DNA of 64,000 nucleotides from Oceanicaulis sp. HTCC2633 (lineage in GTDB: Bacteria; Pseudomonadota; Alphaproteobacteria; Caulobacterales; Maricaulaceae): the NCBI RefSeq assembly GCF_000152745.1, contig NZ_CH672428.1, positions 2,819,425-2,883,424 of the forward strand, given 5' to 3'. This document shows positions 1 to 64,000 of this stretch, in pieces. Numbering within the stretch: the first letter of the stretch is position 1; each line of letters starts with the position of its first letter. Both the position numbers and the translations under genes were made by a program. The notes under the pieces are model-generated. The model was not told the origin of the DNA. It was given only the letters and a program-made list of their open reading frames with translations, and made no database searches.

Positions 1-65
1 CCGCCCGTCAGAAGGACGACGATGCCGCCAAGCACCATCAGGCTGAAAAGAAGGATGTCGGGCAT
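1..65 (-). CDS. N-terminal part of a membrane protein, cut by the window edge
   Basis: An ATG at 65 on the minus strand opens a frame reading MPDILLFSLMVLGGIVVLLTG before the left edge cuts it. All visible residues form one hydrophobic helix, so the N-terminus is membrane-embedded. It lies 39 bp downstream of another tiny membrane-protein gene (105-185) on the same strand, which suggests an operon continuing off the window. The ribosome site is weak (CAGG about 9 bp upstream). The full length is unknown, so it may be a mini-protein or the start of a larger transporter. No family recognised. Confidence 0.4.
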   Translation of the reverse strand, partial: MPDILLFSLMVLGGIVVLLTG

Positions 66-104
66 GAGGACCTGCGTCTGTGGCGGGCTAGGCCCGCGAG
101 CGCC

Positions 105-185
105 CTAGTCCAGACGCTTGTTGTCGATCAGGTTCAGAATGCCGAAAATGCCGACTGCGAGGCCGAGAGCGACAAGAGCTGCCAT
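105..185 (-). CDS. 26-aa single-helix membrane mini-protein
   Basis: A 26-codon frame encodes MAALVALGLAVGIFGILNLI followed by DNKRLD and TAG. One hydrophobic helix spans nearly the whole peptide and the charged tail would be cytoplasmic, as in accessory subunits of membrane complexes such as CydX or KdpF. It is not a recognised member of either. The start is supported by AGGAAGGA 8 bp upstream of the ATG. Its neighbour at 1-65 on the same strand is probably co-transcribed. The role is not known; a small subunit of a membrane enzyme encoded left of the window is an inference. Confidence 0.5.
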   Translation of the reverse strand: MAALVALGLAVGIFGILNLIDNKRLD

Positions 186-351
186 GGGACGGGTCCTTCC
201 TGAGTGTCTGAGCGGGCGCGCACTGCGCCAACGCCTGCGATATAGCGTGATGCGAGGCCGAGAGAAAGACTGATGGCTTCAAGTTCACCAGTCATTGACA
301 CCCTTAAGTCAAGGTTGCACACCAGCCCTAACCCGTGTGGGGAACCGCAAG

Positions 352-3300
352 ATGGCACGAGACATGACATCCGATGCTAGAAGTCGCCAGCTTCTGGAAG
401 CGATTTCGGATGTCCAGTCCATCTATATCGGGGGCGAGGAATCCGCATACGCCTCGTTCAACAGGCTGCTGGCCATTCTGCTCGACATCACGGAGTCCGG
501 ATACGGGTTCGTGGGCGAGGTCGTCGGCGAGGGCGACGGGGTCAATCCCTGGCTGCGCACCTGGGCGATGACCGATATCAGCTGGGACGCGCAATCTCGG
601 GCGCTCTATGAGCAATCGGGACAGGAAGGCGTGATGGAGTTCGTCAATACCGAGCTGATCTTCGCCTCGGTGCTGAATTCCCACAAGCCGGTCATTGCAA
701 ACGCGCCCGACCTCAAGGTGAACCTGCCCCCTGGCCATCCGGCCATGACAGCCTTCATGGCCCTGCCCATGATGAACGGGGACGAGCTGCTGGGGATCGC
801 CGGCGTGGCCAACCGCAAGGGCGGGTATGACGCCGAGCTGGCCGAATTCCTCACCCCCCTGACCAACACGATCGGGGCCTTCATCAAGGCCCGGCGTCTG
901 GATGAGGCGGCCCGCCAGACCCAGGCGCGGCTCGAGCACTCGGAATCGCGCTATGCGCTGGCGATCTCGGGCACGGGCGCGGGCATCTGGGAATGGAACG
1001 CGGATGAGGAGACGCTCTACTGGTCAGAGCGCCTGCTCGAAATCATGGGGCTTCCGGAAAGCTATCAGCCGCCCACCTCGAAATCGGGTCTCGATTTCAT
1101 GCATCCGGGTGATCGTGAGCGCTATCAGACGGCGATCTGGCGTCATCTGGAGGATGGCACCCCCTTGCGCGAGCGCTTGCGGGTGCGCCACGCCGACGGA
1201 CACTGGATCTATGTGGAATCCCATGGCCAGGCTGAGCAGGTTGAACCCGGCGCCCCCCGGCGCATGGTCGGCACCCTGGTCGATGTCAGCGAGATCGCCG
1301 ATGCGGAATCGCGGGCGCTCAAGGCGCGTCTGACCGCCGAAGTGGCCATCACCAGCGCGAACATGGGCCGCTGGTGGTATTCGGTCGAAGACTCGGTGAT
1401 CTATCTCGACAGCCGGTTCGCCGCCTTGCTCGGCCGTCCTGATCTGGTCGACAAGCCCTTCCCCTGGGCGGACATGTTGATGCTGATGGTGCCCGAGGAT
1501 CGCGACAATGTTTCCCGCACCCTTGAGAACACCCTCAAGTCCGAGGATGGGCGCATCACGCTGGCGCACCGCATCATCCGCCCGGATGGCGAAGTGGTCT
1601 GGCTGCAGGTGGACGGAGCCGTCATTCGTCGCGACGAGACCGGCGCCCCCCCGGGAAATGACTGGTATCGCGGCGGACCAGACTCCGTTGCGCAAGGCCG
1701 AGCAGGAAGCCAACGAACATCGCCGGTTATACGAGCTGGCGATCAAGGGCTCCGACCTCACGGTTTTCGATCTCGACTTCAAGACCGACCAGCTCTTTGC
1801 CTCGCCCGGCTATTACCAGATGACGGGCAATCCCCAGCCCTCGAGCGTGCGCCGGATATCGGACTTCCTGGCCGCCGTGCATCCGGATGATCTGGCGGCG
1901 GTCCAGAAGACCCTGCGCGAGCCGGAGGTCAAACCCGGCGATCCCGGTCCCCACAAGCAGAATCTGGTGTTCCGCCTCCAGCACCGGGAGGGCCATTATC
2001 TCTGGGTGGAGGGGGTGGGCGAAGTCCTGTGCGATGCGGACGGACGCCCGGAACGGATTTCGGGCACGCTGCGCAATATCACGGACAAGCTGAGGATCGA
2101 GCAGGAAGCCCGTCAGGCGGGCATGCGCGCCCAGATGGCGCTGCGTGTGGCGGGGCTGGGCGTCTGGGACCTGGATTCCGAAAGCGGGCTTCTGAGGCTG
2201 GACGCCACGCTGGCGGATATACTGGGCAGGCCTGAACTGGCCTATCAGGAGATCAGCACGGAAACCCTGATCGCGTTTGCGCACCCCGAGCACCTGTCCG
2301 AGGTGCGGGAGATGTCCGAGGCCCTGCTGCGCGGCGATCACGAGCAGACGAACCTGGAACACATGATCATCAATGGCCGCGGCGAAACGGTCTGGATCAA
2401 GGTCTATATCCGGATCGTCGACCGGGATCACAATGATCTGCCCATTCGCATGATCGGGATTGTCGAGGATCTCACCCAGCACAAACGCGCCGAAGATACG
2501 CTGAAGGCGGCCCTCGCTCACGCCGAGGCGGCCAGTGAAGCCAAATCCCAGTTCCTGGCGAATATGAGCCATGAAATCCGAACGCCGCTGAATGGCGTTC
2601 TGGGCATTGCGCAATTGCTGGCGTTGACCGACCTCAACGACCGCCAGAAGGAGTTTGTCCAGACGATCCGGTCCTCGGGCCGGGCCCTGCTGTCGATCAT
2701 CGAGGATATTCTGGACCTGTCCAAGATCGAGGCGGGCAAGCTCAAGCTCGTTCAGCGCCCCGTGCGCCCTTCCGACGTCATTGAGGAGACGGTGCAGGCG
2801 CATGCGCCCGACGCCGAGCGCAAGGCCTTGCCGTTGCGGCTCTCCCAGGCGCCGGAATTGTCGCGTGTGGCGATGGTGGACGCCAATCGGGTCCGCCAGA
2901 TTCTCAGCAACCTTCTGGGCAACGCCATCAAGTTCACCGAAACCGGAGAAGTTCGGGTGGACGCGCTCTGGACCGAGACGGGCCGCATCCGGGTCGAGGT
3001 TCATGATACCGGGCCCGGAATGAGCGAAACCGTCCAGAAACGGGTCTTCGGGCGCTTTGAACAGGCGGACATGTCCCATTCGCGCAGCCATGAAGGCTCG
3101 GGTCTGGGCCTCGCCATCGCGCGCGAACTGGTGGTCTTGATGGGCGGCCAGATCGGGGTCCACTCCCGTCCGGGGCAGGGGGCGTGCTTCTGGTTCGAAT
3201 TCCCGGCCCGGCCGGCCGATCTTGATGACGAGCCCCAGGAAACGGCGCAGTCCAGATTGCGCTATACGCCGGAAGCGCCGGCCCGGGACAAGCGCGTGCT

Positions 3301-3694
3301 GGTGGTTGACGATCAGAAGGTCAATCGCGATGTCACCGCCGAGATGGTGCGCCAGGGCGGGTATGAACCTGTGGTGGCGGCCAGCGGCGGAGAGGCGCTG
3401 GAATTGCTCCAGGCCGAACCCTTTGACGCCGTCCTGATGGACCTTCACATGCCCGGCATGGGCGGAGAGGAGGCGATCCGGCGCATTCGCGCCGGCGAGG
3501 CGGGCGCCGCCGCCATTCCGATCTATGTGGTCAGCGCCGACGCCACCGTGGAAACACGTTCGCGGGTCCAGTCACTGGATGTGGAGGGGTATTTCAGCAA
3601 GCCTGTGGAGTTGCAGGCCATCGTGAACGCGCTGAACGGATTGAATTCGGGCGTGTCCGCACGCGCTCATCCCCCTCAGGGCGCAGAGCATTGA
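352..3694 (+). pseudogene. GAF/multi-PAS hybrid histidine kinase, frameshifted in a C7 tract
   Basis: Two overlapping frames together encode one hybrid sensor kinase of about 1113 residues. The order is GAF domain (about 20-180), four PAS domains (the first near 195-310), HisKA with the phospho-acceptor in FLANMSHEIRTPLNG (about H740), HATPase with NLLGNAIKF, DTGPGM and GSGLGLAI, and a receiver domain with the acceptor Asp in VLMDLHMPG (about D1030) and a SKPV lysine. The first frame leaves homology just after VIRRDETGAP, at seven C residues (1646-1652). Removing one C gives the smooth reading GAPREMTGIAADQTPLRKAE. No transmembrane helix is visible, so the sensor would be cytoplasmic. The start chosen is ATG 352; an upstream TTG at 295 lacks support. 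The indel could be real, a phase-variable tract or a sequencing error. Confidence 0.8.
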
Positions 3695-3751
3695 CGCTTG
3701 AGAGTGGAACCAATCGCCCTAGCTGACGTTATCAAAGCTAAAGGAGGCGAT

Positions 3752-3883
3752 ATGACCATTCGAGCAGAAAAAACCGAAGCACGCCAAGGTGAGCGCCGGA
3801 ACTGGCAGGAACATGTCCTCTATGCCTCCTTGGGAGGTGCGGTCATTGCGCTCGCTGTGATTGCGTTTGTCTTCATCATCTAG
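3752..3883 (+). CDS. 43-aa single-pass membrane protein
   Basis: The frame starts at ATG 3752 behind a near-perfect ribosome site, AAAGGAGGCGAT. It encodes a charged, probably cytoplasmic N-terminal half (MTIRAEKTEARQGERRNWQE) and one hydrophobic helix (LYASLGGAVIALAVIAFVFI) that ends the protein. It follows the hybrid kinase gene by 57 bp. No family was recognised. It resembles in size the small alphaproteobacterial cytochrome oxidase subunit IV proteins but lacks their conserved residues, so no function is assigned. Confidence 0.6.
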   Translation: MTIRAEKTEARQGERRNWQEHVLYASLGGAVIALAVIAFVFII

Positions 3884-4071
3884 GGTTTGATCTCTGGTAT
3901 ATTGAAGCTGGTCTGGCGCCGACAGGCATCCGTCAAGGGGCCTGCGTCGCCGCATCCGGTCCGGAAAGGTCAATAAAATCCTAAAATGGACTGCGCGTCG
4001 CCAATTCCGGTGCTAGGGTCCCGAGGCGTCGCCCGTGGGGAGGCTGACGCCCTGGTTTGAGGGAGGCCGAG

Positions 4072-4374
4072 ATGGGCCTGATCTTTGCGCGTGCGACCAA
4101 CGCCACTTTCACGATTTTCCTGTCCTTCGTGCTGTCCTACATCATGCTGATCAGCATGGGCATTCTCTGGCCGGAAGGTCTCGACTGGCTGGTGCAGCGC
4201 GCCAAGGACTTCGAGGCTTTGATCCTGCGGCCCGACATTCCGGTGCGCTACAAGGTCTGGATGGATCTGCTGATCGAGGAGGGCGCCATCCTGCTGCTCT
4301 TCTTCACTCTGATTGCGCGGATCATTGTCGCCCTGGTCGGCAGTGCGATCTCGGCGCCGTTCAAGAAGCATTAG
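4072..4374 (+). CDS. Hypothetical two-helix inner-membrane protein
   Basis: A 100-residue protein starting at ATG 4072, preceded by GGGAGG at good spacing (a TTG 15 bp upstream is in frame but less likely). Two hydrophobic helices are visible, around TIFLSFVLSYIMLISMGIL and AILLLFFTLIARIIVALVG. They are separated by a charged linker of about 40 residues. It ends 62 bp before the response regulator gene, on the same strand, so it may share a transcript with the two-component pair. No family recognised; an accessory membrane role is conjecture. Confidence 0.65.
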   Translation: MGLIFARATNATFTIFLSFVLSYIMLISMGILWPEGLDWLVQRAKDFEALILRPDIPVRYKVWMDLLIEEGAILLLFFTLIARIIVALVGSAISAPFKKH

Positions 4375-4436
4375 CGGACGTTTCAGACGCACTTGAGCAA
4401 CTGGTCAAAGCGGGCGGATTTGGGCACTCTTCGCCC

Positions 4437-5147
4437 ATGATCGACCCGCGCGCCGCCCATATCCTTGTCGTTGATGATGATGACCGCATTCGCGATCTTC
4501 TGACGAAGTTCCTGCGCGCGCGGGGTTTGCGCGTCACCTCCGCCAGCGACGGCAAGAAAGCGCTCTCGTTGCTGGCGCAGATGCGCTTTGACCTGATCAT
4601 CCTCGACGTGATGATGCCGGGCGCGGACGGATTTGAAGTCACCGAAACCGTGCGCCAGACCGACGCCACGCCCATCCTCCTGCTGACCGCGCGCGGCGAG
4701 CCCGAAGATCGCATCAAGGGGCTCAGCCTCGGGGCGGACGATTATCTCGCCAAACCGTTCGAGCCTGAGGAGCTGGTGCTGCGCGTGCAGGCGATCCTGC
4801 GCCGCGCCCTGCCGCAGACCCGCGGGCCGTCGGCTGTCGCCTTCGGGCCCTGGCGGTTCGAGATCGAAAGCGGGCAATTGAGCGAAGACGGCAAGTCCGT
4901 GCGTCTGACCGGTGGTGAGACCGCACTTCTGGCCGCACTGGCCAAATCCAATGGCGAGGCGGTGTCGCGGCAGTCGCTGTCCGAGCAGGCCGCCAATGGC
5001 GCGGGCGAGCGGGCGGTGGACGTGCAGATCACCCGCCTCAGACGCAAGATCGAACTGGACCCCAAGGCCCCGCTCTATATCCAGACCGTGCGGGGGTCGG
5101 GCTACAAGCTGGTGGCGGATCCGGTCTACGACGTTGCTGAAGGCTAA
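4437..5147 (+). CDS. OmpR/PhoB-family response regulator
   Basis: A 236-residue two-domain transcription regulator. The N-terminal receiver (about 1-120) has the acidic pocket VVDDDD, phospho-acceptor D57 in LIILDVMMPG, the conserved T in LLLTARG and the K in LAKPFEP. The C-terminal winged helix (about 135-230) carries VDVQITRLRRKIE and IQTVRGSGYKL, diagnostic of the OmpR class. It is followed after only 6 bp by its cognate kinase gene, so the two form an operon. The order and the kinase N-terminus resemble alphaproteobacterial OmpR/EnvZ-like (PetR/PetP-type) pairs. The signal and regulon cannot be read from sequence. Confidence 0.9.
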   Translation: MIDPRAAHILVVDDDDRIRDLLTKFLRARGLRVTSASDGKKALSLLAQMRFDLIILDVMMPGADGFEVTETVRQTDATPILLLTARGEPEDRIKGLSLGADDYLAKPFEPEELVLRVQAILRRALPQTRGPSAVAFGPWRFEIESGQLSEDGKSVRLTGGETALLAALAKSNGEAVSRQSLSEQAANGAGERAVDVQITRLRRKIELDPKAPLYIQTVRGSGYKLVADPVYDVAEG

Positions 5148-5153
5148 GGCTGG

Positions 5154-6467
5154 ATGCGCTTCTCCATCAAACCCTATCTGCCCAAGGGCCTGTTCGAGCG
5201 CTCGCTGCTGATCATCGTGCTGCCCGTGGCGCTGATGCAGGGGGCTGTGACCTGGGCCTTCTTTGACCAGCACTGGCAGACCACGACGGCGCGCCTGAGT
5301 GAAAGCGTCGCCGGGGAGGTGGCGCTGGTGGTCGCGCTTTATGAACGCGAAGGCCCTGAACAGTTCGACGCGCTGGCGAATCTCGCCTTCGCCACCACCG
5401 ATCTCAGCGTCGAGTTTCGCGAGGGAGATGCGCTCCCCACCACCCGCCGCACGGCGTTTTTCCGCGCGCTGGACCGGACGCTCAGAAGCGCGCTGGGCGA
5501 TGAGCTGAACCACGCCTTCTGGTTCGACACCACGCGCTATCCCTCCTATGTCGACATCCGCGTGCAGGTGGATGGCGGTGTCCTGCGCTTCATCGCCGTG
5601 CGCGACCGGGTGTTCGCCACCACCGGGCATATCTTCCTGATCTGGCTGTTCCTCGCGACAGGCCTTCTGCTCACCGTCGCCATCCTGTTCATCCGCAATC
5701 AGGTCAAACCGATCCGCCAGCTCGCCGAGGCCGCCGAAGCCTTCGGTCGGGGTCAGGATGTGGAGCGATTCAAGCCCGCCGGCGCGCGCGAAGTGCGCCG
5801 CGCCAGCGCCGCCTTCCTCGACATGCGCGGCCGGCTCAAGCGCCATATCGAACAGCGCACGCAATTGCTCGCGGGCGTCAGCCATGACCTCAGAACCCCG
5901 CTCACCCGCCTGCGCCTCCAGCTCGCCCTGATGCCGCAAAGCGAGGAGCGGGACGCCGCGCGCCGCGATCTCGCTGACATGGAGGCCGCGCTCGAGGAAT
6001 ATCTCGCCTTCGCCCGCGGTCAGGCGGGGGAGGAGCCCGAAAGCCTCGACCTCACCGCCCTGTGCGAGACGCTGGCGGATGACGCCGCGCGCGAGGGCGT
6101 GGATCTGCGGCTCGAGGTGGAGGACGGGCTCATCGTGCAGGCGCGCGAGAGCGCCCTGAAACGCGCGCTCGCCAATCTCGTCTCCAATGCGGCCGCCCAT
6201 GCCGAAGACGTGCTCTTGAGCGCGCGCCGCAATGGCTCGCGGCTTGAAATTCTCATCGATGATAACGGTCCTGGCATCCCCGCCGACCAGCGCGAGGACG
6301 CCTTCAAGCCCTTCTCGCGCCTCGACGAAAGCCGCAACGCCAACCGCAAGGGCGTCGGCCTCGGCCTCGCTATCGCCCGCGACACGCTGCGCGCCCATGG
6401 CGGCGAATTGCGGCTCGAGGACTCCCCGCTCGGCGGTCTGCGTGCGCGGGTGAGTTTGCCGGCGTAG
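5154..6467 (+). CDS. EnvZ-like membrane sensor histidine kinase
   Basis: A 437-residue kinase partner of the regulator just upstream. TM1 is about 18-38 (LLIIVLPVALMQGAVTWAFF), then a periplasmic sensor of about 120 residues, then TM2 (FLIWLFLATGLLLTVAILFI). A HAMP linker follows, then HisKA with phospho-acceptor H244 in LLAGVSHDLRTPLTRLRLQL, and HATPase with NLVSNAAAHA, DDNGPGIP and GVGLGLAIARD. The opening residues, with SLLIIVLPVALMQ and an FFDQHW segment, match the alphaproteobacterial EnvZ-like group. The stop lies directly before a palindromic repeat at 6476, which could serve as terminator. Confidence 0.9.
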   Translation: MRFSIKPYLPKGLFERSLLIIVLPVALMQGAVTWAFFDQHWQTTTARLSESVAGEVALVVALYEREGPEQFDALANLAFATTDLSVEFREGDALPTTRRTAFFRALDRTLRSALGDELNHAFWFDTTRYPSYVDIRVQVDGGVLRFIAVRDRVFATTGHIFLIWLFLATGLLLTVAILFIRNQVKPIRQLAEAAEAFGRGQDVERFKPAGAREVRRASAAFLDMRGRLKRHIEQRTQLLAGVSHDLRTPLTRLRLQLALMPQSEERDAARRDLADMEAALEEYLAFARGQAGEEPESLDLTALCETLADDAAREGVDLRLEVEDGLIVQARESALKRALANLVSNAAAHAEDVLLSARRNGSRLEILIDDNGPGIPADQREDAFKPFSRLDESRNANRKGVGLGLAIARDTLRAHGGELRLEDSPLGGLRARVSLPA

Positions 6468-6475
6468 GCAGAGCC

Positions 6476-6741
6476 CCTCGGTCCTCGGGCTTGACCCGGG
6501 GACCCATGGGCCTCCGGACCAAGTCCGAAGGCCGAGAGGTCGGGGGCAAGCTCCCAATTCCCCACACCGTCATCCTGACGCAAGTCAGGACCCAGAGAGA
6601 CCAGGGCGCTCCGGGTCCCGGATCAAGTCCGGGATGACGCGGTGGAATCACATGTCATTCACCGCTTCATGCGGTGACCCCATGCCGTGACCTGTCCTCA
6701 GCTCAACCGGAATGGATCCCCCGCACAAGGCGGGGGATGAC
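6476..6741. repeat. Three adjacent palindromic repeat units (types A, F, D)
   Basis: The gap after the kinase gene is filled by three imperfect inverted-repeat units of 60-90 bp. Type A is 6476-6539, with ends CCTCGGTCCTCGGGC and CCGAAGGCCGAGAGG. Type F is 6569-6638, running from GTCATCCTGAC to GTCCGGGATGAC. Type D is 6654-6741, running from GTCATTCACCG to CGGGGGATGAC. Each unit is two hairpins joined by a spacer, with outer ends reading GTCAT...ATGAC. Related units recur at 7134-7206, 7478-8304, 53260-53668 and 58330-58426. They look like REP/RPE-type elements or non-autonomous miniature elements; no transposase is nearby. Confidence 0.75.
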
Positions 6742-6764
6742 AGGGGGAGAGGGTGGGCGCAAGC

Positions 6765-7433
6765 TCACCCGCCATGCTCCGGCGGCAGGGGTTTGATGCC
6801 CAGGGCTTCGCGGTGGGCGTCGGTGAACTCTTCGCCCTCTTTCAGCCCGGCCCGCTGGCGCAGATGCGCGGCGAGGCGATCGAGCCGACGATCCATCTCG
6901 TCATAATAGCGGCTGGCGTCCTCCGCCGTCTTCGGCTGCGGCGCGCTCGCGCGCATGCGGTCATAGCGCTCGGCGAGGCGCAACGCCTGCTCGGCCTGTC
7001 GCAGGCGCCCCGCCCCGGTCAAGGCGAGCGCGCGCTGTTTGAGACTGCGCGCCATCTGCCCCCATTGTTCAGCGCTGATCTCGGGGGCGTCTTCGGTCGC
7101 GTCCTTCTCTTCACCCTCTTTCCCATACTGAAACCCCGGCCCTGAGCCGGGGCCTCCCTCCGCGTGTGGCGCCTCATTCTGATGGACGTCCCGGCTCAAG
7201 GCCGGGAATTCAGGTGAGGGAGAGGAGGAGGGCGCGCCACCCCGCCCCGACACGGCCCAGGCCGCCGCTTCCAGATCACAGACGCGAAAGCCATGCGCCT
7301 CGGCCCAGCGATAGATGGTGCTCACCGTCACGCCACAGGCGCGCGCGATCTCGGCGGTCTCCGCCCCCGCCTCCCGCATCGCCCGCGCCCGGGCGATCCT
7401 CGGATCATTGATGTCAGGTGTCCCAGCGCTCAT
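6765..7433 (-). CDS. Helix-turn-helix protein with a repeat-derived insert
   Basis: A 222-residue protein. Residues 1-55 hold a terminase-small-subunit or resolvase-type helix-turn-helix, with AETAEIARACGVTVSTIYRW as its core. The C-terminal half is charged and helical (SLKQRALALTGAGRLRQAEQ and RLDRLAAHLRQRAGLKEGEE). The middle, about residues 76-100, is translated from a palindromic repeat unit (7134-7206). It reads as low-complexity Gly/Pro-rich sequence and keeps the frame open. The first third of the gene is duplicated at 7971-8116. It is probably a DNA-binding protein; a phage-like origin is possible but no other phage genes are near. Confidence 0.65.
   Translation of the reverse strand: MSAGTPDINDPRIARARAMREAGAETAEIARACGVTVSTIYRWAEAHGFRVCDLEAAAWAVSGRGGAPSSSPSPEFPALSRDVHQNEAPHAEGGPGSGPGFQYGKEGEEKDATEDAPEISAEQWGQMARSLKQRALALTGAGRLRQAEQALRLAERYDRMRASAPQPKTAEDASRYYDEMDRRLDRLAAHLRQRAGLKEGEEFTDAHREALGIKPLPPEHGG
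7134..7206. repeat. Palindromic repeat unit inside a coding sequence
   Basis: Two hairpins, CCCCGGCCCTGAGCCGGGG at 7134-7152 and CCCGGCTCAAGGCCGGG at 7190-7206, have the layout of the intergenic repeat units. They match the CCCGGCCTTGAGCCGGG core of type B. They lie wholly inside the helix-turn-helix gene at 6765-7433 and contribute about 24 in-frame codons. This resembles the in-ORF palindromic elements described in Rickettsia. Confidence 0.7.
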
Positions 7434-7477
7434 GCCCTTGACGGTAAGGGGTGAGGGCGGGGTGGTGGATAGCGCTT

Positions 7478-7934
7478 CCCCTCTCCCCCTTGGACAAGGG
7501 GGAGAGGCCGGGTGAGGGGGTGCGCTTCAACCGCGCTGCGCCTCAGGCTTGCCCCGCCACTCACACCTCACCTGTCCTCTCCCCTCAGGAAGGGGAGAGG
7601 GACGCACGGCGTCGGCTCACTATCTCCCTCTTTCCCCGCGAAGGCGGGGACCCAGAGATCATCACGCGCTAGCGCATCCGGCTCTGGGCCCCCGCGTGCG
7701 CGGGGGAAGAGAATAAGTCTCTCCCCCTCGGTCCTCGGGCTTGACCCGGGGACCCAGACCAACCGAGCCGCCGCATGGGCCTCCGGATCAAGTCCGAAGG
7801 CCGAGAGGTTGGGTGTGCTCTTCCAATCTTTCCACCCGTCATCCCGGCCTTGAGCCGGGATCTACTGCAGGCGTCTCAGTGATTAGACCTGAGCGTTTCC
7901 TGCAGATCCCGGCGCGCTGCGCGTCCGGGATGAC
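7478..7934. repeat. Tandem mosaic of repeat units E, C, A and B
   Basis: Four different palindromic units follow one another. Type E is 7478-7602 (hairpins CCTCTCCCCCTTG/CAAGGGGGAGAGG and CCTCTCCCCT/AGGGGAGAGG). Type C is 7626-7711 (CCCCGCGAAGGCGGGG and CCCCCGCGTGCGCGGGGG). Type A is 7726-7808. Type B is 7838-7934 (GTCATCCCGGCCTTGAGC to CGTCCGGGATGAC). No coding sequence is credible here. The stretch links the helix-turn-helix gene to its partial duplicate. Confidence 0.75.
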
Positions 7935-7970
7935 ACAATGGCGGGGCAGGCGGTGCGCTGGCGGCTCAAT

Positions 7971-8116
7971 GTCACGCCGCAGGCGCGCGCGATCTCGGCG
8001 GTCTCCGCCCCCGCCTCCCGCATCGCCCGCGCCCGGACGATCCTCGGATCATTGATGTCAGGTGTCTCAGCGCTCATGCCCTTGACGGTAAGGGGTGAGG
8101 GCGGGGTGGGGGATAG
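7971..8116 (-). pseudogene. Truncated duplicate of the helix-turn-helix gene start
   Basis: The 146 bp at 7971-8116 match 7327-7472 with about four mismatches seen by eye (offset 644 bp). The copy covers the upstream region and the first 36 codons (MSAETPDINDPRIVRARAMR through IARACGVT). The frame then runs into repeat-derived sequence and ends at 7883. The copy lacks the second recognition helix and the entire C-terminal half, so it is a remnant. The break lies close to a type B repeat unit, which suggests repeat-mediated rearrangement. Confidence 0.7.
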
Positions 8117-8140
8117 GGCGGCGTTCTCCGCTTTAAGTCT

Positions 8141-8304
8141 CCCTCTTTCCCCGCGCAGGCGGGGACCCAGAGATCATCAAGCGCTGCGTAACCGGCTCTG
8201 GGCCCCCGCCTGCGCGGGGGAAGAGGAGAGGGAATTCAACCCCAGTCGTCATCCCGGCCTTGAGCCGGGATCTACTGCAGGCGTCTCTGCGATCAGAACG
8301 GGTT
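8141..8304. repeat. Repeat unit C and a half unit B
   Basis: A second type C unit (8141-8226, hairpins CCCCGCGCAGGCGGGG and CCCCCGCCTGCGCGGGGG) is followed by the left half only of a type B unit (8248-8304). That half starts GTCATCCCGGCCTTGAGC and stops after GGCGTCTCTGCGATCAGAAC. The truncation of unit B coincides with the left boundary of the AT-rich island that begins near 8305, so the island may have joined here. Confidence 0.65.
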
Positions 8305-8452
8305 GAGTTAGTTCTATCTGACCTAGAATTGACTTGGGGCTGAGAAAGGAGGCGCTGCTAGATCAAAACGATAAAAATTGATCAAGTACAGGTTGCGGGC
8401 GCGGCTTAACAAAGTGTAAAATAATCACCTTAGCTTTAAAAAAGGAAGGTTT

Positions 8453-8659
8453 ATGGCTCGCTATTACGTAAACAAAAACATCGACGACCACGGGAATCAC
8501 GAGGTTCATGTTCATAGTTGCGCTTGGCTCCCCCTAGAACATAACCGTATATATCTAGGAGATTTTTTAAGCTGCGGCCCTGCAAAGGCTGAAGCAAAAA
8601 AAATCTATTCTACGGCAGATGGTTGTGCGCATTGCTCCCCGAGCTGCCATACAGGCTAA
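8453..8659 (+). CDS. 68-aa Cys/His-rich accessory protein
   Basis: A small soluble protein with no signal peptide or membrane helix, starting at ATG 8453 behind AAAAAAGGAAGG. It has a regular set of possible metal ligands: HEVHVHSCAWLP near the start and GCAHCSPSCH near the end, a likely zinc-binding arrangement. Short proteins with this HxxxC, YLGDF and CxxC-x3-CH pattern are familiar as scattered accessory genes, but no function is known to me. It is AT-rich compared with the flanks and sits at the head of the island that holds the Rex-like pair. It is 122 bp upstream of that pair. Confidence 0.7.
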   Translation: MARYYVNKNIDDHGNHEVHVHSCAWLPLEHNRIYLGDFLSCGPAKAEAKKIYSTADGCAHCSPSCHTG

Positions 8660-8692
8660 TTCATGGGGCTAGATTGTTCTTGAGGGGAAGTG

Positions 8693-8721
8693 TTGACAGC
8701 GCCTCCGGAACAAAATAAGAA
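8693..8721 (+). promoter_or_regulatory. Possible promoter for the Rex-like pair
   Basis: A consensus -35 box TTGACA (8693-8698) is followed, with a 17-bp spacer, by TAAGAA (8716-8721), which is a weak -10 box. It sits about 60 bp upstream of the GTG start at 8782, in the gap after the small Cys/His gene. The -35 is exact but the -10 is poor, so this is tentative. Confidence 0.3.
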
Positions 8722-8781
8722 CTTTTGTGCGGACGGGAAATTTCTGCAATCGTGTGTACCTCTTAGATTCGAGGTACTGCA

Positions 8782-9723
8782 GTGCTTGATACACATGCCC
8801 GTTGGGCTCTCCATATGGAGTTGATCCTAAAGCCTATGCCTGTAGAGGCGCCGAACCCAAGAATTGAAGACTACTTGGGCGGTATTCTAAATCTCATTGA
8901 CAACAAACAAGCAGTTCATTTCTCTGACAAGAAGACAAAGTCAATGAGAGCTGTTGACTACCATGTGGATTATGAATTGGGCTTGCTTTTTATTCTTTTG
9001 CATTATGCGGATATTAATTTATCTGATCCGGCTTTTGAGCACTTAGAAAAGGGAGTGGTGAGAATAGAGGAAAAACGTGAGGGCGAAGGTATCGCAGTAT
9101 CAACGCATATGGCTATTGATTTAAAATCTCGCGATCCCAGCTTCGGTGCTTATAGGGTTCTTCTTGAAGATGTTACAGGAATTGGCCGCACAAAGCTTGA
9201 ACCGTTTTTAACTTACATGATGCGACTCCTGCCTCGAATGGAATTTTCCTTGGATGATGGGAAAGTGCGTAAGTTTCGATCGGTAGCGGAATTGCATGGC
9301 TTTCAATCGGTTACCCTCAAGGAGGATCTGTCGTCTGGGGTGTTATCAGGAATTGAGCTTGTGCAAGTTGGTGTTGCGGGCAGCGAGTACGACGAAGAGG
9401 GGCTTCTTAAAGAGGAGAGGAGGGCTATTAAGCTTGACGTTGAGAAAAAGTTGCCAACAGAAGGCGCAATCGAACTCATTAATCGCGTGACTGGGAAGGC
9501 GCGGAACAATGGGTTTTCGAATATGCGTGTCACATGGCGACGAGATGAAGGCAAGCAGAAGTCGCGGGCTTTCGGTACGCACCGAGAAGATGTCTCTGAC
9601 GTGCTGACCCTTGGCACGAGCCATATGCGATATGATGCCCTTCGTGAGCAATGCGAGCAAGAAATCAGAGCTGACGTTGTTGAGAACTTGAAGGAAGTAC
9701 TCTTGAGCCAGAGGAAGCAATGA
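8782..9723 (+). CDS. RexA-like soluble protein of a two-gene system
   Basis: A 313-residue soluble protein with no membrane helix. GTG 8782 is chosen because GAGGT lies 6 bp upstream; ATG 8815 is an alternative. I do not recognise a named domain. Motif order, length and partner recall lambda RexA (279 aa). There is an early IEDYLGGILNLI helix, a mid-protein LEDVTGIGRTKLEPFL segment that parallels RexA's FGPTTSDLTDFL, and a basic strand-rich region (KEERRAIKLDVEKKLP). An NMRVTWRRDEGKQKSRAFG hairpin parallels RexA's DISLRAKDEAGDIL, and a helical C-terminus follows. The stop overlaps the start of a four-helix membrane protein (ATGA at 9720). GC content is clearly below that of neighbours, indicating transfer. 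The RexA relation is inferred by eye and not aligned. Confidence 0.6.
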   Translation: MLDTHARWALHMELILKPMPVEAPNPRIEDYLGGILNLIDNKQAVHFSDKKTKSMRAVDYHVDYELGLLFILLHYADINLSDPAFEHLEKGVVRIEEKREGEGIAVSTHMAIDLKSRDPSFGAYRVLLEDVTGIGRTKLEPFLTYMMRLLPRMEFSLDDGKVRKFRSVAELHGFQSVTLKEDLSSGVLSGIELVQVGVAGSEYDEEGLLKEERRAIKLDVEKKLPTEGAIELINRVTGKARNNGFSNMRVTWRRDEGKQKSRAFGTHREDVSDVLTLGTSHMRYDALREQCEQEIRADVVENLKEVLLSQRKQ

Positions 9724-10220
9724 GGCTTTTTAAGCCAATAATATATCTGACTGTAGAGCACCCCGAGAAGCGTAAGTATGACTTCTGGCTTCCGGCTGCT
9801 TTTGCATGTGCTTTTACGGCTATTTATATATTTTTAGATGGCACCATTAAATTTATAGAGAGTGGGGGAATTGTTGATTCGATTAATCAACTTCTAGCCT
9901 TGCTAGTCGGATTTTTCATTGCGGCACTTGCCGCGGTGGCGACTTTCAATTCTCCGAGCATGGACGAGAAGACATTAGGAAAGCCGTTTCTGCTTAAAGA
10001 AAATTATAAAGGTGAGAATTATGTTGTGGAGCTTACTCGCCGCAGATTTTTGTCCCTTATGTTTGGATATCTTAGTGTTCTCACTATAGTTTTGTATGTG
10101 ATTGGCGTCGCGGCAAAGGTGTTTGCGCCATATTTTCAAGTCTTGGTGCAAGAAAATATAGCAATGCAATCTATTTTTGTTTTTATATATATATGTTTTT
10201 GGTTGGGAATCTATTTGTAA
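9720..10220 (+). CDS. RexB-like four-helix membrane protein, possibly frameshifted at its end
   Basis: A 166-residue membrane protein whose ATG overlaps the upstream stop, so translation is coupled. Helices lie around FWLPAAFACAFTAIYIFL, INQLLALLVGFFIAALAAVA, FLSLMFGYLSVLTIVLYVIG and a last one at the C-terminus. Lambda RexB (144 aa) also has four helices and a comparable AILIAALTF second helix. The frame stops abruptly inside the last helix just after an (AT)5 run (10185-10194). One AT less gives a 187-residue product ending in GNLFVNTLLGIFYMSYRIHK and SDPRGM (stop 10283-10285), a complete helix with a basic tail. The short form may be a mutant, a phase-off state or a sequencing artefact. 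Confidence 0.65.
   Translation: MRLFKPIIYLTVEHPEKRKYDFWLPAAFACAFTAIYIFLDGTIKFIESGGIVDSINQLLALLVGFFIAALAAVATFNSPSMDEKTLGKPFLLKENYKGENYVVELTRRRFLSLMFGYLSVLTIVLYVIGVAAKVFAPYFQVLVQENIAMQSIFVFIYICFWLGIYL
10185..10194. repeat. (AT)5 dinucleotide run in a coding sequence
   Basis: Five AT units, flanked by T4 on the left and G then T5 on the right, fall within the codons for the last membrane helix of the RexB-like gene. Loss of one unit changes the reading frame and replaces the stop at 10218 with one at 10283. Short dinucleotide runs of this kind can slip in replication. Confidence 0.6.
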
Positions 10221-10370
10221 ATACCCTATTGGGTATATTTTATATGTCTTATCGGATTCATAAGTCTGACCCTCGTGGGATGTAGTTCTACCTATATTCG
10301 ATAGCGTTTTGGAACGGGAGCGCTTGAATTCTCAATCTCTCTTTCTGAAGTAATGAAAATTCTTCTCCCC

Positions 10371-12560
10371 CTAGCCAGCCCCCTCCAGCTTCTTGATCTC
10401 ATCCCTTAAGCGCGCGGCTTCCTCAAACTCTAGATCCGCCGCCGCCTCACGCATCCGCTTCTCCAGATCGGCGATCGCAGCCTTGAGATTGTTGGGTTCG
10501 AAGCGGGCCTGATCCTCGGCGACGGCGCGGTCGCGCTTCTTGTCGCGCCTCGAACCGCGGCCCTTGGCGGTTTCTTCCATCACGCCTTGCAGGATATCGC
10601 TGACGCCGCGGGTGACGGTGCGCGGGGTGATGCCGTGCTCCTGGTTATGGGCGATCTGTTTCTCGCGGCGGCGCTCGGTCTCCTCCATCGCCCGCTCCAT
10701 GGAGCCGGTGATGCGGTCGGCGTAAAGGATCACCCTGGCGTCGGCGTTCCGCGCGGCGCGGCCAATGGTCTGCACCAGCGAGGTTTCAGAGCGCAGGAAG
10801 CCTTCCTTGTCTGCATCGAGAATGCCCACAAGGCCGCATTCGGGGATGTCGAGGCCCTCGCGGAGCAGGTTGATGCCGACGAGGACGTCGTATTCGCCGA
10901 GGCGCAGATCGCGGATCAGCTCGATCCGCTCCACCGTGTCGATATCCGAGTGCATGTAGCGGACCTTCAGGCCCTGCTCGTGCATGTATTCGGTCAGATC
11001 CTCGGCCATTTTCTTGGTGAGGGTGGTGATGAGGGTGCGATAGCCCTTCTCGGCGGTCTTGCGCGCTTCCTCGATGATGTCATCGACCTGGGATGAGGTT
11101 TCGGTCTGCACCGGGCGCACCTCGACGGGCGGGTCGATCAGGCCGGTGGGGCGAATGACTTGCTCAGTGAACACGCCGCCGGTCTGGTTCAGCTCCCACT
11201 TTCCGGGCGTGGCGGAGACGTGGAGCGTTTGCGGGCGCATGGCCTCCCATTCCTCAAATTTGAGGGGGCGGTTATCCATGCAGGAGGGCAGGCGGAAGCC
11301 GTGCTCGGCCAGGGTGCGCTTGCGGTTGAAGTCGCCTTTGTACATCGCGCCCAGCTGGGGCACGGTGACATGGCTTTCGTCGATGAAGACCAGCGCATTG
11401 TCGGGCAGGTATTCAAACATGGTGGGGGGCGGCTCGCCGGGCTTGCGGCCGGTGAGATAGCGCGAATAGTTCTCGATCCCCATGCAGGAGCCTGTGGCCT
11501 CGAGCATTTCAAGGTCGAACTCGGTGCGCTGTTGCAGGCGCTGCGCCTCCAGCAGCTTGCCGTTGGCCTCCATCCAGGTCAGGCGCTCGGCCAGCTCTTT
11601 CTTGATGCCGACAATGGCCTGATTGAGCGTCGGGCGCGGGGTGACATAGTGGGAGTTGGCGTAGACGCGGACTTTCTCGAGATCGCCAATGGGGGCGCCG
11701 GTGAGGACCTCGAACTCCTGAATGCGCTCGATCTCGTCGCCAAAAAAGCTGATCCGCCAGGCGCGGGCGTCATAGTGGGCCGGGAAGATTTCCAGCACAT
11801 CGCCGCGCAGGCGGAACGTGCCGCGCTGGAAGGCGGCGTCATTGCGGGTGTATTGCAGCGACACGAGGTCGCGCATGACCTCGCGCGGATCCTTTTCCGC
11901 CCCCACCTCCAGATCGAATACCATGGCGGTGTAGGTCTCGACCGAGCCGATGCCGTAAATGCAGCTCACCGAGGCGACGATGATGACGTCGTCGCGCTCC
12001 AGGATGGCGCGGGTGGCGGCGTGGCGCATCCGGTCGATGGCCTCGTTGATGGTGGATTCTTTTTCTATGTAGGTGTCGGTGCGCGGCACATAGGCTTCGG
12101 GCTGGTAGTAGTCGTAGTAGGAGACGAAATACTCCACCGCATTATGGGGAAAGAAGTCCTTGAATTCGCCGTACAACTGCGCCGCCAGCGTCTTGTTCGG
12201 CGCCAGGATCAGAGCCGGACGCTGAACCTTTTCAATGACTTTCGCCATGGTGAAGGTCTTGCCCGACCCGGTGACGCCAAGGAGAACCTGATCTCTCTCC
12301 TGCTGGGAAATCCCCTCCACCAGCTCGGCGATCGCATGGGGCTGGTCGCCGGCGGGTTCGTAGTCGGACACCATGCGGAATTTCTGACCGCCTTCGGATT
12401 TGTCCGGGCGGTCGGGGCGGTGCGGGGTCCAGTTGGCGGGCAGGCTCAGCGGATCCCTGATGGAGCCCGAAACGGGCTTGTCCATCACGAAATCGGCCTG
12501 GGCCATGTCCTCGACGCCTTGGGGGGTGAGGGCGCTGTCGTCTCGGGTCAGTTTGGGCAT
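10371..12560 (-). CDS. uvrB: UvrABC nucleotide excision repair subunit B
   Basis: The 729-residue damage-verification helicase of nucleotide excision repair. Visible signatures are [13 protein letters not shown], the Walker A motif GVTGSGKT, the beta-hairpin around [20 protein letters not shown] and the DEAD-like FIDESH. Helicase motifs [10 protein letters not shown] and QTIGRAARN follow, and a C-terminal UVR motif ([20 protein letters not shown]) binds UvrC. An N-terminal extension of about 60 residues precedes the conserved core; ATG 12560 is taken, but later Met codons (19, 26) are possible. It is a cytoplasmic housekeeping gene and marks the right border of the AT-rich island. Confidence 0.97.
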
Positions 12561-12679
12561 GGGGGCAATATGGGGGCGTGGAAGCGGAATGAACAGGGGG
12601 CGCGGAACGACTTGTGAAGCTTGAAATTCCCCGCTAAATTGTTTTTGCGATCACAAAACAACCTGATGGAGATTTGAGA

Positions 12680-12883
12680 ATGAAGCATGCATTCAGCCCG
12701 CTACAGCTCGGCATGGCGTCTTCGGTCGCGCTGGCGCTCAGTGTCGTCCTGTCAGGCTTCGGCATGCAGGCTGTCGCATCCAGTGCGACTTGCTCGCCAG
12801 TGCTCGATGCGCAAGGAAACTGCATCTATCTGATTTGTGACGAAAGCCCACGTCTTCGGACTTGCGACCAGGATCCGGAGTAG
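12680..12883 (+). CDS. Small exported four-cysteine protein
   Basis: A 67-residue protein starting at ATG 12680 (GGAG about 12 bp upstream). The first 34 residues are a classical signal peptide, with hydrophobic core ASSVALALSVVLSGFGMQAV and probable cleavage after AVASS-A. The mature part, only about 33 residues, has four cysteines spaced C-x9-C-x4-C-x8-C. These are likely paired as disulfides in the periplasm. A second protein with the same C-x4-C core lies at 13627-13911, on the far side of a response regulator gene. No family recognised. It is followed by a long hairpin at 12885-12915. Confidence 0.6.
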   Translation: MKHAFSPLQLGMASSVALALSVVLSGFGMQAVASSATCSPVLDAQGNCIYLICDESPRLRTCDQDPE

Positions 12884-12884
12884 C

Positions 12885-12915
12885 GCTCGCTCCGGGATTA
12901 TCCTGCGGAGTGAGC
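12885..12915. terminator. Long hairpin after the small exported protein gene
   Basis: GCTCGCTCCG and CGGAGTGAGC pair over 10 bp with one G-T, enclosing an 11-nt loop that could pair further. It starts 2 bp past the stop codon. No T-run follows. A second hairpin (GGCCGA at 12923, TCGGCC at 12941) lies just downstream. They probably end or stabilise the small transcript. Confidence 0.4.
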
Positions 12916-13033
12916 CTGACAGGGCCGATGTCGCAAGCTGTCGGCCTTGCTTACGTTGGGGCAAGTCTTGTTTAACCGTTTCTGAGGCAAGGTGCGCCTG
13001 ACAGACTTCAATCAGCAGGGTCGCTAAAGCGCC

Positions 13034-13543
13034 ATGTCCCAAGGCAGTTTCGAACGCATCCGGGTGCTTATCGTCGAGGATAACGCCCACATGTCCTCGA
13101 TCTTGCGCACCATCCTGCAAGGGTTTGGCGTGCGTTCGGTGATCGAGACGCGTGATGCGGCGGACGCGTTCGAGCTGATGCGCAACGCCAATCCGGACCT
13201 GGCGCTGGTGGACTACATGCTGGGCGATGTGGACGGGCTGGAATTCACCCGGCTGATTCGCACCGCGTCCGACAGCCCGAACAAGTATCTCCCGATCGTC
13301 ATGGTGTCCGGTCACACAGACCGCTCCAAGGTGCTTGAGGCGATCAATGCGGGGGTGAACGAATACCTCGCCAAGCCAGTGCGTCCGGTGGATCTGTATA
13401 ACCGTCTCGTCACCCTGATCGAGAAGCCGCGGCGCTTCGTGAAGACGCCGGGTTATTTCGGCCCCGACCGCCGGCGTCGTCAGGACCCGCGCTACTCCGG
13501 CCCCATGCGCCGGATCAGCGACAAGGATGGCGAAAAGTCCTAG
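13034..13543 (+). CDS. Single-domain CheY-like response regulator with basic tail
   Basis: A 169-residue protein. The receiver domain (about 8-130) has VEDN, a phospho-acceptor Asp in LALVDYMLG, a VSGHTD switch segment and LAKPV. There is no DNA-binding output domain. The last 35 residues form a basic tail with YFGPDRRRRQDPRYSGPMRR, a GPDRRR-type tail seen on many alphaproteobacterial stand-alone receivers of unknown output. It may act through protein partners or in a phosphorelay. No kinase gene is adjacent, and it sits between two small exported four-Cys protein genes. Confidence 0.85.
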   Translation: MSQGSFERIRVLIVEDNAHMSSILRTILQGFGVRSVIETRDAADAFELMRNANPDLALVDYMLGDVDGLEFTRLIRTASDSPNKYLPIVMVSGHTDRSKVLEAINAGVNEYLAKPVRPVDLYNRLVTLIEKPRRFVKTPGYFGPDRRRRQDPRYSGPMRRISDKDGEKS

Positions 13544-13626
13544 GTTGCAAAATTCCCCTTTGGGGTTCTTTTGTCGCGTATTGCGTGCCAGTATTCCCCC
13601 GTTGATTGAAACGGGGAGTATCGAAC

Positions 13627-13911
13627 ATGCTTTCGCTTATCATGGTTTCCGTGGCGCTGGCCTTCAGTGCGCCTGACGCAGAGATCAAGCCCGAGGCTAA
13701 CGCCTCACCCGCTCAGACTGAACACTCGGAGTCAAAGCGCCTGAGTTCTGCGGACCTCGCCAGTCTGCGCGCCGGGCGCGGCGTGCCGGACTATTGTGAA
13801 GTCTATTATCTGCCCGACCCGGTCACCGGCGAACTGCAATGCAGCGCCGTGGTATGCCGTCCGATCGGCGTGCCCTGGTCCATTCACGACTGCTCTGAAT
13901 TCGGGCTGTAG
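13627..13911 (+). CDS. Small exported four-cysteine protein, paralog-like
   Basis: A 94-residue protein starting at ATG 13627 after GGGAGT. A short signal peptide (MLSLIMVSVALAFSAPDA) leads into a polar linker and a C-terminal segment with four cysteines spaced C-x14-C-x4-C-x11-C. The core has a PDPVTGELQC turn comparable to the VLDAQGNC of the 67-residue protein at 12680. The two probably share an ancestor, although overall identity is low. The mature protein would be periplasmic or secreted. Function unknown. Confidence 0.6.
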   Translation: MLSLIMVSVALAFSAPDAEIKPEANASPAQTEHSESKRLSSADLASLRAGRGVPDYCEVYYLPDPVTGELQCSAVVCRPIGVPWSIHDCSEFGL

Positions 13912-14001
13912 CCTTGACCGAGACCGGGGCGGCGTTTGGCGCGGCTCCGGTCTCACATTCGCCATCAGGGATGGTGTGACGCGCGATTTCGCTCAGAGGG
14001 A

Positions 14002-15021
14002 CTAGCCAGCGGCGTCGAGCAGGGCGCTGATGTCCGCATCCGTTGTGCACCAGCTGGCGACAAACCGGGCCGAACCGTCCGGCCAGCTGTAAAACCCGGC
14101 GCCCGCCTCTCGCAGACGCGCCGCAAGCGCGTCCTCAAGGCGGATGAAGACCTCATTTCCATGTGTGGGATGAACCAGCTCGGCCCCGTCCACTGCGGAC
14201 AGTCCCTCTGACAGGCGCTTGGCGGCGGCGTTGGCGGTCCGTGCCAGATCAAGCCAGAGATCATCCTTCAGCCAGGCGGCCATCTGCGCCGAGACATACC
14301 GCATCTTGGGCAGCATGAGCCCTGCGCGCTTCTGGTTCGCCAGCAATTGCGGCAACCGGTCCCGCGCACTCGGAAACAGGATGACGGCCTCGCTGGCCAT
14401 CGCGCCATTCTTGGTGGCGCCAAGGCTGAGAATATCGACGCCGGCTTTCCAGGTCATCTCGGCCGGTGTGCAGCCAAGAGAGACCAGTGCGTTGGAGAAG
14501 CGCGCGCCGTCCATGTGAATGTTCAGATCCCGGGCCTTCGCCAGTCCGATCAGGCTTTCCAACTCATCGAGCGTATAGGCGCAGCCAGACTCATTGAGTT
14601 GGGACAGGCTGAGCACTGCGGGCGGCGTGGCGTGCACGAAATCGCTCGGCCATTGCTTCAGCGCGTCCGACAACGCCTCAGGGGCGATCTTGGCATGTGA
14701 CCCGGCCAAGGGCAGCAGCTTGGCGCCGCGCGTGAAAAATTCCGGCGCGCCGCGTTCGTCTCGATGAATATGCGCTTCGTCATGGCACAGCACCATGGCG
14801 TCAGGCGGGCAGAGGACGGATAACGCCAGGGCGTTTGAGGCTGTGCCCGAAACGGTGAAGACCACCTCGAGGTCGGTTTCGAAGATCTCGCAGAGCTGGG
14901 TTTTCACTCCAGCGCTGACCGGGTCCGCGCCATAACTGGACGCAAAACCCTGATTGGCGTGGGTGAGCGCGTCCAGAATTGCAGGATGGGCGGGGGCGGT
15001 GGTGTCGGACAGGAAGTTCAT
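14002..15021 (-). CDS. ltaE: Low-specificity L-threonine aldolase
   Basis: A PLP enzyme of fold type I that cleaves L-threonine or allo-threonine to glycine and acetaldehyde in the cytoplasm. The start at 15021 (MNFLSDTTAPAHPAILDAL) matches the usual N-terminus of the family; a TTG 18 bp upstream is in frame but not needed. Characteristic segments are SGTASNALAL, HIHRDERGA, HMDGARFSNALVSLG and the PLP-lysine region LSLGATKNGA. The 339-residue length is normal. It is convergent with the small exported protein gene and followed upstream by an unrelated DUF2147 gene. Confidence 0.9.
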   Translation of the reverse strand: MNFLSDTTAPAHPAILDALTHANQGFASSYGADPVSAGVKTQLCEIFETDLEVVFTVSGTASNALALSVLCPPDAMVLCHDEAHIHRDERGAPEFFTRGAKLLPLAGSHAKIAPEALSDALKQWPSDFVHATPPAVLSLSQLNESGCAYTLDELESLIGLAKARDLNIHMDGARFSNALVSLGCTPAEMTWKAGVDILSLGATKNGAMASEAVILFPSARDRLPQLLANQKRAGLMLPKMRYVSAQMAAWLKDDLWLDLARTANAAAKRLSEGLSAVDGAELVHPTHGNEVFIRLEDALAARLREAGAGFYSWPDGSARFVASWCTTDADISALLDAAG

Positions 15022-15071
15022 GCCGCCAATGAGCCGCAATCATCCAGCCGCGTCAATGGTCTGGAAGTGGG

Positions 15072-15656
15072 TCAGGGGGCGCATAGAAAAGCCGGGGGCG
15101 GCGTGTTGCGCGTCCATTCCTGGGGCTGGCTCAACACATCGCGGCCCAGACCGGCGCGAGCGGCGTAATAGGCCAGGTCAAACGGATCCGGCGCACTGCC
15201 AAGCAGGGCGGACACCGCCATGCTGACGCCTTCAGTCATGTCCGCCCCGTCAAACAGCAACACATCCAGCGTGTCAGGTCCGGTCTGGATCAGTTCCGCG
15301 TCGAGGATTTGTCCATCTTCTCGCCAGTAGACGTGACCGCGCCAGACGCCGGCGTGCATATCAAGCTCTGCCGCTTCAAGGACCGATGCGCCGCACAGCC
15401 GTTCGCCCCAGGCCCAAAGATCAGGATGAGCGTAGTCGCGCGCGTTGTGATCGCCTTGGAATGCGACAAGGACGCCGCACAGCTGGTCCGCGCGCTCAGG
15501 GCAGGGCCCCAGCTCCAACCAGCCTTGGTCATCGGGCAGGCGCCAGAGGCCGGAAATCTGCTCCAGTGCAGGATTGGGCGTCGTAAGGGATGCCGAGCTG
15601 GCGCAACCGGTCAGGGCTGCACAAGCAAGGATCAAGATGGAAACACTCTGTTTCAT
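15072..15656 (-). CDS. DUF2147-type lipoprotein
   Basis: A 194-residue protein with a lipoprotein signal: MKQSVSILILACAALTGCAS places the lipobox cysteine at 18. The mature domain, with ISGLWRLPDDQGWLELGPC, YWREDGQILDAELI and a C-terminal helical part, resembles the DUF2147 fold, whose function is unknown. The ATG overlaps the stop of the DUF418 gene upstream by one base (TGATG), so the two are translationally coupled. Both probably serve the cell envelope. Confidence 0.65.
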   Translation of the reverse strand: MKQSVSILILACAALTGCASSASLTTPNPALEQISGLWRLPDDQGWLELGPCPERADQLCGVLVAFQGDHNARDYAHPDLWAWGERLCGASVLEAAELDMHAGVWRGHVYWREDGQILDAELIQTGPDTLDVLLFDGADMTEGVSMAVSALLGSAPDPFDLAYYAARAGLGRDVLSQPQEWTRNTPPPAFLCAP

Positions 15657-16807
15657 CAGCGGCACGCCTTGAACGGGGAGGCGGGGCGCCCGCCATACGT
15701 GACCCGGCGCAGCAGGATTTCGAGAGGCCCGCGTCCCATGAGCCGGGCGAAGAGACCAACCATCACCATGGCGGTCAGGGCCAGCGCTATGCTGATTGGA
15801 ACCAGCCAAGCCTGACCGAACTGTCCGAACAGACCCAGCCCGTAGCCGCTGAAAACCAGTCCGGCCAATACGCCCTGAAGCACATAGCTGGAGAGCGAAT
15901 TGCGCCCGGCCAGCACCAGTATGGATGGCAGCTTGAACAAATCGATCAACAGGCGGATAGCGCAGATATAGGCGAGGGTCAGAACCGGGCCGCCCACTGC
16001 GATTGAGAGGAAGCCCAGAAGGTCAGCAATCTGACCCCATCCCAGACCCGGACCGCTCGCGACCAGGGCATAAGCGATGTTCAAGGGCAGCCCGATCAGC
16101 ACAAGCGCGGGCAGGGCGATCGCGCACCGCAGTCGCCAGCGCGTCGCTTGCGGATCGAGCATGTCGAGCTTTGCCGCGGCGAGACCTGAGAGGAAGGCGC
16201 TGGCGGCCAAGGGGCCTTGGAACAGGATCAGGAAGACGAAGGTCTCCGGCCAGGCGGCTGCACGCGCCCTGATCGTGTCGAGATAGCCGCCGGACAGTCC
16301 GGGGGTCGGGTCTGCTGGTGCGGTCGGGGACAGGGCGATCACAAGGCTGATGAGGAACAGGCAAAGCAGGCTCAGCGCGATCATGCCGAGTGCAAAGCCG
16401 AGGAGCCGTTTCGGGGAGGCGCGTCGCAAGGGCCAGATAAGGCTGCCGACCAGGCTGTAGAGCAGCAGAATGTCGCCTGAGAACACCAGCACGGCGTGCA
16501 GCACGCCGAACACCGCCAGCATGATCATGCGTCGCCAATGTCTGCGGCTGGCATCCGCGCCCACGCGTTCCGCGGCGCAGTACTGGATCTGCATGCCCCA
16601 TCCGAACAGGAAAGAGAACAGGATGAAGAACTTGGCTTCAAAGAAGACGGCTGTGACTATGGCGGCGAACTGATCCGGCCCGGTCGGCGCCTGAGTGAGG
16701 GTCTGCGATGCGGGCAGCGCCATATAGGGCAGGTTCACGACACAGATGCCGATCAACGCTGCGGTGCGTAAGGTGTCGACGATGGCGTTGCGATCCGGCG
16801 TGGTCAT
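15656..16807 (-). CDS. DUF418 / YeiB-like multi-helix membrane protein
   Basis: A 383-residue integral membrane protein of the DUF418 family. Hallmarks are the opening DTLRTAALIGICVVNLP, FILFSFLFGWGMQIQ and the C-terminal RNSLSSYVLQGVLAGLVF. About ten hydrophobic segments are visible. The family function is not established. ATG 16807 is chosen for GGAG at 6 bp; an upstream TTG lies within the operator. It is transcribed divergently from a TetR-family gene across a strong inverted repeat (16820-16856), so repression by that regulator is likely. Confidence 0.85.
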   Translation of the reverse strand: MTTPDRNAIVDTLRTAALIGICVVNLPYMALPASQTLTQAPTGPDQFAAIVTAVFFEAKFFILFSFLFGWGMQIQYCAAERVGADASRRHWRRMIMLAVFGVLHAVLVFSGDILLLYSLVGSLIWPLRRASPKRLLGFALGMIALSLLCLFLISLVIALSPTAPADPTPGLSGGYLDTIRARAAAWPETFVFLILFQGPLAASAFLSGLAAAKLDMLDPQATRWRLRCAIALPALVLIGLPLNIAYALVASGPGLGWGQIADLLGFLSIAVGGPVLTLAYICAIRLLIDLFKLPSILVLAGRNSLSSYVLQGVLAGLVFSGYGLGLFGQFGQAWLVPISIALALTAMVMVGLFARLMGRGPLEILLRRVTYGGRPASPFKACR

Positions 16808-16819
16808 GAAGAACTCCAA

Positions 16820-16856
16820 TTGAGCAGTGGCTCAACTTTATTGAGCCGCTGCTCAA
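16820..16856. promoter_or_regulatory. Paired TetR-type operators
   Basis: Two palindromes lie between the divergent DUF418 and TetR genes: TTGAGCAGTGGCTCAA (16820-16835) and TTGAGCCGCTGCTCAA (16841-16856). Each has TTGAGC/GCTCAA arms around 4 nt, and the pair forms a larger inverted repeat with a 5-nt centre. Size and position fit binding of two TetR-family dimers that control both promoters. Confidence 0.75.
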
Positions 16857-16873
16857 TGGTCAATGAGGTCTGT

Positions 16874-17464
16874 ATGAACGATACGAAAACTTCACGTGGC
16901 GGAGGCCGTGACCGGATTTTCCAGGCGGCTGCAGAAGTCATCTATGAAAAGGGATTGGCGGAGGCGCAGACGCGCATGGTCACCGACCGCGCCAAGGTGG
17001 GGACGGGGCTGCTCAACCATTATTTCAAATGGCCAGAGCTGCGCGCCGCCGCCTGGGAACTGATCTTTCAGGCCGTGGTCCGTGATCTGTGGCGTTCGCA
17101 AGAAACGCCGCGCGACGCTCTAGACCGGTTTCTGGAGGAAGCGTTTGCCGCCGAAGCCCGGCTGTTCTGGAAGCTCTGGCTAGAGGCGGAGCGTCTGGCC
17201 CCAGGCGATAAGCCCATCGCCGAGGCGCTGGGGCGCATTCGCGCTCAGATGCGCGACAGGCTGACGGCGTTATTGCAAGAGGGGATGACGAATGAAGACT
17301 GGTCCCTGCCAGACCCCGCCGCCACCGCCGTACGGCTGGAGGCCATGAGAGACGGACTGGCTGGCATGATCCTCAGTGACGATCCCGATCTGGATGCATC
17401 TCTGGCGGTTCATCACTTGAAGCGTGTCTTCGATATGGAGACTGTTGGCGCGAAGCAGACGTAA
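16874..17464 (+). CDS. TetR-family transcriptional regulator
   Basis: A 196-residue repressor-type protein. The N-terminal TetR helix-turn-helix spans about residues 10-55 (RIFQAAAEVIYEKGLAEAQT and NHYFKWPELRAAAWE). The C-terminal ligand domain ends with RLEAMRDGLAGMILSDDP, as in the BetI-like C-terminal group. ATG 16874 is preceded by GAGGT. An upstream in-frame ATG would place the start inside the operator and is rejected. It probably represses itself and the divergent DUF418-DUF2147 operon; the ligand is unknown. Confidence 0.85.
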   Translation: MNDTKTSRGGGRDRIFQAAAEVIYEKGLAEAQTRMVTDRAKVGTGLLNHYFKWPELRAAAWELIFQAVVRDLWRSQETPRDALDRFLEEAFAAEARLFWKLWLEAERLAPGDKPIAEALGRIRAQMRDRLTALLQEGMTNEDWSLPDPAATAVRLEAMRDGLAGMILSDDPDLDASLAVHHLKRVFDMETVGAKQT

Positions 17465-17471
17465 ACCGGTT

Positions 17472-19814
17472 TTACGCGGCGACTTCCCTTGCGCCAGCTT
17501 CCAGCAATGCGCGCAGGCTTTTCTGGCTGATCGCGGTCTCAAACTTCAATCCGGCCTCGTCTTCGCTGGTCCAGATCACGGTCGCCTTCTCATTCAGCGC
17601 GGGACTGATGATCTTGACGGTCTGGCCTTCTTGCAGGCCCTTTGCGGCGATCCGCACACCCAGTGAAGAGGCATCGACCAGACTCACTTTCCGGGCCTGG
17701 CCATTGACCGAAATCTCGGCGTTGTGCTGAGAGGCGTGTCTGGGCTCCTGGCGGCTTTCTGCGGCCGCTACGGCCTGCTGGACGATTTTCGGAATCGAGG
17801 AATTGGCGTCATTCGCAGTCGCTGCCATGGTCCGGACGAGACCGGCCATGCTCTCAGCGTCCCGAGCCGAGCGCGTGGTCATCTCAACCAGTTCGGAAAT
17901 GTCCGAGCTGACCCGGGCAAGGGCCTCCCGGTTCTGCTCGACAAAACTCGAGAGTGATCCGGTGGAGGCGCTCTGCTCTTCCATGGCGGCCGCGACCGAG
18001 GCCGTAACCTCGCCGATATTCTCGATGGACTGGGTGATGGCGTTCATCGCCTCCACCGTGGACTGGGTGCGGCTCTGGATATGGGCGACGCGTTCGGCAA
18101 TCTGGGTCGTGGACTGATTGGTCTGTGCGGCCAGGGCCTTCACTTCGCTCGCGACAACGGCGAATCCCTTGCCGGCGTCACCGGCGCGCGCGGCCTCGAT
18201 GGTGGCGTTGAGCGCCAGCAGATTGGTCTGCTCGGCGATATCGGTGATCAGGCCAATGAAGTCACTGATCTGTTGGGCGGCCTCATTCAGCTCTTCAACG
18301 CTCTGCCGGGACCGTTCAGCTTCGCTGATGGCGTCGCGAGCCAGGGTGTCGCCACGTGTGATTTGCTGGGTGACCTCGCCAATCGCGGAGGAGAGTTCAG
18401 ACGCCAGTTCGGCCGCGCGCCCGGTATGCTTGACGTTCTGCTCCGTCGCATTCGTGACCTGGGTGGCGGTCTGACCCGCCGCTTCCAGCGTTGTGCGGAT
18501 CGTATCGCTGCTGGCGCTCAGCGATTGTGCGGCGTCCGCCACGGAGCCGACGGAGTCCAGGGTGGCCTTTTCAACATTGGCCGCCATATCGCTGAGCACC
18601 TTGCGGCGCTCTCGCATGGCGTTCTGTTCCGCCTTTGCGCGATCGCGGATCGCGGCCTCACGCTCCTGCGTGGCCTGTCTGAAGGATTGCGCGGTCTTGG
18701 CCAGAACGCCGATCTCGTCCCCGCGATCCGCGCCCTGAACCTCGACATCGGTTTCTCCGGCCGCCAGCCTGCGCAGGCAATCGGTGATGTTGGCGAGCGG
18801 GCGGACCACGGACCACATCAGGGTGATGGTCGCCGCCAGGGTCAGCAGGATCAGAGCCAGGGTCATGCCCAGCATCACAAGGACAGTGTTGCGCGCCTCA
18901 GTCCGTCGAGCAGACGTGTTCATGACAATGTCGCGCGCCAGCGTCTCTTCGAGTTCCATCAGCAATTCGATGCGCCGGGTCGTGAGTTCAAACCATTCAA
19001 CCCCGGTCATGTCCGCCAGCGGAGCGCCGTAGCCGGCTTCGGCAATGTTCTGTCGAGCGGCGTCAACCGCCAGGGAATCCGATTGCGCCAGAACGGCGTC
19101 CAGCCGCTCTGCCCAGGGTTCGCCCAGGATTTCGCGGAATTCCTGGAAATAAGCCCGCTGCCGCGCCGCCAGATTCAGGGCGTTCTGATGCAACGCCGGC
19201 GAGATGGATCCGGAAGCGTAGATGTTCGATCCCACAGCCCGCTCTATGCCGGCGTTTTCCTTGGCGGACATCAGGTTCAACAGGCCGATCAACTGCGCCG
19301 AGACGTCGCTTGAAGCGCCCAGATGAGACAGATCAGCCACGCTGTTCAGCATTGCCGAGATCGTCTGTGTATAGGGGCCTACGGTTTGTCCCATGTTCAG
19401 GTTCAGCGAGTCGATCTGCCTGCGGTGCTCGGGAAGCGCCGCCAGAAAATCGTCCACTTGAGACAGGGACTGAGCCAGATCAGGATCCTCAAGCGCTTCG
19501 CCTGCTTGCAGACGCGCTGCGGCGTACCGGGACATGGCCGTGTCGGTGGCCTGTCGCTGATCCTGCATGAATCCCTGATAGCTGGCGTCGCCGCCGCTGC
19601 CGACAAATCCTGCGGATCGGCCGCGCTCGCGTTGTAGCTCATGGACAAGCTGGCTGATGTCCCGGGAGAACTCTGTCGCCTGCTCAGCGTCGCGCATATT
19701 GCCCGCAATGCGCCATTCCTGGAGCACCAGGCTGGAAGAGAAGTACAAGAGGGCAAGCGTCGGCAACAGGGCGGACACGATCATCCGCCAGGTGACGGGG
19801 ATGTTGGACAGCAT
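17472..19814 (-). CDS. Methyl-accepting chemoreceptor with NIT sensor and C-terminal PilZ
   Basis: A 780-residue transducer. TM1 (about 10-30) is followed by an extracytoplasmic NIT (nitrate/nitrite-sensing type) helical domain marked by [22 protein letters not shown]2 is [20 protein letters not shown]. Then come HAMP ([20 protein letters not shown]) and the signalling hairpin, with tip [20 protein letters not shown] followed by [15 protein letters not shown]. The last ~90 residues form a PilZ-like domain ([23 protein letters not shown]). PilZ domains often bind c-di-GMP, so the receptor may join nucleotide and chemotactic signalling, but the usual RxxxR is not clear here. Confidence 0.92.
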
Positions 19815-19916
19815 GGCGAGAGTCTCCCGGAGTGCTTGCAGAAGCCTTGCCTGCTTGGGTTGATGGGCTCTTAATCACTCGCGCAGGGCGGGTGTGGATT
19901 CCGAGCGGGGGCGCCT

Positions 19917-20864
19917 TCACTCGGGATCAGGAATGTAGTTTCCGAGATTGTCGGTGCGCGTTTCGCGATCGCGACGCATGGCGCGGTTCACGCCCGGCGT
20001 GTTGATGGCGTCGCGCCGGGACTCGCGCAAGGCGAGCATGATGCGTTCAACTTGCGAGGGATTTGCGCCGAGCTGCCTGAGCTGGAACTCCATCCGGTCC
20101 AGATCCTCAAGAAATTCCGGCGGTTTCTCTCCAAGACCTTGCAGGCCAAATCGCGCCAGATTGGGGGCGTTGGGATTGGGACCTTCCGGACAGTCGCCGG
20201 CTTCCAGATTGGCGGCTGAGGATGACAGGCAGAAACTCTCTCGCACCATCTCCCGGACGCCGCCCAGTGACAGAACCACCCGGAAGTCATCCGGATCCAG
20301 CCGGGTTTCCGCGCGGGCCAGAATATCGGCGAAGCTGGGCGGCGGAGCGGAAGCGCTCCCGTCAACAGGGCGTTGCTGGGTCGTGGCCACGGGGGCGTCC
20401 GGACGGGAGGCGCTGGCCGCGGCGGGGCTGGGCGCGCCGGGTGAAGGCCGCAAAGCGTCTGAAGACTCATCGGACGCGATTGCAAGACCGTCCGGAGAGA
20501 GGGCGGGCTCCGGTTCGGACTGACCGACAGGCTCTGTGTCCGGGGTTTCGGGCGCGGCGGGCGGAGCCGCGATTTCGGCGGTCTGATCCTCGGTCACAGG
20601 CGCCGGGGTCTCACGCACAGGCTCGCGCGTCTCTTCACTGAGCGGGGGTTCGACCAGCTGGGCGTCGCTCTGAGCGTCAGGCGCGCTGATAGTGTAAAAG
20701 CGCACATCCAGCCGCTCCACATCCCCATGGATACGCAGCAACTCACCCGGCGGGGTGCTGAGAAGCAGCGCGATCAGTCCCGCATGCAGACCCAGGGCCA
20801 GGCCGTAGGGCAGGCTGCGCCGTGTCGCATCGCTGAGCCGGTCGCGGCTGAGGGCGGGAGACAT
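19917..20864 (-). CDS. TonB-like proline-rich membrane-anchored protein
   Basis: A 315-residue protein. After a short cytoplasmic start there is one helix (YGLALGLHAGLIALLLSTP). Then comes a long Pro/Glu/Ala-rich stretch of about 130 residues, the layout of TonB and related periplasm-spanning proteins. The C-terminal part (SFADILARAETRLDPDDFRV, a Cys pair in ESFCLSSSAANLEAGDC, then a helical segment) is not the classical TonB fold. Start ATG 20864 has a weak ribosome site; a TTG upstream at 20918 is possible. It follows a small exported protein gene by 61 bp on the same strand. Specific role unknown. Confidence 0.6.
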   Translation of the reverse strand: MSPALSRDRLSDATRRSLPYGLALGLHAGLIALLLSTPPGELLRIHGDVERLDVRFYTISAPDAQSDAQLVEPPLSEETREPVRETPAPVTEDQTAEIAAPPAAPETPDTEPVGQSEPEPALSPDGLAIASDESSDALRPSPGAPSPAAASASRPDAPVATTQQRPVDGSASAPPPSFADILARAETRLDPDDFRVVLSLGGVREMVRESFCLSSSAANLEAGDCPEGPNPNAPNLARFGLQGLGEKPPEFLEDLDRMEFQLRQLGANPSQVERIMLALRESRRDAINTPGVNRAMRRDRETRTDNLGNYIPDPE

Positions 20865-20925
20865 GAGGGAAGACCGGCTCACGACCCAACAGATGAGGCC
20901 ATTGCGCCGGGCTTTCAATCGTCAA

Positions 20926-21090
20926 TCAGTCAGACACTGTGCTCTGGACGACGCTCTGGTAACTGTCGCTTGAGACGTAAAGCGATTCCGCGCTGGCCGG
21001 TCCGGCGTGGAAGGTCCAGCCAATGGCGAGCAGACACAGGGCGGCAAGGCATAATCCCAGAAGGCCTGCGCTGGATGTGTCGTGCTTCAT
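20926..21090 (-). CDS. 54-aa exported or membrane-anchored mini-protein
   Basis: A short frame with an excellent ribosome site (GGGAGG 7 bp before ATG 21090). It reads MKHDTSSAGLLGLCLAALCL, LAIGWTFHAGPASAESLYVS and a polar end. This is a signal peptide with likely cleavage after ASA-E, leaving about 20 residues, or else an uncleaved anchor. It is probably co-transcribed with the TonB-like gene downstream. No family recognised. Confidence 0.5.
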   Translation of the reverse strand: MKHDTSSAGLLGLCLAALCLLAIGWTFHAGPASAESLYVSSDSYQSVVQSTVSD

Positions 21091-21272
21091 GGTGCGGCCT
21101 CCCTGCTGTCGGTTTGATGAACCGGCGATGAATCAACACTCACGCGATGTCGGGGCGCGTCTGGGGCTCAAATCGGGCGCTGGCGTGATCAAATGTGTTG
21201 ATTTGCGGGCAAGGCGGTTGTCCGCCGCGAAGAGGGGCGTAGGGTGTCGGCGAGACAGCCGAGGACGCCAAC

Positions 21273-21812
21273 ATGTTGACCGCCTATCTGGGACCTGAAG
21301 GCAGTTTCACCCACCAGGCGGCTCTGGCCCTGGCGCCTCAACCCACCCATCTCGATCCGAAACCCGATCTCGTGTCCGTGCTGGACGCCTTGCGCTCTGG
21401 CGCGGCGCGCTATGCCGTCGCCGCCATTGACAGCGCTGCAGGGCCCATTGCCGAGACCGTCGCTGCGATCGAGGCGGGGTGGGCCGAGCGCCTGGGCGAG
21501 CATGCGATCGCCGTGAGTTTCGACCTGTATCGCAGACTGGATGACGACACGCCGCTGATCGGTCTGGCTGGACATGAAAAAGCCCTGGCGCAGCTGAGCG
21601 CCTATATAGACAACAAGCGCTTGCTTACGCGGGTGTTTGCTTCGAATACTGCCGGCCTGGCGGGGATCGCGGCTGAGTCCGAGCCGGGCTGGGGCGCCGT
21701 GGGGCCGGCCGGGCTGGGATCGGCCTATGGATTGCGGGTGGCCGAGCGCGCCCTTGAGGCGCCGACGCAGCTGGTGACTCGCTTTGTTTTATTGCAGCGT
21801 AAGTCGGCATGA
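21273..21812 (+). CDS. Divergent prephenate/arogenate dehydratase-like protein without ACT domain
   Basis: A 179-residue protein corresponding to the catalytic domain of prephenate dehydratase. The opening AYLGPEGSFTHQAAL and the closing catalytic motif TRFVLL are clear. The usual P-x-E-N-S-x-x-G stretch is altered to AAIDSAAGPIAET, and no C-terminal ACT regulatory domain is present (typical proteins have about 280 residues). It is followed by an aminotransferase gene 36 bp downstream on the same strand. Because 1-beta aspartate aminotransferases of alphaproteobacteria can transaminate prephenate, this pair may work in phenylalanine synthesis through arogenate. The altered motif leaves activity uncertain. 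Confidence 0.75.
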   Translation: MLTAYLGPEGSFTHQAALALAPQPTHLDPKPDLVSVLDALRSGAARYAVAAIDSAAGPIAETVAAIEAGWAERLGEHAIAVSFDLYRRLDDDTPLIGLAGHEKALAQLSAYIDNKRLLTRVFASNTAGLAGIAAESEPGWGAVGPAGLGSAYGLRVAERALEAPTQLVTRFVLLQRKSA

Positions 21813-23078
<1,266 letters not shown>

Positions 23079-23175
23079 ACAAAATCTATAGCTCTGTTCG
23101 AGAAACTCAGTTGGCGTTTGTGAGGCTTCATCCCCACATTCTCCTTATGGGTTTTTTACCGCAAAGGAGGCGGCA

Positions 23176-23643
23176 ATGGACATCAATATGGGCCTGAGCA
23201 AGGAGCAGCGCGAAACCATGGCCAAAGCGGTCACGGCTTTTCTGGCTGACACCTATGCGCTCTATTTCAAGACGCACGCCTATCACTGGAACGTCACCGG
23301 CCCGCGCTTCCACGATCTTCACGCCATGTTTGAAGAGCAATACACCGCGCTCTGGACCGCGACCGACGAGATCGCCGAGCGCATTCGGGCGCTGGGCGTT
23401 CTGGCCCCGATCTCCTATGACGAGATGGCCGCATCGGCGAAAATCAAGCATGACGGCTCGACCCCGGACGCCAACACCATGGTCGCCAATCTGGTGGCGG
23501 GCCACGAACAGGTCGTCCGTACAGCGCGCGAGGCGCTGAAGCTGGCTGAAGAGCATGGGGACGAGGCGACGGCCGATCTGGTCGCGCCGCGCATCACCGA
23601 GCATGAGAAGACCGCCTGGATGCTGCGCGCCACCCTGGGCTAG
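23176..23643 (+). CDS. dps: Dps/ferritin-like DNA-protection protein
   Basis: A 155-residue member of the Dps family, which forms 12-mers that oxidise and store iron and protect DNA. The ferroxidase ligands sit at the subunit interface: HAYHWNVTGPRFHDLHAMFE and ALWTATDEIAERIRALG are classical. The start has AAAGGAGG at ideal spacing. A strong terminator follows at 23668-23697. Regulation by stress or peroxide is typical, but no site was identified in the 97-bp upstream gap. Confidence 0.93.
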   Translation: MDINMGLSKEQRETMAKAVTAFLADTYALYFKTHAYHWNVTGPRFHDLHAMFEEQYTALWTATDEIAERIRALGVLAPISYDEMAASAKIKHDGSTPDANTMVANLVAGHEQVVRTAREALKLAEEHGDEATADLVAPRITEHEKTAWMLRATLG

Positions 23644-23667
23644 GCGCTGCTCATTGCAATCAAGAAA

Positions 23668-23697
23668 AACCCCGCCAGCGCTTGCACTGGCGGGGTT
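23668..23697 (+). terminator. Rho-independent terminator of dps
   Basis: AACCCCGCCAG (23668-23678) pairs perfectly with CTGGCGGGGTT (23687-23697) around an 8-nt loop. CTTTGTG follows. It begins 24 bp after the dps stop codon. Confidence 0.85.
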
Positions 23698-24031
23698 CTT
23701 TGTGACGTGCGCTCGAGGGGGAGGGTGCGCACGTCCATGACGTTCGGAGCGGCTGAAAAAGCCTTATATAAAAAGAAAAGAGCTGGCCCCGCGTCGGCGG
23801 TGACCAGCTCAGTTTAGCATACCTAATCGGGGAGGAGACGGTATGCGCTAAAAGGGGAAAGCAGATGAAGCACCCGCTGTCGGGGGGCTATATGCCTCCT
23901 TCGCGCATGCCGCACAACAGCCCCTTCGCCATAGCCGTTATGCGTTTTTGCGGACCTGCAACAATTGCGTCAGGTCATTGCCGCATTGCTGTCGCAATTG
24001 GCTCAAAACGTCTCGAAATGGGACGAAAGTC
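23698..24031. other. Non-coding gap with two further hairpins
   Basis: No convincing gene is present. Two structures stand out. GAGCTGG (23780-23786) pairs with CCAGCTC (23804-23810), with an inner CCGC/GCGG stem, and is followed by AGTTT. GCATACC (23817-23823) pairs with GGTATGC (23840-23846) around a purine-rich loop that holds GGGGAGGAG. TTATATAAAAAG at 23763 is an AT-rich block that could be a promoter. A small RNA is possible but unproven. The gap separates dps from the convergent LysR gene. Confidence 0.35.
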
Positions 24032-24925
24032 CTACTCTCGCCAGAGTTTGACCTCTTCCATGATGAAATCGCGGAAGGCTTTCACCCGGCGCGAGGCGCG
24101 CAATTCTTCAGGAAAAATGAGATAGACCTCGAAGGGCGGGCCCTCGATCTCATCAAACAGGCGTTTGAGCCGGTCATTCTCGCGCGCCACATAATCGGGC
24201 AGGCCCACAAGTCCCAGCCCGGCTTCGGCCAGACGCATCATGCCGTGAATGGTGCTGGCTTCGGCGAGCGCTTCGCGCGGCTTCTGCCCGGGCTCCCGTC
24301 CCAGATCCAGATGCCAGTTCAGATTGGGGATGGGCGCCAGATTGCGCGGCCCGTAGCCGACAAAGTCATGCCGGTCGAGATCCTCAAAGCTGTCCGGCGC
24401 GCCCTTGCGCTCGAGATAGGCGTCAGACGCGTAAAGATGCTGGTCCACGACCATCAGCTTGCGTTGGATCAGATCGTTCTGGGTCGCGGCCCAGGGACGA
24501 AGGGCGACATCGGCTTCGAGGTTTGAAATATCGAGCTCGTGATCGACCAGGAGCAGGCGCACGCGGATTTGCGGGAACAGCGCATTGAAGCGCGCCAGAC
24601 GCGGCGCCAGCCAGGTCGCCCCCATGGCGGTCGGCGCGGTGACGCGCAACAGGCCGCTGGGCTCGTCCCGGCAGTCCAGCACATTGGCTTCAGCCAGCGC
24701 GATCTTGCCCGCCACGTCCTTGCTGGCTTCAAACAGCACCCGGCCTGGCTCGGTCAGCAGAAGGCCGCGGGTATGGCGGTGAAACAGCTTCACCCCCAGC
24801 TCGCCTTCCAGCGCCGAAATCTGGCGACTGACGGCCGATTGCGACAGGGCCAGCGATTCCGCCGCGCCCGTCAGTGACCCGACCTCCGCCGCGGCGTGGA
24901 AGGTTTTGAGCTTGTCCCAGTCCAT
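24032..24925 (-). CDS. LysR-family transcriptional regulator
   Basis: A 297-residue regulator. The N-terminal winged helix-turn-helix (about 1-60) is typical: LKTFHAAAEVGSLTGAAESL then SQSAVSRQISALEGELGVKL. The substrate-binding domain begins with LLRVTAPTAMGATWLAPRL. It lies 10 bp downstream of the ABC permease gene on the same strand and is probably the last gene of that operon rather than a divergent regulator. A LysR gene near trxB is frequent in related genomes, but its targets are unknown. Confidence 0.9.
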   Translation of the reverse strand: MDWDKLKTFHAAAEVGSLTGAAESLALSQSAVSRQISALEGELGVKLFHRHTRGLLLTEPGRVLFEASKDVAGKIALAEANVLDCRDEPSGLLRVTAPTAMGATWLAPRLARFNALFPQIRVRLLLVDHELDISNLEADVALRPWAATQNDLIQRKLMVVDQHLYASDAYLERKGAPDSFEDLDRHDFVGYGPRNLAPIPNLNWHLDLGREPGQKPREALAEASTIHGMMRLAEAGLGLVGLPDYVARENDRLKRLFDEIEGPPFEVYLIFPEELRASRRVKAFRDFIMEEVKLWRE

Positions 24926-24935
24926 GTCGGGCCTT

Positions 24936-26195
24936 CTACAATCTGATGGTCATGCCGTCGGCGAGCGAGTTGCGATATGCGCGCCAGGCGGGGAAAAAGC
25001 CCAGCACGGCGGCTGCGCCCGTAACAGCGCCGATAATGCCCAGATCGTAAAGTCCCGGCGTCAGCCCCGGCAAGACAAGACCGAAGCGCGCTTCGAGAAG
25101 CGGGGCGAGGGCGTTGAGCGCGCCATAGGTGGCGATTGTCCCCAGCCCGGCCCCCGCCAGCGCGATCAGCGCTGCTTCGGCGACCAGAAGCAGGAAGACG
25201 TGGTGGGGGCGGGCGCCGAGGGCGCGCAGGATCGCCATTTCCCGCCGCCGTTCATTCAGGCTGGTCAGGATGGCCGTGAGGATGGAGACCAGCCCCGTGA
25301 GGACCACAAAGGCCGCCACAGCGGCGAGGGTGCGCTCGGCCACGCCGACAATGCTCCACAACTGGGCCAGCGCCACGCCGGGGATCACCGCCTGAAGCGG
25401 CTCCTCGGGATAGGTGTTGATCGCGCGCTGCAGACGCAGGGCGGCGACAGGGCTGTCAAGACCCACATAGAAGGCCGTCAGCTGATCCGGTGTCAGGTCT
25501 CGCGCCCGCAGCTCTTCTGCGGACAGGGTCGAGCCCGACCCGGTGGCGCCGCCAAGATGGATGGCCTCGATGGCGTCCAGCGTCACCATGACCGACTGGT
25601 CGAGCGGCGTGCCGGTGGGCTCAAGCACGCCCACCACGGTGAAGGGGTTGCTGTCATGCTCGATGAAGCCGACCTCGCCCATGCCGTGCGCGACGACGAT
25701 TTCGTCGCCGGTCCGATAGCCCAGATCGCGGGCTACAGCCGCGCCGATCACGGCGTCAAACAGATCCTCGAACGGTGCGCCGCTGGCGAATTCGAGATGC
25801 CGGCCGCCGCCATATTCATAATGCTCGAACAGGCCCGGCGTGGAGCCGATCACCCGGTGGCCGCGATGGGAATCGCCCAGGCTGATCGGCACGGTCCAGG
25901 CGACGCCAGGCGCGCTGGCGACGGTCTCATAGCTTTCCCAGGTGATGTTGTTGGTGGCGTCGCCAATATGAAACACTGAATAGAGCAGCAGATTCACGGG
26001 ACTGGAGCGCGCGCCGACAATCAGGTCAACGCCCGAGATCGTGTTTTCGAAGCTTTCGCGCGCGCCGTGGCGCACTTTCTCGACGCCCAGGAACAGCATA
26101 ACCGAAATCGCGACGGTCAGGACGGTCAGAATGGCGGTGGCGCGACGATTGCCGATGGATCGCAGCGCGAGATTGAGAATGGGAAGGCGCGCCAT
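24936..26195 (-). CDS. ABC transporter permease, FtsX/MacB type
   Basis: A 419-residue permease with one N-terminal helix (ATAILTVLTVAISVMLFLGV). A large periplasmic domain of about 230 residues follows (MacB-like core, including SGVDLIVGARSSPVNLLLYS). Three C-terminal helices, with LNERRREMAILRALGARP as the cytoplasmic coupling segment, complete the type VII (mechanotransmission) layout. It overlaps the ATPase gene by one base (TGATG). Such pairs move lipids or peptides, or drive periplasmic processes, rather than importing small solutes; the substrate is unknown. Confidence 0.88.
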   Translation of the reverse strand: MARLPILNLALRSIGNRRATAILTVLTVAISVMLFLGVEKVRHGARESFENTISGVDLIVGARSSPVNLLLYSVFHIGDATNNITWESYETVASAPGVAWTVPISLGDSHRGHRVIGSTPGLFEHYEYGGGRHLEFASGAPFEDLFDAVIGAAVARDLGYRTGDEIVVAHGMGEVGFIEHDSNPFTVVGVLEPTGTPLDQSVMVTLDAIEAIHLGGATGSGSTLSAEELRARDLTPDQLTAFYVGLDSPVAALRLQRAINTYPEEPLQAVIPGVALAQLWSIVGVAERTLAAVAAFVVLTGLVSILTAILTSLNERRREMAILRALGARPHHVFLLLVAEAALIALAGAGLGTIATYGALNALAPLLEARFGLVLPGLTPGLYDLGIIGAVTGAAAVLGFFPAWRAYRNSLADGMTIRL

Positions 26196-26917
26196 CAGAC
26201 CGTCTCCTTCACGCTGGCGGTGTTGATGGTCTGAAGATCAAGCGCGCGGTCGAACTGGTCCGCGAGCCCGCCATCATGGCTGACGAACAGAAGCGCCGCG
26301 CCCGACGCCGTGCATTCCTCTTTGAGAAGCGAGATGAAGGCGTCCCGGCTGTCCGCATCGAGCGCTGAGGTGGGCTCATCGGCCAGGATCAGGCCCGGCT
26401 TGCCGATCAGCGCGCGCGCGGCGGCGACACGCTGCTGCTGGCCGACGCTGAGATTGGAGGCGCGCTGGGACCAGACCTCTTTGGCGTCAAGGCCAAGGCG
26501 CTCGAGCAACCGTTTCGCTTCAGCCTGCTCGCCGCCGGCCGCTTGCGCCTGTTTTGCGCGTTCGTCGGAGAACCGGCAGGGCAGCATGACGTTCTCGCCC
26601 ACCGGCAGATAGGGCAGCAGGTTGAACATCTGGAAGATGACGCCCAGATGGGCCGCCCGGAAGGCGTCGCGCCGGGACGAGGAGAGGGTCTGCATGGACT
26701 GCCCCAGAATCTCCAGCTCGCCGGAGCGCGGCTCGAGAATGCCCGAGATCAGGCCCAGAAGCGTCGACTTGCCCGACCCGCTGGGACCGCGCAGGAAAAT
26801 CCGCTCGCCGGCTTCAACGCGCAGCGTCTCTATCGCTATGACGTCAGCCGAACGCCGCGTGTAGGCGAAATGCAGATTGGAGAGGGCGAGGGCGGGGGGC
26901 GCAGTCGTGGTGCTCAT
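26195..26917 (-). CDS. ABC transporter ATP-binding protein, LolD/MacB type
   Basis: A 240-residue ATPase with Walker A GPSGSGKST, a Q-loop near IFQMFNLLPYLPVGENV, the signature LSVGQQQRVAAARALI, Walker B LILADEPTSALD and the switch histidine in LLFVSHDGG. The Q-loop sequence and short length place it in the LolD/FtsE/MacB group. It is translationally coupled to the permease that follows. trxB lies 48 bp upstream, so all may be on one transcript. Confidence 0.9.
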   Translation of the reverse strand: MSTTTAPPALALSNLHFAYTRRSADVIAIETLRVEAGERIFLRGPSGSGKSTLLGLISGILEPRSGELEILGQSMQTLSSSRRDAFRAAHLGVIFQMFNLLPYLPVGENVMLPCRFSDERAKQAQAAGGEQAEAKRLLERLGLDAKEVWSQRASNLSVGQQQRVAAARALIGKPGLILADEPTSALDADSRDAFISLLKEECTASGAALLFVSHDGGLADQFDRALDLQTINTASVKETV

Positions 26918-26965
26918 GCGCTATTGTGTAACGTCGCCGCCGCGCTCCGCCAAGTGAAGAACCGG

Positions 26966-27943
26966 TTACGCGGCGTCGGACGCCTTGTCGCGGGCAGCGT
27001 CCAGGGCCGCCAGATAGCGTTCGGCTTCCAGAGCCGCCATGCAGCCCATGCCCGCCGCCGTGATGGCCTGACGATATTTGTCGTCGGTCACATCGCCCGC
27101 GGCGAAGACGCCGGTGATGGAGGTGGACGTCGAGTCCGGCGCGGTCACCAGATAGCCGCCATCCTTGGTTTCAAGCTGGCCGGTGAACAATTCGGTCGCC
27201 GGGGCATGGCCAATGGCGATGAAGACGCCGTCCGCCTTGCGTTCGGTGACTTCGCCGGTGTTGACGTTCTTCAGCTTCACGCCGGTCACCGCCTTCACGG
27301 GCTTGTCTTCGCCCGTCACCTCTTCGAGCACGCTGTCCCAGACCACTTCCACCTTGGGGTGGTTGAACAGGCGGTCCTGCATGATTTTCTCGGCGCGAAG
27401 GGAATCGCGACGGTGCACCAGCGTCACCTTGGAGGCGAAATTGGTCAGGAACAGGGCTTCCTCGACCGCGGTGTTGCCGCCGCCGACCACGACCACTTCG
27501 CGGCCGCGATAGAAAAAGCCGTCGCAGGTGGCGCAGGCGGAGACGCCATAGCCCTGGAATTCCTGCTCGCTCTCAAGGCCCAGCCATTTGGCGCTGGCGC
27601 CGGTGGCGATAACCACGGCGTCCGCGGTGTAGATATTGCCGCTGTCGCCCTTCAGGGTGAACGGACGCGCGCTGAGATCGGCCTCGACGATCAGGTCATC
27701 GGCGAAGGCCGTGCCCATGTTTTCCGCCTGCGCCTTCATCTGCTCCATCAGCCACGGGCCCTGAATGGGATCGGCGAAGCCGGGATAGTTCTCGACATCG
27801 GTGGTGATGGTCAGCTGACCGCCCGGCTGCATGCCCGAGATCAGCAGCGGCTCCAGCATGGCGCGGGCGGCGTAGATCGCGGCGGTGTAACCGGCGGCGC
27901 CGGATCCGATGATGACAAGCTTGGCGTGGCGGGTGTCGGCCAT
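26966..27943 (-). CDS. trxB: Thioredoxin-disulfide reductase
   Basis: A 325-residue low-molecular-weight flavoprotein that reduces thioredoxin with NADPH in the cytoplasm. It has the FAD motif IIGSGAAGYTAAIYAARA, the active-site CATC in SACATCDGFFYRG, the NADPH motif VVVGGGNTAVEEAL and the C-terminal FAD site GVFAAGDVTD. ATG 27943 is preceded by AAGGAG; a longer upstream frame is not homologous. It lies 91 bp downstream of the ELM1-family gene. Confidence 0.96.
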   Translation of the reverse strand: MADTRHAKLVIIGSGAAGYTAAIYAARAMLEPLLISGMQPGGQLTITTDVENYPGFADPIQGPWLMEQMKAQAENMGTAFADDLIVEADLSARPFTLKGDSGNIYTADAVVIATGASAKWLGLESEQEFQGYGVSACATCDGFFYRGREVVVVGGGNTAVEEALFLTNFASKVTLVHRRDSLRAEKIMQDRLFNHPKVEVVWDSVLEEVTGEDKPVKAVTGVKLKNVNTGEVTERKADGVFIAIGHAPATELFTGQLETKDGGYLVTAPDSTSTSITGVFAAGDVTDDKYRQAITAAGMGCMAALEAERYLAALDAARDKASDAA

Positions 27944-28034
27944 GGCCGGCTCCTTCGTCTGTAATGGCCGCGCAGAATGCCCTGAGTCGGACGGCGCGCA
28001 GGCGAGTGTTTGAATTGCCCCTGATGTCGCCTTC

Positions 28035-28946
28035 CTAGGCGAGGATTTCAAGCACGGCTTGCGCCGCTCTGTCGGTTTCGTGAAGCGGCTCGTACTCCCA
28101 GCTCTCCAGCCGGCCCAGATACGGGCGGACTGCGCCAACGCCTTCAAGACCCGCATACAGATGGCGGAACTTGCCCGGATCGCCCTCCACGCCCAGCCGG
28201 TAGACGGGCGCGCCGGTGGCGGCGGCTTCACACAGCATGTTGGTGGAGTCTTCGGTCACGCAGATCCAGTCCGCCGCGGACAGGAAGGCGAAATAGGGGT
28301 TCGGGCCGTCCCCTTCATGAAACCAGACCCGCTCGGCCTGGCCATAGCGTTCGCGCAAGGCGGTCGTCAGTGCGTCGGGCGTGCGTCGCGAGACGGTGAT
28401 CATCAGCGAGCCGGCCTGACGGCGAATGGAATCCACTTCCTCCAGCAAGTGCGTGCAGGCGGCGTCAGTGAAACGGTGATGCTTGCTGTCTCCGCCAATC
28501 AGGATCGCGGCTTGCGGGCCGGGCAGGGCTTCCAGGCGCTGGGCGAAGGCGCTCGCGCCCTCGTTCAGCCGTTGCGGCGTGATGCGATTGGGCGAGCCCA
28601 GAATATTGAGCACTTTCGGCCCGCTCATCCGGTCATGGCGTGGCGCGATGATCAGGTCAAACAGGTCGGCATGACTGCGCGGCTTCTGCACGTAGACAAA
28701 ACGGGTGCGTCGCCATTGCTTGCGATGCAGAGAGGCTGCGCGCACTGCGGCCCGCCCGCAGCCAATCCACAGATCGGGCTCGATCATGCCGGCGTCCGGC
28801 AGTTCGCCCGTGCGCGGCACATGGATGGGCAGAGTTTGCAATGGTGTCAGACGCCCCACCGCTTCGGCCAGACCAAGCGCCTGATTTTCAATGCCTCGAC
28901 GCCCGTCGGACACCACAATGCATGAGCGAGTTTCCATGCCCGTCAT
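28035..28946 (-). CDS. ELM1/DUF1022-family protein
   Basis: A 303-residue protein of the family that includes plant mitochondrial fission factor ELM1 and many alphaproteobacterial proteins. Characteristic segments are SDGRRGIENQALGLAEAVG, PDLWIGCGRAAVRAAS, VYVQKPR and the glycosyltransferase-like SAADWICVTEDSTNMLCEAA. The fold resembles a GT-B glycosyltransferase C-domain; the bacterial role is not established. Start ATG 28946, or METRS at 28937. It is divergent from the blaI-like gene. Confidence 0.88.
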   Translation of the reverse strand: MTGMETRSCIVVSDGRRGIENQALGLAEAVGRLTPLQTLPIHVPRTGELPDAGMIEPDLWIGCGRAAVRAASLHRKQWRRTRFVYVQKPRSHADLFDLIIAPRHDRMSGPKVLNILGSPNRITPQRLNEGASAFAQRLEALPGPQAAILIGGDSKHHRFTDAACTHLLEEVDSIRRQAGSLMITVSRRTPDALTTALRERYGQAERVWFHEGDGPNPYFAFLSAADWICVTEDSTNMLCEAAATGAPVYRLGVEGDPGKFRHLYAGLEGVGAVRPYLGRLESWEYEPLHETDRAAQAVLEILA

Positions 28947-29055
28947 GGTGATCGGAATGCCTGCATCGTCAAGCGCGAAGGGCGGTTCGGTCGATTGGGA
29001 GTTGACGTCCGCCAGAATCGTGCGACAGTTGTAGCGTAAACAAGCGAGGTGTCAC

Positions 29056-29466
29056 ATGACGACCGAACCCAATCCCAGCGAGCTTGAAGTGCTCAAGGCG
29101 CTCTGGTCCTCCCAAAGGCTGAGCGCGCGTGAAATCCACGACCGGATCGGCGAAGCCCAGGACTGGTCCTATTCCACCACACGCACCGTCATCCAGCGCA
29201 TGGTCGACAAGGGGCTGGTCCACAAGGATAGCGTCCATGGTCTCGCCGTCTTCGCGGCGGCCGATCGCAAGGTCGATCTGATCAGTCGTCTGGTGCGCAG
29301 CTTCACCGCCCGCGTTCTGGAAGCTGATCCGAGCGCTTTGCCGGCGTCCGCCTTTGCAGGCAGCCGCCTGTTGGACGAGGCCGAACGCGCCGAACTCGAC
29401 GCCCTGCTGAAAGCCGGCGCGGGCGGGGCATCTGATAATGATAATGAGGAGGAGGCAGGGCAATGA
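29056..29466 (+). CDS. BlaI/MecI-family repressor
   Basis: A 136-residue winged-helix repressor: SELEVLKALWSSQRLSAREI and YSTTRTVIQRMVDKGLVHKD form the DNA-binding domain, and the C-terminal half is the dimerisation arm. In known systems the membrane peptidase BlaR1/MecR1 inactivates the repressor by cleavage. Here the stop overlaps the start of an M56-family gene by 4 bp (ATGA at 29463). An AT-rich dyad TTGT-n7-ACAA lies about 15-30 bp upstream of the start and may be its operator. No beta-lactamase gene is adjacent. Confidence 0.9.
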   Translation: MTTEPNPSELEVLKALWSSQRLSAREIHDRIGEAQDWSYSTTRTVIQRMVDKGLVHKDSVHGLAVFAAADRKVDLISRLVRSFTARVLEADPSALPASAFAGSRLLDEAERAELDALLKAGAGGASDNDNEEEAGQ

Positions 29467-31079
29467 CCCTCATGGATTTGATCTGGACGAGCGCGGCTAG
29501 CATTCCCGCCGCCCTGTCCGCCTGGCTCGCAGCTCGCGCGCTGGAGCCGCATCTGTCGCCTCGTCTGGGCGTGCGCCTGTGGCAAGCCGCCCGGCTCGCC
29601 GCCTTCGCGCCGGTTCTCGTGGTGCTGGGGTCAGGCTTGATCCCCCACCTGAAAAGCGCCAATGCGCCAAGCGCGCCGGTCACACTGGGGGTGGGAACGG
29701 AACAGACTGTGCCAGTCGCCATGCCGCTGTTCCAACCGGTTCTGGACTTCGCTGAGCTGAGCATTTCATCCATCCCTGCGGCGCTGCTGCCGCTGATCGC
29801 CGGGCTTTATCTCGTAGGGCTCGCCTTGATGGCGGTGCGGGGCGTGATCCAGCGCGGGCAGATCCGCACCCTGATGCGGGCCTCGATCGCGGAAGAGGGG
29901 CGTCTGTCCCAGCTGGCCCAGGTCTGGCGGGCGCGCCTTGGCTTGCCGCAAACCCTCGCTCCGGTGCGGGTGGTGGACGCGGTGATCTCGCCCTTCGTGG
30001 TGGGGTTCAAGCCGGTCATTCTGGCGCCCGATACGCTGGCGAAGCGTGACGACGCCGAAGCCGCCATCGCTCATGAGCTGATGCATATCAAGCGCGGCGA
30101 TGAGCGCGACCGTCTGATCGGAGAGGCTCTGAGCGCCCTGATGTGGTTCAACCCGGTCTATCGCGCCATCGAGCGTCGCCTCGCGGCGGCGCGGGAGCTG
30201 GCGTGTGATGCGGACGTGCTGGACGCCATGGGGCCGGAGCATCGCCAGCATTACGCCGAGGCGATCGCCGGGCTGGCGCCCATGCCGGCGGTGGCGACGG
30301 GCTTTCTCACGGACCTTGAACGCCTGCGCCTGCGTCGGGTCCGGGCGGCCTTGAGCCATACGGGCCGCAAACCGCGGATGCTGGTCGCGATGATGGCAGG
30401 CGCCGCGATCTTGCTGGCGGGCGCGCCGTCTGCAGCCCTGGCGGTGATGTTGAGCGGGCAGGATACCGTTCAGATCGTGGAGCCGCGTGTATTGAGCGAA
30501 TCAGTTGGGGCGCAAATACTTGCGGCGCAGGAAGCGACCAATGCCGGAGAGTATCAACAGGCCTTGGATATCCTCAGCGAAACCAGACCAATGACGCCGT
30601 ATGACCGGTATGTCGTTGAGGAGCTTCGAGCGCGCGCCCTATTTCGTATGAATGACTATGCTGGCACGATCACGGCTTTTCAGGCTGCGCTTGAGAGCGG
30701 CGGCGCCAGTAGGTTGGATCAGGGGCGAAATATCTTTGCGCTGGTGCAGCTCTATCTTGTTCTTGATCGCGAAACCGAGGCGGCCTTGTGGGCTGAACGG
30801 TATCGGTCAGAAGGTCATGAAGTCTCTGATCGGGTGGCCCTGACCTTCGGCCAGCTCTACCTGCAAATGGAGCGCTTTAATCAGGCGCGCCAGTATTACG
30901 AGCAGGTTGTTGAAAATGATCCAGAGGTGAGCGTCGACACGCTCATTGCTTTGGACTTCGTTTATCAGGAGCTCGGTGTGCCCGCGACATCGGACCTGCG
31001 GCGCTATCTCGAGGCCCGCATCGAGGCAATGGGCGGCATCGAGGCTTCAGAGGCAGTCATCATCGATACCGAGAACTGA
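29463..31079 (+). CDS. M56-family membrane metallopeptidase fused to TPR repeats
   Basis: A 538-residue protein. The N-terminal part has membrane helices and the BlaR1/MecR1 zinc peptidase site H204-E-L-M-H208 in AIAHELMHIKRGDERD, with the distal ligand region ARELACDADVL. After a further helix (LVAMMAGAAILLAGAPSAAL), the C-terminal ~200 residues form tetratricopeptide repeats (AGEYQQALDILSETRP, ALFRMNDYAGTITAFQAAL, ERFNQARQYYEQVVENDPE). The penicillin-binding sensor domain of BlaR1 is absent. With its BlaI partner it probably senses an envelope state through protein contacts. It ends near a bidirectional terminator. Confidence 0.9.
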   Translation: MTLMDLIWTSAASIPAALSAWLAARALEPHLSPRLGVRLWQAARLAAFAPVLVVLGSGLIPHLKSANAPSAPVTLGVGTEQTVPVAMPLFQPVLDFAELSISSIPAALLPLIAGLYLVGLALMAVRGVIQRGQIRTLMRASIAEEGRLSQLAQVWRARLGLPQTLAPVRVVDAVISPFVVGFKPVILAPDTLAKRDDAEAAIAHELMHIKRGDERDRLIGEALSALMWFNPVYRAIERRLAAARELACDADVLDAMGPEHRQHYAEAIAGLAPMPAVATGFLTDLERLRLRRVRAALSHTGRKPRMLVAMMAGAAILLAGAPSAALAVMLSGQDTVQIVEPRVLSESVGAQILAAQEATNAGEYQQALDILSETRPMTPYDRYVVEELRARALFRMNDYAGTITAFQAALESGGASRLDQGRNIFALVQLYLVLDRETEAALWAERYRSEGHEVSDRVALTFGQLYLQMERFNQARQYYEQVVENDPEVSVDTLIALDFVYQELGVPATSDLRRYLEARIEAMGGIEASEAVIIDTEN

Positions 31080-31103
31080 TCGTTCCCATTTCCGGATAAA
31101 CTT

Positions 31104-31128
31104 ACGGCCGGCGCATCGCGCCGGCCGT
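31104..31128. terminator. Bidirectional terminator between the M56 gene and greA
   Basis: ACGGCCGGCGC (31104-31114) and GCGCCGGCCGT (31118-31128) form a perfect 11-bp stem with a 3-nt loop between two convergent genes. Only a modest T-rich tail follows on the plus strand. Confidence 0.75.
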
Positions 31129-31155
31129 CTTGTATTCAGAGCATGAAGGCCGAGC

Positions 31156-31629
31156 CTATTTCCACTCGACCTTGAGGATCTCGTAGCTTTTCACGCCGCC
31201 GGGCGCGTTCACCTCGACGACATCGCCTTCTTCCTTGTTGATCATCGCGCGGGCGATGGGGGAAGACAGCGAGATCTTGCCCGATTTCACATCGGCCTCG
31301 TCATCGCCGACGATCTTGTAGGTGCTTTCCTGATCGGTGTCCTCGTCGACCACGGTGACCGTGGCGCCGAACTTCACCTGCGTGCCCGACATCTTGGAGA
31401 CGTCGATCACCTGGGCGCGCGCAATCTTGTCCTCAAGCTCCTGCACACGGCCTTCGATCCAGCCCTGGCGTTCCTTGGCGGCGTGGTACTCGGCGTTCTC
31501 GGACAGATCGCCATGTTCGCGCGCTTCTGAAATCGCGGCGATCACGGCGGGCCGTTCCACGCTCTTGAGGTGCTTGAGTTCTTCGTCGAGCGCTTTATGG
31601 CCCTCGGCGGTCATCGGAATTTTCTGCAT
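31156..31629 (-). CDS. greA: Transcription elongation factor GreA
   Basis: A 157-residue factor that rescues backtracked RNA polymerase by stimulating transcript cleavage. It has the N-terminal coiled coil with [20 protein letters not shown], whose acidic tip enters the secondary channel. The C-terminal FKBP-like domain includes [20 protein letters not shown]. Length and motifs are canonical. It lies 47 bp downstream of carB on the same strand, so the two are probably co-transcribed. Confidence 0.97.
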
Positions 31630-31676
31630 GAATGTCCGGTCTCGTGATCAGTGCTCTGGCGAACTGACAACTCTGT

Positions 31677-34600
31677 TCAGCCGCCAGATGGCCCATTACG
31701 ATAAGATTGCAACGAGCGCGGTTCAAGCTGGCCTGCATCAATCGCCGCAATTGACTTCACCGCGGCGCGTGAGGCGGAGGCTGTCGTATAGCACGGAACC
31801 TTCATTTCCAGCGCCGTCCGACGGATGGAATAGCTGTCGATCATCGAACGCTGGCCCTCGGTAGTGTTGAACACCAGCTGGACCTCGCCATTCTTGATCG
31901 CGTCCACGATATGCGGACGCCCTTCGAACACCTTGTTGATGCGCTGGACGGGAACCCCGGAGTCTTCCAGCGTCTTTGCGGTGCCGGTGGTGGCGAGGAT
32001 CTTGAAGCCCAGAGAGGTCAGGCGATGGCAGGACTCGATCATCATCGCCTTGTCTGATTCCTTGAGCGAAATGAACACGGTGCCTGATTTGGGCAGGTTC
32101 ACGCCCGCGCCCAGCTCTGCCTTGGCGAACGCCGCTTCAAAGCGTTCGTCAATGCCCATCACCTCGCCGGTGGAACGCATTTCCGGGCCGAGAATCGGGT
32201 CAACGCCGGGGAAGCGCGAGAATGGCATCACCGCTTCCTTCACCGCGATATGGCGGGTCGGCATGGACGGGGTGTCAAACTCGGTCAGCTTGGCGCCGGC
32301 CATCACCTTGGCGGCGATCTTCGCGACCGGCGCGCCAATGGTCTTGGCGACGAAGGGCACGGTGCGGCTGGCGCGCGGATTGACCTCGATCAGGTACACC
32401 ACGCCGTCCTTTACGGCGTACTGCACATTCATCAGGCCCTTGACGTCGATGGCCTTGGCCAGCGCCTTGGTCTGGCGACGCAGTTCGCTCACGGTCTGAT
32501 CCGACAGCGAGTGCGGGGGGAGCGAACAGGCGCTGTCGCCCGAGTGCACGCCCGCTTCCTCGATATGCTCCATGATGCCGGAGATCCAGACATTCTCGCC
32601 GTCACAGACCGCGTCCACATCCACTTCCGATGCGTCCGACAGATAGCGGTCAAGCAGCAGCGGCGCCTTGCCGGACACATGCACGGCCTCGCGGATATAG
32701 CGGCTGAAGCTCTCGATATCGCGCACGATCTCCATGCCGCGTCCGCCCAGCACGTGCGATGGACGCAGCACCAGCGGGAAGCCCAGCTCTTCAGCCATCT
32801 GGCGGGCTTCCGCCTCGTCATGGGCGATGGCGTTCGGGGGTTGCTTCAGTTTGAGATCATCGAGCAGCGCCTTGAAGCGCTCGCGGTCTTCAGCAAGGTC
32901 GATCGCGTCCGGCGCGGTGCCAAGGATCGGCACGCCCGCCGCTTCCAGCTCCGGCGCCAGTTTCAGCGGGGTCTGCCCGCCATACTGGACCACCACGCCC
33001 AGAAGCTCGCCTGACTGCATCTCGGTCTCGATCAATTCGAGCACGTCCTCGGCCGTCAGCGGCTCGAAATAGAGCCGGTCTGCGGTGTCATAGTCGGTGG
33101 AGACGGTTTCGGGGTTGCAGTTCACCATGATGGATTCAATGCCCATCTCGGCGAAAGCGTAGGCCGCGTGACAGCAGCAATAGTCAAACTCGATGCCCTG
33201 GCCGATCCGGTTCGGACCGCCGCCCAGAATGATCGCCTTCTTGCGACCGGTGGGCTGGCTCTCGCACTCCCCGCCGCGCTCATAGCTTGAATACATGTAG
33301 GGCGTGGGCGCGGAGAATTCGGCGGCGCAGGTGTCCACGCGCTTGTAGACCGGACGGACGCCGAACCGCTTGCGCAGGGCTTTGACCTCGGTCTCCTCGA
33401 TCTTTGCGAGGGTGGCGAGCCGCTTGTCGGAGAAGCCCATGGATTTGAGCGTCAGCAGCTCGTCGCCATTTTGCGGCAGACCCAGCATGCGCACCTGATC
33501 CTCGGCATGGATCAGGGTTTCGATCTGGCGCAGGAACCACGGCTCATAGGAACAGGCGGCGTGGATCTGCTCCACGCTCAGGCCCTCGCGGAAGGCCTGA
33601 GCGATGACGAGCAGGCGGTCCGGAGTCGGGCGCGAGAGGGCGGCCAGCACCGCCTGATGGCGGGCGGCTTCGTCCTCGGCCTGGTCCAGCCCCTCGATCT
33701 CGATCTCGTCAAAGCCGGACAGCCCGGTTTCGAGGCTGCGCAGGGCTTTCTGCACGCTTTCGGTGAAGCTGCGGCCCATGGCCATCGCTTCGCCGACCGA
33801 CTTCATCGAGGTGGTCAGGGTCGCCTGGGCGCCGGGATATTTCTCGAAGGCGAAGCGCGGGATCTTGGTGACCACATAGTCGATGGTCGGCTCAAAGCTC
33901 GCCGGGGTCGCACCGCCGGTGATGTCGTTGTCGATCTCGTCAAGCGTGTAGCCGACCGCCAGCTTGGCGGCGACCTTGGCGATCGGGAAGCCAGTGGCCT
34001 TTGACGCCAGAGCCGAGGAGCGCGACACGCGCGGGTTCATCTCGATGACGACCATGCGGCCATCAGCGGGGTTCACGGCGAACTGGACGTTCGAGCCGCC
34101 GGTCTCCACACCGATCTCGCGCAGCACGGCGATCGAGGCCGAGCGCATGCGCTGGTATTCCTTGTCGGTCAGGGTCAGGGCCGGGGCGACGGTGATGGAA
34201 TCGCCCGTGTGCACGCCCATCGGGTCGATGTTTTCGATCGAGCAGATGATGATGCAGTTGTCCGCTTTGTCGCGAACCACTTCCATCTCGTACTCTTTCC
34301 AGCCCAGAACGCTTTCCTCGATCAGCACTTCTGTGACCGGGGAATTGTACAGGCCCGAAGTGACGATCTCGCGGAACTCTTCCACGTTATAGGCGATGCC
34401 GCCGCCGGTGCCGCCCATGGTGAAGGAGGGGCGGATCACGGCCGGCAGGCCCAGCTCCTCAAGCACGACCTCGGCTTCGGCCATGGTGTGCACGGTGCGC
34501 GATTTGGGGCTTTCAAGGCCGATGGAATCCATGGCGTTGCGGAAGCGCTCGCGGTTCTCCGCCTTGTCGATGACGTCCGCTTTCGCGCCGATCATCTCCA

Positions 34601-34937
34601 CATTGAAGAGGTCGAGCACGCCGCGCTTGTCGAGCTCCAGCGCGCAGTTGAGCGCGGTCTGCCCGCCCATGGTGGGCAGAAGGGCGTCGGGGCGTTCCTT
34701 CTCGATCACCTTGGCGACCATTTCCGGGGTGATCGGCTCGACATAGGTGGCGTCGGCAAGGTCCGGATCGGTCATGATGGTGGCGGGGTTGGAGTTCACC
34801 AGGATGACCCGGTAGCCCTCTTCCTTCAGCGCCTTGACCGCCTGAACGCCGGAATAGTCGAACTCGCAGGCCTGACCGATCACGATAGGTCCAGCGCCGA
34901 TGATCAGAATGGACTGGATGTCTGTGCGCTTGGGCAT
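31677..34937 (-). CDS. carB: Carbamoyl-phosphate synthase large subunit
   Basis: A 1086-residue enzyme that makes carbamoyl phosphate for arginine and pyrimidines with the CarA amidotransferase. Two homologous ATP-grasp halves are visible. The first runs from [20 protein letters not shown], with [11 protein letters not shown]; the second starts at [20 protein letters not shown], with [16 protein letters not shown]-terminal MGS-type regulatory domain follows ([37 protein letters not shown]). ATG 34937 is chosen over an upstream start 24 bp away because of the AGAGG site. carA lies about 6 kb away at 41065, so the two are not one operon. Confidence 0.97.
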
Positions 34938-35195
34938 GGCCGGCCTCTTCGAGTTTTGCACGCGCGCGCGAAAACGCAGCCTCGGACGTGCCCTTTGCGG
35001 GCGGAGGCGGCGTGCGGCGCTGATGATGTACGCTGAAACCCGTCCTTAGACCCTAATGCGTCGCTTGGCGAGACCTGAATGCCGTGTTTCCCACACCTCG
35101 GTCTGTCAGGCCTGCATTTGGGGAAAAGGGGAGAAAAGGACTTGAAAAATCGCCCCCGGCGCGAAAAGTTGGTCGTCATGAGGGGGAGAATATCA

Positions 35196-37139
35196 ATGAA
35201 AAACCTGGTTCTAACGGCCGTCCTTTCCGGGCTGGCCCTGATGTCGGGCGCGGCAAGCGTCCAGGCGCAATCGATCGATGATTTCGCGTCGACGCCGCTG
35301 GACGCCCATCCGCGTCTGTCGCCCAATGGCCGCTGGCTGGCCACGCACTGCACGCAGCGATCTCGTGTCGCGGCCTGCGTCTATGACCTCCAGGCCAATG
35401 CCCTGGCTCATATCATTCCCGCGCCGGAAGGCGCGTGGCTGGACAGCGCCTCTTTTGCGTCTGACGACTTTCTTCTGCTCAGCCTGTCTTCGTACAACAC
35501 GATGAATACTGGCAACGGCATTCGCCGTTTCCAGGTCTCGCGCACATTGTCCCTGGATGTTGCGAGCGGCGAAGTCGCCCTCCTGGCGCCAGACCTGCGC
35601 GGCAGCACCAATACGACCAATATCGTCTCGCTGAACATTGATGATCCGGACACGGTCATCATGGAGATGAACTATTATCGCGATTCACAGGCCCAGACGG
35701 GGTCGCGCTATGCCTCCGCCTCGGGCTTTGAAAGCCTTCTTTATGAAGTCGACCTCGCCTCGGGAGACACCGACCGTCTGGATCGCTCGGAGATCATGGG
35801 CCGTGTCGTGGACGCGCAGGGCGAGGTGGTCGCGGAAATCCATTTCGAGGAAAGCTCCAGCCTGTATGAAATCCGCGAACCGGGGCGAAACGGCGATGTG
35901 ATCTACTCGCGCACCCATCTCAGTGATGCGCCCTCTATTCTGGGCTTCATCGGAGAGAACGCGTTCCTCGCCATCTTCCCGAGTGAGCGCGGCGGCTATC
36001 GCCGGATCGACCGGAGCACGGGCGAGATCTCCATGCTCGGCGACATCGAGCTCGATATTGTCTCCTGACCCATCTGGGATCAGGACAAGCGGCTGGTGGG
36101 GTTCTCCGGCGAGCGCGACGGGCTGAAGGCGCAACATCTGTTTGATGAGGGATTGCGCAATGACGCCCGGGCGCTCGGCAATGCGCTGGGGGCGCCTGTC
36201 ATCATCGAATCCTTCACGCCGGACCGGAACATGCTGCTGCTGACCCTGTCCGAGCCGGGGCGTCCGCAAACCTATTATCTGTACGAGCGGTCTGCGGGCA
36301 GTGTTGCGATCGTGGCCGAGGGCTATCCCAACCTGTCCGAAGCCGACCTCCCGCAACGGCGCTTTTACGCTTATGAGGCGTCGGACGGGCTCCAGCTGGA
36401 AGGGGTGCTGACCACGCCGCCGGGCTGGACCGAAGCGGATGGCCCGCTGCCGCTCATCGTACTGCCCCATGGCGGTCCGGCCAGCCGGGATGATCTGGAC
36501 TTTGACTGGTGGTCACAGGCCTATGCCTCTGAGGGCTATCTGGTCCTGCAACCCAATTTCCGCGGCTCCACCGGCTATGGCGTCGAGTTCCAGCAAGCCG
36601 GTTATGGCGAGTTCGGAGACCGGATGGTCGAGGATGTGCTTGATGGCGGCCGCGCGCTTCAGGCGGCGGGCCTCGCCCGACCCGACCCATTCTGCGTCGC
36701 AGGGGCGTCCTATGGCGGTTACGCAGCGCTGAGAGCTGCGATCATGGCCCCGCAGGAGGTCGCCTGCGTGGTCGCGGTCGCGCCCGTGACGGATCCGGTC
36801 GACCTTCTGGCCGAGGCGCGCAGTTTCGGCGGCAGCGTCTTCGCCTATGACTTCTGGGAGCAATATATCGGCGACATCGTGTTCGACCGCGATGAAGCGT
36901 CCCGGATTTCGATCGCCCGAAACGCCGCTCGCTTGACGGCCCCGGTGCTGCTCATGCACGGCGATGATGATGCGGTTGTCCCGCTGGAGGCTTCCGAAGC
37001 ATTGCGGCGGAACATGTCCCGCGATCAGTCGCTGGACTATGTCGAGCTCGAAGGAGAGAACCATTTCCTGCATCTGGGCGCGTCACGCCAGGTCCTGCTG
37101 ACCCGGTCTCTGGCCCTGTTTGACGAGACGCTCCGCTAG
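35196..37139 (+). pseudogene. S9-family prolyl oligopeptidase interrupted by an in-frame TGA
   Basis: Two halves in one frame make a 647-codon S9 peptidase gene. A signal peptide (MKNLVLTAVLSGLALMSGAA) precedes a beta-propeller region. TGA at 36066-36068 (codon 291) then splits the frame, after which homology continues at once with PIWDQDKRLVGFSGERDG. The catalytic domain is complete, with LPHGGPASRD, nucleophile serine in GASYGGYAAL, Asp in LLMHGDDDAVVP and His in GENHFLHLG. There is no frameshift. It is either a recent nonsense mutation or an error; TGA readthrough is less likely. It would be a periplasmic aminopeptidase or oligopeptidase. Confidence 0.85.
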
Positions 37140-37198
37140 ACGCGTACGGGTGCAGCGTCCTGACAAGCGTCTTGCACCCTCACAATTCCAGGCGCTAA

Positions 37199-37223
37199 GA
37201 GGATAAAGTCTGACTTTATCCTC
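37199..37223. promoter_or_regulatory. Perfect 25-bp palindrome upstream of the DUF2975/XRE pair
   Basis: GAGGATAAAGTC and GACTTTATCCTC flank a single T, giving a perfect dyad with 12-bp arms. It ends 9 bp before the ATG of the DUF2975 gene and abuts its ribosome site (GAGGG). The symmetry and position suggest an operator for the small XRE regulator encoded downstream. An RNA hairpin that hides the ribosome site is an alternative. Confidence 0.7.
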
Positions 37224-37232
37224 GAGGGCCCC

Positions 37233-37793
37233 ATGTCCGAGCTATCGCGTTCAGCGCCAGAACAAACCGGCAAAGGGTCGGGGCTGGCCACCTTCCTGGC
37301 GTGGGTCTGCCTCGCCGGGGCCGCCCTGGCGCCGCTGTTTCAGACGGTGAGCTGGCTGCTGACGCCGGCTTTCATCGAGAGCCTCATCCTCAACGCCAGC
37401 GGCGCACAGGACCTGTCCTGGCTGGAGCTTCCCATCCGGCTGGGCGCGCTGGCGATCTGCCTGCCCGTCGCGCTGGTGACCAGCTATGCGCTGTTGAACC
37501 TGCGCAGCTTCTTCCGCCACACCTCGCATGGCCGAACCTTTTCAAGGCGCGCGCTGTCGGGGTTCAAGGTGTTCGCCTGGTCAATCGCTGCGCTGGCGGT
37601 GCTGGCCCCGCTTCAGGGCGCGGCGCTGAGCGCCTTCCTCTCCTGGTGCGCGCCGGGCGAGGGCGGACAGCTCCAGCTTGAACTGGGTTCGGATGACCTG
37701 ACCACCCTGTTCGTGGCGCTGGTCTTTGTCAGCGTGGCCCATCTTCTCGATCGCGCCTGCGCCCAGCAGGATGAGCTGGACACCTTTATATGA
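37233..37793 (+). CDS. DUF2975 membrane protein
   Basis: A 186-residue four-helix membrane protein of the DUF2975 family: ATFLAWVCLAGAALAPLFQT, LGALAICLPVALVTSYALLN, FAWSIAALAVLAPLQGAALS and TLFVALVFVSVAHLLDRACA. The mid-protein FRHTSHGRTFSRRALSGFKV loop is typical. The family is nearly always coupled to a small XRE regulator, as here (4-bp overlap at 37790). Its biochemical function is unknown. Confidence 0.85.
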   Translation: MSELSRSAPEQTGKGSGLATFLAWVCLAGAALAPLFQTVSWLLTPAFIESLILNASGAQDLSWLELPIRLGALAICLPVALVTSYALLNLRSFFRHTSHGRTFSRRALSGFKVFAWSIAALAVLAPLQGAALSAFLSWCAPGEGGQLQLELGSDDLTTLFVALVFVSVAHLLDRACAQQDELDTFI

Positions 37794-38008
37794 GCGCACG
37801 CATCGAGGTGCGTCTGGACGTGATGCTGAGCAAGAGACGCATGACGTCCAAGGCGCTGGCGGAACGGATCGGGGTCTCCGAAGTCGCGCTCTCCCAGATC
37901 AAGACCGGCAAGATCAAGGGTATGCGCTTCTCCACGCTGCTTGCCCTGTGCGAGGTGCTCGATTGTGAGCCGGGGGATCTGCTGGTTCTGGTGCGCGACG
38001 AGGACTAG
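37790..38008 (+). CDS. YozG-like XRE-family regulator
   Basis: A 72-residue helix-turn-helix protein: LDVMLSKRRMTSKALAERIG and VALSQIKTGKIKGMRFSTLL form the DNA-binding core, and LLALCEVLDCEPGDLL is the common YozG end. It overlaps the DUF2975 gene by 4 bp (ATGA) and, at its 3' end, the convergent HD-domain gene by 4 bp. It probably autoregulates the pair through the palindrome at 37199-37223. Confidence 0.88.
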   Translation: MSARIEVRLDVMLSKRRMTSKALAERIGVSEVALSQIKTGKIKGMRFSTLLALCEVLDCEPGDLLVLVRDED

Positions 38009-38637
38009 CGCGACAGCGCCGCGCGTTCACGCTCCAGATTGGCGCGGGCCTGCGCCTCGAAACGCTGGCGATAGGGCTCGGTATGAAAGATCGCCGGGCG
38101 GTCGAGCTGAGCGCTCACAAAGGCCAGCCGTCCCTTGCGGAACGCGCCTCCGGGCGCCCAGACATGCTCCTGCCGGACCTGTCTGACATGGCGGTCATAC
38201 TGTTCAGCGGACGTGCCCAGAATCGCGCAATCCATATCCAGAAACAGCGCATCGTCGGCATCGTGACCGCCGCCGGCATGATCAGCGGTCGCAAGGATCA
38301 GCATGTGCACCCGCCGGGCGAGCTCAGCATCAGCCCCCATTTCGACGAGCGCGCTCTGCGCCCAGCCCGCGCTGCGGGCCTCATTGTCCTTGCGCCAGCT
38401 CTTGTAGATCGCGTCCTGAAACCAGGCGGCATAGGTCAGGCGCGGCAGATCCTTGATGCGGTCCGCGTGCGCCTCGATTTCCTGGAACAGGAAGGCCAGA
38501 TGCTCCAGCCCGTGATAGCGCCTGAGCCAACCGGCATGATTGGCGATCACGGCTTTGCCGGTCTGGAGCTGGCGGTCCTCCAGCCCGAAGCGGACAAGGT
38601 CGGCGCGCCAGAGCGTCAGGGCGTAGTCGCGGTTCAT
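38005..38637 (-). CDS. HD-domain predicted phosphohydrolase
   Basis: A 210-residue cytoplasmic protein of the COG4339 type. Metal-ligand positions are visible as H43 in RRYHGLEHLAFLFQE, the HD-like pair in the TYAAWFQDAIYKSWRKDNE segment, and later LILATADHAGGGHDADDALF plus a DMDCAILG motif. The substrate is unknown. It is convergent with, and slightly overlaps, the XRE gene, and follows a low-complexity gene on the same strand. Confidence 0.8.
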   Translation of the reverse strand: MNRDYALTLWRADLVRFGLEDRQLQTGKAVIANHAGWLRRYHGLEHLAFLFQEIEAHADRIKDLPRLTYAAWFQDAIYKSWRKDNEARSAGWAQSALVEMGADAELARRVHMLILATADHAGGGHDADDALFLDMDCAILGTSAEQYDRHVRQVRQEHVWAPGGAFRKGRLAFVSAQLDRPAIFHTEPYRQRFEAQARANLERERAALSR

Positions 38638-38640
38638 GGT

Positions 38641-39207
38641 CTAGCTGTAGGAGAAGAAGCGGGCGAGACGGGCCGAGGCGGCTTGCGGGTTGCGTGCGCC
38701 TTCCAGCTGGGCCAGCAAGGCGGGAGACAAGGCGCTTTCATCAAGAGCGTATGCCGAGCTTGTCTGCGCGCCGATCACATGGGCCGAGGCCGATTGCTGG
38801 GCGGTGACGCCCCGCTTTGAGTCGTTCTCGTCCGCCTGCTCGGCGGTCTCCCCGGTTGCGCCGCCGGTGGCGGCGTCGGCCTCGGTCAGATTGGCGCTGC
38901 CGCCCTTCACGCTGGTTGCGCCATTGGCGGGCGCATCCTGTGTGCTGGTGTCGCCATTGGGGTTCGCCTGGGCGAAATTCTGTTGATCGAGGAGCGCGGC
39001 GAAAAGCTGTGCGGACAGGCTCTCATTGAGTTTGCCGGCCCGCTCTTTCTGGGACAGTTCCGCCGCGGCGGACGCCTCTTCGGTCTTGCGAGCTTCCTCG
39101 GCCGACTTGGTAGGGTTGGGCAGGGACATTTCGCCCAGGGCGGCGCCCTTGGCGTGCTTGCTGTCCCATGGCGTCCAAGACGGGCCGGTGATTGCGCTGG
39201 CGCTCAT
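38641..39207 (-). CDS. Low-complexity hypothetical protein
   Basis: A 188-residue, Ala/Ser/Thr/Glu-rich, probably largely disordered protein with no signal peptide or membrane helix. GGGAG supports ATG 39207. A helical island (KLNESLSAQLFAALLDQQNF) and a C-terminal helix (LSPALLAQLEGARNPQAASA) are the only structured parts. No family recognised. It lies 3 bp upstream of the HD-domain gene on the same strand. Codon use looks native. Confidence 0.55.
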   Translation of the reverse strand: MSASAITGPSWTPWDSKHAKGAALGEMSLPNPTKSAEEARKTEEASAAAELSQKERAGKLNESLSAQLFAALLDQQNFAQANPNGDTSTQDAPANGATSVKGGSANLTEADAATGGATGETAEQADENDSKRGVTAQQSASAHVIGAQTSSAYALDESALSPALLAQLEGARNPQAASARLARFFSYS

Positions 39208-39439
39208 CAGGGTCTCCCGATATGCGGGCTGCCGAATGGGGGCAGGCCTTGCCTATCAAAATGTGCTGAGCGGCAGATTCTTCCGCCTGTGTCACCGTCC
39301 CGGAGAGAGCGGCTGAACGGCTTTGCGTTCGCGTGACCGGCCTTGTCAGACAGGTCTGATCGAGGTCCCGCGCCTCTCATCAGAGTGCAGGCGCGAGGGG
39401 ATTCATTGCCGGAAATGCAACCGTCGTGCCGGTCTTCGT

Positions 39440-41002
39440 CTAGCGCAGCGACAGGTCGCGCCAGAGCTGGGGCTGGATGTCTGCGGATGTGCGGGTGCGG
39501 TCCGAGACCAGCCAGTAGGCGCGCTCATGCAGAAGCGGAATATTGGGCATGGCCTCGAGAAACACCGCTTCAGCCTGTCGAAAGTGCTCCGCACGCGCCT
39601 CGCTGTCGATCACGGCGAAGGCGTCCGCCATGATGGCGTCAAACCGGTCGCGCTCCGGCCCGGTCCAGTTGGTGTTGTCGGCGAAGCCGTCCCGGCTGAA
39701 GGGTTGGAGCATGAAGTCGGGATCGCTTTTCAGCCCCCGGTCAAACCGGGCGAGCGCAATGTCGAATTCGCCCGCATCCACCGCCTGATAGAGATCGAGC
39801 GGATAGCTCGCCAGCAAGTCACCTTGCACGCCGATACGCGCCCAGTCATCCAGAATGGCGATCGCTAGCCGGTCCCGGTCGCCGGCGCTGGCGCGAACCG
39901 TCAACCGTAATGGAGATGCTTCGGAGAAGCCCGCCTCGGCCAGCAGGGCGCGCGCCGCTTCGGGATCATGCCGCGGCTCCCGCCGTTCCTCGCCACGGCG
40001 AGGGATGACGCGGTCGGTGGTTCTCGCTTCGCCATTGAAGAAGTGCGTGTTCAGAAAGTCCCGGTCGAGCCCCAGGCTGAGCGCGCGCCGGACCCGCGGG
40101 TCGGCCAGATAGGGCTGGGCGCAATTGATTTTCAGATAGGACAGGATTGGCGCGGGATAGGCCTGCAGCTGATCGCCCACGGTGTCGCGCAGAAAGCCGA
40201 TCTGGTCGGTGGGCGGGCGCTCGGCGAGGTCGTAATCGCCCGCCCGAAAGCGCCGGGCGCGGGCAGCGGGCGTGTCCACAACGTCCACGGCGATTGCATC
40301 AATGCTGACGCTGTCTGCAGCAGGAAAGTTGGGGTTCTTGCGCAGCTGAAGCGACATGGCTTCATGACCAGCCAGAATGTAGGGGCCGGCGGAGACCCAG
40401 TGCTCGGGTCGCGTCCAGTCTTCAGGATGGGCCTCAACGGCATGACGCGGCAGCGGGTAGAATTCGCGCATCAGCACCGGGAAATTGCCCACCGGACGGT
40501 CCAGCTCGAACACTACGGTGCGCGGGTCTGGCGCTGTGACGGCGATGCTTTCAGGATCGCGTTCGCCCGCCAGCGCTTCGCGCGCCCCGATGACGGCGAA
40601 GAAGTCGCCCAGATCTGCAAAGCCTGTGGTGGGGTCCACTGCGCGCTGCGCCGTCCAGACCACGTCCTCAGCGGTCAGGGGCGCGCCGTCAGACCAGACA
40701 AGGTCAGGCCTCAGCGTGAAAGTCCAGCTGCGGGCGTCTTCGCTGCGCCAGGTCAGGGCGAGGCCAGGAGCCAGCCCGCCTGACGGGGCGTATTCCGTCA
40801 ACGGCGCATGCAACTGCTTGTAAAGCAGAGCGGCGGAAGCGAACTGGCCGCGCAGCGGATCAAGGCTGTCCGGCTCGGTCTCGATGGCGACGCGCAAAAA
40901 GCCGTCCGGCGCGCCGGTGCGACCCGAACACCCTGCTGCGGCCAGGGCGGCTGCGCCCGCCACGCCACTCGCCAGTGTCTGGCGTCGGGTCAGACCCGCC
41001 AT
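39440..41002 (-). CDS. Family 5 extracellular solute-binding lipoprotein (peptide type)
   Basis: A 520-residue periplasmic binding protein of the OppA/DppA family. It starts with a twin-arginine-like signal and a lipobox (MAGLTRRQTLASGVAGAAAL, then AAAGCSG). Family marks are ETEPDSLDPLRGQFASAAL, the LVWSDGAPLTAEDVVWTAQR region and YLADPRVRRALSLGLDRD. No permease or ATPase genes are adjacent, so it is an orphan that must pair with a transporter elsewhere or serve another role. Confidence 0.9.
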   Translation of the reverse strand: MAGLTRRQTLASGVAGAAALAAAGCSGRTGAPDGFLRVAIETEPDSLDPLRGQFASAALLYKQLHAPLTEYAPSGGLAPGLALTWRSEDARSWTFTLRPDLVWSDGAPLTAEDVVWTAQRAVDPTTGFADLGDFFAVIGAREALAGERDPESIAVTAPDPRTVVFELDRPVGNFPVLMREFYPLPRHAVEAHPEDWTRPEHWVSAGPYILAGHEAMSLQLRKNPNFPAADSVSIDAIAVDVVDTPAARARRFRAGDYDLAERPPTDQIGFLRDTVGDQLQAYPAPILSYLKINCAQPYLADPRVRRALSLGLDRDFLNTHFFNGEARTTDRVIPRRGEERREPRHDPEAARALLAEAGFSEASPLRLTVRASAGDRDRLAIAILDDWARIGVQGDLLASYPLDLYQAVDAGEFDIALARFDRGLKSDPDFMLQPFSRDGFADNTNWTGPERDRFDAIMADAFAVIDSEARAEHFRQAEAVFLEAMPNIPLLHERAYWLVSDRTRTSADIQPQLWRDLSLR

Positions 41003-41064
41003 GCTCCCCTCCCGCGACTAATTACGGGAAGGGTAGCATTGCGTCTGACTGCGCCGCTAGCGGC

Positions 41065-42270
41065 TTAGGCCGTTTTCAGGGCGCTGACGAAGCGTTCAAA
41101 GACCTTGAAGCTGTCTTGCGGGCCCGGGCTGGCTTCGGGGTGGTGCTGGACCGCCCAGACCGGCTTGTCGGTCAGCTTGAAGCCGCAATTGGTGCCGTCA
41201 AACAGCGACACATGGGTTTCGATCGCGCCTTCGGGCAGGCTGTCGCGATCCACAGCAAAGCCGTGGTTCATCGACACGATCTCGACCTGGCCGGTCTCGA
41301 GATTCTTCACCGGGTGGTTCGCGCCATGGTGACCCTGAACCATCTTGGCGGTCTTGGCGCCCAGCGCGAGCGCCAGCATCTGATGGCCCAGGCAAATGCC
41401 CAGCACCGGCACGCCGGCATCAATCACGCCTCGGATGGTGTCGAGCGCGTACTGGCCGGTTGCGGCCGGATCGCCCGGACCGTTGGAGACCAGCACGCCC
41501 GCCGGGTTGAGCTTGAGCACATCGTCCTTGCTGGCCTTGCCCGGCACGACCTGGACGCGCGCGCCGGCGGAGACGAGACGACGCAGGATGTTCGCCTTAA
41601 CGCCATAGTCGAGCACCACCACCAGAGGGCCGTCTTCAGGGCCTTTGGCGAAGCCTTCCGACCAGCCCCAGTCGCCATCCGTCCAGTCATTGGCGGCGTC
41701 ACAGGCCACAGCGCCCGCAAGCTCCGCCCCTTCCATGGAGGGCGCGTCCTTGGCCAGGGTCTTCAGCGCCTCGATATCGAGCTTGCCGTCCCGGGCATGA
41801 GCGATGGTCGCCATGGGCATGCCGGTCTCGCGGATGCGGCGCGTGATCGCGCGGGTATCCACGCCGGTAATGGCGATCACGCCGCGGGCGGCCAGCCATT
41901 CGTCAAAGCTGGTCTCGGCCCTCCAGCTGGCGGGCGGGGTGATGTCCTCGCGGCTGACCATGCCGACAGCGGCCTTGCGGGCGATGGCGCTGGAGGCTTC
42001 CTCGTCCTCGGCATTGGCGCCCACATTGCCCACATGGGGGAAGGTGAAGCACACGATCTGGCCCGCATAGGAGGGATCGGCGAGGATTTCCTGGTGCCCG
42101 GTCATCGCGGTGTTGAAGCAAAGCTCGGCGACGGCGCTGCCGGTCGCGCCCGCGCCTTTGCCGTAAAACACTGTTCCGTCTGACAGAACCAGCGCAGCCG
42201 TGGCCCAATCGGGTTGTGCGCCAGAAGAAGTTGATTGCATCGGCTCTTGATTCTTGATCGCTTCCGGCAT
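41065..42270 (-). CDS. carA: Carbamoyl-phosphate synthase small subunit
   Basis: The 401-residue glutamine amidotransferase subunit that supplies ammonia to CarB. The N-terminal CPSase domain includes FNTAMTGHQEILADPSYAGQ. The class I amidotransferase domain has the nucleophile in LGICLGHQMLALALGA and the His-Glu pair in AVQHHPEASPGP. AGGAGG lies 9 bp before ATG 42270. It is divergent from yqeY across a 176-bp gap and separated from carB by about 6 kb. Confidence 0.97.
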   Translation of the reverse strand: MPEAIKNQEPMQSTSSGAQPDWATAALVLSDGTVFYGKGAGATGSAVAELCFNTAMTGHQEILADPSYAGQIVCFTFPHVGNVGANAEDEEASSAIARKAAVGMVSREDITPPASWRAETSFDEWLAARGVIAITGVDTRAITRRIRETGMPMATIAHARDGKLDIEALKTLAKDAPSMEGAELAGAVACDAANDWTDGDWGWSEGFAKGPEDGPLVVVLDYGVKANILRRLVSAGARVQVVPGKASKDDVLKLNPAGVLVSNGPGDPAATGQYALDTIRGVIDAGVPVLGICLGHQMLALALGAKTAKMVQGHHGANHPVKNLETGQVEIVSMNHGFAVDRDSLPEGAIETHVSLFDGTNCGFKLTDKPVWAVQHHPEASPGPQDSFKVFERFVSALKTA

Positions 42271-42446
42271 AGGTGCTCGCCTCCTGACACGCGCGGGGCC
42301 GCGAGCTGGGCTCCAGCGGCGGGCGGTTAAACGCGCGGAAAGTAGGCGAGCAGCTGGTCTGGGTCAAGCAAAAGCCCGAGCTGCAAAGAACTTTAAAAAC
42401 AATGGCTTGGCGCTTATCTGCAGCGCCGCCGCAAATAGGTGCTCCC

Positions 42447-42914
42447 ATGTCGCTTCGCGACCGCATCCTCTCTGATCTTAAAGACGCCATGCGCGCCAAG
42501 GATGACACGCGCGTCTCCACGCTGCGCCTCATCCAGGCCGCCATCAAGGATCGCGACATCGCTGCGCGCGCGGAAGACCGCTGCGAAGGTTGTTGCGTGA
42601 ACGAGATCCAGGCGATCTTGCAAAAGCTGCTCAAGCAGCGCGAAGAAAGCGCGGACACGTATGAAAAGGCGGGGCGTCTGGACCTGGCCGAACGCGAGCG
42701 CGCCGAAGCGGAGATCGTCCGCTCCTATCTGCCCGAGCCGATGAAGCCTGCCGAGATCGCTGAAGCCGCCAAAACGGTTGTGACCGAGCTGGATGCAGGC
42801 GGCCTGAAGGACATGGGCCGTTGCATGGCGGCGCTGAAAGAGCGCTACACCGGCCGCATGGATTTCGCCAAGGCGGGCAAGGAAGTCAAAACTCTGCTGC
42901 AGGGTCAGGCCTAG
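42447..42914 (+). CDS. GatB/YqeY domain protein
   Basis: A 155-residue protein related to the tRNA-binding tail domain of GatB: LRDRILSDLKDAMRAKDDTR, QREESADTYEKAGRLDLAER and YLPEPM are characteristic. A Cys-containing insert (RCEGCCVNE) replaces the more usual loop. The stand-alone family is thought to modulate tRNA-dependent amidation, but this is not proven. It is 58 bp upstream of dnaG and probably heads a yqeY-dnaG-rpoD operon. Confidence 0.9.
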   Translation: MSLRDRILSDLKDAMRAKDDTRVSTLRLIQAAIKDRDIAARAEDRCEGCCVNEIQAILQKLLKQREESADTYEKAGRLDLAERERAEAEIVRSYLPEPMKPAEIAEAAKTVVTELDAGGLKDMGRCMAALKERYTGRMDFAKAGKEVKTLLQGQA

Positions 42915-42972
42915 GCTCCTAGCGCCTTGGCCTGCCTGAGCGTAAGCTGTCGGGCTGGAGGATGTTCAGCAC

Positions 42973-44811
42973 GTGGCGATTCCTGACGGGTTCAAAGACG
43001 AGATCAAGGCGCGCATCCGCCCATCCGAGCTGATCGGGCGAACGGTGGCGCTCAAGCGTCAGGGCCGGGAATTCGTGGGCCTCTCCCCGTTCAAGAAAGA
43101 GCGCACGCCCTCGTTTTTCGTCAATGACGAGAAGGGCTTCTACCATTGCTTCGCCAGCCAGGAGCATGGCGACATCTTCACCTGGCTTCAAAAGACCCAA
43201 GGGCTGAGCTTCATGGAAGCGATCGAGGCCCTGGCTCAGGAAGCCGGGCTTGAGGTTCCGCGCATGGAGCAGCGCGACCCCAAGCAGGAAGAGCGCCGCA
43301 AGACGCTGCTGGACTGGATTGCGCTGGCCCAGGACTATTTCGCCCGGTCGCTGTTTGCGCCCGAGGGCGAAGAGGCGCGGATCTATCTCGAACGTCGCGG
43401 CCTGAGCCGATCCGACATGGAGCGCTTTGGCCTCGGTTTCGCGCCGGACAATCGCCGTGGCCTGACCCGCGCCCTGATCCAGAAGGGTGCGACAGCTCAG
43501 GAGCTGTCGGAGGCCGGGCTGTCGATCCTGCCCGAGGATGGCGGCGAGCCCTATGACCGCTTTCGCGGCCGGGTGATGTTCCCGATCAAGGATGCGCGCG
43601 ATCGTCTGGTGGCCTTTGGCGGCCGGGCGATGAGCAAGGAGGTGCGGGCGAAATATCTCAACTCGCCCGAGACCGAGCTCTTCCACAAGGGGTCTCTGCT
43701 CTATCGCTATCCCGAAGCGCGCGCCTTCGCCCACGATCCCAAGGTCAAGGCCAGGGGGCTGATCGTGGCGGAAGGCTATATGGACGTCATCGCCTTCGCC
43801 CGCGCCGGGTTGGGCCAGGCGGTCGCGCCGCTGGGCACGGCCCTGACCGAGAACCAGCTGCGTCTGTTGTGGCGTGCGGGGCCTGAGCCGGTGGTGTGCC
43901 TGGATGGAGACGCGGCCGGCACGCGCGCCGCGGCCCTGGCGGCCGAGCGGGCGCTGGAGCTTCTCGAGCCGGGCCGGACCTTGCGCTTTGTCTTTCTGCC
44001 GGACGGGCAGGATCCCGATGACCTGCTTCGAGAACAGGGCGCGCAAGCGCTCAAGGACGCCATCGCCGACGCCAGACCTCTCATTGATGTGCTGTGGCGG
44101 CGCGAGGTTGAGCTCGAACCGCTTGATGATCCGGATCGCCGGGCGGGATTCCGCAAGCGCATCAAGGCGCTGGTGGCCAGGATCAAGGATCCCGACATCA
44201 AGGCGGAATATCGCGCCGAGTTCGACCAGCGCATCGAGACCCTGTTCGGGCGTGCGCCGCAGGCCGGCTTCCGCGCCGAGGGGCAGCGCGGCGGGTATGG
44301 CGGTCGCGCCGCCGGGCGACGGTTCAATGCGCTGCAGCCGCCAACGGCGGAGCTGGTCGCGCAGCGCAAGCAGAAACCCCCGCCCGCGAGCGCTCGACAA
44401 TTGCTGCTGGCGGTGATCGAATACCCCGAAATCGCCGAAGCGGAGGCCGAGACTTTGCTGCAAATGTCCTTCGGGACGCTTGACAGCCTTAGGGACGCGA
44501 TTCTAGACGCGTGTTTCTCTGGGGAGCCTCTGCCTGTCGGCGGACTGCGCGATGCGTTGTCACGACGGGGTTTCGCGCCCCAATTGACACGTTTGGCCGT
44601 GGACAGGTCGCCCATGCGCGCCAGTCTCGGGGGGAGTGAGGCGGATGCCGACAGCCGGCTAGAGGCTTGGCGCAGGCTTTCGGCTTCTTATATGGAAAGA
44701 GTTGCGCAAGACACTCAGGACCGACCACGACACGCCGATTTCTTTGAAGAGGGCGATTCCGACGCTCTCAAGAATTACCTCGTCGCCGAACGACGGGGCC
44801 GACAGCGCTAG
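42973..44811 (+). CDS. dnaG: DNA primase
   Basis: The 612-residue primase that makes RNA primers at the fork. It has an N-terminal zinc-ribbon-like domain (about 1-100), a TOPRIM core with VAEGYMDVIAFARAG and VVCLDGDAAGTRAA, and a C-terminal DnaB-binding helical domain. The zinc motif is degenerate: LSPFKKERTPSFFVNDEKGF then YHCFASQEHGD, where C, H and the last C of the usual CPFH/CFGC set are replaced. This is also seen in other alphaproteobacteria. Start is GTG 42973 with GGAGG about 12 bp upstream. It precedes rpoD by 63 bp. Confidence 0.96.
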   Translation: MAIPDGFKDEIKARIRPSELIGRTVALKRQGREFVGLSPFKKERTPSFFVNDEKGFYHCFASQEHGDIFTWLQKTQGLSFMEAIEALAQEAGLEVPRMEQRDPKQEERRKTLLDWIALAQDYFARSLFAPEGEEARIYLERRGLSRSDMERFGLGFAPDNRRGLTRALIQKGATAQELSEAGLSILPEDGGEPYDRFRGRVMFPIKDARDRLVAFGGRAMSKEVRAKYLNSPETELFHKGSLLYRYPEARAFAHDPKVKARGLIVAEGYMDVIAFARAGLGQAVAPLGTALTENQLRLLWRAGPEPVVCLDGDAAGTRAAALAAERALELLEPGRTLRFVFLPDGQDPDDLLREQGAQALKDAIADARPLIDVLWRREVELEPLDDPDRRAGFRKRIKALVARIKDPDIKAEYRAEFDQRIETLFGRAPQAGFRAEGQRGGYGGRAAGRRFNALQPPTAELVAQRKQKPPPASARQLLLAVIEYPEIAEAEAETLLQMSFGTLDSLRDAILDACFSGEPLPVGGLRDALSRRGFAPQLTRLAVDRSPMRASLGGSEADADSRLEAWRRLSASYMERVAQDTQDRPRHADFFEEGDSDALKNYLVAERRGRQR

Positions 44812-44874
44812 CGCGCCACCTCGCCGCCCTTATGTGCGCGCAGCCATGAAATCCTCCGGGAGCACGATCACCGA

Positions 44875-46911
<2,037 letters not shown>

Positions 46912-46934
46912 AGCGCTGGCGACAGGTCAACACG

Positions 46935-46965
46935 AAAAGCCCCGCTGGTGACAGCGTGGCTTTTT
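46935..46965 (+). terminator. Rho-independent terminator of rpoD
   Basis: AAAAGCC-c-CGCTG pairs with CAGCG-t-GGCTTTT around GTGA, with one C/T mismatch. T5 ends the hairpin. It begins 24 bp after the rpoD stop. Confidence 0.8.
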
Positions 46966-47051
46966 GCTGTTGGGGCGCAACCAACGCCGCGGCGGGGCGT
47001 TGGGTCTGCAAGCGCCTTTCCTTTTCCTGCGCTCTGCGCAAGGCTTGCCGG

Positions 47052-48422
47052 ATGAATCTACTGACCCTGTTTCGCCCTCTCGCCCTGTTGATCCTTCTGG
47101 CGAGCGCCTTGGCGCTGTGTTCAGCGCCTGCATTCGCGCAAACAGAAGACGAGCCAGCTGGCGGCGAGATCGCGCTTGAGACCGACGCGCCGTCGGACGC
47201 CGCCATCGCCCAACGCATCGCGACTATTTTTGACGAGATCGATACCCTGTCCGCGGTCGAGATCACCGTTGAGGCCGGGGTCGTCACCCTGACCGGGCAG
47301 ACCGTGACCGCGGATGCGGCCAACCGCGCGGAGACGCTGGCGCTGCGCGTTGAAGGCGTGGTGACGGTGGAGAACCGGATCGGCCGGGACGTCTCTGTCG
47401 CCACACGCGTCGCGCCGGCCGTGGGCGAGCTGGAAACGACGGTGCAGGACCTGGTGCGCGTGCTGCCGCTCCTGGCGCTCGCGGTGCTGGTGTTCATGGC
47501 GTTGAGTCTTCTGGGCTGGCTGCTGAGCCGCTGGGATGGACTGTGGCGCGTTCTGACGCCCAATCGCTTCGTCGCCGAGCTTGTGGGCTCGACGGTGTTT
47601 GGTCTGTTTGTGGTGTTCGGATTGGTCTCGGCCCTGAACCTGCTGGACGCCACGGCGTTCCTGGGCGCGCTGTTGGGGGCGGCGGGCGTGATCGGTCTCG
47701 CTGTGGGCTTCGCCGTCAAGGACACCATCGAGAACTATATCGCCTCGATCATGCTGTCGGTGCGCCAGCCTTTCCGCCCCAATGACCATGTGGTCATCGA
47801 CGGCCAGGAGGGGCGGGTGATCCGGCTGACCTCCCGCGCAACCGTCCTCATGACGCTTGAAGGCAATCATCTGCGCCTTCCCAATGCCCTGGTGTTCAAG
47901 GCGGTCATTCTCAACTACACCCGCAACCCCGAACGCCGTTTTGACTTTGTGCTGGGCGTGGACCCCGAAGACGATCCGTTGTCGGCGATTGAGACGGGGT
48001 TGGGCGCGCTGAAATCACTGACTTTCGTGATGACCGAACCCGACCCGTCCGCGGGCATTCGCGAGGTGGGGGATTCCACGATCAACCTGTTCTTCGCCGG
48101 CTGGATCGACCAGACACAGTCCGACTTCATGAAGTCGCGCTCGGTCGCGATCGCGACCGTGAAAGCGGCGCTCGACGCGGCGGGCTTCACCTTGCCAGAC
48201 CCCACCTATCGCCTGCGCATTGATAGCGGCGCCCTACCGGCGGCGTCCCCGTCAGTAAAAACGCCCGCGAGGACGGCGAAGCCGCCCTCAGCGCCGGCAA
48301 AACCCGAGCTTGCAGACGCTACGGACGTGGCGCCGGACACCTCGCTGGCCGAGCGCGTCGAGGAAGAGCGTCGAGAGGTCAAGTCGGGCGACCTGCTTTC
48401 AGAGGACGCGCCCAGCGAATAA
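47052..48422 (+). CDS. MscS-family mechanosensitive channel with BON domain
   Basis: A 456-residue inner-membrane protein. A signal peptide (MNLLTLFRPLALLILLASAL) precedes a periplasmic BON domain (AAIAQRIATIFDEIDTLSAV, LTGQTVTADAANRAETLALR). Three helices follow. The pore helix AFLGALLGAAGVIGLAVGFA and VKDTIENYIASIMLSVRQPF are the MscS signature. The cytoplasmic beta domain and a Pro/Ala-rich tail close the protein. BON-MscS fusions are known among proteobacteria. It likely gates on membrane tension during hypo-osmotic shock. ATG 47052 is chosen because the signal peptide starts there. Confidence 0.9.
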   Translation: MNLLTLFRPLALLILLASALALCSAPAFAQTEDEPAGGEIALETDAPSDAAIAQRIATIFDEIDTLSAVEITVEAGVVTLTGQTVTADAANRAETLALRVEGVVTVENRIGRDVSVATRVAPAVGELETTVQDLVRVLPLLALAVLVFMALSLLGWLLSRWDGLWRVLTPNRFVAELVGSTVFGLFVVFGLVSALNLLDATAFLGALLGAAGVIGLAVGFAVKDTIENYIASIMLSVRQPFRPNDHVVIDGQEGRVIRLTSRATVLMTLEGNHLRLPNALVFKAVILNYTRNPERRFDFVLGVDPEDDPLSAIETGLGALKSLTFVMTEPDPSAGIREVGDSTINLFFAGWIDQTQSDFMKSRSVAIATVKAALDAAGFTLPDPTYRLRIDSGALPAASPSVKTPARTAKPPSAPAKPELADATDVAPDTSLAERVEEERREVKSGDLLSEDAPSE

Positions 48423-48455
48423 CCGGGCCTATCCCGTCCCAATACAGGAGATACC

Positions 48456-48914
48456 ATGAGCCAGTCAGACCTGACCGTCCGCGCCGCGCGCCCCAAGGAT
48501 GCAGCGGCCATCGCCCGTCTGTCGCGAGAACTCAATGAGGTGGTGGGGGACTCCACCGAGCACTGCACACCAGAAAACATCAAGAGCACGCTGTTCGGTC
48601 AGGATGCGAGCTTTCATGTGCTGGTGGCCGTGCCGGCTGATGGCGAACCCATTGGCTATGCGGTGTGGCATGCCTATTACGACAGCGGACATGGCGGCGC
48701 CGGCGCCTGGCTGGCCGAGGTTTGCGTGGGCAAGGCCGGTCGCGGCGAGGGCGCCGGGCGTGCCCTGTTTGAAGCCGTCGTCGAGGATGTGCGCGAGAGC
48801 CCGGCGACCTTCCTGATGTGGACCAGTTCTGAAACCGAGGCCGCCGAGGCGCTCTATGAAAGCTCGGGCGGTTACGCCAAGCCTGTGCGCCGCTGGGAGC
48901 TCAACGGGCTCTGA
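48456..48914 (+). CDS. GNAT-family N-acetyltransferase
   Basis: A 152-residue acetyltransferase with a good ribosome site (AGGAG). Conserved motifs are VRAARPKDAAAIARLSRELN, the acetyl-CoA loop EVCVGKAGRGEGAGRALFEA (V-x-x-x-x-R-G-x-G-x-G/A variant) and the C-terminal ETEAAEALYESSGGYAK. The length and the N-terminal motif resemble spermidine/amino-acid acetyltransferases, but the substrate cannot be assigned. Confidence 0.88.
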   Translation: MSQSDLTVRAARPKDAAAIARLSRELNEVVGDSTEHCTPENIKSTLFGQDASFHVLVAVPADGEPIGYAVWHAYYDSGHGGAGAWLAEVCVGKAGRGEGAGRALFEAVVEDVRESPATFLMWTSSETEAAEALYESSGGYAKPVRRWELNGL

Positions 48915-48992
48915 ACAGGTTTTCAGACCTTGATGGACTGTCATTTGGGCGTGGGGCGATTACCCGATACGCTGAGCGCGACTGGGGGATTC

Positions 48993-50105
48993 ATGCTCAA
49001 AACCGCTTTGATCATGCTTACGCTGACGGCTCTGCCGGCTACCGCGCAGGAGCGGGCGACGCCGCATCTGGACGCTGTGGACGACGCCGTCGCGCCGATC
49101 ATGGAGGCGGGGCGGTTTCCAGCCGTTGTGGTGGCGGTGCTCGATCAGGGCGCCCCCGTGCATGTGGGCGAATATGGCTTTGCGAGCCTTGAGCACGCCG
49201 CGCCCGCTCGCGCTGACAGCGTGTTCGAGCTGGCCTCATTGACCAAGCATATGACGGCGCTGATGGTGCTCAGCCTGGCTGAGGAGGGGCATCTGTCGCT
49301 CGATGATCCGCTTTCGCGCTATGTCGAAGACACGCCGGAGGCCTGGTCCGCCATCACGATCAATCAGCTCCTGAGCCATATGGCCGGGCTGGCGCATCGA
49401 TTTGAGGCGCGGCCCGACGGTGAGTTCCAGATCGCCTACAGCACCGAGGACATGCTGGCGTCTGCCAGGTCGACCCCGATGGAATCGGAACCGGGGACCG
49501 ATTGGGGCTATTCGGATCAGGGCTATTTCCTGCTCGGACTCGTGATCGAAGAGGTGACACGCCAGTCTTTTGAAGCCGCCCTGCGTCAGCGTTTCTGGGC
49601 GCCGCTGGGCATGAGCCAGACACGCATGCTCGATCAGTCCGCCATCGTGCCCCATCGCGCGGAAGGCTATGGCGTTTATGAGGGTGAGCTGGCGCGCAAT
49701 CGCCGGGTCTGGCAGTTCGGCCTGACGTCGCATTTCGGCGTCACCTCCTCGCTTCAGGATCTCATGATCTGGGAGGCGGAGCTGGATGATCCGCAGGTGC
49801 TTGATCCTGACGTGATCGTGCAGGCCGCCGAAATCCAGCGCGCCTTTGATGCAGGCGATAGCTGCGAGCGCTGGGGCTATGCCCGCGGCTGGTGGAGCCA
49901 CGACGTCAACGGCCATCAGATCACCAGCCATGCCGGCTATTCGGGCACGGCCTATGTGCGCGACATGACGTCGGGGCAGTCGGTGATCGTGCTGACCAAT
50001 CGCGAGGATGGGGAAGGGTTGGTTTCCCCCATGGCCATCGCCTGGGCGGCGGGCCATGCCGCCGGGATGGACGTGCCCGAAAACGGTCTGACCTGCTGGC
50101 GCTAG
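48993..50105 (+). CDS. Serine hydrolase, class C beta-lactamase/PBP4-like fold
   Basis: A 370-residue exported enzyme with a signal peptide (MLKTALIMLTLTALPATAQE). The nucleophile is in the SxxK motif of FELASLTKHMTALM. The second motif is YSD (WGYSDQGYFLLG) in place of YxN, and the third is SHAGYSGTAYV (HxG). These are typical of the broad beta-lactamase-related esterase/peptidase family. It is unlikely to be a true beta-lactamase. It follows the acetyltransferase gene by 78 bp on the same strand. Confidence 0.88.
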   Translation: MLKTALIMLTLTALPATAQERATPHLDAVDDAVAPIMEAGRFPAVVVAVLDQGAPVHVGEYGFASLEHAAPARADSVFELASLTKHMTALMVLSLAEEGHLSLDDPLSRYVEDTPEAWSAITINQLLSHMAGLAHRFEARPDGEFQIAYSTEDMLASARSTPMESEPGTDWGYSDQGYFLLGLVIEEVTRQSFEAALRQRFWAPLGMSQTRMLDQSAIVPHRAEGYGVYEGELARNRRVWQFGLTSHFGVTSSLQDLMIWEAELDDPQVLDPDVIVQAAEIQRAFDAGDSCERWGYARGWWSHDVNGHQITSHAGYSGTAYVRDMTSGQSVIVLTNREDGEGLVSPMAIAWAAGHAAGMDVPENGLTCWR

Positions 50106-50109
50106 CGCT

Positions 50110-50958
50110 CTAGCCGCAGCACGTGCCGCTGGACGGCGCGTGCGGGGAGGGGAGCTCGAACGGATTGCCGGTTGTCTTGCAGCAGGCGCTGCTGGCGCCA
50201 GCCGGACGCAGCTCGACGGTGGCGGAGACGAATTTGAGGCCGTCGAGCTTCGCGATCAGCGCCTCATCGGTGATCGCCAGCGGGCGGTGATCGACGAGAT
50301 CGGGCGCCTCAAAACCGCTCTCCCTGGTGATGGTAAGGAAGTCGGTCCAGGCCAGCGCGCCCGCCAGGCATTCTCCGTACAGGATCGGGTCTGTGCGCAG
50401 CTCGGCGGGCACTTCGCGCTCGGCATAGACATCGGCGAAATGCATCACGCCATCGGGCTTCAGCAGATGGCGAACGCCGTTAAACACGGCAGGTTTGTCG
50501 GTGGAGAGGTTGATCACGCAATTGGAGATCACGAGATCAAAGCTCGACGGTTCGAGATCGAGCTGATCGAGCTCCTCGATATAGCCCTTGAGGAAGCGGG
50601 TGTTGGGCTTGGCGTAGCCGAAGCGCTCGGCGTGCCAGGCTTCATGCTCAAGCGCGACCTTGAGCTGATTGTCGGTCATGTCGACGCCGACGACCTCGCC
50701 GGTCTCGCCCACAAGCTGGGCCAGCAGGAACACGTCCCGGCCCGTGCCGCAGCCCAGATCGAGAATGCGTTTTCCCGCAAGGCCTTCGGGGGCGATCAGA
50801 CCGCAGCCATAATACTTGCTGGCGACCTCGGGGTGGATGTGTGTCAGAGCCTCGAGGATATGCGGTTCCGGGGTGGAGATCTCGCAGCAGGCGTCCGATT
50901 TCAGATCGCCGCTCGACTGCAGCACATCGCCGTAATAATCCCGAACCTGATCGCGCAT
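50110..50958 (-). CDS. arsM: Arsenite S-adenosylmethionine methyltransferase-like protein
   Basis: A 282-residue SAM methyltransferase. The opening DYYGDVLQSSGDLKSDACCE, SAM motif ILDLGCGTGRDVFLLAQLVG, Cys in VISNCVINLSTDKPAVF and GECLAGAL match the As(III) methyltransferase family, where three conserved cysteines bind arsenite. Known members methylate arsenite to volatile or less retained species. The C-terminus is Cys-rich (SSACCK, TCCG). No arsR or arsB neighbour is present, so an arsenic role is likely but not shown by context. Confidence 0.82.
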   Translation of the reverse strand: MRDQVRDYYGDVLQSSGDLKSDACCEISTPEPHILEALTHIHPEVASKYYGCGLIAPEGLAGKRILDLGCGTGRDVFLLAQLVGETGEVVGVDMTDNQLKVALEHEAWHAERFGYAKPNTRFLKGYIEELDQLDLEPSSFDLVISNCVINLSTDKPAVFNGVRHLLKPDGVMHFADVYAEREVPAELRTDPILYGECLAGALAWTDFLTITRESGFEAPDLVDHRPLAITDEALIAKLDGLKFVSATVELRPAGASSACCKTTGNPFELPSPHAPSSGTCCG

Positions 50959-51053
50959 GATGACCCTCGATTGTCTGTGTGCGGCCGGACTGTTTCAGAT
51001 TTCAGGCGGTCGGTCGATACACGGAATGGTGAAACCGAAGAGAGGCTGCACGT

Positions 51054-51476
51054 ATGGCTCAGCACACGCTTGAGATCGAGACCCGCGGGCCGGGGCTTTA
51101 CGAATTCACGCGCGAGGCGCAGCGCTTTGTGGCGGCGTCCGGCGCAGACGAAGCGCTTCTGACCTGTTTCGTGCGCCATACCTCGGCACCGGTGGTGATC
51201 CAGGAGAACGCGGACCCGGATGTTCAGCGCGATCTGCAGGCATTCTTCTCGCGTCTGGTTCCGCGGTCTGACGAGCCGTCCATGAGCTGGCTGAGCCACA
51301 CCACCGAGGGGCCTGACGACATGCCCGCCCATATCAAGTCCGCCCTGACCGCGTCTTCGGTGGGCGTGCCGGTCAGCGGCGGCCGGTTGATGCTCGGAAC
51401 CTGGCAGGGGCTCTACCTGTTCGAGCATCGCGACCGGCCGCATGTCCGGCAGATGGTGCTGCACCTGTCGGTCTAG
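51054..51476 (+). CDS. YjbQ-family protein (UPF0047)
   Basis: A 140-residue protein with the family hallmarks TCFVRHTSAPVVIQENADPD, the metal-binding-like H in MSWLSHTTEGPDDMPAHIKS and GRLMLGTWQGLYLFEHRD. Members have been linked to weak thiamine phosphate synthase activity, but the physiological role is unclear. It overlaps the convergent DUF4349 gene by 4 bp at its 3' end. Confidence 0.9.
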   Translation: MAQHTLEIETRGPGLYEFTREAQRFVAASGADEALLTCFVRHTSAPVVIQENADPDVQRDLQAFFSRLVPRSDEPSMSWLSHTTEGPDDMPAHIKSALTASSVGVPVSGGRLMLGTWQGLYLFEHRDRPHVRQMVLHLSV

Positions 51477-52411
51477 CCGGCGGCTTTCTTCCGGCGCAGC
51501 AGGCGGCGGAAGCCGATGATGACGCCGGAGATCACCGGCACCGCGATCACCAGCCAGGGCAGGGCGCCGGCGAGGAACAGGATCAGGCTGGCCACAGATT
51601 CGGCGAAGACATCGCCCATCTCCTTGAACGCGCGACCGATCGGGTTGAAGGTTTCGGGCTCCACCACCTGGCGCTCGGCCTGGTAGTTCAGCGTCAGCAG
51701 GGAGGTGTCCACGCGCTGGCGCAGGGCGGCGAGGACGCTGGCCTGCGCATCAAGATCAGCCTGCACATTCGCCAGTTCCCGCTCGACGGCCAAGAGGTCA
51801 GACAGATCCCCGTCACGGGTTTCCAGCAGCTGCTGCAGCCGGTCGCGCAGGGTGGTCTGGGCCTGAACGCGGGCGGCGGTGTCGACAATGCGCGTGGTCA
51901 GATCCTCGACCGAGGTCTGGTCGGACAGCACCTGGCCGCCCAGCTCTTCGGCCTCGGTTTCAAGCCCGGCGCGGAATTCGACGATCCAGTCCGGCGCGGC
52001 GCGCAATTGCAGATAGGCGCTGGGGCGCGGCCCGTCCGCATTGTTGACCTGGGCGCGGATCACCTGACAGGTGGCGGGCCCGGCGTTCTGGCAGGCCTCC
52101 ACATGGGCGGCATGGGCGCCGCCCAGAATGTCGGCGGGCAGCTCGAGGCTGGTCTGGTAGGTATAGGCCAGCAGCGGCCCTTGAGCCGCCTCCGTAGCGC
52201 CGTCAGGGCGCTGGACCCGGCTGCCCGAGACCGTGATCTCGTCCGCGCTGGCGCGCATCCGGGCGGCGGGGGGCGGCGGCGCCGGTTCAGGGGCGGCCTC
52301 CCGGATCGCGTATTCGGTGGAGGCGCCGCCCGAGACGGGCCGGTTCGCCTCTTCGCCACAGCCTGTCAGAACAAGGCTTGCGGCCATTAGTAATCCCGCT
52401 TCACGCCACAT
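51473..52411 (-). CDS. DUF4349 lipoprotein with coiled coil and C-terminal helix
   Basis: A 312-residue envelope protein. The lipobox is in MWREAGLLMAASLVLTGCGE. A Pro-rich linker (APEPAPPPPAARMRAS) follows, then the DUF4349 region with the long coiled coil TRIVDTAARVQAQTTLRDRL and VERELANVQADLDAQASVLA. A C-terminal helix (FLAGALPWLVIAVPVISGVI) is followed by a basic end. ATG 52411 is taken because GAGGGG lies 6 bp upstream. Function unknown; the topology suggests it spans from the outer leaflet anchor to the inner membrane. Confidence 0.82.
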   Translation of the reverse strand: MWREAGLLMAASLVLTGCGEEANRPVSGGASTEYAIREAAPEPAPPPPAARMRASADEITVSGSRVQRPDGATEAAQGPLLAYTYQTSLELPADILGGAHAAHVEACQNAGPATCQVIRAQVNNADGPRPSAYLQLRAAPDWIVEFRAGLETEAEELGGQVLSDQTSVEDLTTRIVDTAARVQAQTTLRDRLQQLLETRDGDLSDLLAVERELANVQADLDAQASVLAALRQRVDTSLLTLNYQAERQVVEPETFNPIGRAFKEMGDVFAESVASLILFLAGALPWLVIAVPVISGVIIGFRRLLRRKKAAG

Positions 52412-52633
52412 GGTCATCCCCTCATATTGGCCCGGTTTCACCCTATCATGCGCAGGGCGAACCTGAACCAGTCTTGAAGCGCGTGAGGCGATTTTGAGGC
52501 GCGGCCCTGTCCGCCCCGAGGCGAAGGGGCGCAGCTTGCCGCTTCAGTTGGGCGATGCGTCCGCGCCCCAGTTTGCTAGTCTTCGCCAAAGCGCGATCCT
52601 CCGATTCGCGCCCCGCCTGCCAAGGAGCTCGCC

Positions 52634-52930
52634 ATGACCACCGCCCCGCTCGGCTCGAAAGCCAATCCCAGCCAGTATGACTGCCTGCCGGATCTTGCCG
52701 AGGACGAACCCTATTTCGTCATCCGCGCCGATGACCCGCTGGCCAACGCCCTGGTCGAGCTGCACGCCTATATCGGCGCGGGGCAAGCGGGCGCCGCGCA
52801 CAACAAGCTCGCCGAGATCATGGAATTGACCCGCGAACAGCCGCCGCGCCCCGCCGGCAGCCCGAAATACCGCGAAACCTTCGCCATCTCCCTGTCCATG
52901 GAAGCCTGGCGCGGCAAACACCCCAAATAA
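52634..52930 (+). CDS. Hypothetical protein, 98 aa
   Basis: A small soluble protein with AAGGAG 6 bp before ATG 52634. It contains a helical central part (DPLANALVELHAYIGAGQAG, AAHNKLAEIMELTREQ) and no signal or membrane segment. No family recognised. A hairpin (52951-52973) follows the stop by 20 bp. Composition is like that of the surrounding chromosome. Confidence 0.6.
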   Translation: MTTAPLGSKANPSQYDCLPDLAEDEPYFVIRADDPLANALVELHAYIGAGQAGAAHNKLAEIMELTREQPPRPAGSPKYRETFAISLSMEAWRGKHPK

Positions 52931-52950
52931 GCCCGACCGCGCGGACTTAT

Positions 52951-53052
52951 CCCCCGTGCGAGTCGCATGGGGGTGACTCCTCCTACGACGACTACCATTC
53001 GGCTCTCATCCGGGCTCTCAGGACTCGCGCGACTCCGATACCGGAGTCGCGC
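52951..53052. terminator. Two GC-rich hairpins after the 98-aa protein gene
   Basis: CCCCC (52951-52955) pairs with GGGGG (52969-52973) around GTGCGAGTCGCAT. Further on, GCGCGACTCCG (53027-53037) and CGGAGTCGCGC (53042-53052) make a perfect 11-bp stem with loop ATAC. The first is a likely terminator without a T-run. The second is isolated and may belong to a structured RNA. Confidence 0.4.
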
Positions 53053-53259
53053 CGCCTCGCCTTTACCTACCAACCCTGAGAAAGAACCGGGCGGAGTCTA
53101 GGCGCGGTTGCGGGGGAGGGGGATGAGTTAAAACTTGAGAGCTGAATTCCTGGGCGAGCAAAGCGATGACCCGGGACCTCCCTCCGCTTGAAGCGCCCTG
53201 TTTTGCACGAGGCCCCGGCTCTGCGCTGCGCTTGGCCGGGGTTTCACTCACATACCCCC

Positions 53260-53668
53260 GTCATTCACCGGTATATCCGGTGAATCCATGCCGTGACCTT
53301 TGATCCAACCAACCGGCATGGATCCCCCGCATGAAGCGGGGGATGACAGGATTGAGCCTTTAGAGATCGTCATCCTGACGAAGGCCGGGACCCGGAGACC
53401 ATCCAGCGTTGCGCATCCGGCGCTGGACCCCGGTCTTCACCGGGGAAGAGAATAATACCTCGGTCCTCGGACTTGATCCGGGGACCCATACCTAGCCGAG
53501 CCGCCGCATGGGCCTCCGGGTCAAGCCCGAAGGCCGAGAGGCTGGGGGCACGCTTTCCAACAGTCCCACCGGTCATCCCGGCCTTGAGCCGGGATCTGCT
53601 GAAGGCGTCTCTGTGATCAGAACAGAGTGGTTTCGGTAGATCCCGGATCGCTTCGCGTCCGGGATGGC
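53260..53668. repeat. Second mosaic of palindromic units (D, F/C, A, B)
   Basis: Four units repeat the types seen at 6.5-8.3 kb. Type D is 53260-53347 (GTCATTCACCGG to CGGGGGATGAC), type F/C is 53369-53450 (GTCATCCTGACGAAGG), type A is 53458-53541 (CCTCGGTCCTCGGAC to CCGAAGGCCGAGAGG) and type B is 53572-53668 (GTCATCCCGGCCTTGAGC to GCGTCCGGGATGGC). They fill most of the 1-kb gap between the 98-aa gene and the 253-aa gene. The remaining 53053-53259 and 53669-53943 hold nothing coding; the latter is AT-richer. Confidence 0.75.
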
Positions 53669-53943
53669 GAAGGAGCGGAAATAAGTGATTATAAGTCCCG
53701 CCGTCAGGCCCTTATTATTTTAATCACAATATTTCAGTTGCTTGGGCTGAGGCGTGGCGCGTGAGTGACGCCGCGAGTGCGGCTTGTGTAACGCGAGAAT
53801 TTGCAGTCAGGTGTCAGCTGTACTTGCTTTTCCTTAACGCGATGGCGACTGTCGAAATTCCGGCCCCATCTTGTCTATAATTGAGATGTGGTCGTCGCGA
53901 TTCATATCTATCCGACCGATAAGTAGAGGGAGCAATCGCGTTC

Positions 53944-54705
53944 ATGAGTGACGGGCACGAACAGGGTCACTTGTCCTCTCGTTGGACAGGAATAGTAGGA
54001 AGCGCTGACCGTATTTACTTTATCGGCTTGATAGTTGGCGCAGTCTCAATTGTCGGGTGGTTTGTAGCGTCCGTTGTGGCGCCGCAGGAATTCGTCCCGA
54101 ACGTAATTACCGAGTTCTTCGGGATCGCCCTTGAAGTTTCTCTTATCGTGACGCTGTTGGATTGGTTGTCTGCACGCAGAGAGAGGAAAAAGTGGGAGAA
54201 GGCAACGCATTTGGTGACTGATGATATCGTTCACCATTTGCATTGGACGCTAAACGTTGTTGAAGAATTTGAAGTCGCGTTACGTGCTCACTCAGGCAAG
54301 TCAGATGGTTCGCTGCCTTATAACTGGTGGGACTTGGGAAACTCGGCTGATTGGACAAAAAAAGAAGGCCGCTCCATCGCGACACAGCATCTTGGAGCCT
54401 TGGCGATAGCGCCGGAATATTCTTTCCTGCTGGCGCAAACAACCGAGTTATGCGGGGCTATTGAGTCTGCTTGCGACCAAGTTGTAGGGTCAAATTGCAC
54501 TCCGTTCGATTTAGAGTTTCAGTTCGAGAATATTTGTGCGGTTAGTTTGCGCCTCAGAGATATTTGCAAGGCAAGCGTTCCCTATGCTGAATTTGATAAT
54601 ACGTGGTCTAATCATTTGATGAAGCGCGCCGAAGCGATGCGTGAGCGCTGGGATGTGCTTCTTGAAGATTTTCACGAAGAATATTCCGCTCGCGAGGTGC
54701 GCTAG
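53944..54705 (+). CDS. Unassigned two-helix membrane protein with cytoplasmic domain
   Basis: A 253-residue protein. Two helices near the N-terminus (IYFIGLIVGAVSIVGWFVAS and FFGIALEVSLIVTLLDWL) are followed by about 170 cytoplasmic, mostly helical residues (LVTDDIVHHLHWTLNVVEEF, FENICAVSLRLRDICKASVP). No family recognised. GC content is lower than that of neighbours, and the gene lies between a repeat mosaic and panD, so it is probably an acquired accessory gene. A weak purine-rich site (AGAGGGAGCAATCGCGTTC) precedes ATG 53944. Confidence 0.65.
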   Translation: MSDGHEQGHLSSRWTGIVGSADRIYFIGLIVGAVSIVGWFVASVVAPQEFVPNVITEFFGIALEVSLIVTLLDWLSARRERKKWEKATHLVTDDIVHHLHWTLNVVEEFEVALRAHSGKSDGSLPYNWWDLGNSADWTKKEGRSIATQHLGALAIAPEYSFLLAQTTELCGAIESACDQVVGSNCTPFDLEFQFENICAVSLRLRDICKASVPYAEFDNTWSNHLMKRAEAMRERWDVLLEDFHEEYSAREVR

Positions 54706-54886
54706 GACGAATAGAGACAGCGTCCGAAAACAAACATTTCTGGGAGGCTCATTGAGCAATTTGCCAGAGGCTATCGAAGGCATGAATTTCAACCTCAATA
54801 TGCCTCCTGAAATGTCCGCTTCCGGGATAGAGCAACCAAGGCCCCCCAAAGCCACCCCCTACCCAAACACCCCCTTAATCCCCACA

Positions 54887-54900
54887 TGACAAATATGTCA
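54887..54900. promoter_or_regulatory. Short dyad upstream of panD
   Basis: TGACAAATATGTCA has perfect 5-bp arms around AATA and lies 77 bp before the panD start. It could be a regulator site within the panD promoter region. No regulator is assigned. Confidence 0.3.
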
Positions 54901-54976
54901 GTGCGAAACGGGTGTTTTTTCCGGCGCGATGGAGTATATCGCACTGCAGCACACTCATGTTCATGACGAGGGCGGA

Positions 54977-55363
54977 ATGCAACTCACCATGATGAAGACC
55001 AAGCTTCACCGCGCGGCGGTGACGCAGGCGGACCTTCACTATGAAGGCTCCATCTCCATCGACCAGGACCTGCTGGATGCGGCGGGCATACTGGTCAATG
55101 AGCAGGTGGATGTCCTGAACATCAACAATGGCCAGCGCTTCACGACCTACGCCATCTCGGCCCCGCGCGGCTCGAAGATGTTCGGGATCAATGGCGCCGC
55201 AGCGCGCCTGGCGCAGCCGGGCGACCGCATCATCGTGGTGGGCTATGCGGGCATGGCGGCGGAAGAAGCGCGCCAGTTCGTCCCCACGGTCGTGCTGCTC
55301 GATGAGAACAATGACGTGGTCAGCGTCGAGGAAGGCTCGGGCCGCAAGCTGGATGCAGCTTAG
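54977..55363 (+). CDS. panD: Aspartate 1-decarboxylase proenzyme
   Basis: A 128-residue pyruvoyl enzyme that makes beta-alanine for pantothenate and CoA. Self-cleavage occurs at Gly-Ser in [13 protein letters not shown], which creates the pyruvoyl group; the start [16 protein letters not shown] matches the family. [19 protein letters not shown] and [18 protein letters not shown] are also conserved. ATG 54977 has a purine-rich site (GAGGGCGGA) just upstream. It is an isolated gene, followed by a repeat and a strong terminator. Confidence 0.95.
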
Positions 55364-55378
55364 GCGGTTTTTTGCGGG

Positions 55379-55427
55379 GCGCTTTTTCGAACGGTAAAAC
55401 CGGTCCCCACTTTTACTGAAAAAGCGC
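55379..55427. repeat. AAAACCGG-type palindromic repeat, copy 1
   Basis: GCGCTTTTTCG...GAAAAAGCGC arms enclose GGTAAAACCGGTCCCCACTT. This is a diverged copy of the element found twice at 55517-55630, and resembles a repeat common in intergenic regions of Rhizobiales and other alphaproteobacteria. It lies directly after panD. Confidence 0.65.
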
Positions 55428-55448
55428 CTGCCTCGTTATATCAAAAGT

Positions 55449-55481
55449 AAAACGCCCCGCCGGGATCCGGCGGGGCGTTTT
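55449..55481. terminator. Strong bidirectional terminator between panD and cheZ
   Basis: AAAACGCCCCGCCGG (55449-55463) pairs perfectly over 15 bp with CCGGCGGGGCGTTTT (55467-55481), with loop GAT. It has A-runs and T-runs on both sides, which suits the convergent genes on either side. Confidence 0.9.
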
Positions 55482-55516
55482 GCATGCGCTCAGGGGGAGT
55501 GCATGAAGGTCTGTTT

Positions 55517-55630
55517 CTGGTCGCTTTTCCGAACCACAAAACCGGTTCCCACTTTTGTTGGAAAAGCTCTGATGTCTCTGGTCGCTTTTCCGAACCACAA
55601 AACCGGTTCCCACTTTTGTTGGAAAAGCTC
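55517..55630. repeat. Two identical 53-bp palindromic repeats, copies 2 and 3
   Basis: Identical copies lie at 55517-55569 and 55578-55630, with 8 bp between them. Each begins CTGGTCGCTTTTCCGAACCA, has the core AAAACCGGTTCCCACTTTTG and ends GGAAAAGCTC. Arms GCTTTTCC/GGAAAAGC and the AACCGGTT centre allow hairpins. Copy 3 abuts the cheZ stop codon. The perfect identity shows a recent tandem duplication. Confidence 0.8.
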
Positions 55631-56299
55631 CTAGTCGAACAGGGCGTCGATCGCGTCCTGATCCATCGCCAGCAGGTCGTCCACATTGGTCTGGTCCGTC
55701 TCCGGGCCGCCAATGGCGGGACCGTTGAGGTGGAGCTTGGCCTTGCGTTCTTCCTCGGCCTTCTCGTTGGCCGTGGCTTCGGCGTCGTTCACGCCCATGG
55801 TCTGAGCGAAGCGGGCCACGCGCTCCTCGATATGCTTGAGCGAGCTGACCACCTTGGACACGCGCTGACCGGTGAGGTCCTGGAAGGAGCACGCCTCGAT
55901 GATCTTCGTCATCGCGTCGCTGACTTCCATCTTGTAGGCGTCCAGATCGTCGGTCTCGCTGATCATGAGCGCTTCAGCCTCGCTCATGATGGTCTCGGTC
56001 GCCCGTTCGGTGTCGGCGATCAGCGCTTCCAGTTCGGCGCCCGCGCCCGGAAGCCGGGATTCGCGGATGTCGTTGGGGCGCAGATGGGCGATTTCATCAC
56101 GGGTTTTCGCGATGTACTCGGCGATGGAGTTGAATTCGGCGTGGATCGACTTGTCCAGCGACCCGAAAAACATCTGCATGGTGTCGGTGAGCTGCTGCGC
56201 CATGCGCAACACCTCGATCAGCTGCACGTTTTCGAGATCGGAAACCTTTACCGACTCCAGAGACTGGCGTACGCGTGCGGCGACTTCTGCGGCAGGCAT
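55631..56299 (-). CDS. cheZ: CheZ-like chemotaxis phosphatase
   Basis: A 222-residue helical protein of the CheZ family, which dephosphorylates CheY-P. The long helical hairpin carries the catalytic-type segment SFQDLTGQRVSKVVSSLKHI (Gln in DLTGQ). The acidic C-terminal peptide DDLLAMDQDAIDALFD is the CheY-binding tail. ATG 56299 is preceded by AAGGAAG; an upstream extension is not conserved. It follows a CheY-type gene by 93 bp on the same strand, its likely substrate. Confidence 0.88.
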   Translation of the reverse strand: MPAAEVAARVRQSLESVKVSDLENVQLIEVLRMAQQLTDTMQMFFGSLDKSIHAEFNSIAEYIAKTRDEIAHLRPNDIRESRLPGAGAELEALIADTERATETIMSEAEALMISETDDLDAYKMEVSDAMTKIIEACSFQDLTGQRVSKVVSSLKHIEERVARFAQTMGVNDAEATANEKAEEERKAKLHLNGPAIGGPETDQTNVDDLLAMDQDAIDALFD

Positions 56300-56392
56300 G
56301 TCGGTCTTCCTTTCAATCCAGCCCTTGCGGGAATTACATCGGACCGTCCCTAATGAGCCGTTAGCCATAGGGGCGGCGCGGGCTCTCCCGGC

Positions 56393-56779
56393 CTAGAACT
56401 CGCCGATGACGGCGGTCATCTTGGCTTTCAGCGTGCCGGCGTTGAACGGCTTGACGATGTAATTGTTCACACCCGCCTTTTTCGCCGCGATCACGTTCTC
56501 GGTCTTGGATTCCGCCGTGACCATGATGAAGGGGGTCGCCTTGGTCGATTCGTCTGCCCGCACTTTCTGCAGCAGCTCGTAACCGGTCATCGGCTCCATG
56601 TTCCAGTCAGAGATGACCAGACCATATTTCTTCTTCTTCATCTTCTCGAACGCTTCGGTCCCGTCCGAAGCCTCGTCCACATTCTCGAACCCGATCTGCT
56701 TGAGCAGGTTCTTGATAATGCGAACCATGGTTTTGTAATCGTCCACCACCAGGATCGGCATCGTCATTTCGACCGCCAT
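56393..56779 (-). CDS. cheY: CheY-type chemotaxis response regulator
   Basis: A 128-residue single receiver domain: ILVVDDYKTMVRIIKNLLKQ, phospho-acceptor Asp in LVISDWNMEPMTGYELLQKV, the MVTAES switch Thr and the NNYIVKPFNAGTL lysine are all in place. The DWNMEPM acceptor loop is typical of true CheY proteins. Start 56779 has GGAGGAAGGG just upstream. Paired with the cheZ gene downstream, it probably sets flagellar motor rotation; the rest of the chemotaxis cluster is not in the window. Confidence 0.92.
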   Translation of the reverse strand: MAVEMTMPILVVDDYKTMVRIIKNLLKQIGFENVDEASDGTEAFEKMKKKKYGLVISDWNMEPMTGYELLQKVRADESTKATPFIMVTAESKTENVIAAKKAGVNNYIVKPFNAGTLKAKMTAVIGEF

Positions 56780-56814
56780 GACCCTTCCTCCATCCAATTA
56801 ACGACCATAAGGAC

Positions 56815-56838
56815 CCCTTAAAAGCTCCACTTTAAGGG
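56815..56838. promoter_or_regulatory. Perfect inverted repeat in the cheY/MaoC divergent gap
   Basis: CCCTTAAA (56815-56822) and TTTAAGGG (56831-56838) are separated by 8 bp. It sits 35 bp upstream of the cheY start on the minus strand and 80 bp before the MaoC gene. TTAA half-sites recall CtrA boxes, but the spacing (10 bp between TTAA cores) is not the canonical 7. Confidence 0.4.
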
Positions 56839-56917
56839 CTCCGTACGAACGAGACTGTAGACAAGCGCGGTCAAAATTCGGTTAAACACGCGCCGCAACA
56901 GGAAAGGCGGTTACACC

Positions 56918-57358
56918 ATGAGTGAATTTGAAGGCTTCGGCATCACCGAACTGGAAGTGGGTCAAACCGCTGAGATCACCCGGCTGGTCGATGAGAACAC
57001 GGTGCGGCAGTTCGCCGAGGTGTCGGGCGATTTCAACCCGCTGCACATGGACGAGGCCTATGCCGCGCGCTCGCCCTTCCGCGGGCGGATCGCCCATGGC
57101 GCGCTGGTGGCGAGCTTCATTTCCTGCGTGCTGGGCAATCATCTGCCGGGGCCTGGCGCGGTGTTCGCCGGCATGACCATGCGGTTTGAACGTCCCGTCC
57201 GGATCGGCGATACCGTCATTGCGCGCGCCACGGTCACAGACGTTGACGTCAAGGCGCGGCGCGTGAAACTCGCCTGCGTGTGCGAGGTGGAGGGCCAGAC
57301 CTGCATGGAAGCCGACGCTGAAGTCATCGTTCGCAAGCGCCGCAAGAGCACGGCGTAA
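56918..57358 (+). CDS. MaoC-like (R)-specific enoyl-CoA hydratase
   Basis: A 146-residue hot-dog fold protein with the hydratase-2 motif: VRQFAEVSGDFNPLHMDEAY and GRIAHGALVASFISCVLGNH carry the catalytic Asp and His. MRFERPVRIGDTVIARATVT is the usual C-terminal strand. It matches PhaJ-type (R)-enoyl-CoA hydratases, which link beta-oxidation to polyhydroxyalkanoate or lipid synthesis. It ends 3 bp before ribF, so the two are co-transcribed. Confidence 0.88.
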   Translation: MSEFEGFGITELEVGQTAEITRLVDENTVRQFAEVSGDFNPLHMDEAYAARSPFRGRIAHGALVASFISCVLGNHLPGPGAVFAGMTMRFERPVRIGDTVIARATVTDVDVKARRVKLACVCEVEGQTCMEADAEVIVRKRRKSTA

Positions 57359-57361
57359 GGC

Positions 57362-58294
57362 GTGGCGGTCTATCACGGCTATTCCGACCTGCCCGAGCTG
57401 TCGCGCGGCTGTGTGGCGGCGCTGGGCAATTTTGACGGCGTGCATCGCGGCCACAGGGCCGTGATCGAGACCGCCTGCGCCTTCGCAAAAAGCCTCGACG
57501 CCCCGTGTGCGGCGGCGGTGTTCGCCCCGCATCCGCGCCAGGTGTTCGCCCCCGACGCGCCGCCCTTCCTGTTGATGAGCGACAGCCAGCGCGTGCGCGC
57601 CCTGAAGGCGGCCGGCGCGGAAGCCGTGTTTCACATCCCGTTTTCAAGGGACATGGCGGCGATGACGCCGGAGGTCTTTGTCCGCGACGTGCTGGCGGAC
57701 GGGCTGGGCCTGAAGGGCGTGGTGACGGGCGCGGATTTCTGTTTCGGCAAGGACCGGGCGGGCGACGCCGAGGCGCTCAAGACGCTGGGCGAACGATATG
57801 GCGTGGCGGTGAAGATCGCCGATGCGGTCAATCTTGAGGACGCCTCGGGCAAGATTTCCTCGACCAATGTGCGCAACGCCCTGCGTGAGGGCGATGTGAA
57901 GACCGCGGCGGCGCTGCTCGATCGTCCCTTCGCCATCGAAGGCGAAGTGTCCCAGGGCGATCAGCGCGGGCGCCTCCTGGGCTTTCCGACAGCGAATATT
58001 GCGCTGGGGGAGTATCTGCGGCCGAAATTCGGCGTCTATGCCGTGCGCGCGCATCTGCCGTCAGGGCGGACTGTCCCCGGCGTCGCCAATCTGGGCTCCC
58101 GCCCGACTGTGAACGGGACCGAGGCTAGGCTCGAGGCGCACCTGTTTGATTTCAGCGGTGATCTCTATGGCCAGGTGCTGGAGGTCGAGCTGATCGACTT
58201 CATCCGCCCTGAGCAGAAGTTTGACGGGCTGGATGCGTTGAAGGCGCAGATCGCGGCGGACAGCGCCACGGCGCGGCAGATGCTGGGGGTTTAG
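57362..58294 (+). CDS. ribF: Bifunctional riboflavin kinase / FAD synthetase
   Basis: A 310-residue enzyme that converts riboflavin to FMN and FAD. The N-terminal nucleotidyl-transferase has ALGNFDGVHRGHRAVI and GLKGVVTGADFCFGKDRAGD. A linker with KISSTNVRNALREGDV follows, then the C-terminal kinase domain with QGDQRGRLLGFPTANIAL and YAVRAHLPSGRTVPGVANLG. The start is GTG 57362, 3 bp after the MaoC stop. It is convergent with rsmD across a palindromic type B repeat. Confidence 0.95.
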   Translation: MAVYHGYSDLPELSRGCVAALGNFDGVHRGHRAVIETACAFAKSLDAPCAAAVFAPHPRQVFAPDAPPFLLMSDSQRVRALKAAGAEAVFHIPFSRDMAAMTPEVFVRDVLADGLGLKGVVTGADFCFGKDRAGDAEALKTLGERYGVAVKIADAVNLEDASGKISSTNVRNALREGDVKTAAALLDRPFAIEGEVSQGDQRGRLLGFPTANIALGEYLRPKFGVYAVRAHLPSGRTVPGVANLGSRPTVNGTEARLEAHLFDFSGDLYGQVLEVELIDFIRPEQKFDGLDALKAQIAADSATARQMLGV

Positions 58295-58329
58295 GAAAAG
58301 AGGCCTCTCTCTGCCTCTCTCTCTCCCGT

Positions 58330-58426
58330 GTCATCCCGGACGCGCAGCGATCCGGGATCTACCGGAACCGCTCTGTTCTGATCACAGAAATGAAGCTGGC
58401 AGATCCCGGCTCAAGGCCGGGATGAC
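58330..58426. repeat. Type B palindromic unit between convergent genes
   Basis: A full type B unit in the opposite orientation: GTCATCCCGGACGCGCAGCG on the left, AGATCCCGGCTCAAGGCCGG then GATGAC on the right. The flanking CTCTCTCTCCCGT and ACGGGAGAGAGAG extend the inverted repeat beyond the element by about 13 bp on each side. Between ribF and rsmD it could act as a bidirectional terminator. Confidence 0.75.
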
Positions 58427-58448
58427 ACGGGAGAGAGAGAGCGAGGAC

Positions 58449-59012
58449 CTAAGCCGCCCGCTTGAAGAAGCGCACCATTGTGTCGCCCGCTTCCAGCGTG
58501 TCCAGAAGCTCCCAGCCTGTCGCACTGACCTCCACGCCCTTGCGCTCTTCCAGCACGGCGATGGCGTCGTCCTTCACCCACGCGCCCTCCACCAGGCGGG
58601 CGAGGGCGGTGTCGCCCAGCCCTTGCGCGTAGGGCGGATCGAGGAACACCAGATCAAAGGGCGTGCCCATATTGGCGGGCTTTGGGCCGAGATCGGTGGC
58701 GCTGCGCCGGTGCAGCTTGGTGCAGCCAAAGAGCTGCAGGCTGTCCACATTGGTGCGGATGGCGCCGCGGGCGGCGGGATCGGTCTCCACAAACAGGGCA
58801 AAGCTCGCGCCGCGGCTGATCGCTTCCAGGCCCAGAGCGCCCGAGCCGGCGAACAGATCCATCACGCGCAAGCCCTCAAGCTCCACGCCCCAGGCGGCGT
58901 GGGTGAGCTTGTTGAAGACGCTTTCGCGCACGCGGTCGGTGGTGGGCCGGGTCTTGTCGCCCTTGGGGGCGGTGATGGCGCGGCCCTTATGAGCGCCGGC
59001 GACGATCCGCAT
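58449..59012 (-). CDS. rsmD: 16S rRNA (guanine-N2-966) methyltransferase
   Basis: A 187-residue SAM methyltransferase that modifies G966 of 16S rRNA in the 30S subunit. It has MRIVAGAHKGRAITAPKGDK, RPTTDRVRESVFNKL, the SAM loop VMDLFAGSGALGLEAISRGA and the catalytic DLVFLDPPYAQGLGD. The ATG at 59012 lies 26 bp inside the 3' end of the upstream pseudouridine synthase gene; rsmD after an rluB-type gene is a common order. Confidence 0.95.
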   Translation of the reverse strand: MRIVAGAHKGRAITAPKGDKTRPTTDRVRESVFNKLTHAAWGVELEGLRVMDLFAGSGALGLEAISRGASFALFVETDPAARGAIRTNVDSLQLFGCTKLHRRSATDLGPKPANMGTPFDLVFLDPPYAQGLGDTALARLVEGAWVKDDAIAVLEERKGVEVSATGWELLDTLEAGDTMVRFFKRAA

Positions 59013-60051
59013 CTGATTTGCCTTTGGAAGCCTTGCCGCCCGAGCCCTTGGGGTCAGAGCGTTTGGAGGATTTGGGTTTCTCGTTGGCCTTGGGTTTGGC
59101 TTTCGCCCAGCCCTTGGCGGTTTTGGACTTGCCGCCCGCGGGCATGATGGAGTCCGCGTCGAGACCCGCCCTGGGCTTGCCGCCGGATTTCTGATGCGGA
59201 CGGTTCGCCTTGGGCTTGGCTTTCGCCGTGCCGGTGCGGGTGTCGGGCTTGGCGGTCTCGCCGGGCTTGAGCGGCAGGCCGTCGGTGTCGAGCGGGTAGA
59301 GCTTGCCCAGCTGGTCGCGCAGGACGCTGAGCTTGCTTTCAGAGATTTCCCCGCGCTTGAGCGAGCCGAGCTGGAAGGGGCCATAGGCGACCCGCATCAG
59401 CCGGTTCACGGTCAGACCGACGCTTTGCAGCACCTTCCTGACCTCGCGGTTCTTGCCTTCCTTGATGCCCACGGTCAGCCAGACATTCGCGCCGGTGCGG
59501 CGATCGACGGTGACTTCGACGGGGCCATAGACCACGCCGTCCACCACCGTGCCGTTTTCCAGCTCGGCCAGCGCCTTGTCGGACGCATTGCCATAGGCGC
59601 GCACGCGATAGCGGCGCGTCCAGCCGGTGGAGGGCAGTTCGAGCACCCTTGCCAGCTCGCCGTCATTGGTGAGCAGCAAGAGGCCCTCGGAATTGAGGTC
59701 GAGCCGCCCGACCGAGATCACCCGGCCCATATCCTGGGGCAGGGTCTGGAACACCGTGTCCCGGCCCTGAGGGTCGCTGTGCGTGGTCAGAAGGCCCACC
59801 GGCTTGTGGTAGCGCCAGACACGCGTCGGCGGGCGCTGGCCAATGCTCTCGCCGTCCACGCGCACATCATCGCCCGCCATGACCTTGAAGGCGGGGGTGC
59901 GCAGGATCTCGCCATTGACGCTGACCCGGCCCTTCTCGATCAGCCGTTCGGCCTCGCGCCGCGACGCAATCCCGGCATGGGCCAGAACCTTGGCGATGCG
60001 TTCTCCGCCCTCTTCTTCAGGCGTGTCGGGGGTAGACGGGGTGTCGGTCAA
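58987..60051 (-). CDS. rluB: RluB/RsuA-family pseudouridine synthase with basic tail
   Basis: A 354-residue rRNA pseudouridine synthase. It has an N-terminal S4 RNA-binding domain (ERIAKVLAHAGIASRREAER, EKGRVSVNG) and a catalytic domain with the Asp in VISVGRLDLNSEGLLLLTND, TGWTRRYRVRAYG and EGKNREVRKVLQSVGL. About 110 C-terminal residues are a Lys/Pro/Gly-rich, disordered tail, common in alphaproteobacterial homologues. The start is TTG 60051. It overlaps rsmD and is divergent from tadA. The target is probably U2605 of 23S rRNA, by family. Confidence 0.9.
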   Translation of the reverse strand: MTDTPSTPDTPEEEGGERIAKVLAHAGIASRREAERLIEKGRVSVNGEILRTPAFKVMAGDDVRVDGESIGQRPPTRVWRYHKPVGLLTTHSDPQGRDTVFQTLPQDMGRVISVGRLDLNSEGLLLLTNDGELARVLELPSTGWTRRYRVRAYGNASDKALAELENGTVVDGVVYGPVEVTVDRRTGANVWLTVGIKEGKNREVRKVLQSVGLTVNRLMRVAYGPFQLGSLKRGEISESKLSVLRDQLGKLYPLDTDGLPLKPGETAKPDTRTGTAKAKPKANRPHQKSGGKPRAGLDADSIMPAGGKSKTAKGWAKAKPKANEKPKSSKRSDPKGSGGKASKGKSDADRRRRS

Positions 60052-60089
60052 AACTTGCCAGCGCTCCAGGCCAGAGGTAAGGCCCGCTC

Positions 60090-60584
60090 ATGACGACGAT
60101 GAAACCGACGCCCGAGCAGGATCGTGAAACCGGCTTTATGCGGCGAGCACTGGGTCTTGCGCAAGCCGCCGCTGCCGCGGGCGAGACGCCCGTGGGCGCG
60201 GTCATTGTCGATCCGCAGACGGATAACATCATCGCCGAGGCGGGCAATGCCCCGATTTCAGACTGCGATCCCACCGGCCATGCCGAGATCCGCGCCCTGC
60301 GTCTCGCCGCGCAGAAACTCGGCAATTACCGTCTGACCGGGCTGGAACTCTATGTCACGCTCGAGCCCTGCGCTATGTGCGCGGGCGCGATCAGCCATGC
60401 CCGCATCGGCAAGGTGATCTATGGGGCATCCGACCCCAAGGGCGGGGCGGTCGATCATGGTCCGCAATTCTTTGCACAGCCCACCTGTCATTGGCGTCCC
60501 GAGGTTCAGGGCGGCGTGCTGGCCGATGAAGCCAGTGAGATGCTGAAAGCCTTCTTCCGAGCGCGGCGCAAGGCGAAGGGCTAG
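60090..60584 (+). CDS. tadA: tRNA-specific adenosine deaminase
   Basis: A 164-residue zinc enzyme that makes inosine at the wobble position of tRNA-Arg(ACG). Zinc and catalytic residues are in PTGHAEIRALRLAA (HAE) and TLEPCAMCAGAISHARIGKV (PCxxC). GAVIVDPQTDNIIAEAGNAP precedes them. Length is normal. It is divergent from the RluB gene (38-bp gap) and overlaps the convergent small membrane-protein gene by 4 bp. Confidence 0.95.
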   Translation: MTTMKPTPEQDRETGFMRRALGLAQAAAAAGETPVGAVIVDPQTDNIIAEAGNAPISDCDPTGHAEIRALRLAAQKLGNYRLTGLELYVTLEPCAMCAGAISHARIGKVIYGASDPKGGAVDHGPQFFAQPTCHWRPEVQGGVLADEASEMLKAFFRARRKAKG

Positions 60585-60775
60585 GCCCAGCCAAACCACA
60601 TCATGAAGCCGCGCAGGGCGCCCAGCGGGGCGAGCACCAGGTCGAAGATCAGCCACAGCCATTTGACCATCATGGCGTCGCGGACCACGGCGGTGATCCA
60701 GCCTGCGAGCGCGACAACGCCCAGACAGCCGCTGCCGAAGCATCCCCCGCGTTCGCGGACCTGAATAATCATCAT
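60581..60775 (-). CDS. Small two-helix membrane protein
   Basis: A 64-residue protein with hydrophobic segments GCLGVVALAGWITAVV and LWLIFDLVLAPLGALRGFMM, so probably two membrane helices. GGAG lies about 10 bp before ATG 60775. It overlaps tadA by 4 bp at the convergent end. No family recognised; it could be a non-coding open frame, but the composition is membrane-like and a ribosome site is present. Confidence 0.5.
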   Translation of the reverse strand: MMIIQVRERGGCFGSGCLGVVALAGWITAVVRDAMMVKWLWLIFDLVLAPLGALRGFMMWFGWA

Positions 60776-60836
60776 GATGTCTTGCTCCTGTCCCCCGACC
60801 GGCCTTCAGACCATGTCGGGACGGAGGGGGAGCGGG

Positions 60837-61511
60837 TCAAGGCTTGGACTTGGGCGGCGTGGCCTGACCGGCCTCTTCCTGCTGCATGTCGAAGGCCTCC
60901 ACTGTGGCGTAGATCTCGTCCATGGCGATGAAGGCATAGGGCTCTCTGTCATCGCATTGATGGCCGGGCGCGAAGGTGTCCGCCAGGATGCGGGCGGCGT
61001 TGTTGGCGTCGCTGATGGTGCTGGCGTCCACCACATAGAGCGGGCAGGCGACGGTCTGGTAATCGTCCGGGGTGAGCGCCGTGATCAGCAGAAGGTCCTG
61101 GCGCTGCATGGGGGGCTCGCCTGCGGGCTCCTCCGTTTCGTTGGGGTCCGCATCCATGTTCGGCCCCTCGCTGATATAGCGATGGATGGTGGCGTAGACG
61201 CCCTCGGCATCCATGCGCCATTCGATCGTATTGTGGAAATTGCCGAACAGAAGCTGGGCCGGCGGACGATAGAAATCGGTGCGCTCGCTGCCGTTGAAGG
61301 CGTAGGAAATCCCGCTGCCATGCTCGCTGGCGCGGAAGAACACGCTCCAGTTTTCATAGCCGGGGCAGGCGCTTTCCCAGACCGGCTCGCCTTCGAGCTG
61401 ATAGCTGGGGCAGGCGTCGATCTGCACGTAGGCGCTGGACGGCTCGCTCTGGGCGAGGGCGGAGGTGGAGTAAGCGCCGAGTGCGGCAAGCGCCAGAGCC
61501 GTGCGAAGCAT
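60837..61511 (-). CDS. Exported hypothetical protein
   Basis: A 224-residue protein with a signal peptide (MLRTALALAALGAYSTSALA, cleavage before QSEPSS). The mature domain has four to five cysteines (IDACPSYQLEG, WESACPGYENW, TVACPLYVVD, GHQCDDRE) that may form disulfides, and ends in a short Pro/Lys tail. GGGGAC precedes ATG 61511; the longer upstream frame is not coding-like. No family recognised. Probably periplasmic. Confidence 0.7.
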   Translation of the reverse strand: MLRTALALAALGAYSTSALAQSEPSSAYVQIDACPSYQLEGEPVWESACPGYENWSVFFRASEHGSGISYAFNGSERTDFYRPPAQLLFGNFHNTIEWRMDAEGVYATIHRYISEGPNMDADPNETEEPAGEPPMQRQDLLLITALTPDDYQTVACPLYVVDASTISDANNAARILADTFAPGHQCDDREPYAFIAMDEIYATVEAFDMQQEEAGQATPPKSKP

Positions 61512-61563
61512 GATGTCGTCCCCTGTAAACTGCCCGCTCATACTCGCCTGTTGGGGCGGAAAC

Positions 61564-62145
61564 TCAAGCGCCTGCGAGCCGCAGGTCGAGCCCGGCCTGA
61601 ACGCCCGGCCATTCTTCAGGCAGGATGGAGAAGAAGACAGTATCCCGCCGATCCCCGCGCCAGGTGCGGGTATGACTGCGCAGCGCGCCTTCCCGGATCG
61701 CGCCCAGCTTGAGCATGGCGGCCTGGCTGCGCTCATTGAGGTGATGGGTCTTGAGCTCCACCCGTTCCGCGCCGCCGGAGAAGGCCTGATCGAGCAACAG
61801 CGCCTTGCAGGCCGGGTTGGTGACCCCGCCACGCCAGGCCGCGCCATACCAGGTCCAGCCGATTTCCACGCGCTGATTGTCGCGGTCTATCTGCAGGAAG
61901 GCGGTGTGGCCGGCATAGGAGCCCGTCGCCCTGGACCAGACCGCATGGCTGATCTGGGTCCGGCTCTCCTGACCCTTCAGCATCATGTCGAACCAGGGAT
62001 CAAACCAGACGCCGTCGCCGCGTTTGGTGGTCAGCGCCCAGATCTCTTCATCCTGTGCCAGCGGGCGCAACGCCTCGCGATGGCTTTCCTTGAGCGGTTC
62101 AAGGCGCACATGAGCGTTCTCAAGCAGTTCAGGCTCAAGCAGCAT
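61564..62145 (-). CDS. RimJ/RimL-type GNAT acetyltransferase
   Basis: A 193-residue acetyltransferase: HVRLEPLKESHREALRPLAQ, VEIGWTWYGAAWRGGVTNPA, CKALLLDQAF and HHLNERSQAAMLKLGAIREG are typical of the GNAT subgroup related to ribosomal protein acetylases. GGAGG lies 5 bp before ATG 62145. It overlaps the next GNAT gene upstream by 11 bp, so two acetyltransferases are translated in tandem. Substrate unknown. Confidence 0.88.
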   Translation of the reverse strand: MLLEPELLENAHVRLEPLKESHREALRPLAQDEEIWALTTKRGDGVWFDPWFDMMLKGQESRTQISHAVWSRATGSYAGHTAFLQIDRDNQRVEIGWTWYGAAWRGGVTNPACKALLLDQAFSGGAERVELKTHHLNERSQAAMLKLGAIREGALRSHTRTWRGDRRDTVFFSILPEEWPGVQAGLDLRLAGA

Positions 62146-62617
62146 TGTCCGCCTCCAGGTCAAGCGTCATGAAGACATTGAAGTCACTCGCCTGATAGCC
62201 GCCAAAGGGCGGGCATTCAGAAAAGCCCAGCCGGGCGTAGAGGGCCAGCGCCGCCTCGAACCCGGCTGTATTGCCGGTTTCCAGCCAGAGCGAGCGATAG
62301 CCGCGGCTGCGCGCTTCATCGATCAGATGCGCCATCAGGGCCCGCCCGGCCCCCTTGCCGCGTGCGGCCTCGGCCACATGCATGGACTTGACCTCGCCAG
62401 AGCGGTCATCGAGCGCCTTCAGGGCGACAACGCCCAGCAGGGTCTCGCCGTCACGCGCGCTCCAGAAGGTGATGTCGGGCGTCTTCAGGCCCGCCACGTC
62501 GAGAAAATGACAGGTGTCGGGCGGGGATTCTTCGAGCGCGAAGGCGGCGTGAACTTCAAGAAGCGCGGTTATGTCATCGCGGGCGGGGTCGTCCGGTGCA
62601 ATCAGAATGGAGGACAT
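62135..62617 (-). CDS. GNAT-family N-acetyltransferase
   Basis: A 160-residue acetyltransferase of the PhnO/YsnE-like group. The acetyl-CoA binding motif is KSMHVAEAARGKGAGRALMA (R-G-x-G-x-G/A), followed by GYRSLWLETGNTAGFEAALA and LYARLGFSECPPFGGY, the last being characteristic of this subgroup. ATG 62617 (AAAGG upstream) is chosen over an earlier in-frame start. It is the first gene of a two-gene acetyltransferase operon and is divergent from the acyl-CoA dehydrogenase. Confidence 0.88.
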   Translation of the reverse strand: MSSILIAPDDPARDDITALLEVHAAFALEESPPDTCHFLDVAGLKTPDITFWSARDGETLLGVVALKALDDRSGEVKSMHVAEAARGKGAGRALMAHLIDEARSRGYRSLWLETGNTAGFEAALALYARLGFSECPPFGGYQASDFNVFMTLDLEADNAA

Positions 62618-62794
62618 GACGGGGCCTTTCACCCTTGAAATTGCTGCACATGCTAGCACGACACTCCGCAGGCGCCATTGTGACGCAGGGTTTTAAGGCT
62701 GGATTTCTGCGCCGACATGTCCATAATTAGATAAGCTCTTAAGAACTGATCGTCGGTCCCGCTCCGGATCGTCGCCAAGGGGAGGCCTGTCGCC

Positions 62795-64000
62795 ATGAAT
62801 TTTGAATACTCCGACCTGTGCAAAGACTATCTGGCGCGCGTCCGCGCCTTCATGGACGAACACATCTATCCCAACGAGCCGGTGTATGCCGCCCAGATGG
62901 CGGCGTTCGGAACCGATCGCTGGCAGGTCCCCGCCATCATCGAGGACTTGAAGGCAAAGGCCAAGAGCGCGGGTCTGTGGAATCTCTTCCTGCCTGACAG
63001 TGACGAGGGCGCGGGCCTGTCCAATTCCGATTACGCGCCGCTGGCCGAGGAAATGGGCCGGGTGCCGTGGGCCAGCGAGGTGTTCAACTGCGCCGCGCCG
63101 GACACCGGAAACATGGAAGTCTTCGTGCGCTACGGCACTGAAGAGCATAAGCAGAAATGGCTCAAACCGCTGCTGGCGGGCGACATCCGCTCGGCCTTCC
63201 TGATGACTGAACCGGCCGTGGCCAGCGCCGACGCCACCAATATCGAATGCCGGATCGAGCGCGATGGCGACGAATACGTCATCAACGGCCGCAAATGGTG
63301 GAGCTCGGGCGCCGGTGATCCGCGCTGCAAGGTCTTCATCGTCATGGGCAAGACCAATCCGGACGCCGATGTGCACTCCCAGCAGTCCATGGTCGTGGTC
63401 CCCGCCGACGCCAAGGGCATCACCATCGAGCGCTTCCTGCCGGTTTTCGGCTATGACGACGCGCCGCACGGCCATATGGAGATCAAGCTCGAGAATGTGC
63501 GCGTGCCCGCTTCCGCCATCCTTCTGGGCGAGGGCCGGGGCTTCGAGATCGCTCAGGGCCGGCTTGGCCCGGGCCGCATCCACCACTGCATGCGCACGAT
63601 TGGCGCCGCCGAGCGGGCGCTGGAGCTGATGGTCAAGCGCCTGATGAGCCGGGAAGCCTTCGGCAAGCCGATCATCAAGCATTCTGTGTGGGAAGGCCGC
63701 ATCGCCACCGCCCGCATCGAGATCGAGCAATGTCGTCTTCTGACGCTGAAGGCGGCGTGGATGATGGACACGGTGGGCAACAAGGTCGCCCGCGGCGAGA
63801 TCGCCATGATCAAGGTGGCTGCGCCGCGCATGGCGCTGAAGGTGATCGACGACGCCATCCAGGCCCATGGCGGCTGCGGCGTCAGCAATGACACCCCGCT
63901 GGCCTATTCCTATGCCGGCATCCGCACCCTGCGCATGGCGGACGGCCCGGACGAGGTGCACGAACGCACGATCTCCCGGCTCGAAGCCAAGAAATGGCTC
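62795..64000 (+). CDS. Acyl-CoA dehydrogenase, cut by the right edge
   Basis: 402 codons of a FAD-dependent acyl-CoA dehydrogenase are visible, open to the last base. Start ATG 62795 follows AGGGGAGG. Conserved segments are [20 protein letters not shown], the FAD/substrate loop [34 protein letters not shown] and the C-terminal helical domain with [20 protein letters not shown] and [20 protein letters not shown]. It matches the large ACAD10/11-like or alphaproteobacterial long-chain group; the end motif [17 protein letters not shown] is typical. It would oxidise acyl-CoA in beta-oxidation. Confidence 0.95.

What the first reader, a model, noticed from the sequence alone, without database searches (positions are those of the whole stretch)
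8782..10220. Candidate Rex-like phage-exclusion pair in an AT-rich island
A translationally coupled pair (ATGA overlap) encodes a soluble 313-aa protein and a four-helix membrane protein. It sits in an island that is clearly AT-richer than the housekeeping genes on both sides. Size, order and topology match lambda RexA (279 aa) and RexB (144 aa, four helices), an abortive system in which RexA senses phage complexes and RexB depolarises the membrane. By eye, segments occur in the same order as in RexA: an early LGGILNLI helix, LEDVTGIGRTKLEPFL versus FGPTTSDLTDFL, a basic strand-rich region and a late hairpin. The second helix FFIAALAAVA resembles RexB AILIAALTF. Unlike lambda, no prophage surrounds it, so it could be a chromosomal, stand-alone defence system.
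Basis: partly seen in the sequence, partly recalled or inferred. Interest (0 to 1): 0.8.

Follow-up and report, generated by a model that had tools for sequence, protein, structure and literature searches.

The report
Rex-type phage-defence pair with frameshifted effector
Two neighbouring bacterial genes belong to a family shown in another bacterium to stop virus infection by damaging the cell's own membrane, but in this genome the membrane gene appears to have lost the end of its reading frame.

Summary
The pair is real: a 313-aa protein (A, 8782-9723) and a 166-aa four-helix membrane protein (B, 9720-10220), overlapping by ATGA, in an island of 44% G+C against 63%. They match PADLOC's candidate family PDC-M53A/B (7e-26, 1.7e-36). 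A lies upstream of B in 79 of 80 viral-contig loci and 75 of 80 genome loci. One relative, L088, is the published Pseudomonas putida RexAB-type system (same gene order, 6 of 7 published residues, protein mass), where both genes are needed for defence, RexA binds DNA and RexB damages the membrane. A Rex-type abortive-infection module is therefore the best reading. Homology to lambda RexA/RexB itself was not detected here. Two things were missed. First, B is frameshifted near its 3' end: the conserved tail lies in another frame, and published loss-of-toxicity changes fall in that end of RexB; the copy is probably disarmed unless the assembly is wrong. Second, the pair sits directly behind uvrB, where 8 of 12 related genomes carry other defence genes (six strong cases; Kiwa and SIR2 weaker). 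It is a new member of a known kind in a chromosomal defence hot spot.

The parts
8782..9723 (+). Gene A, 313 aa, PDC-M53A / RexApp family: predicted soluble DNA-binding sensor
   Evidence: PADLOC PDLC04696 E 7.3e-26; profile of 18 L088-like proteins hits it at 6.1e-20 with Z 100000; AlphaFold pLDDT 93.3
9720..10220 (+). Gene B, 166 aa as encoded, PDC-M53B / RexBpp family: four-helix membrane effector, C-terminally truncated by a frameshift
   Evidence: PADLOC PDLC04699 E 1.7e-36; profile of 125 relatives E 2.1e-47 with Z 100000; model pLDDT 89.2 with four long helices
10160..10270 (+). Stretch in another frame (third frame counted from 9720) that encodes the conserved B tail; overlaps the end of B and runs beyond its stop
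   Evidence: hmmsearch with a profile made without the window: profile positions 153-189 of 190, i-Evalue 9.6e-11
8298..10370 (.). AT-rich variable island between a repeat-rich left flank and the uvrB stop codon
   Evidence: G+C 43.9%; similarity to the uvrB side of sister genomes stops at window 10363-10393 in 12 of 12 relatives read, and in G007 resumes left of about 8297
10371..12560 (-). uvrB, conserved right-hand border of the hot spot
   Evidence: matched over its length at 81-97% identity in 12 of the 14 other genus genomes and by a fragment in the other two; the gene 5' of it is conserved in 9 of 9 genomes read
8453..8659 (+). 68-aa Cys/His-rich ORF at the left end of the island, role unknown; probably not part of the module
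   Evidence: PHROG 4298 E 6e-20, a phage protein family of unknown function; no relative among the ORFs of the other loci searched

Best explanation
The pair is a Rex-type abortive-infection module of the PDC-M53 / RexABpp family, carried in a defence-gene hot spot behind uvrB. A is a DNA-binding sensor (probably a dimeric clamp) that recognises phage DNA or replication complexes. It switches on B, a four-helix inner-membrane protein that assembles into a pore-like oligomer, breaches the membrane and stops growth before the phage matures. Shown for the P. putida relative: both genes are needed for defence, RexA binds DNA, and RexB is toxic when RexA is overproduced. Modelled only (by the paper): clamp and pore. 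Inferred for the window: everything functional, by homology. In this genome the effector gene is frameshifted just before its conserved C-terminal tail, so the copy is probably disarmed while A is intact. The confidence given is for family and mode of action; for 'disarmed' it is about 0.6.
For: Family match of both genes. L088 carries the published RexABpp: gene order CI - HIRAN - small gene - A - B - HicB/HicA as described for PP_3896-3897-3898-5643-5644-hicAB2 (PMC12894663); 6 of 7 published RexB residues in place, the best of 92 homologues, the next two having 5; A plus His6 37.47 kDa against a published 37.5. L088 is matched by the same PADLOC families. A upstream of B in 79 of 80 viral loci and 75 of 80 genome loci. 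Phage cargo positions: between antiterminator and holin genes in SfII and an E. coli prophage, before the holin genes in Salmonella phage F1055, next to an integrase in one of two Vibrio phages. Different defence genes at the same chromosomal site in 8 of 12 relatives. Frameshift; published inactivating changes G153stop and Y181H lie in the C-terminal end of RexB.
Against: No experiment on this copy. blastp finds no match of window A to L088 A, and 33% identity over 129 residues for B. Window A is slightly acidic (pI 6.0) where L088 A is basic (pI 9.2), so DNA binding is not obvious from charge. Two-hybrid tests in the paper did not show A-B contact, and no depolarisation was seen. Foldseek and profile comparison did not recover RexA here. 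PADLOC gives weak matches to neighbouring genes too (three of six window control proteins, uvrB up to 47 bits), so the Kiwa (40-42 bits) and SIR2 (51 bits) cases at the hot spot rest on Pfam cut-offs. Two family alignments place the last residues of window B against the tail motif with an 8-residue gap, which would be a deletion rather than a frameshift. The frame break may also be an assembly error.
Confidence: 0.85

Rival explanations
1. The system is intact: the frame break in B is an assembly error, or B works without its tail.
For: No reads could be checked. The model of the 166-aa B still has four long helices with pLDDT 89.2. A is intact and B is well conserved up to its end.
Against: The tail is conserved: a crude tail motif is present in 85 of 92 B sequences (the window copy is one of the 92 and one of the seven without it) and in 73 of 80 genome loci; Y181H, in the tail, removed RexBpp toxicity.
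Confidence: 0.35
2. Roles are reversed as in mycobacteriophage Butters: the soluble protein is the antiphage effector and the membrane protein holds it in check.
For: Such a Rex-like system is described for Butters gp30/gp31 (PMC12894663, discussion). It would leave A active when B is broken.
Against: In the nearest tested homologue RexBpp is the toxic part and RexApp without RexBpp is harmless.
Confidence: 0.08
3. A lysogeny-switch or other phage-regulation module left behind by a prophage, not a defence gene pair.
For: Lambda RexA influences the lytic switch (PMC11077077 abstract). Many relatives lie in phages. The 68-aa ORF beside the pair matches a phage protein family (PHROG 4298).
Against: I recognised no other phage gene by eye among the ORFs of 5-15 kb, though these were not scanned against phage profiles; the site carries unrelated defence genes in relatives; RexABpp deletion did not change repressor expression.
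Confidence: 0.06
4. Kiwa-like system (KwaA membrane protein with KwaB of similar size), as found at this very site in G007.
For: Similar sizes and topology; a KwaA-KwaB pair occupies the homologous site in G007.
Against: Window proteins match no Kiwa model at E up to 10 in PADLOC or Pfam, and the order is the reverse of that in G007.
Confidence: 0.01

Closest known systems
RexABpp, P. putida prophage P1 (PP_5643/PP_5644; PMC12894663, 2026)
   Same: Same two protein families, order A-B, four-helix B with the conserved GFYIAALAA-like and TRRRF blocks; L088 is this locus
   Different: Window pair is far diverged (B 33% identical, A not found by blastp), lies outside any prophage that I could recognise, has no cI/HicAB neighbours, and its B is frameshifted
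PDC-M53A/PDC-M53B (PADLOC-DB phage defence candidate)
   Same: Both genes match; this report links the candidate to RexABpp
   Different: PADLOC's entry carries no description; the window B is shorter than the 188-position model
Phage lambda RexA/RexB (PF15969/PF15968)
   Same: Order, soluble plus four-helix membrane protein, similar sizes; published fold similarity of RexApp to RexA (8TWQ, DALI Z 8.8, as given in PMC12894663)
   Different: No sequence-profile match here; lambda RexB is 144 aa; the lambda pair sits behind cI
Pairs of Salmonella phage F1055, Shigella phage SfII, E. coli E7476 prophage and two Vibrio phages
   Same: Same A-B pair
   Different: Carried by phages; B 185-194 aa

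Membership tests
PDC-M53 (PADLOC) | A matches PDC-M53A profiles | tested here: met
   five models, best E 7.3e-26
PDC-M53 (PADLOC) | B matches the PDC-M53B profile | tested here: met
   E 1.7e-36, positions 5-165 of 188
PDC-M53 (PADLOC) | A upstream of B on the same strand | tested here: met
   ATGA overlap; 79 of 80 and 75 of 80 relatives alike
PDC-M53 (PADLOC) | B complete, with the conserved C-terminal tail in frame | tested here: not met
   tail is in another frame; alternative alignment with an 8-residue gap
RexABpp-type system | Homologous to PP_5643/PP_5644 | tested here: met
   profiles of L088-like sequences find window A at 6.1e-20 and B at 2.1e-47; L088 identified
RexABpp-type system | A binds DNA; both genes needed for defence; B toxic when A is overproduced | not testable with these tools
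   published for PP_5643/5644 only (PMC12894663)
Lambda RexA / RexB | Sequence or profile match to PF15969 / PF15968 or PADLOC RexA / RexB | tested here: not met
   no match for the window at E up to 10, while lambda RexA and RexB match their own models; hhalign A against 4 RexA at chance level, B against 2 RexB E 0.076 over 22 columns, no shuffle control
Lambda RexA / RexB | RexA two-domain fold | tested here: inconclusive
   order of strands and helices in the model suggests two parts and a C-terminal helix (my inference); 8TWQ not among the 50 rows shown of 813 Foldseek matches; second aligner unavailable
Lambda RexA / RexB | Soluble protein followed by a four-helix membrane protein | tested here: met
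Lambda RexA / RexB | Position directly behind a cI repressor | tested here: not met
   the ORF directly upstream on the same strand is the 68-aa one, with no Pfam match; uvrB lies on the other side
Kiwa | KwaA / KwaB profile match | tested here: not met
   none at E up to 10

The most novel reading that the evidence does not exclude
The frame break at the end of B is not decay but a safety catch. An autotoxic Rex-type membrane effector is kept in the genome with its activating tail out of frame, so that only rare frameshifting or phase-variable cells make the active form, while intact A persists as a DNA-binding protein.
Probability: 0.05. Interest if true: 0.7.

Novelty: new member of a known kind. 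Interest (0 to 1): 0.45.

Why it matters
It ties a large unnamed candidate family (PDC-M53) to the one member that I found with experiments, RexABpp. That suggests that Rex-type defence is not a lambda curiosity: it is spread over many bacterial genomes, tailed phages and small Vibrio phages. It also points to a compact chromosomal slot behind uvrB where related species hold different defence systems, and to the C-terminal tail of the membrane effector as the part to test for activation.

Tried and rejected
Direct homology of A to lambda RexA: hhalign of 47 A sequences against 2 RexA and 4 RexA was at chance level. Four of five local alignments fell near the diagonal, but no control was made for that. 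The RexA profile was thin (Neff 1.8), so this is a weak negative. B against RexB: E 0.076 over 22 columns.

Folds: Foldseek against PDB gave nothing at E up to 0.001 for A or B. Against viral models, four unnamed siphovirus or caudovirus proteins matched A. Sequence search of the PDB with the A profile gave one chance row, E 0.7.

Searches that found no relative: genome contigs with window A alone, viral contigs with window B alone, viral contigs with a Salmonella phage RexA. PF15969 in 398 genomes of the phylum gave no match, nor in controls, so it is uninformative. Near-complete copies of the phage pair are rare in E. coli: 1 of 5426 genomes.

Kiwa as identity of the pair: rejected. RNA element at 6500-10600: none over gathering scores. 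Promoter scan: 1 site against 4.0 expected; terminators 3 against 2.2. tRNA as insertion site: none in the window. The 68-aa ORF as a third part: not found near other pairs. Literature for 'PDC-M53': 0 papers. For uvrB with defense island, hotspot and anti-phage together: 0 papers. Both searches cover only the held open-access library; two searches were seen as listings only.

Full report
WHAT IS THERE. Window 8782-9723 encodes a 313-aa protein (A) from a GTG start, and 9720-10220 a 166-aa protein (B); stop and start overlap as ATGA. The two lie in an island of 43.9% G+C (8298-10370) in a window of 63%. The right border is the stop codon of uvrB (10371-12560, minus strand). The left flank is a repeat-rich stretch with a partial duplication.

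FAMILY. Pfam and NCBIfam have no family for A, and for B only chance rows. PADLOC has: A matches five PDC-M53A models (best 7.3e-26) and B the single PDC-M53B model (1.7e-36). PHROGs of unknown function match both. The name PDC-M53 occurs in 0 papers of the held library. PDC-M53B was found in 1 of 15 genomes of the genus (the window's own) and in 2 of 61 relatives in all, in 2 of 398 genomes of a phylum sample, the window's own included, and in 0 of 14 control genomes; it is sporadic, as expected for mobile defence cargo. A viral-contig scan with a B alignment found 145 relatives, 80 kept. In 79 of the 80 an A-family ORF lies upstream of B (in two pieces in L028 and L095, cut by the contig start in a few); in the 80th (L085) B starts at the contig edge. 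A scan of genomes found 89 relatives, 80 kept, mostly Pseudomonadota by my reading of the titles. In 75 of 80 an A-family ORF ends within 400 bases upstream, a few of these fragments (L134, L141, L207); of the five others one (L148) starts at the contig edge and four (L156, L157, L164, L199) show no A. Annotated relatives include Salmonella phage F1055, Shigella phage SfII, an E. coli prophage, two Vibrio phages, and plasmids of Sulfitobacter (beside a type ISP restriction enzyme) and Acinetobacter.

THE TESTED RELATIVE. A 2026 paper (PMC12894663; I saw the outline, abstract, passages, and sections 6, 7, 8, 10, 11 and 12) describes a RexAB-type defence system, PP_5643/PP_5644, in P. putida prophage P1. 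Viral contig L088 is that locus. Gene order is CI-type repressor, HIRAN gene, small gene, A, B, then HicB and HicA on the other strand, as the paper gives for PP_3896, 3897, 3898, 5643, 5644 and hicAB2. Six of the seven RexB residues named in the paper stand at those positions (the seventh, an insertion at T103, is T102 here), more than in any other of 92 homologues, the next two having five. The calculated mass of A with His6 is 37.47 kDa against 37.5 in the paper. That the contig number means P. putida KT2440 is my recollection only. L088 A and B match PDC-M53 models with 519.5 and 240.5 bits. The window proteins are homologues of these: profiles made from L088-like sequences (18 for A, 125 for B) find window A at 6.1e-20 and window B at 2.1e-47 (Z 100000).

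MECHANISM. In the paper both genes are needed for protection, RexApp binds DNA non-specifically, overproduction of RexApp stops growth only if RexBpp is present, and RexBpp then lets dyes and some enzyme through the membrane in part of the cells, without measurable depolarisation. Two-hybrid tests did not show contact of the two proteins. Clamp and pore are the authors' AlphaFold models. By homology, A is the sensor and B the membrane effector. For the window copy none of these steps is shown. The AlphaFold models made here are confident (A pLDDT 93.3; B 89.2 with four long helices). Window A is slightly acidic (pI 6.0) while L088 A is basic (9.2), a mild point against DNA binding.

THE BROKEN END. 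A B profile made without the window matches the window frame up to residue 166, and its positions 153-189 of 190 match, without gaps, another frame at 10160-10270 (i-E 9.6e-11). Most relatives end with a conserved block after the fourth helix; the window frame stops before it. Against this, two multiple alignments put the last residues of window B opposite that block with an 8-residue gap; I prefer the frameshift because it recovers the whole block without gaps. In the paper, G153stop and Y181H were among the rexB changes that relieved growth arrest. The window copy should therefore be disarmed, unless the assembly has an error here. Under RexApp overproduction 7 of 38 escape mutants had rexB changes and 30 had lost the prophage, so decay of an autotoxic effector is plausible.

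THE SITE. In 12 related genomes the DNA behind uvrB was read. Similarity stops at the uvrB end (window 10363-10393) in all 12 and resumes to the left of the island only in G007, apart from short stretches in G009 and G010. On the 5' side of uvrB the next gene is conserved in 9 of 9 genomes read and the one after it in 8 of 9. I scanned 20 proteins chosen by eye from 11 of the 12 sites against PADLOC, ten of them also against Pfam. Eight of 12 sites carry genes of named defence families. Six are strong: a type II-A retron with RT and NDT (G006), C5-methylase with UvrD-PDDEXK (G010), AAA ATPase of HEC-01 type (G008), GmrSD with AAA (G014), DpnI about 2 kb away (G009), and methylase with a DpdB-like protein (G001). 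Two are weaker: Kiwa KwaA-KwaB (42 and 40 bits, G007) and SIR2 with STAND (51 bits, G012); KwaB and SIR2 exceed Pfam's cut-offs. At three sites (G011, G004, G013) the proteins scanned matched no PADLOC model, and at one (G002) there was no AT-rich island and nothing was scanned. As a control, six window proteins outside the pair gave weak PADLOC matches in three cases, up to 47 bits for uvrB. The pair's nearest relative, in Phenylobacterium (A 45%), also lies in a chromosomal patch of lower G+C with no phage genes that I recognised by eye. In the window itself the 68-aa ORF beside the pair matches a phage protein family; other neighbours were not scanned against phage profiles.

RELATION TO LAMBDA. 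By sequence the window proteins match no RexA or RexB model, and profile comparisons are at chance for A and not significant for B. Foldseek did not list RexA among 50 rows of 813, although 8TWQ is in the PDB sequence set. The published link rests on HHpred and DALI results for PP_5643, which I could not repeat. The RexA structure paper (PMC11077077; abstract, passages and section 19 seen) describes a two-domain dimer related to RdgC. So 'works like Rex' is well supported; 'is a lambda RexAB' is not.

VERDICT. A new, diverged and probably disarmed member of a known kind, in a chromosomal defence hot spot. The link between PDC-M53 and RexABpp and the uvrB hot spot are the most useful outcomes.

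Noticed in passing
window 10371, and L120-L127, L210-L213: The 3' end of uvrB is a defence-gene hot spot in this genus: 8 of 12 relatives carry different defence genes there, while the 5' neighbour of uvrB is conserved in 9 of 9 read.
   Followed up: partly
window 7320-7475 and 7964-8119: A 156-bp direct repeat (96%) duplicates the start of the 222-aa HTH-type gene (6765-7433, minus) at the left edge of the island; both copies match one stretch in G007.
   Followed up: partly
window 7832-7887 and 8242-8297 (and 6616-6639): Short palindromic intergenic repeats around CGTCATCCCGGC...GCCGGGAT, several copies near the island.
   Followed up: no
window 8453-8659: 68-aa Cys/His-rich ORF matching PHROG 4298, not found beside other pairs.
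   Followed up: partly
L010 10998-12543 and L011 10965-12531: Two Vibrio phages of under 15 kb (Vinavirales by their records; tailless, as I recall) carry the complete pair near one end of the genome, in L010 next to an integrase.
   Followed up: partly
L006 7801-8588: In a Microvirga plasmid only B and a 63-aa remnant of A remain; an ORF that looks like a transposase lies just upstream.
   Followed up: partly
L211 1147-2466: Behind uvrB in G004 lies a gene that looks like hipA by eye, with a small HTH gene before it; PADLOC has no match.
   Followed up: no
window 53500-55000: A second dip in G+C (about 50%) in the window, not examined.
   Followed up: no
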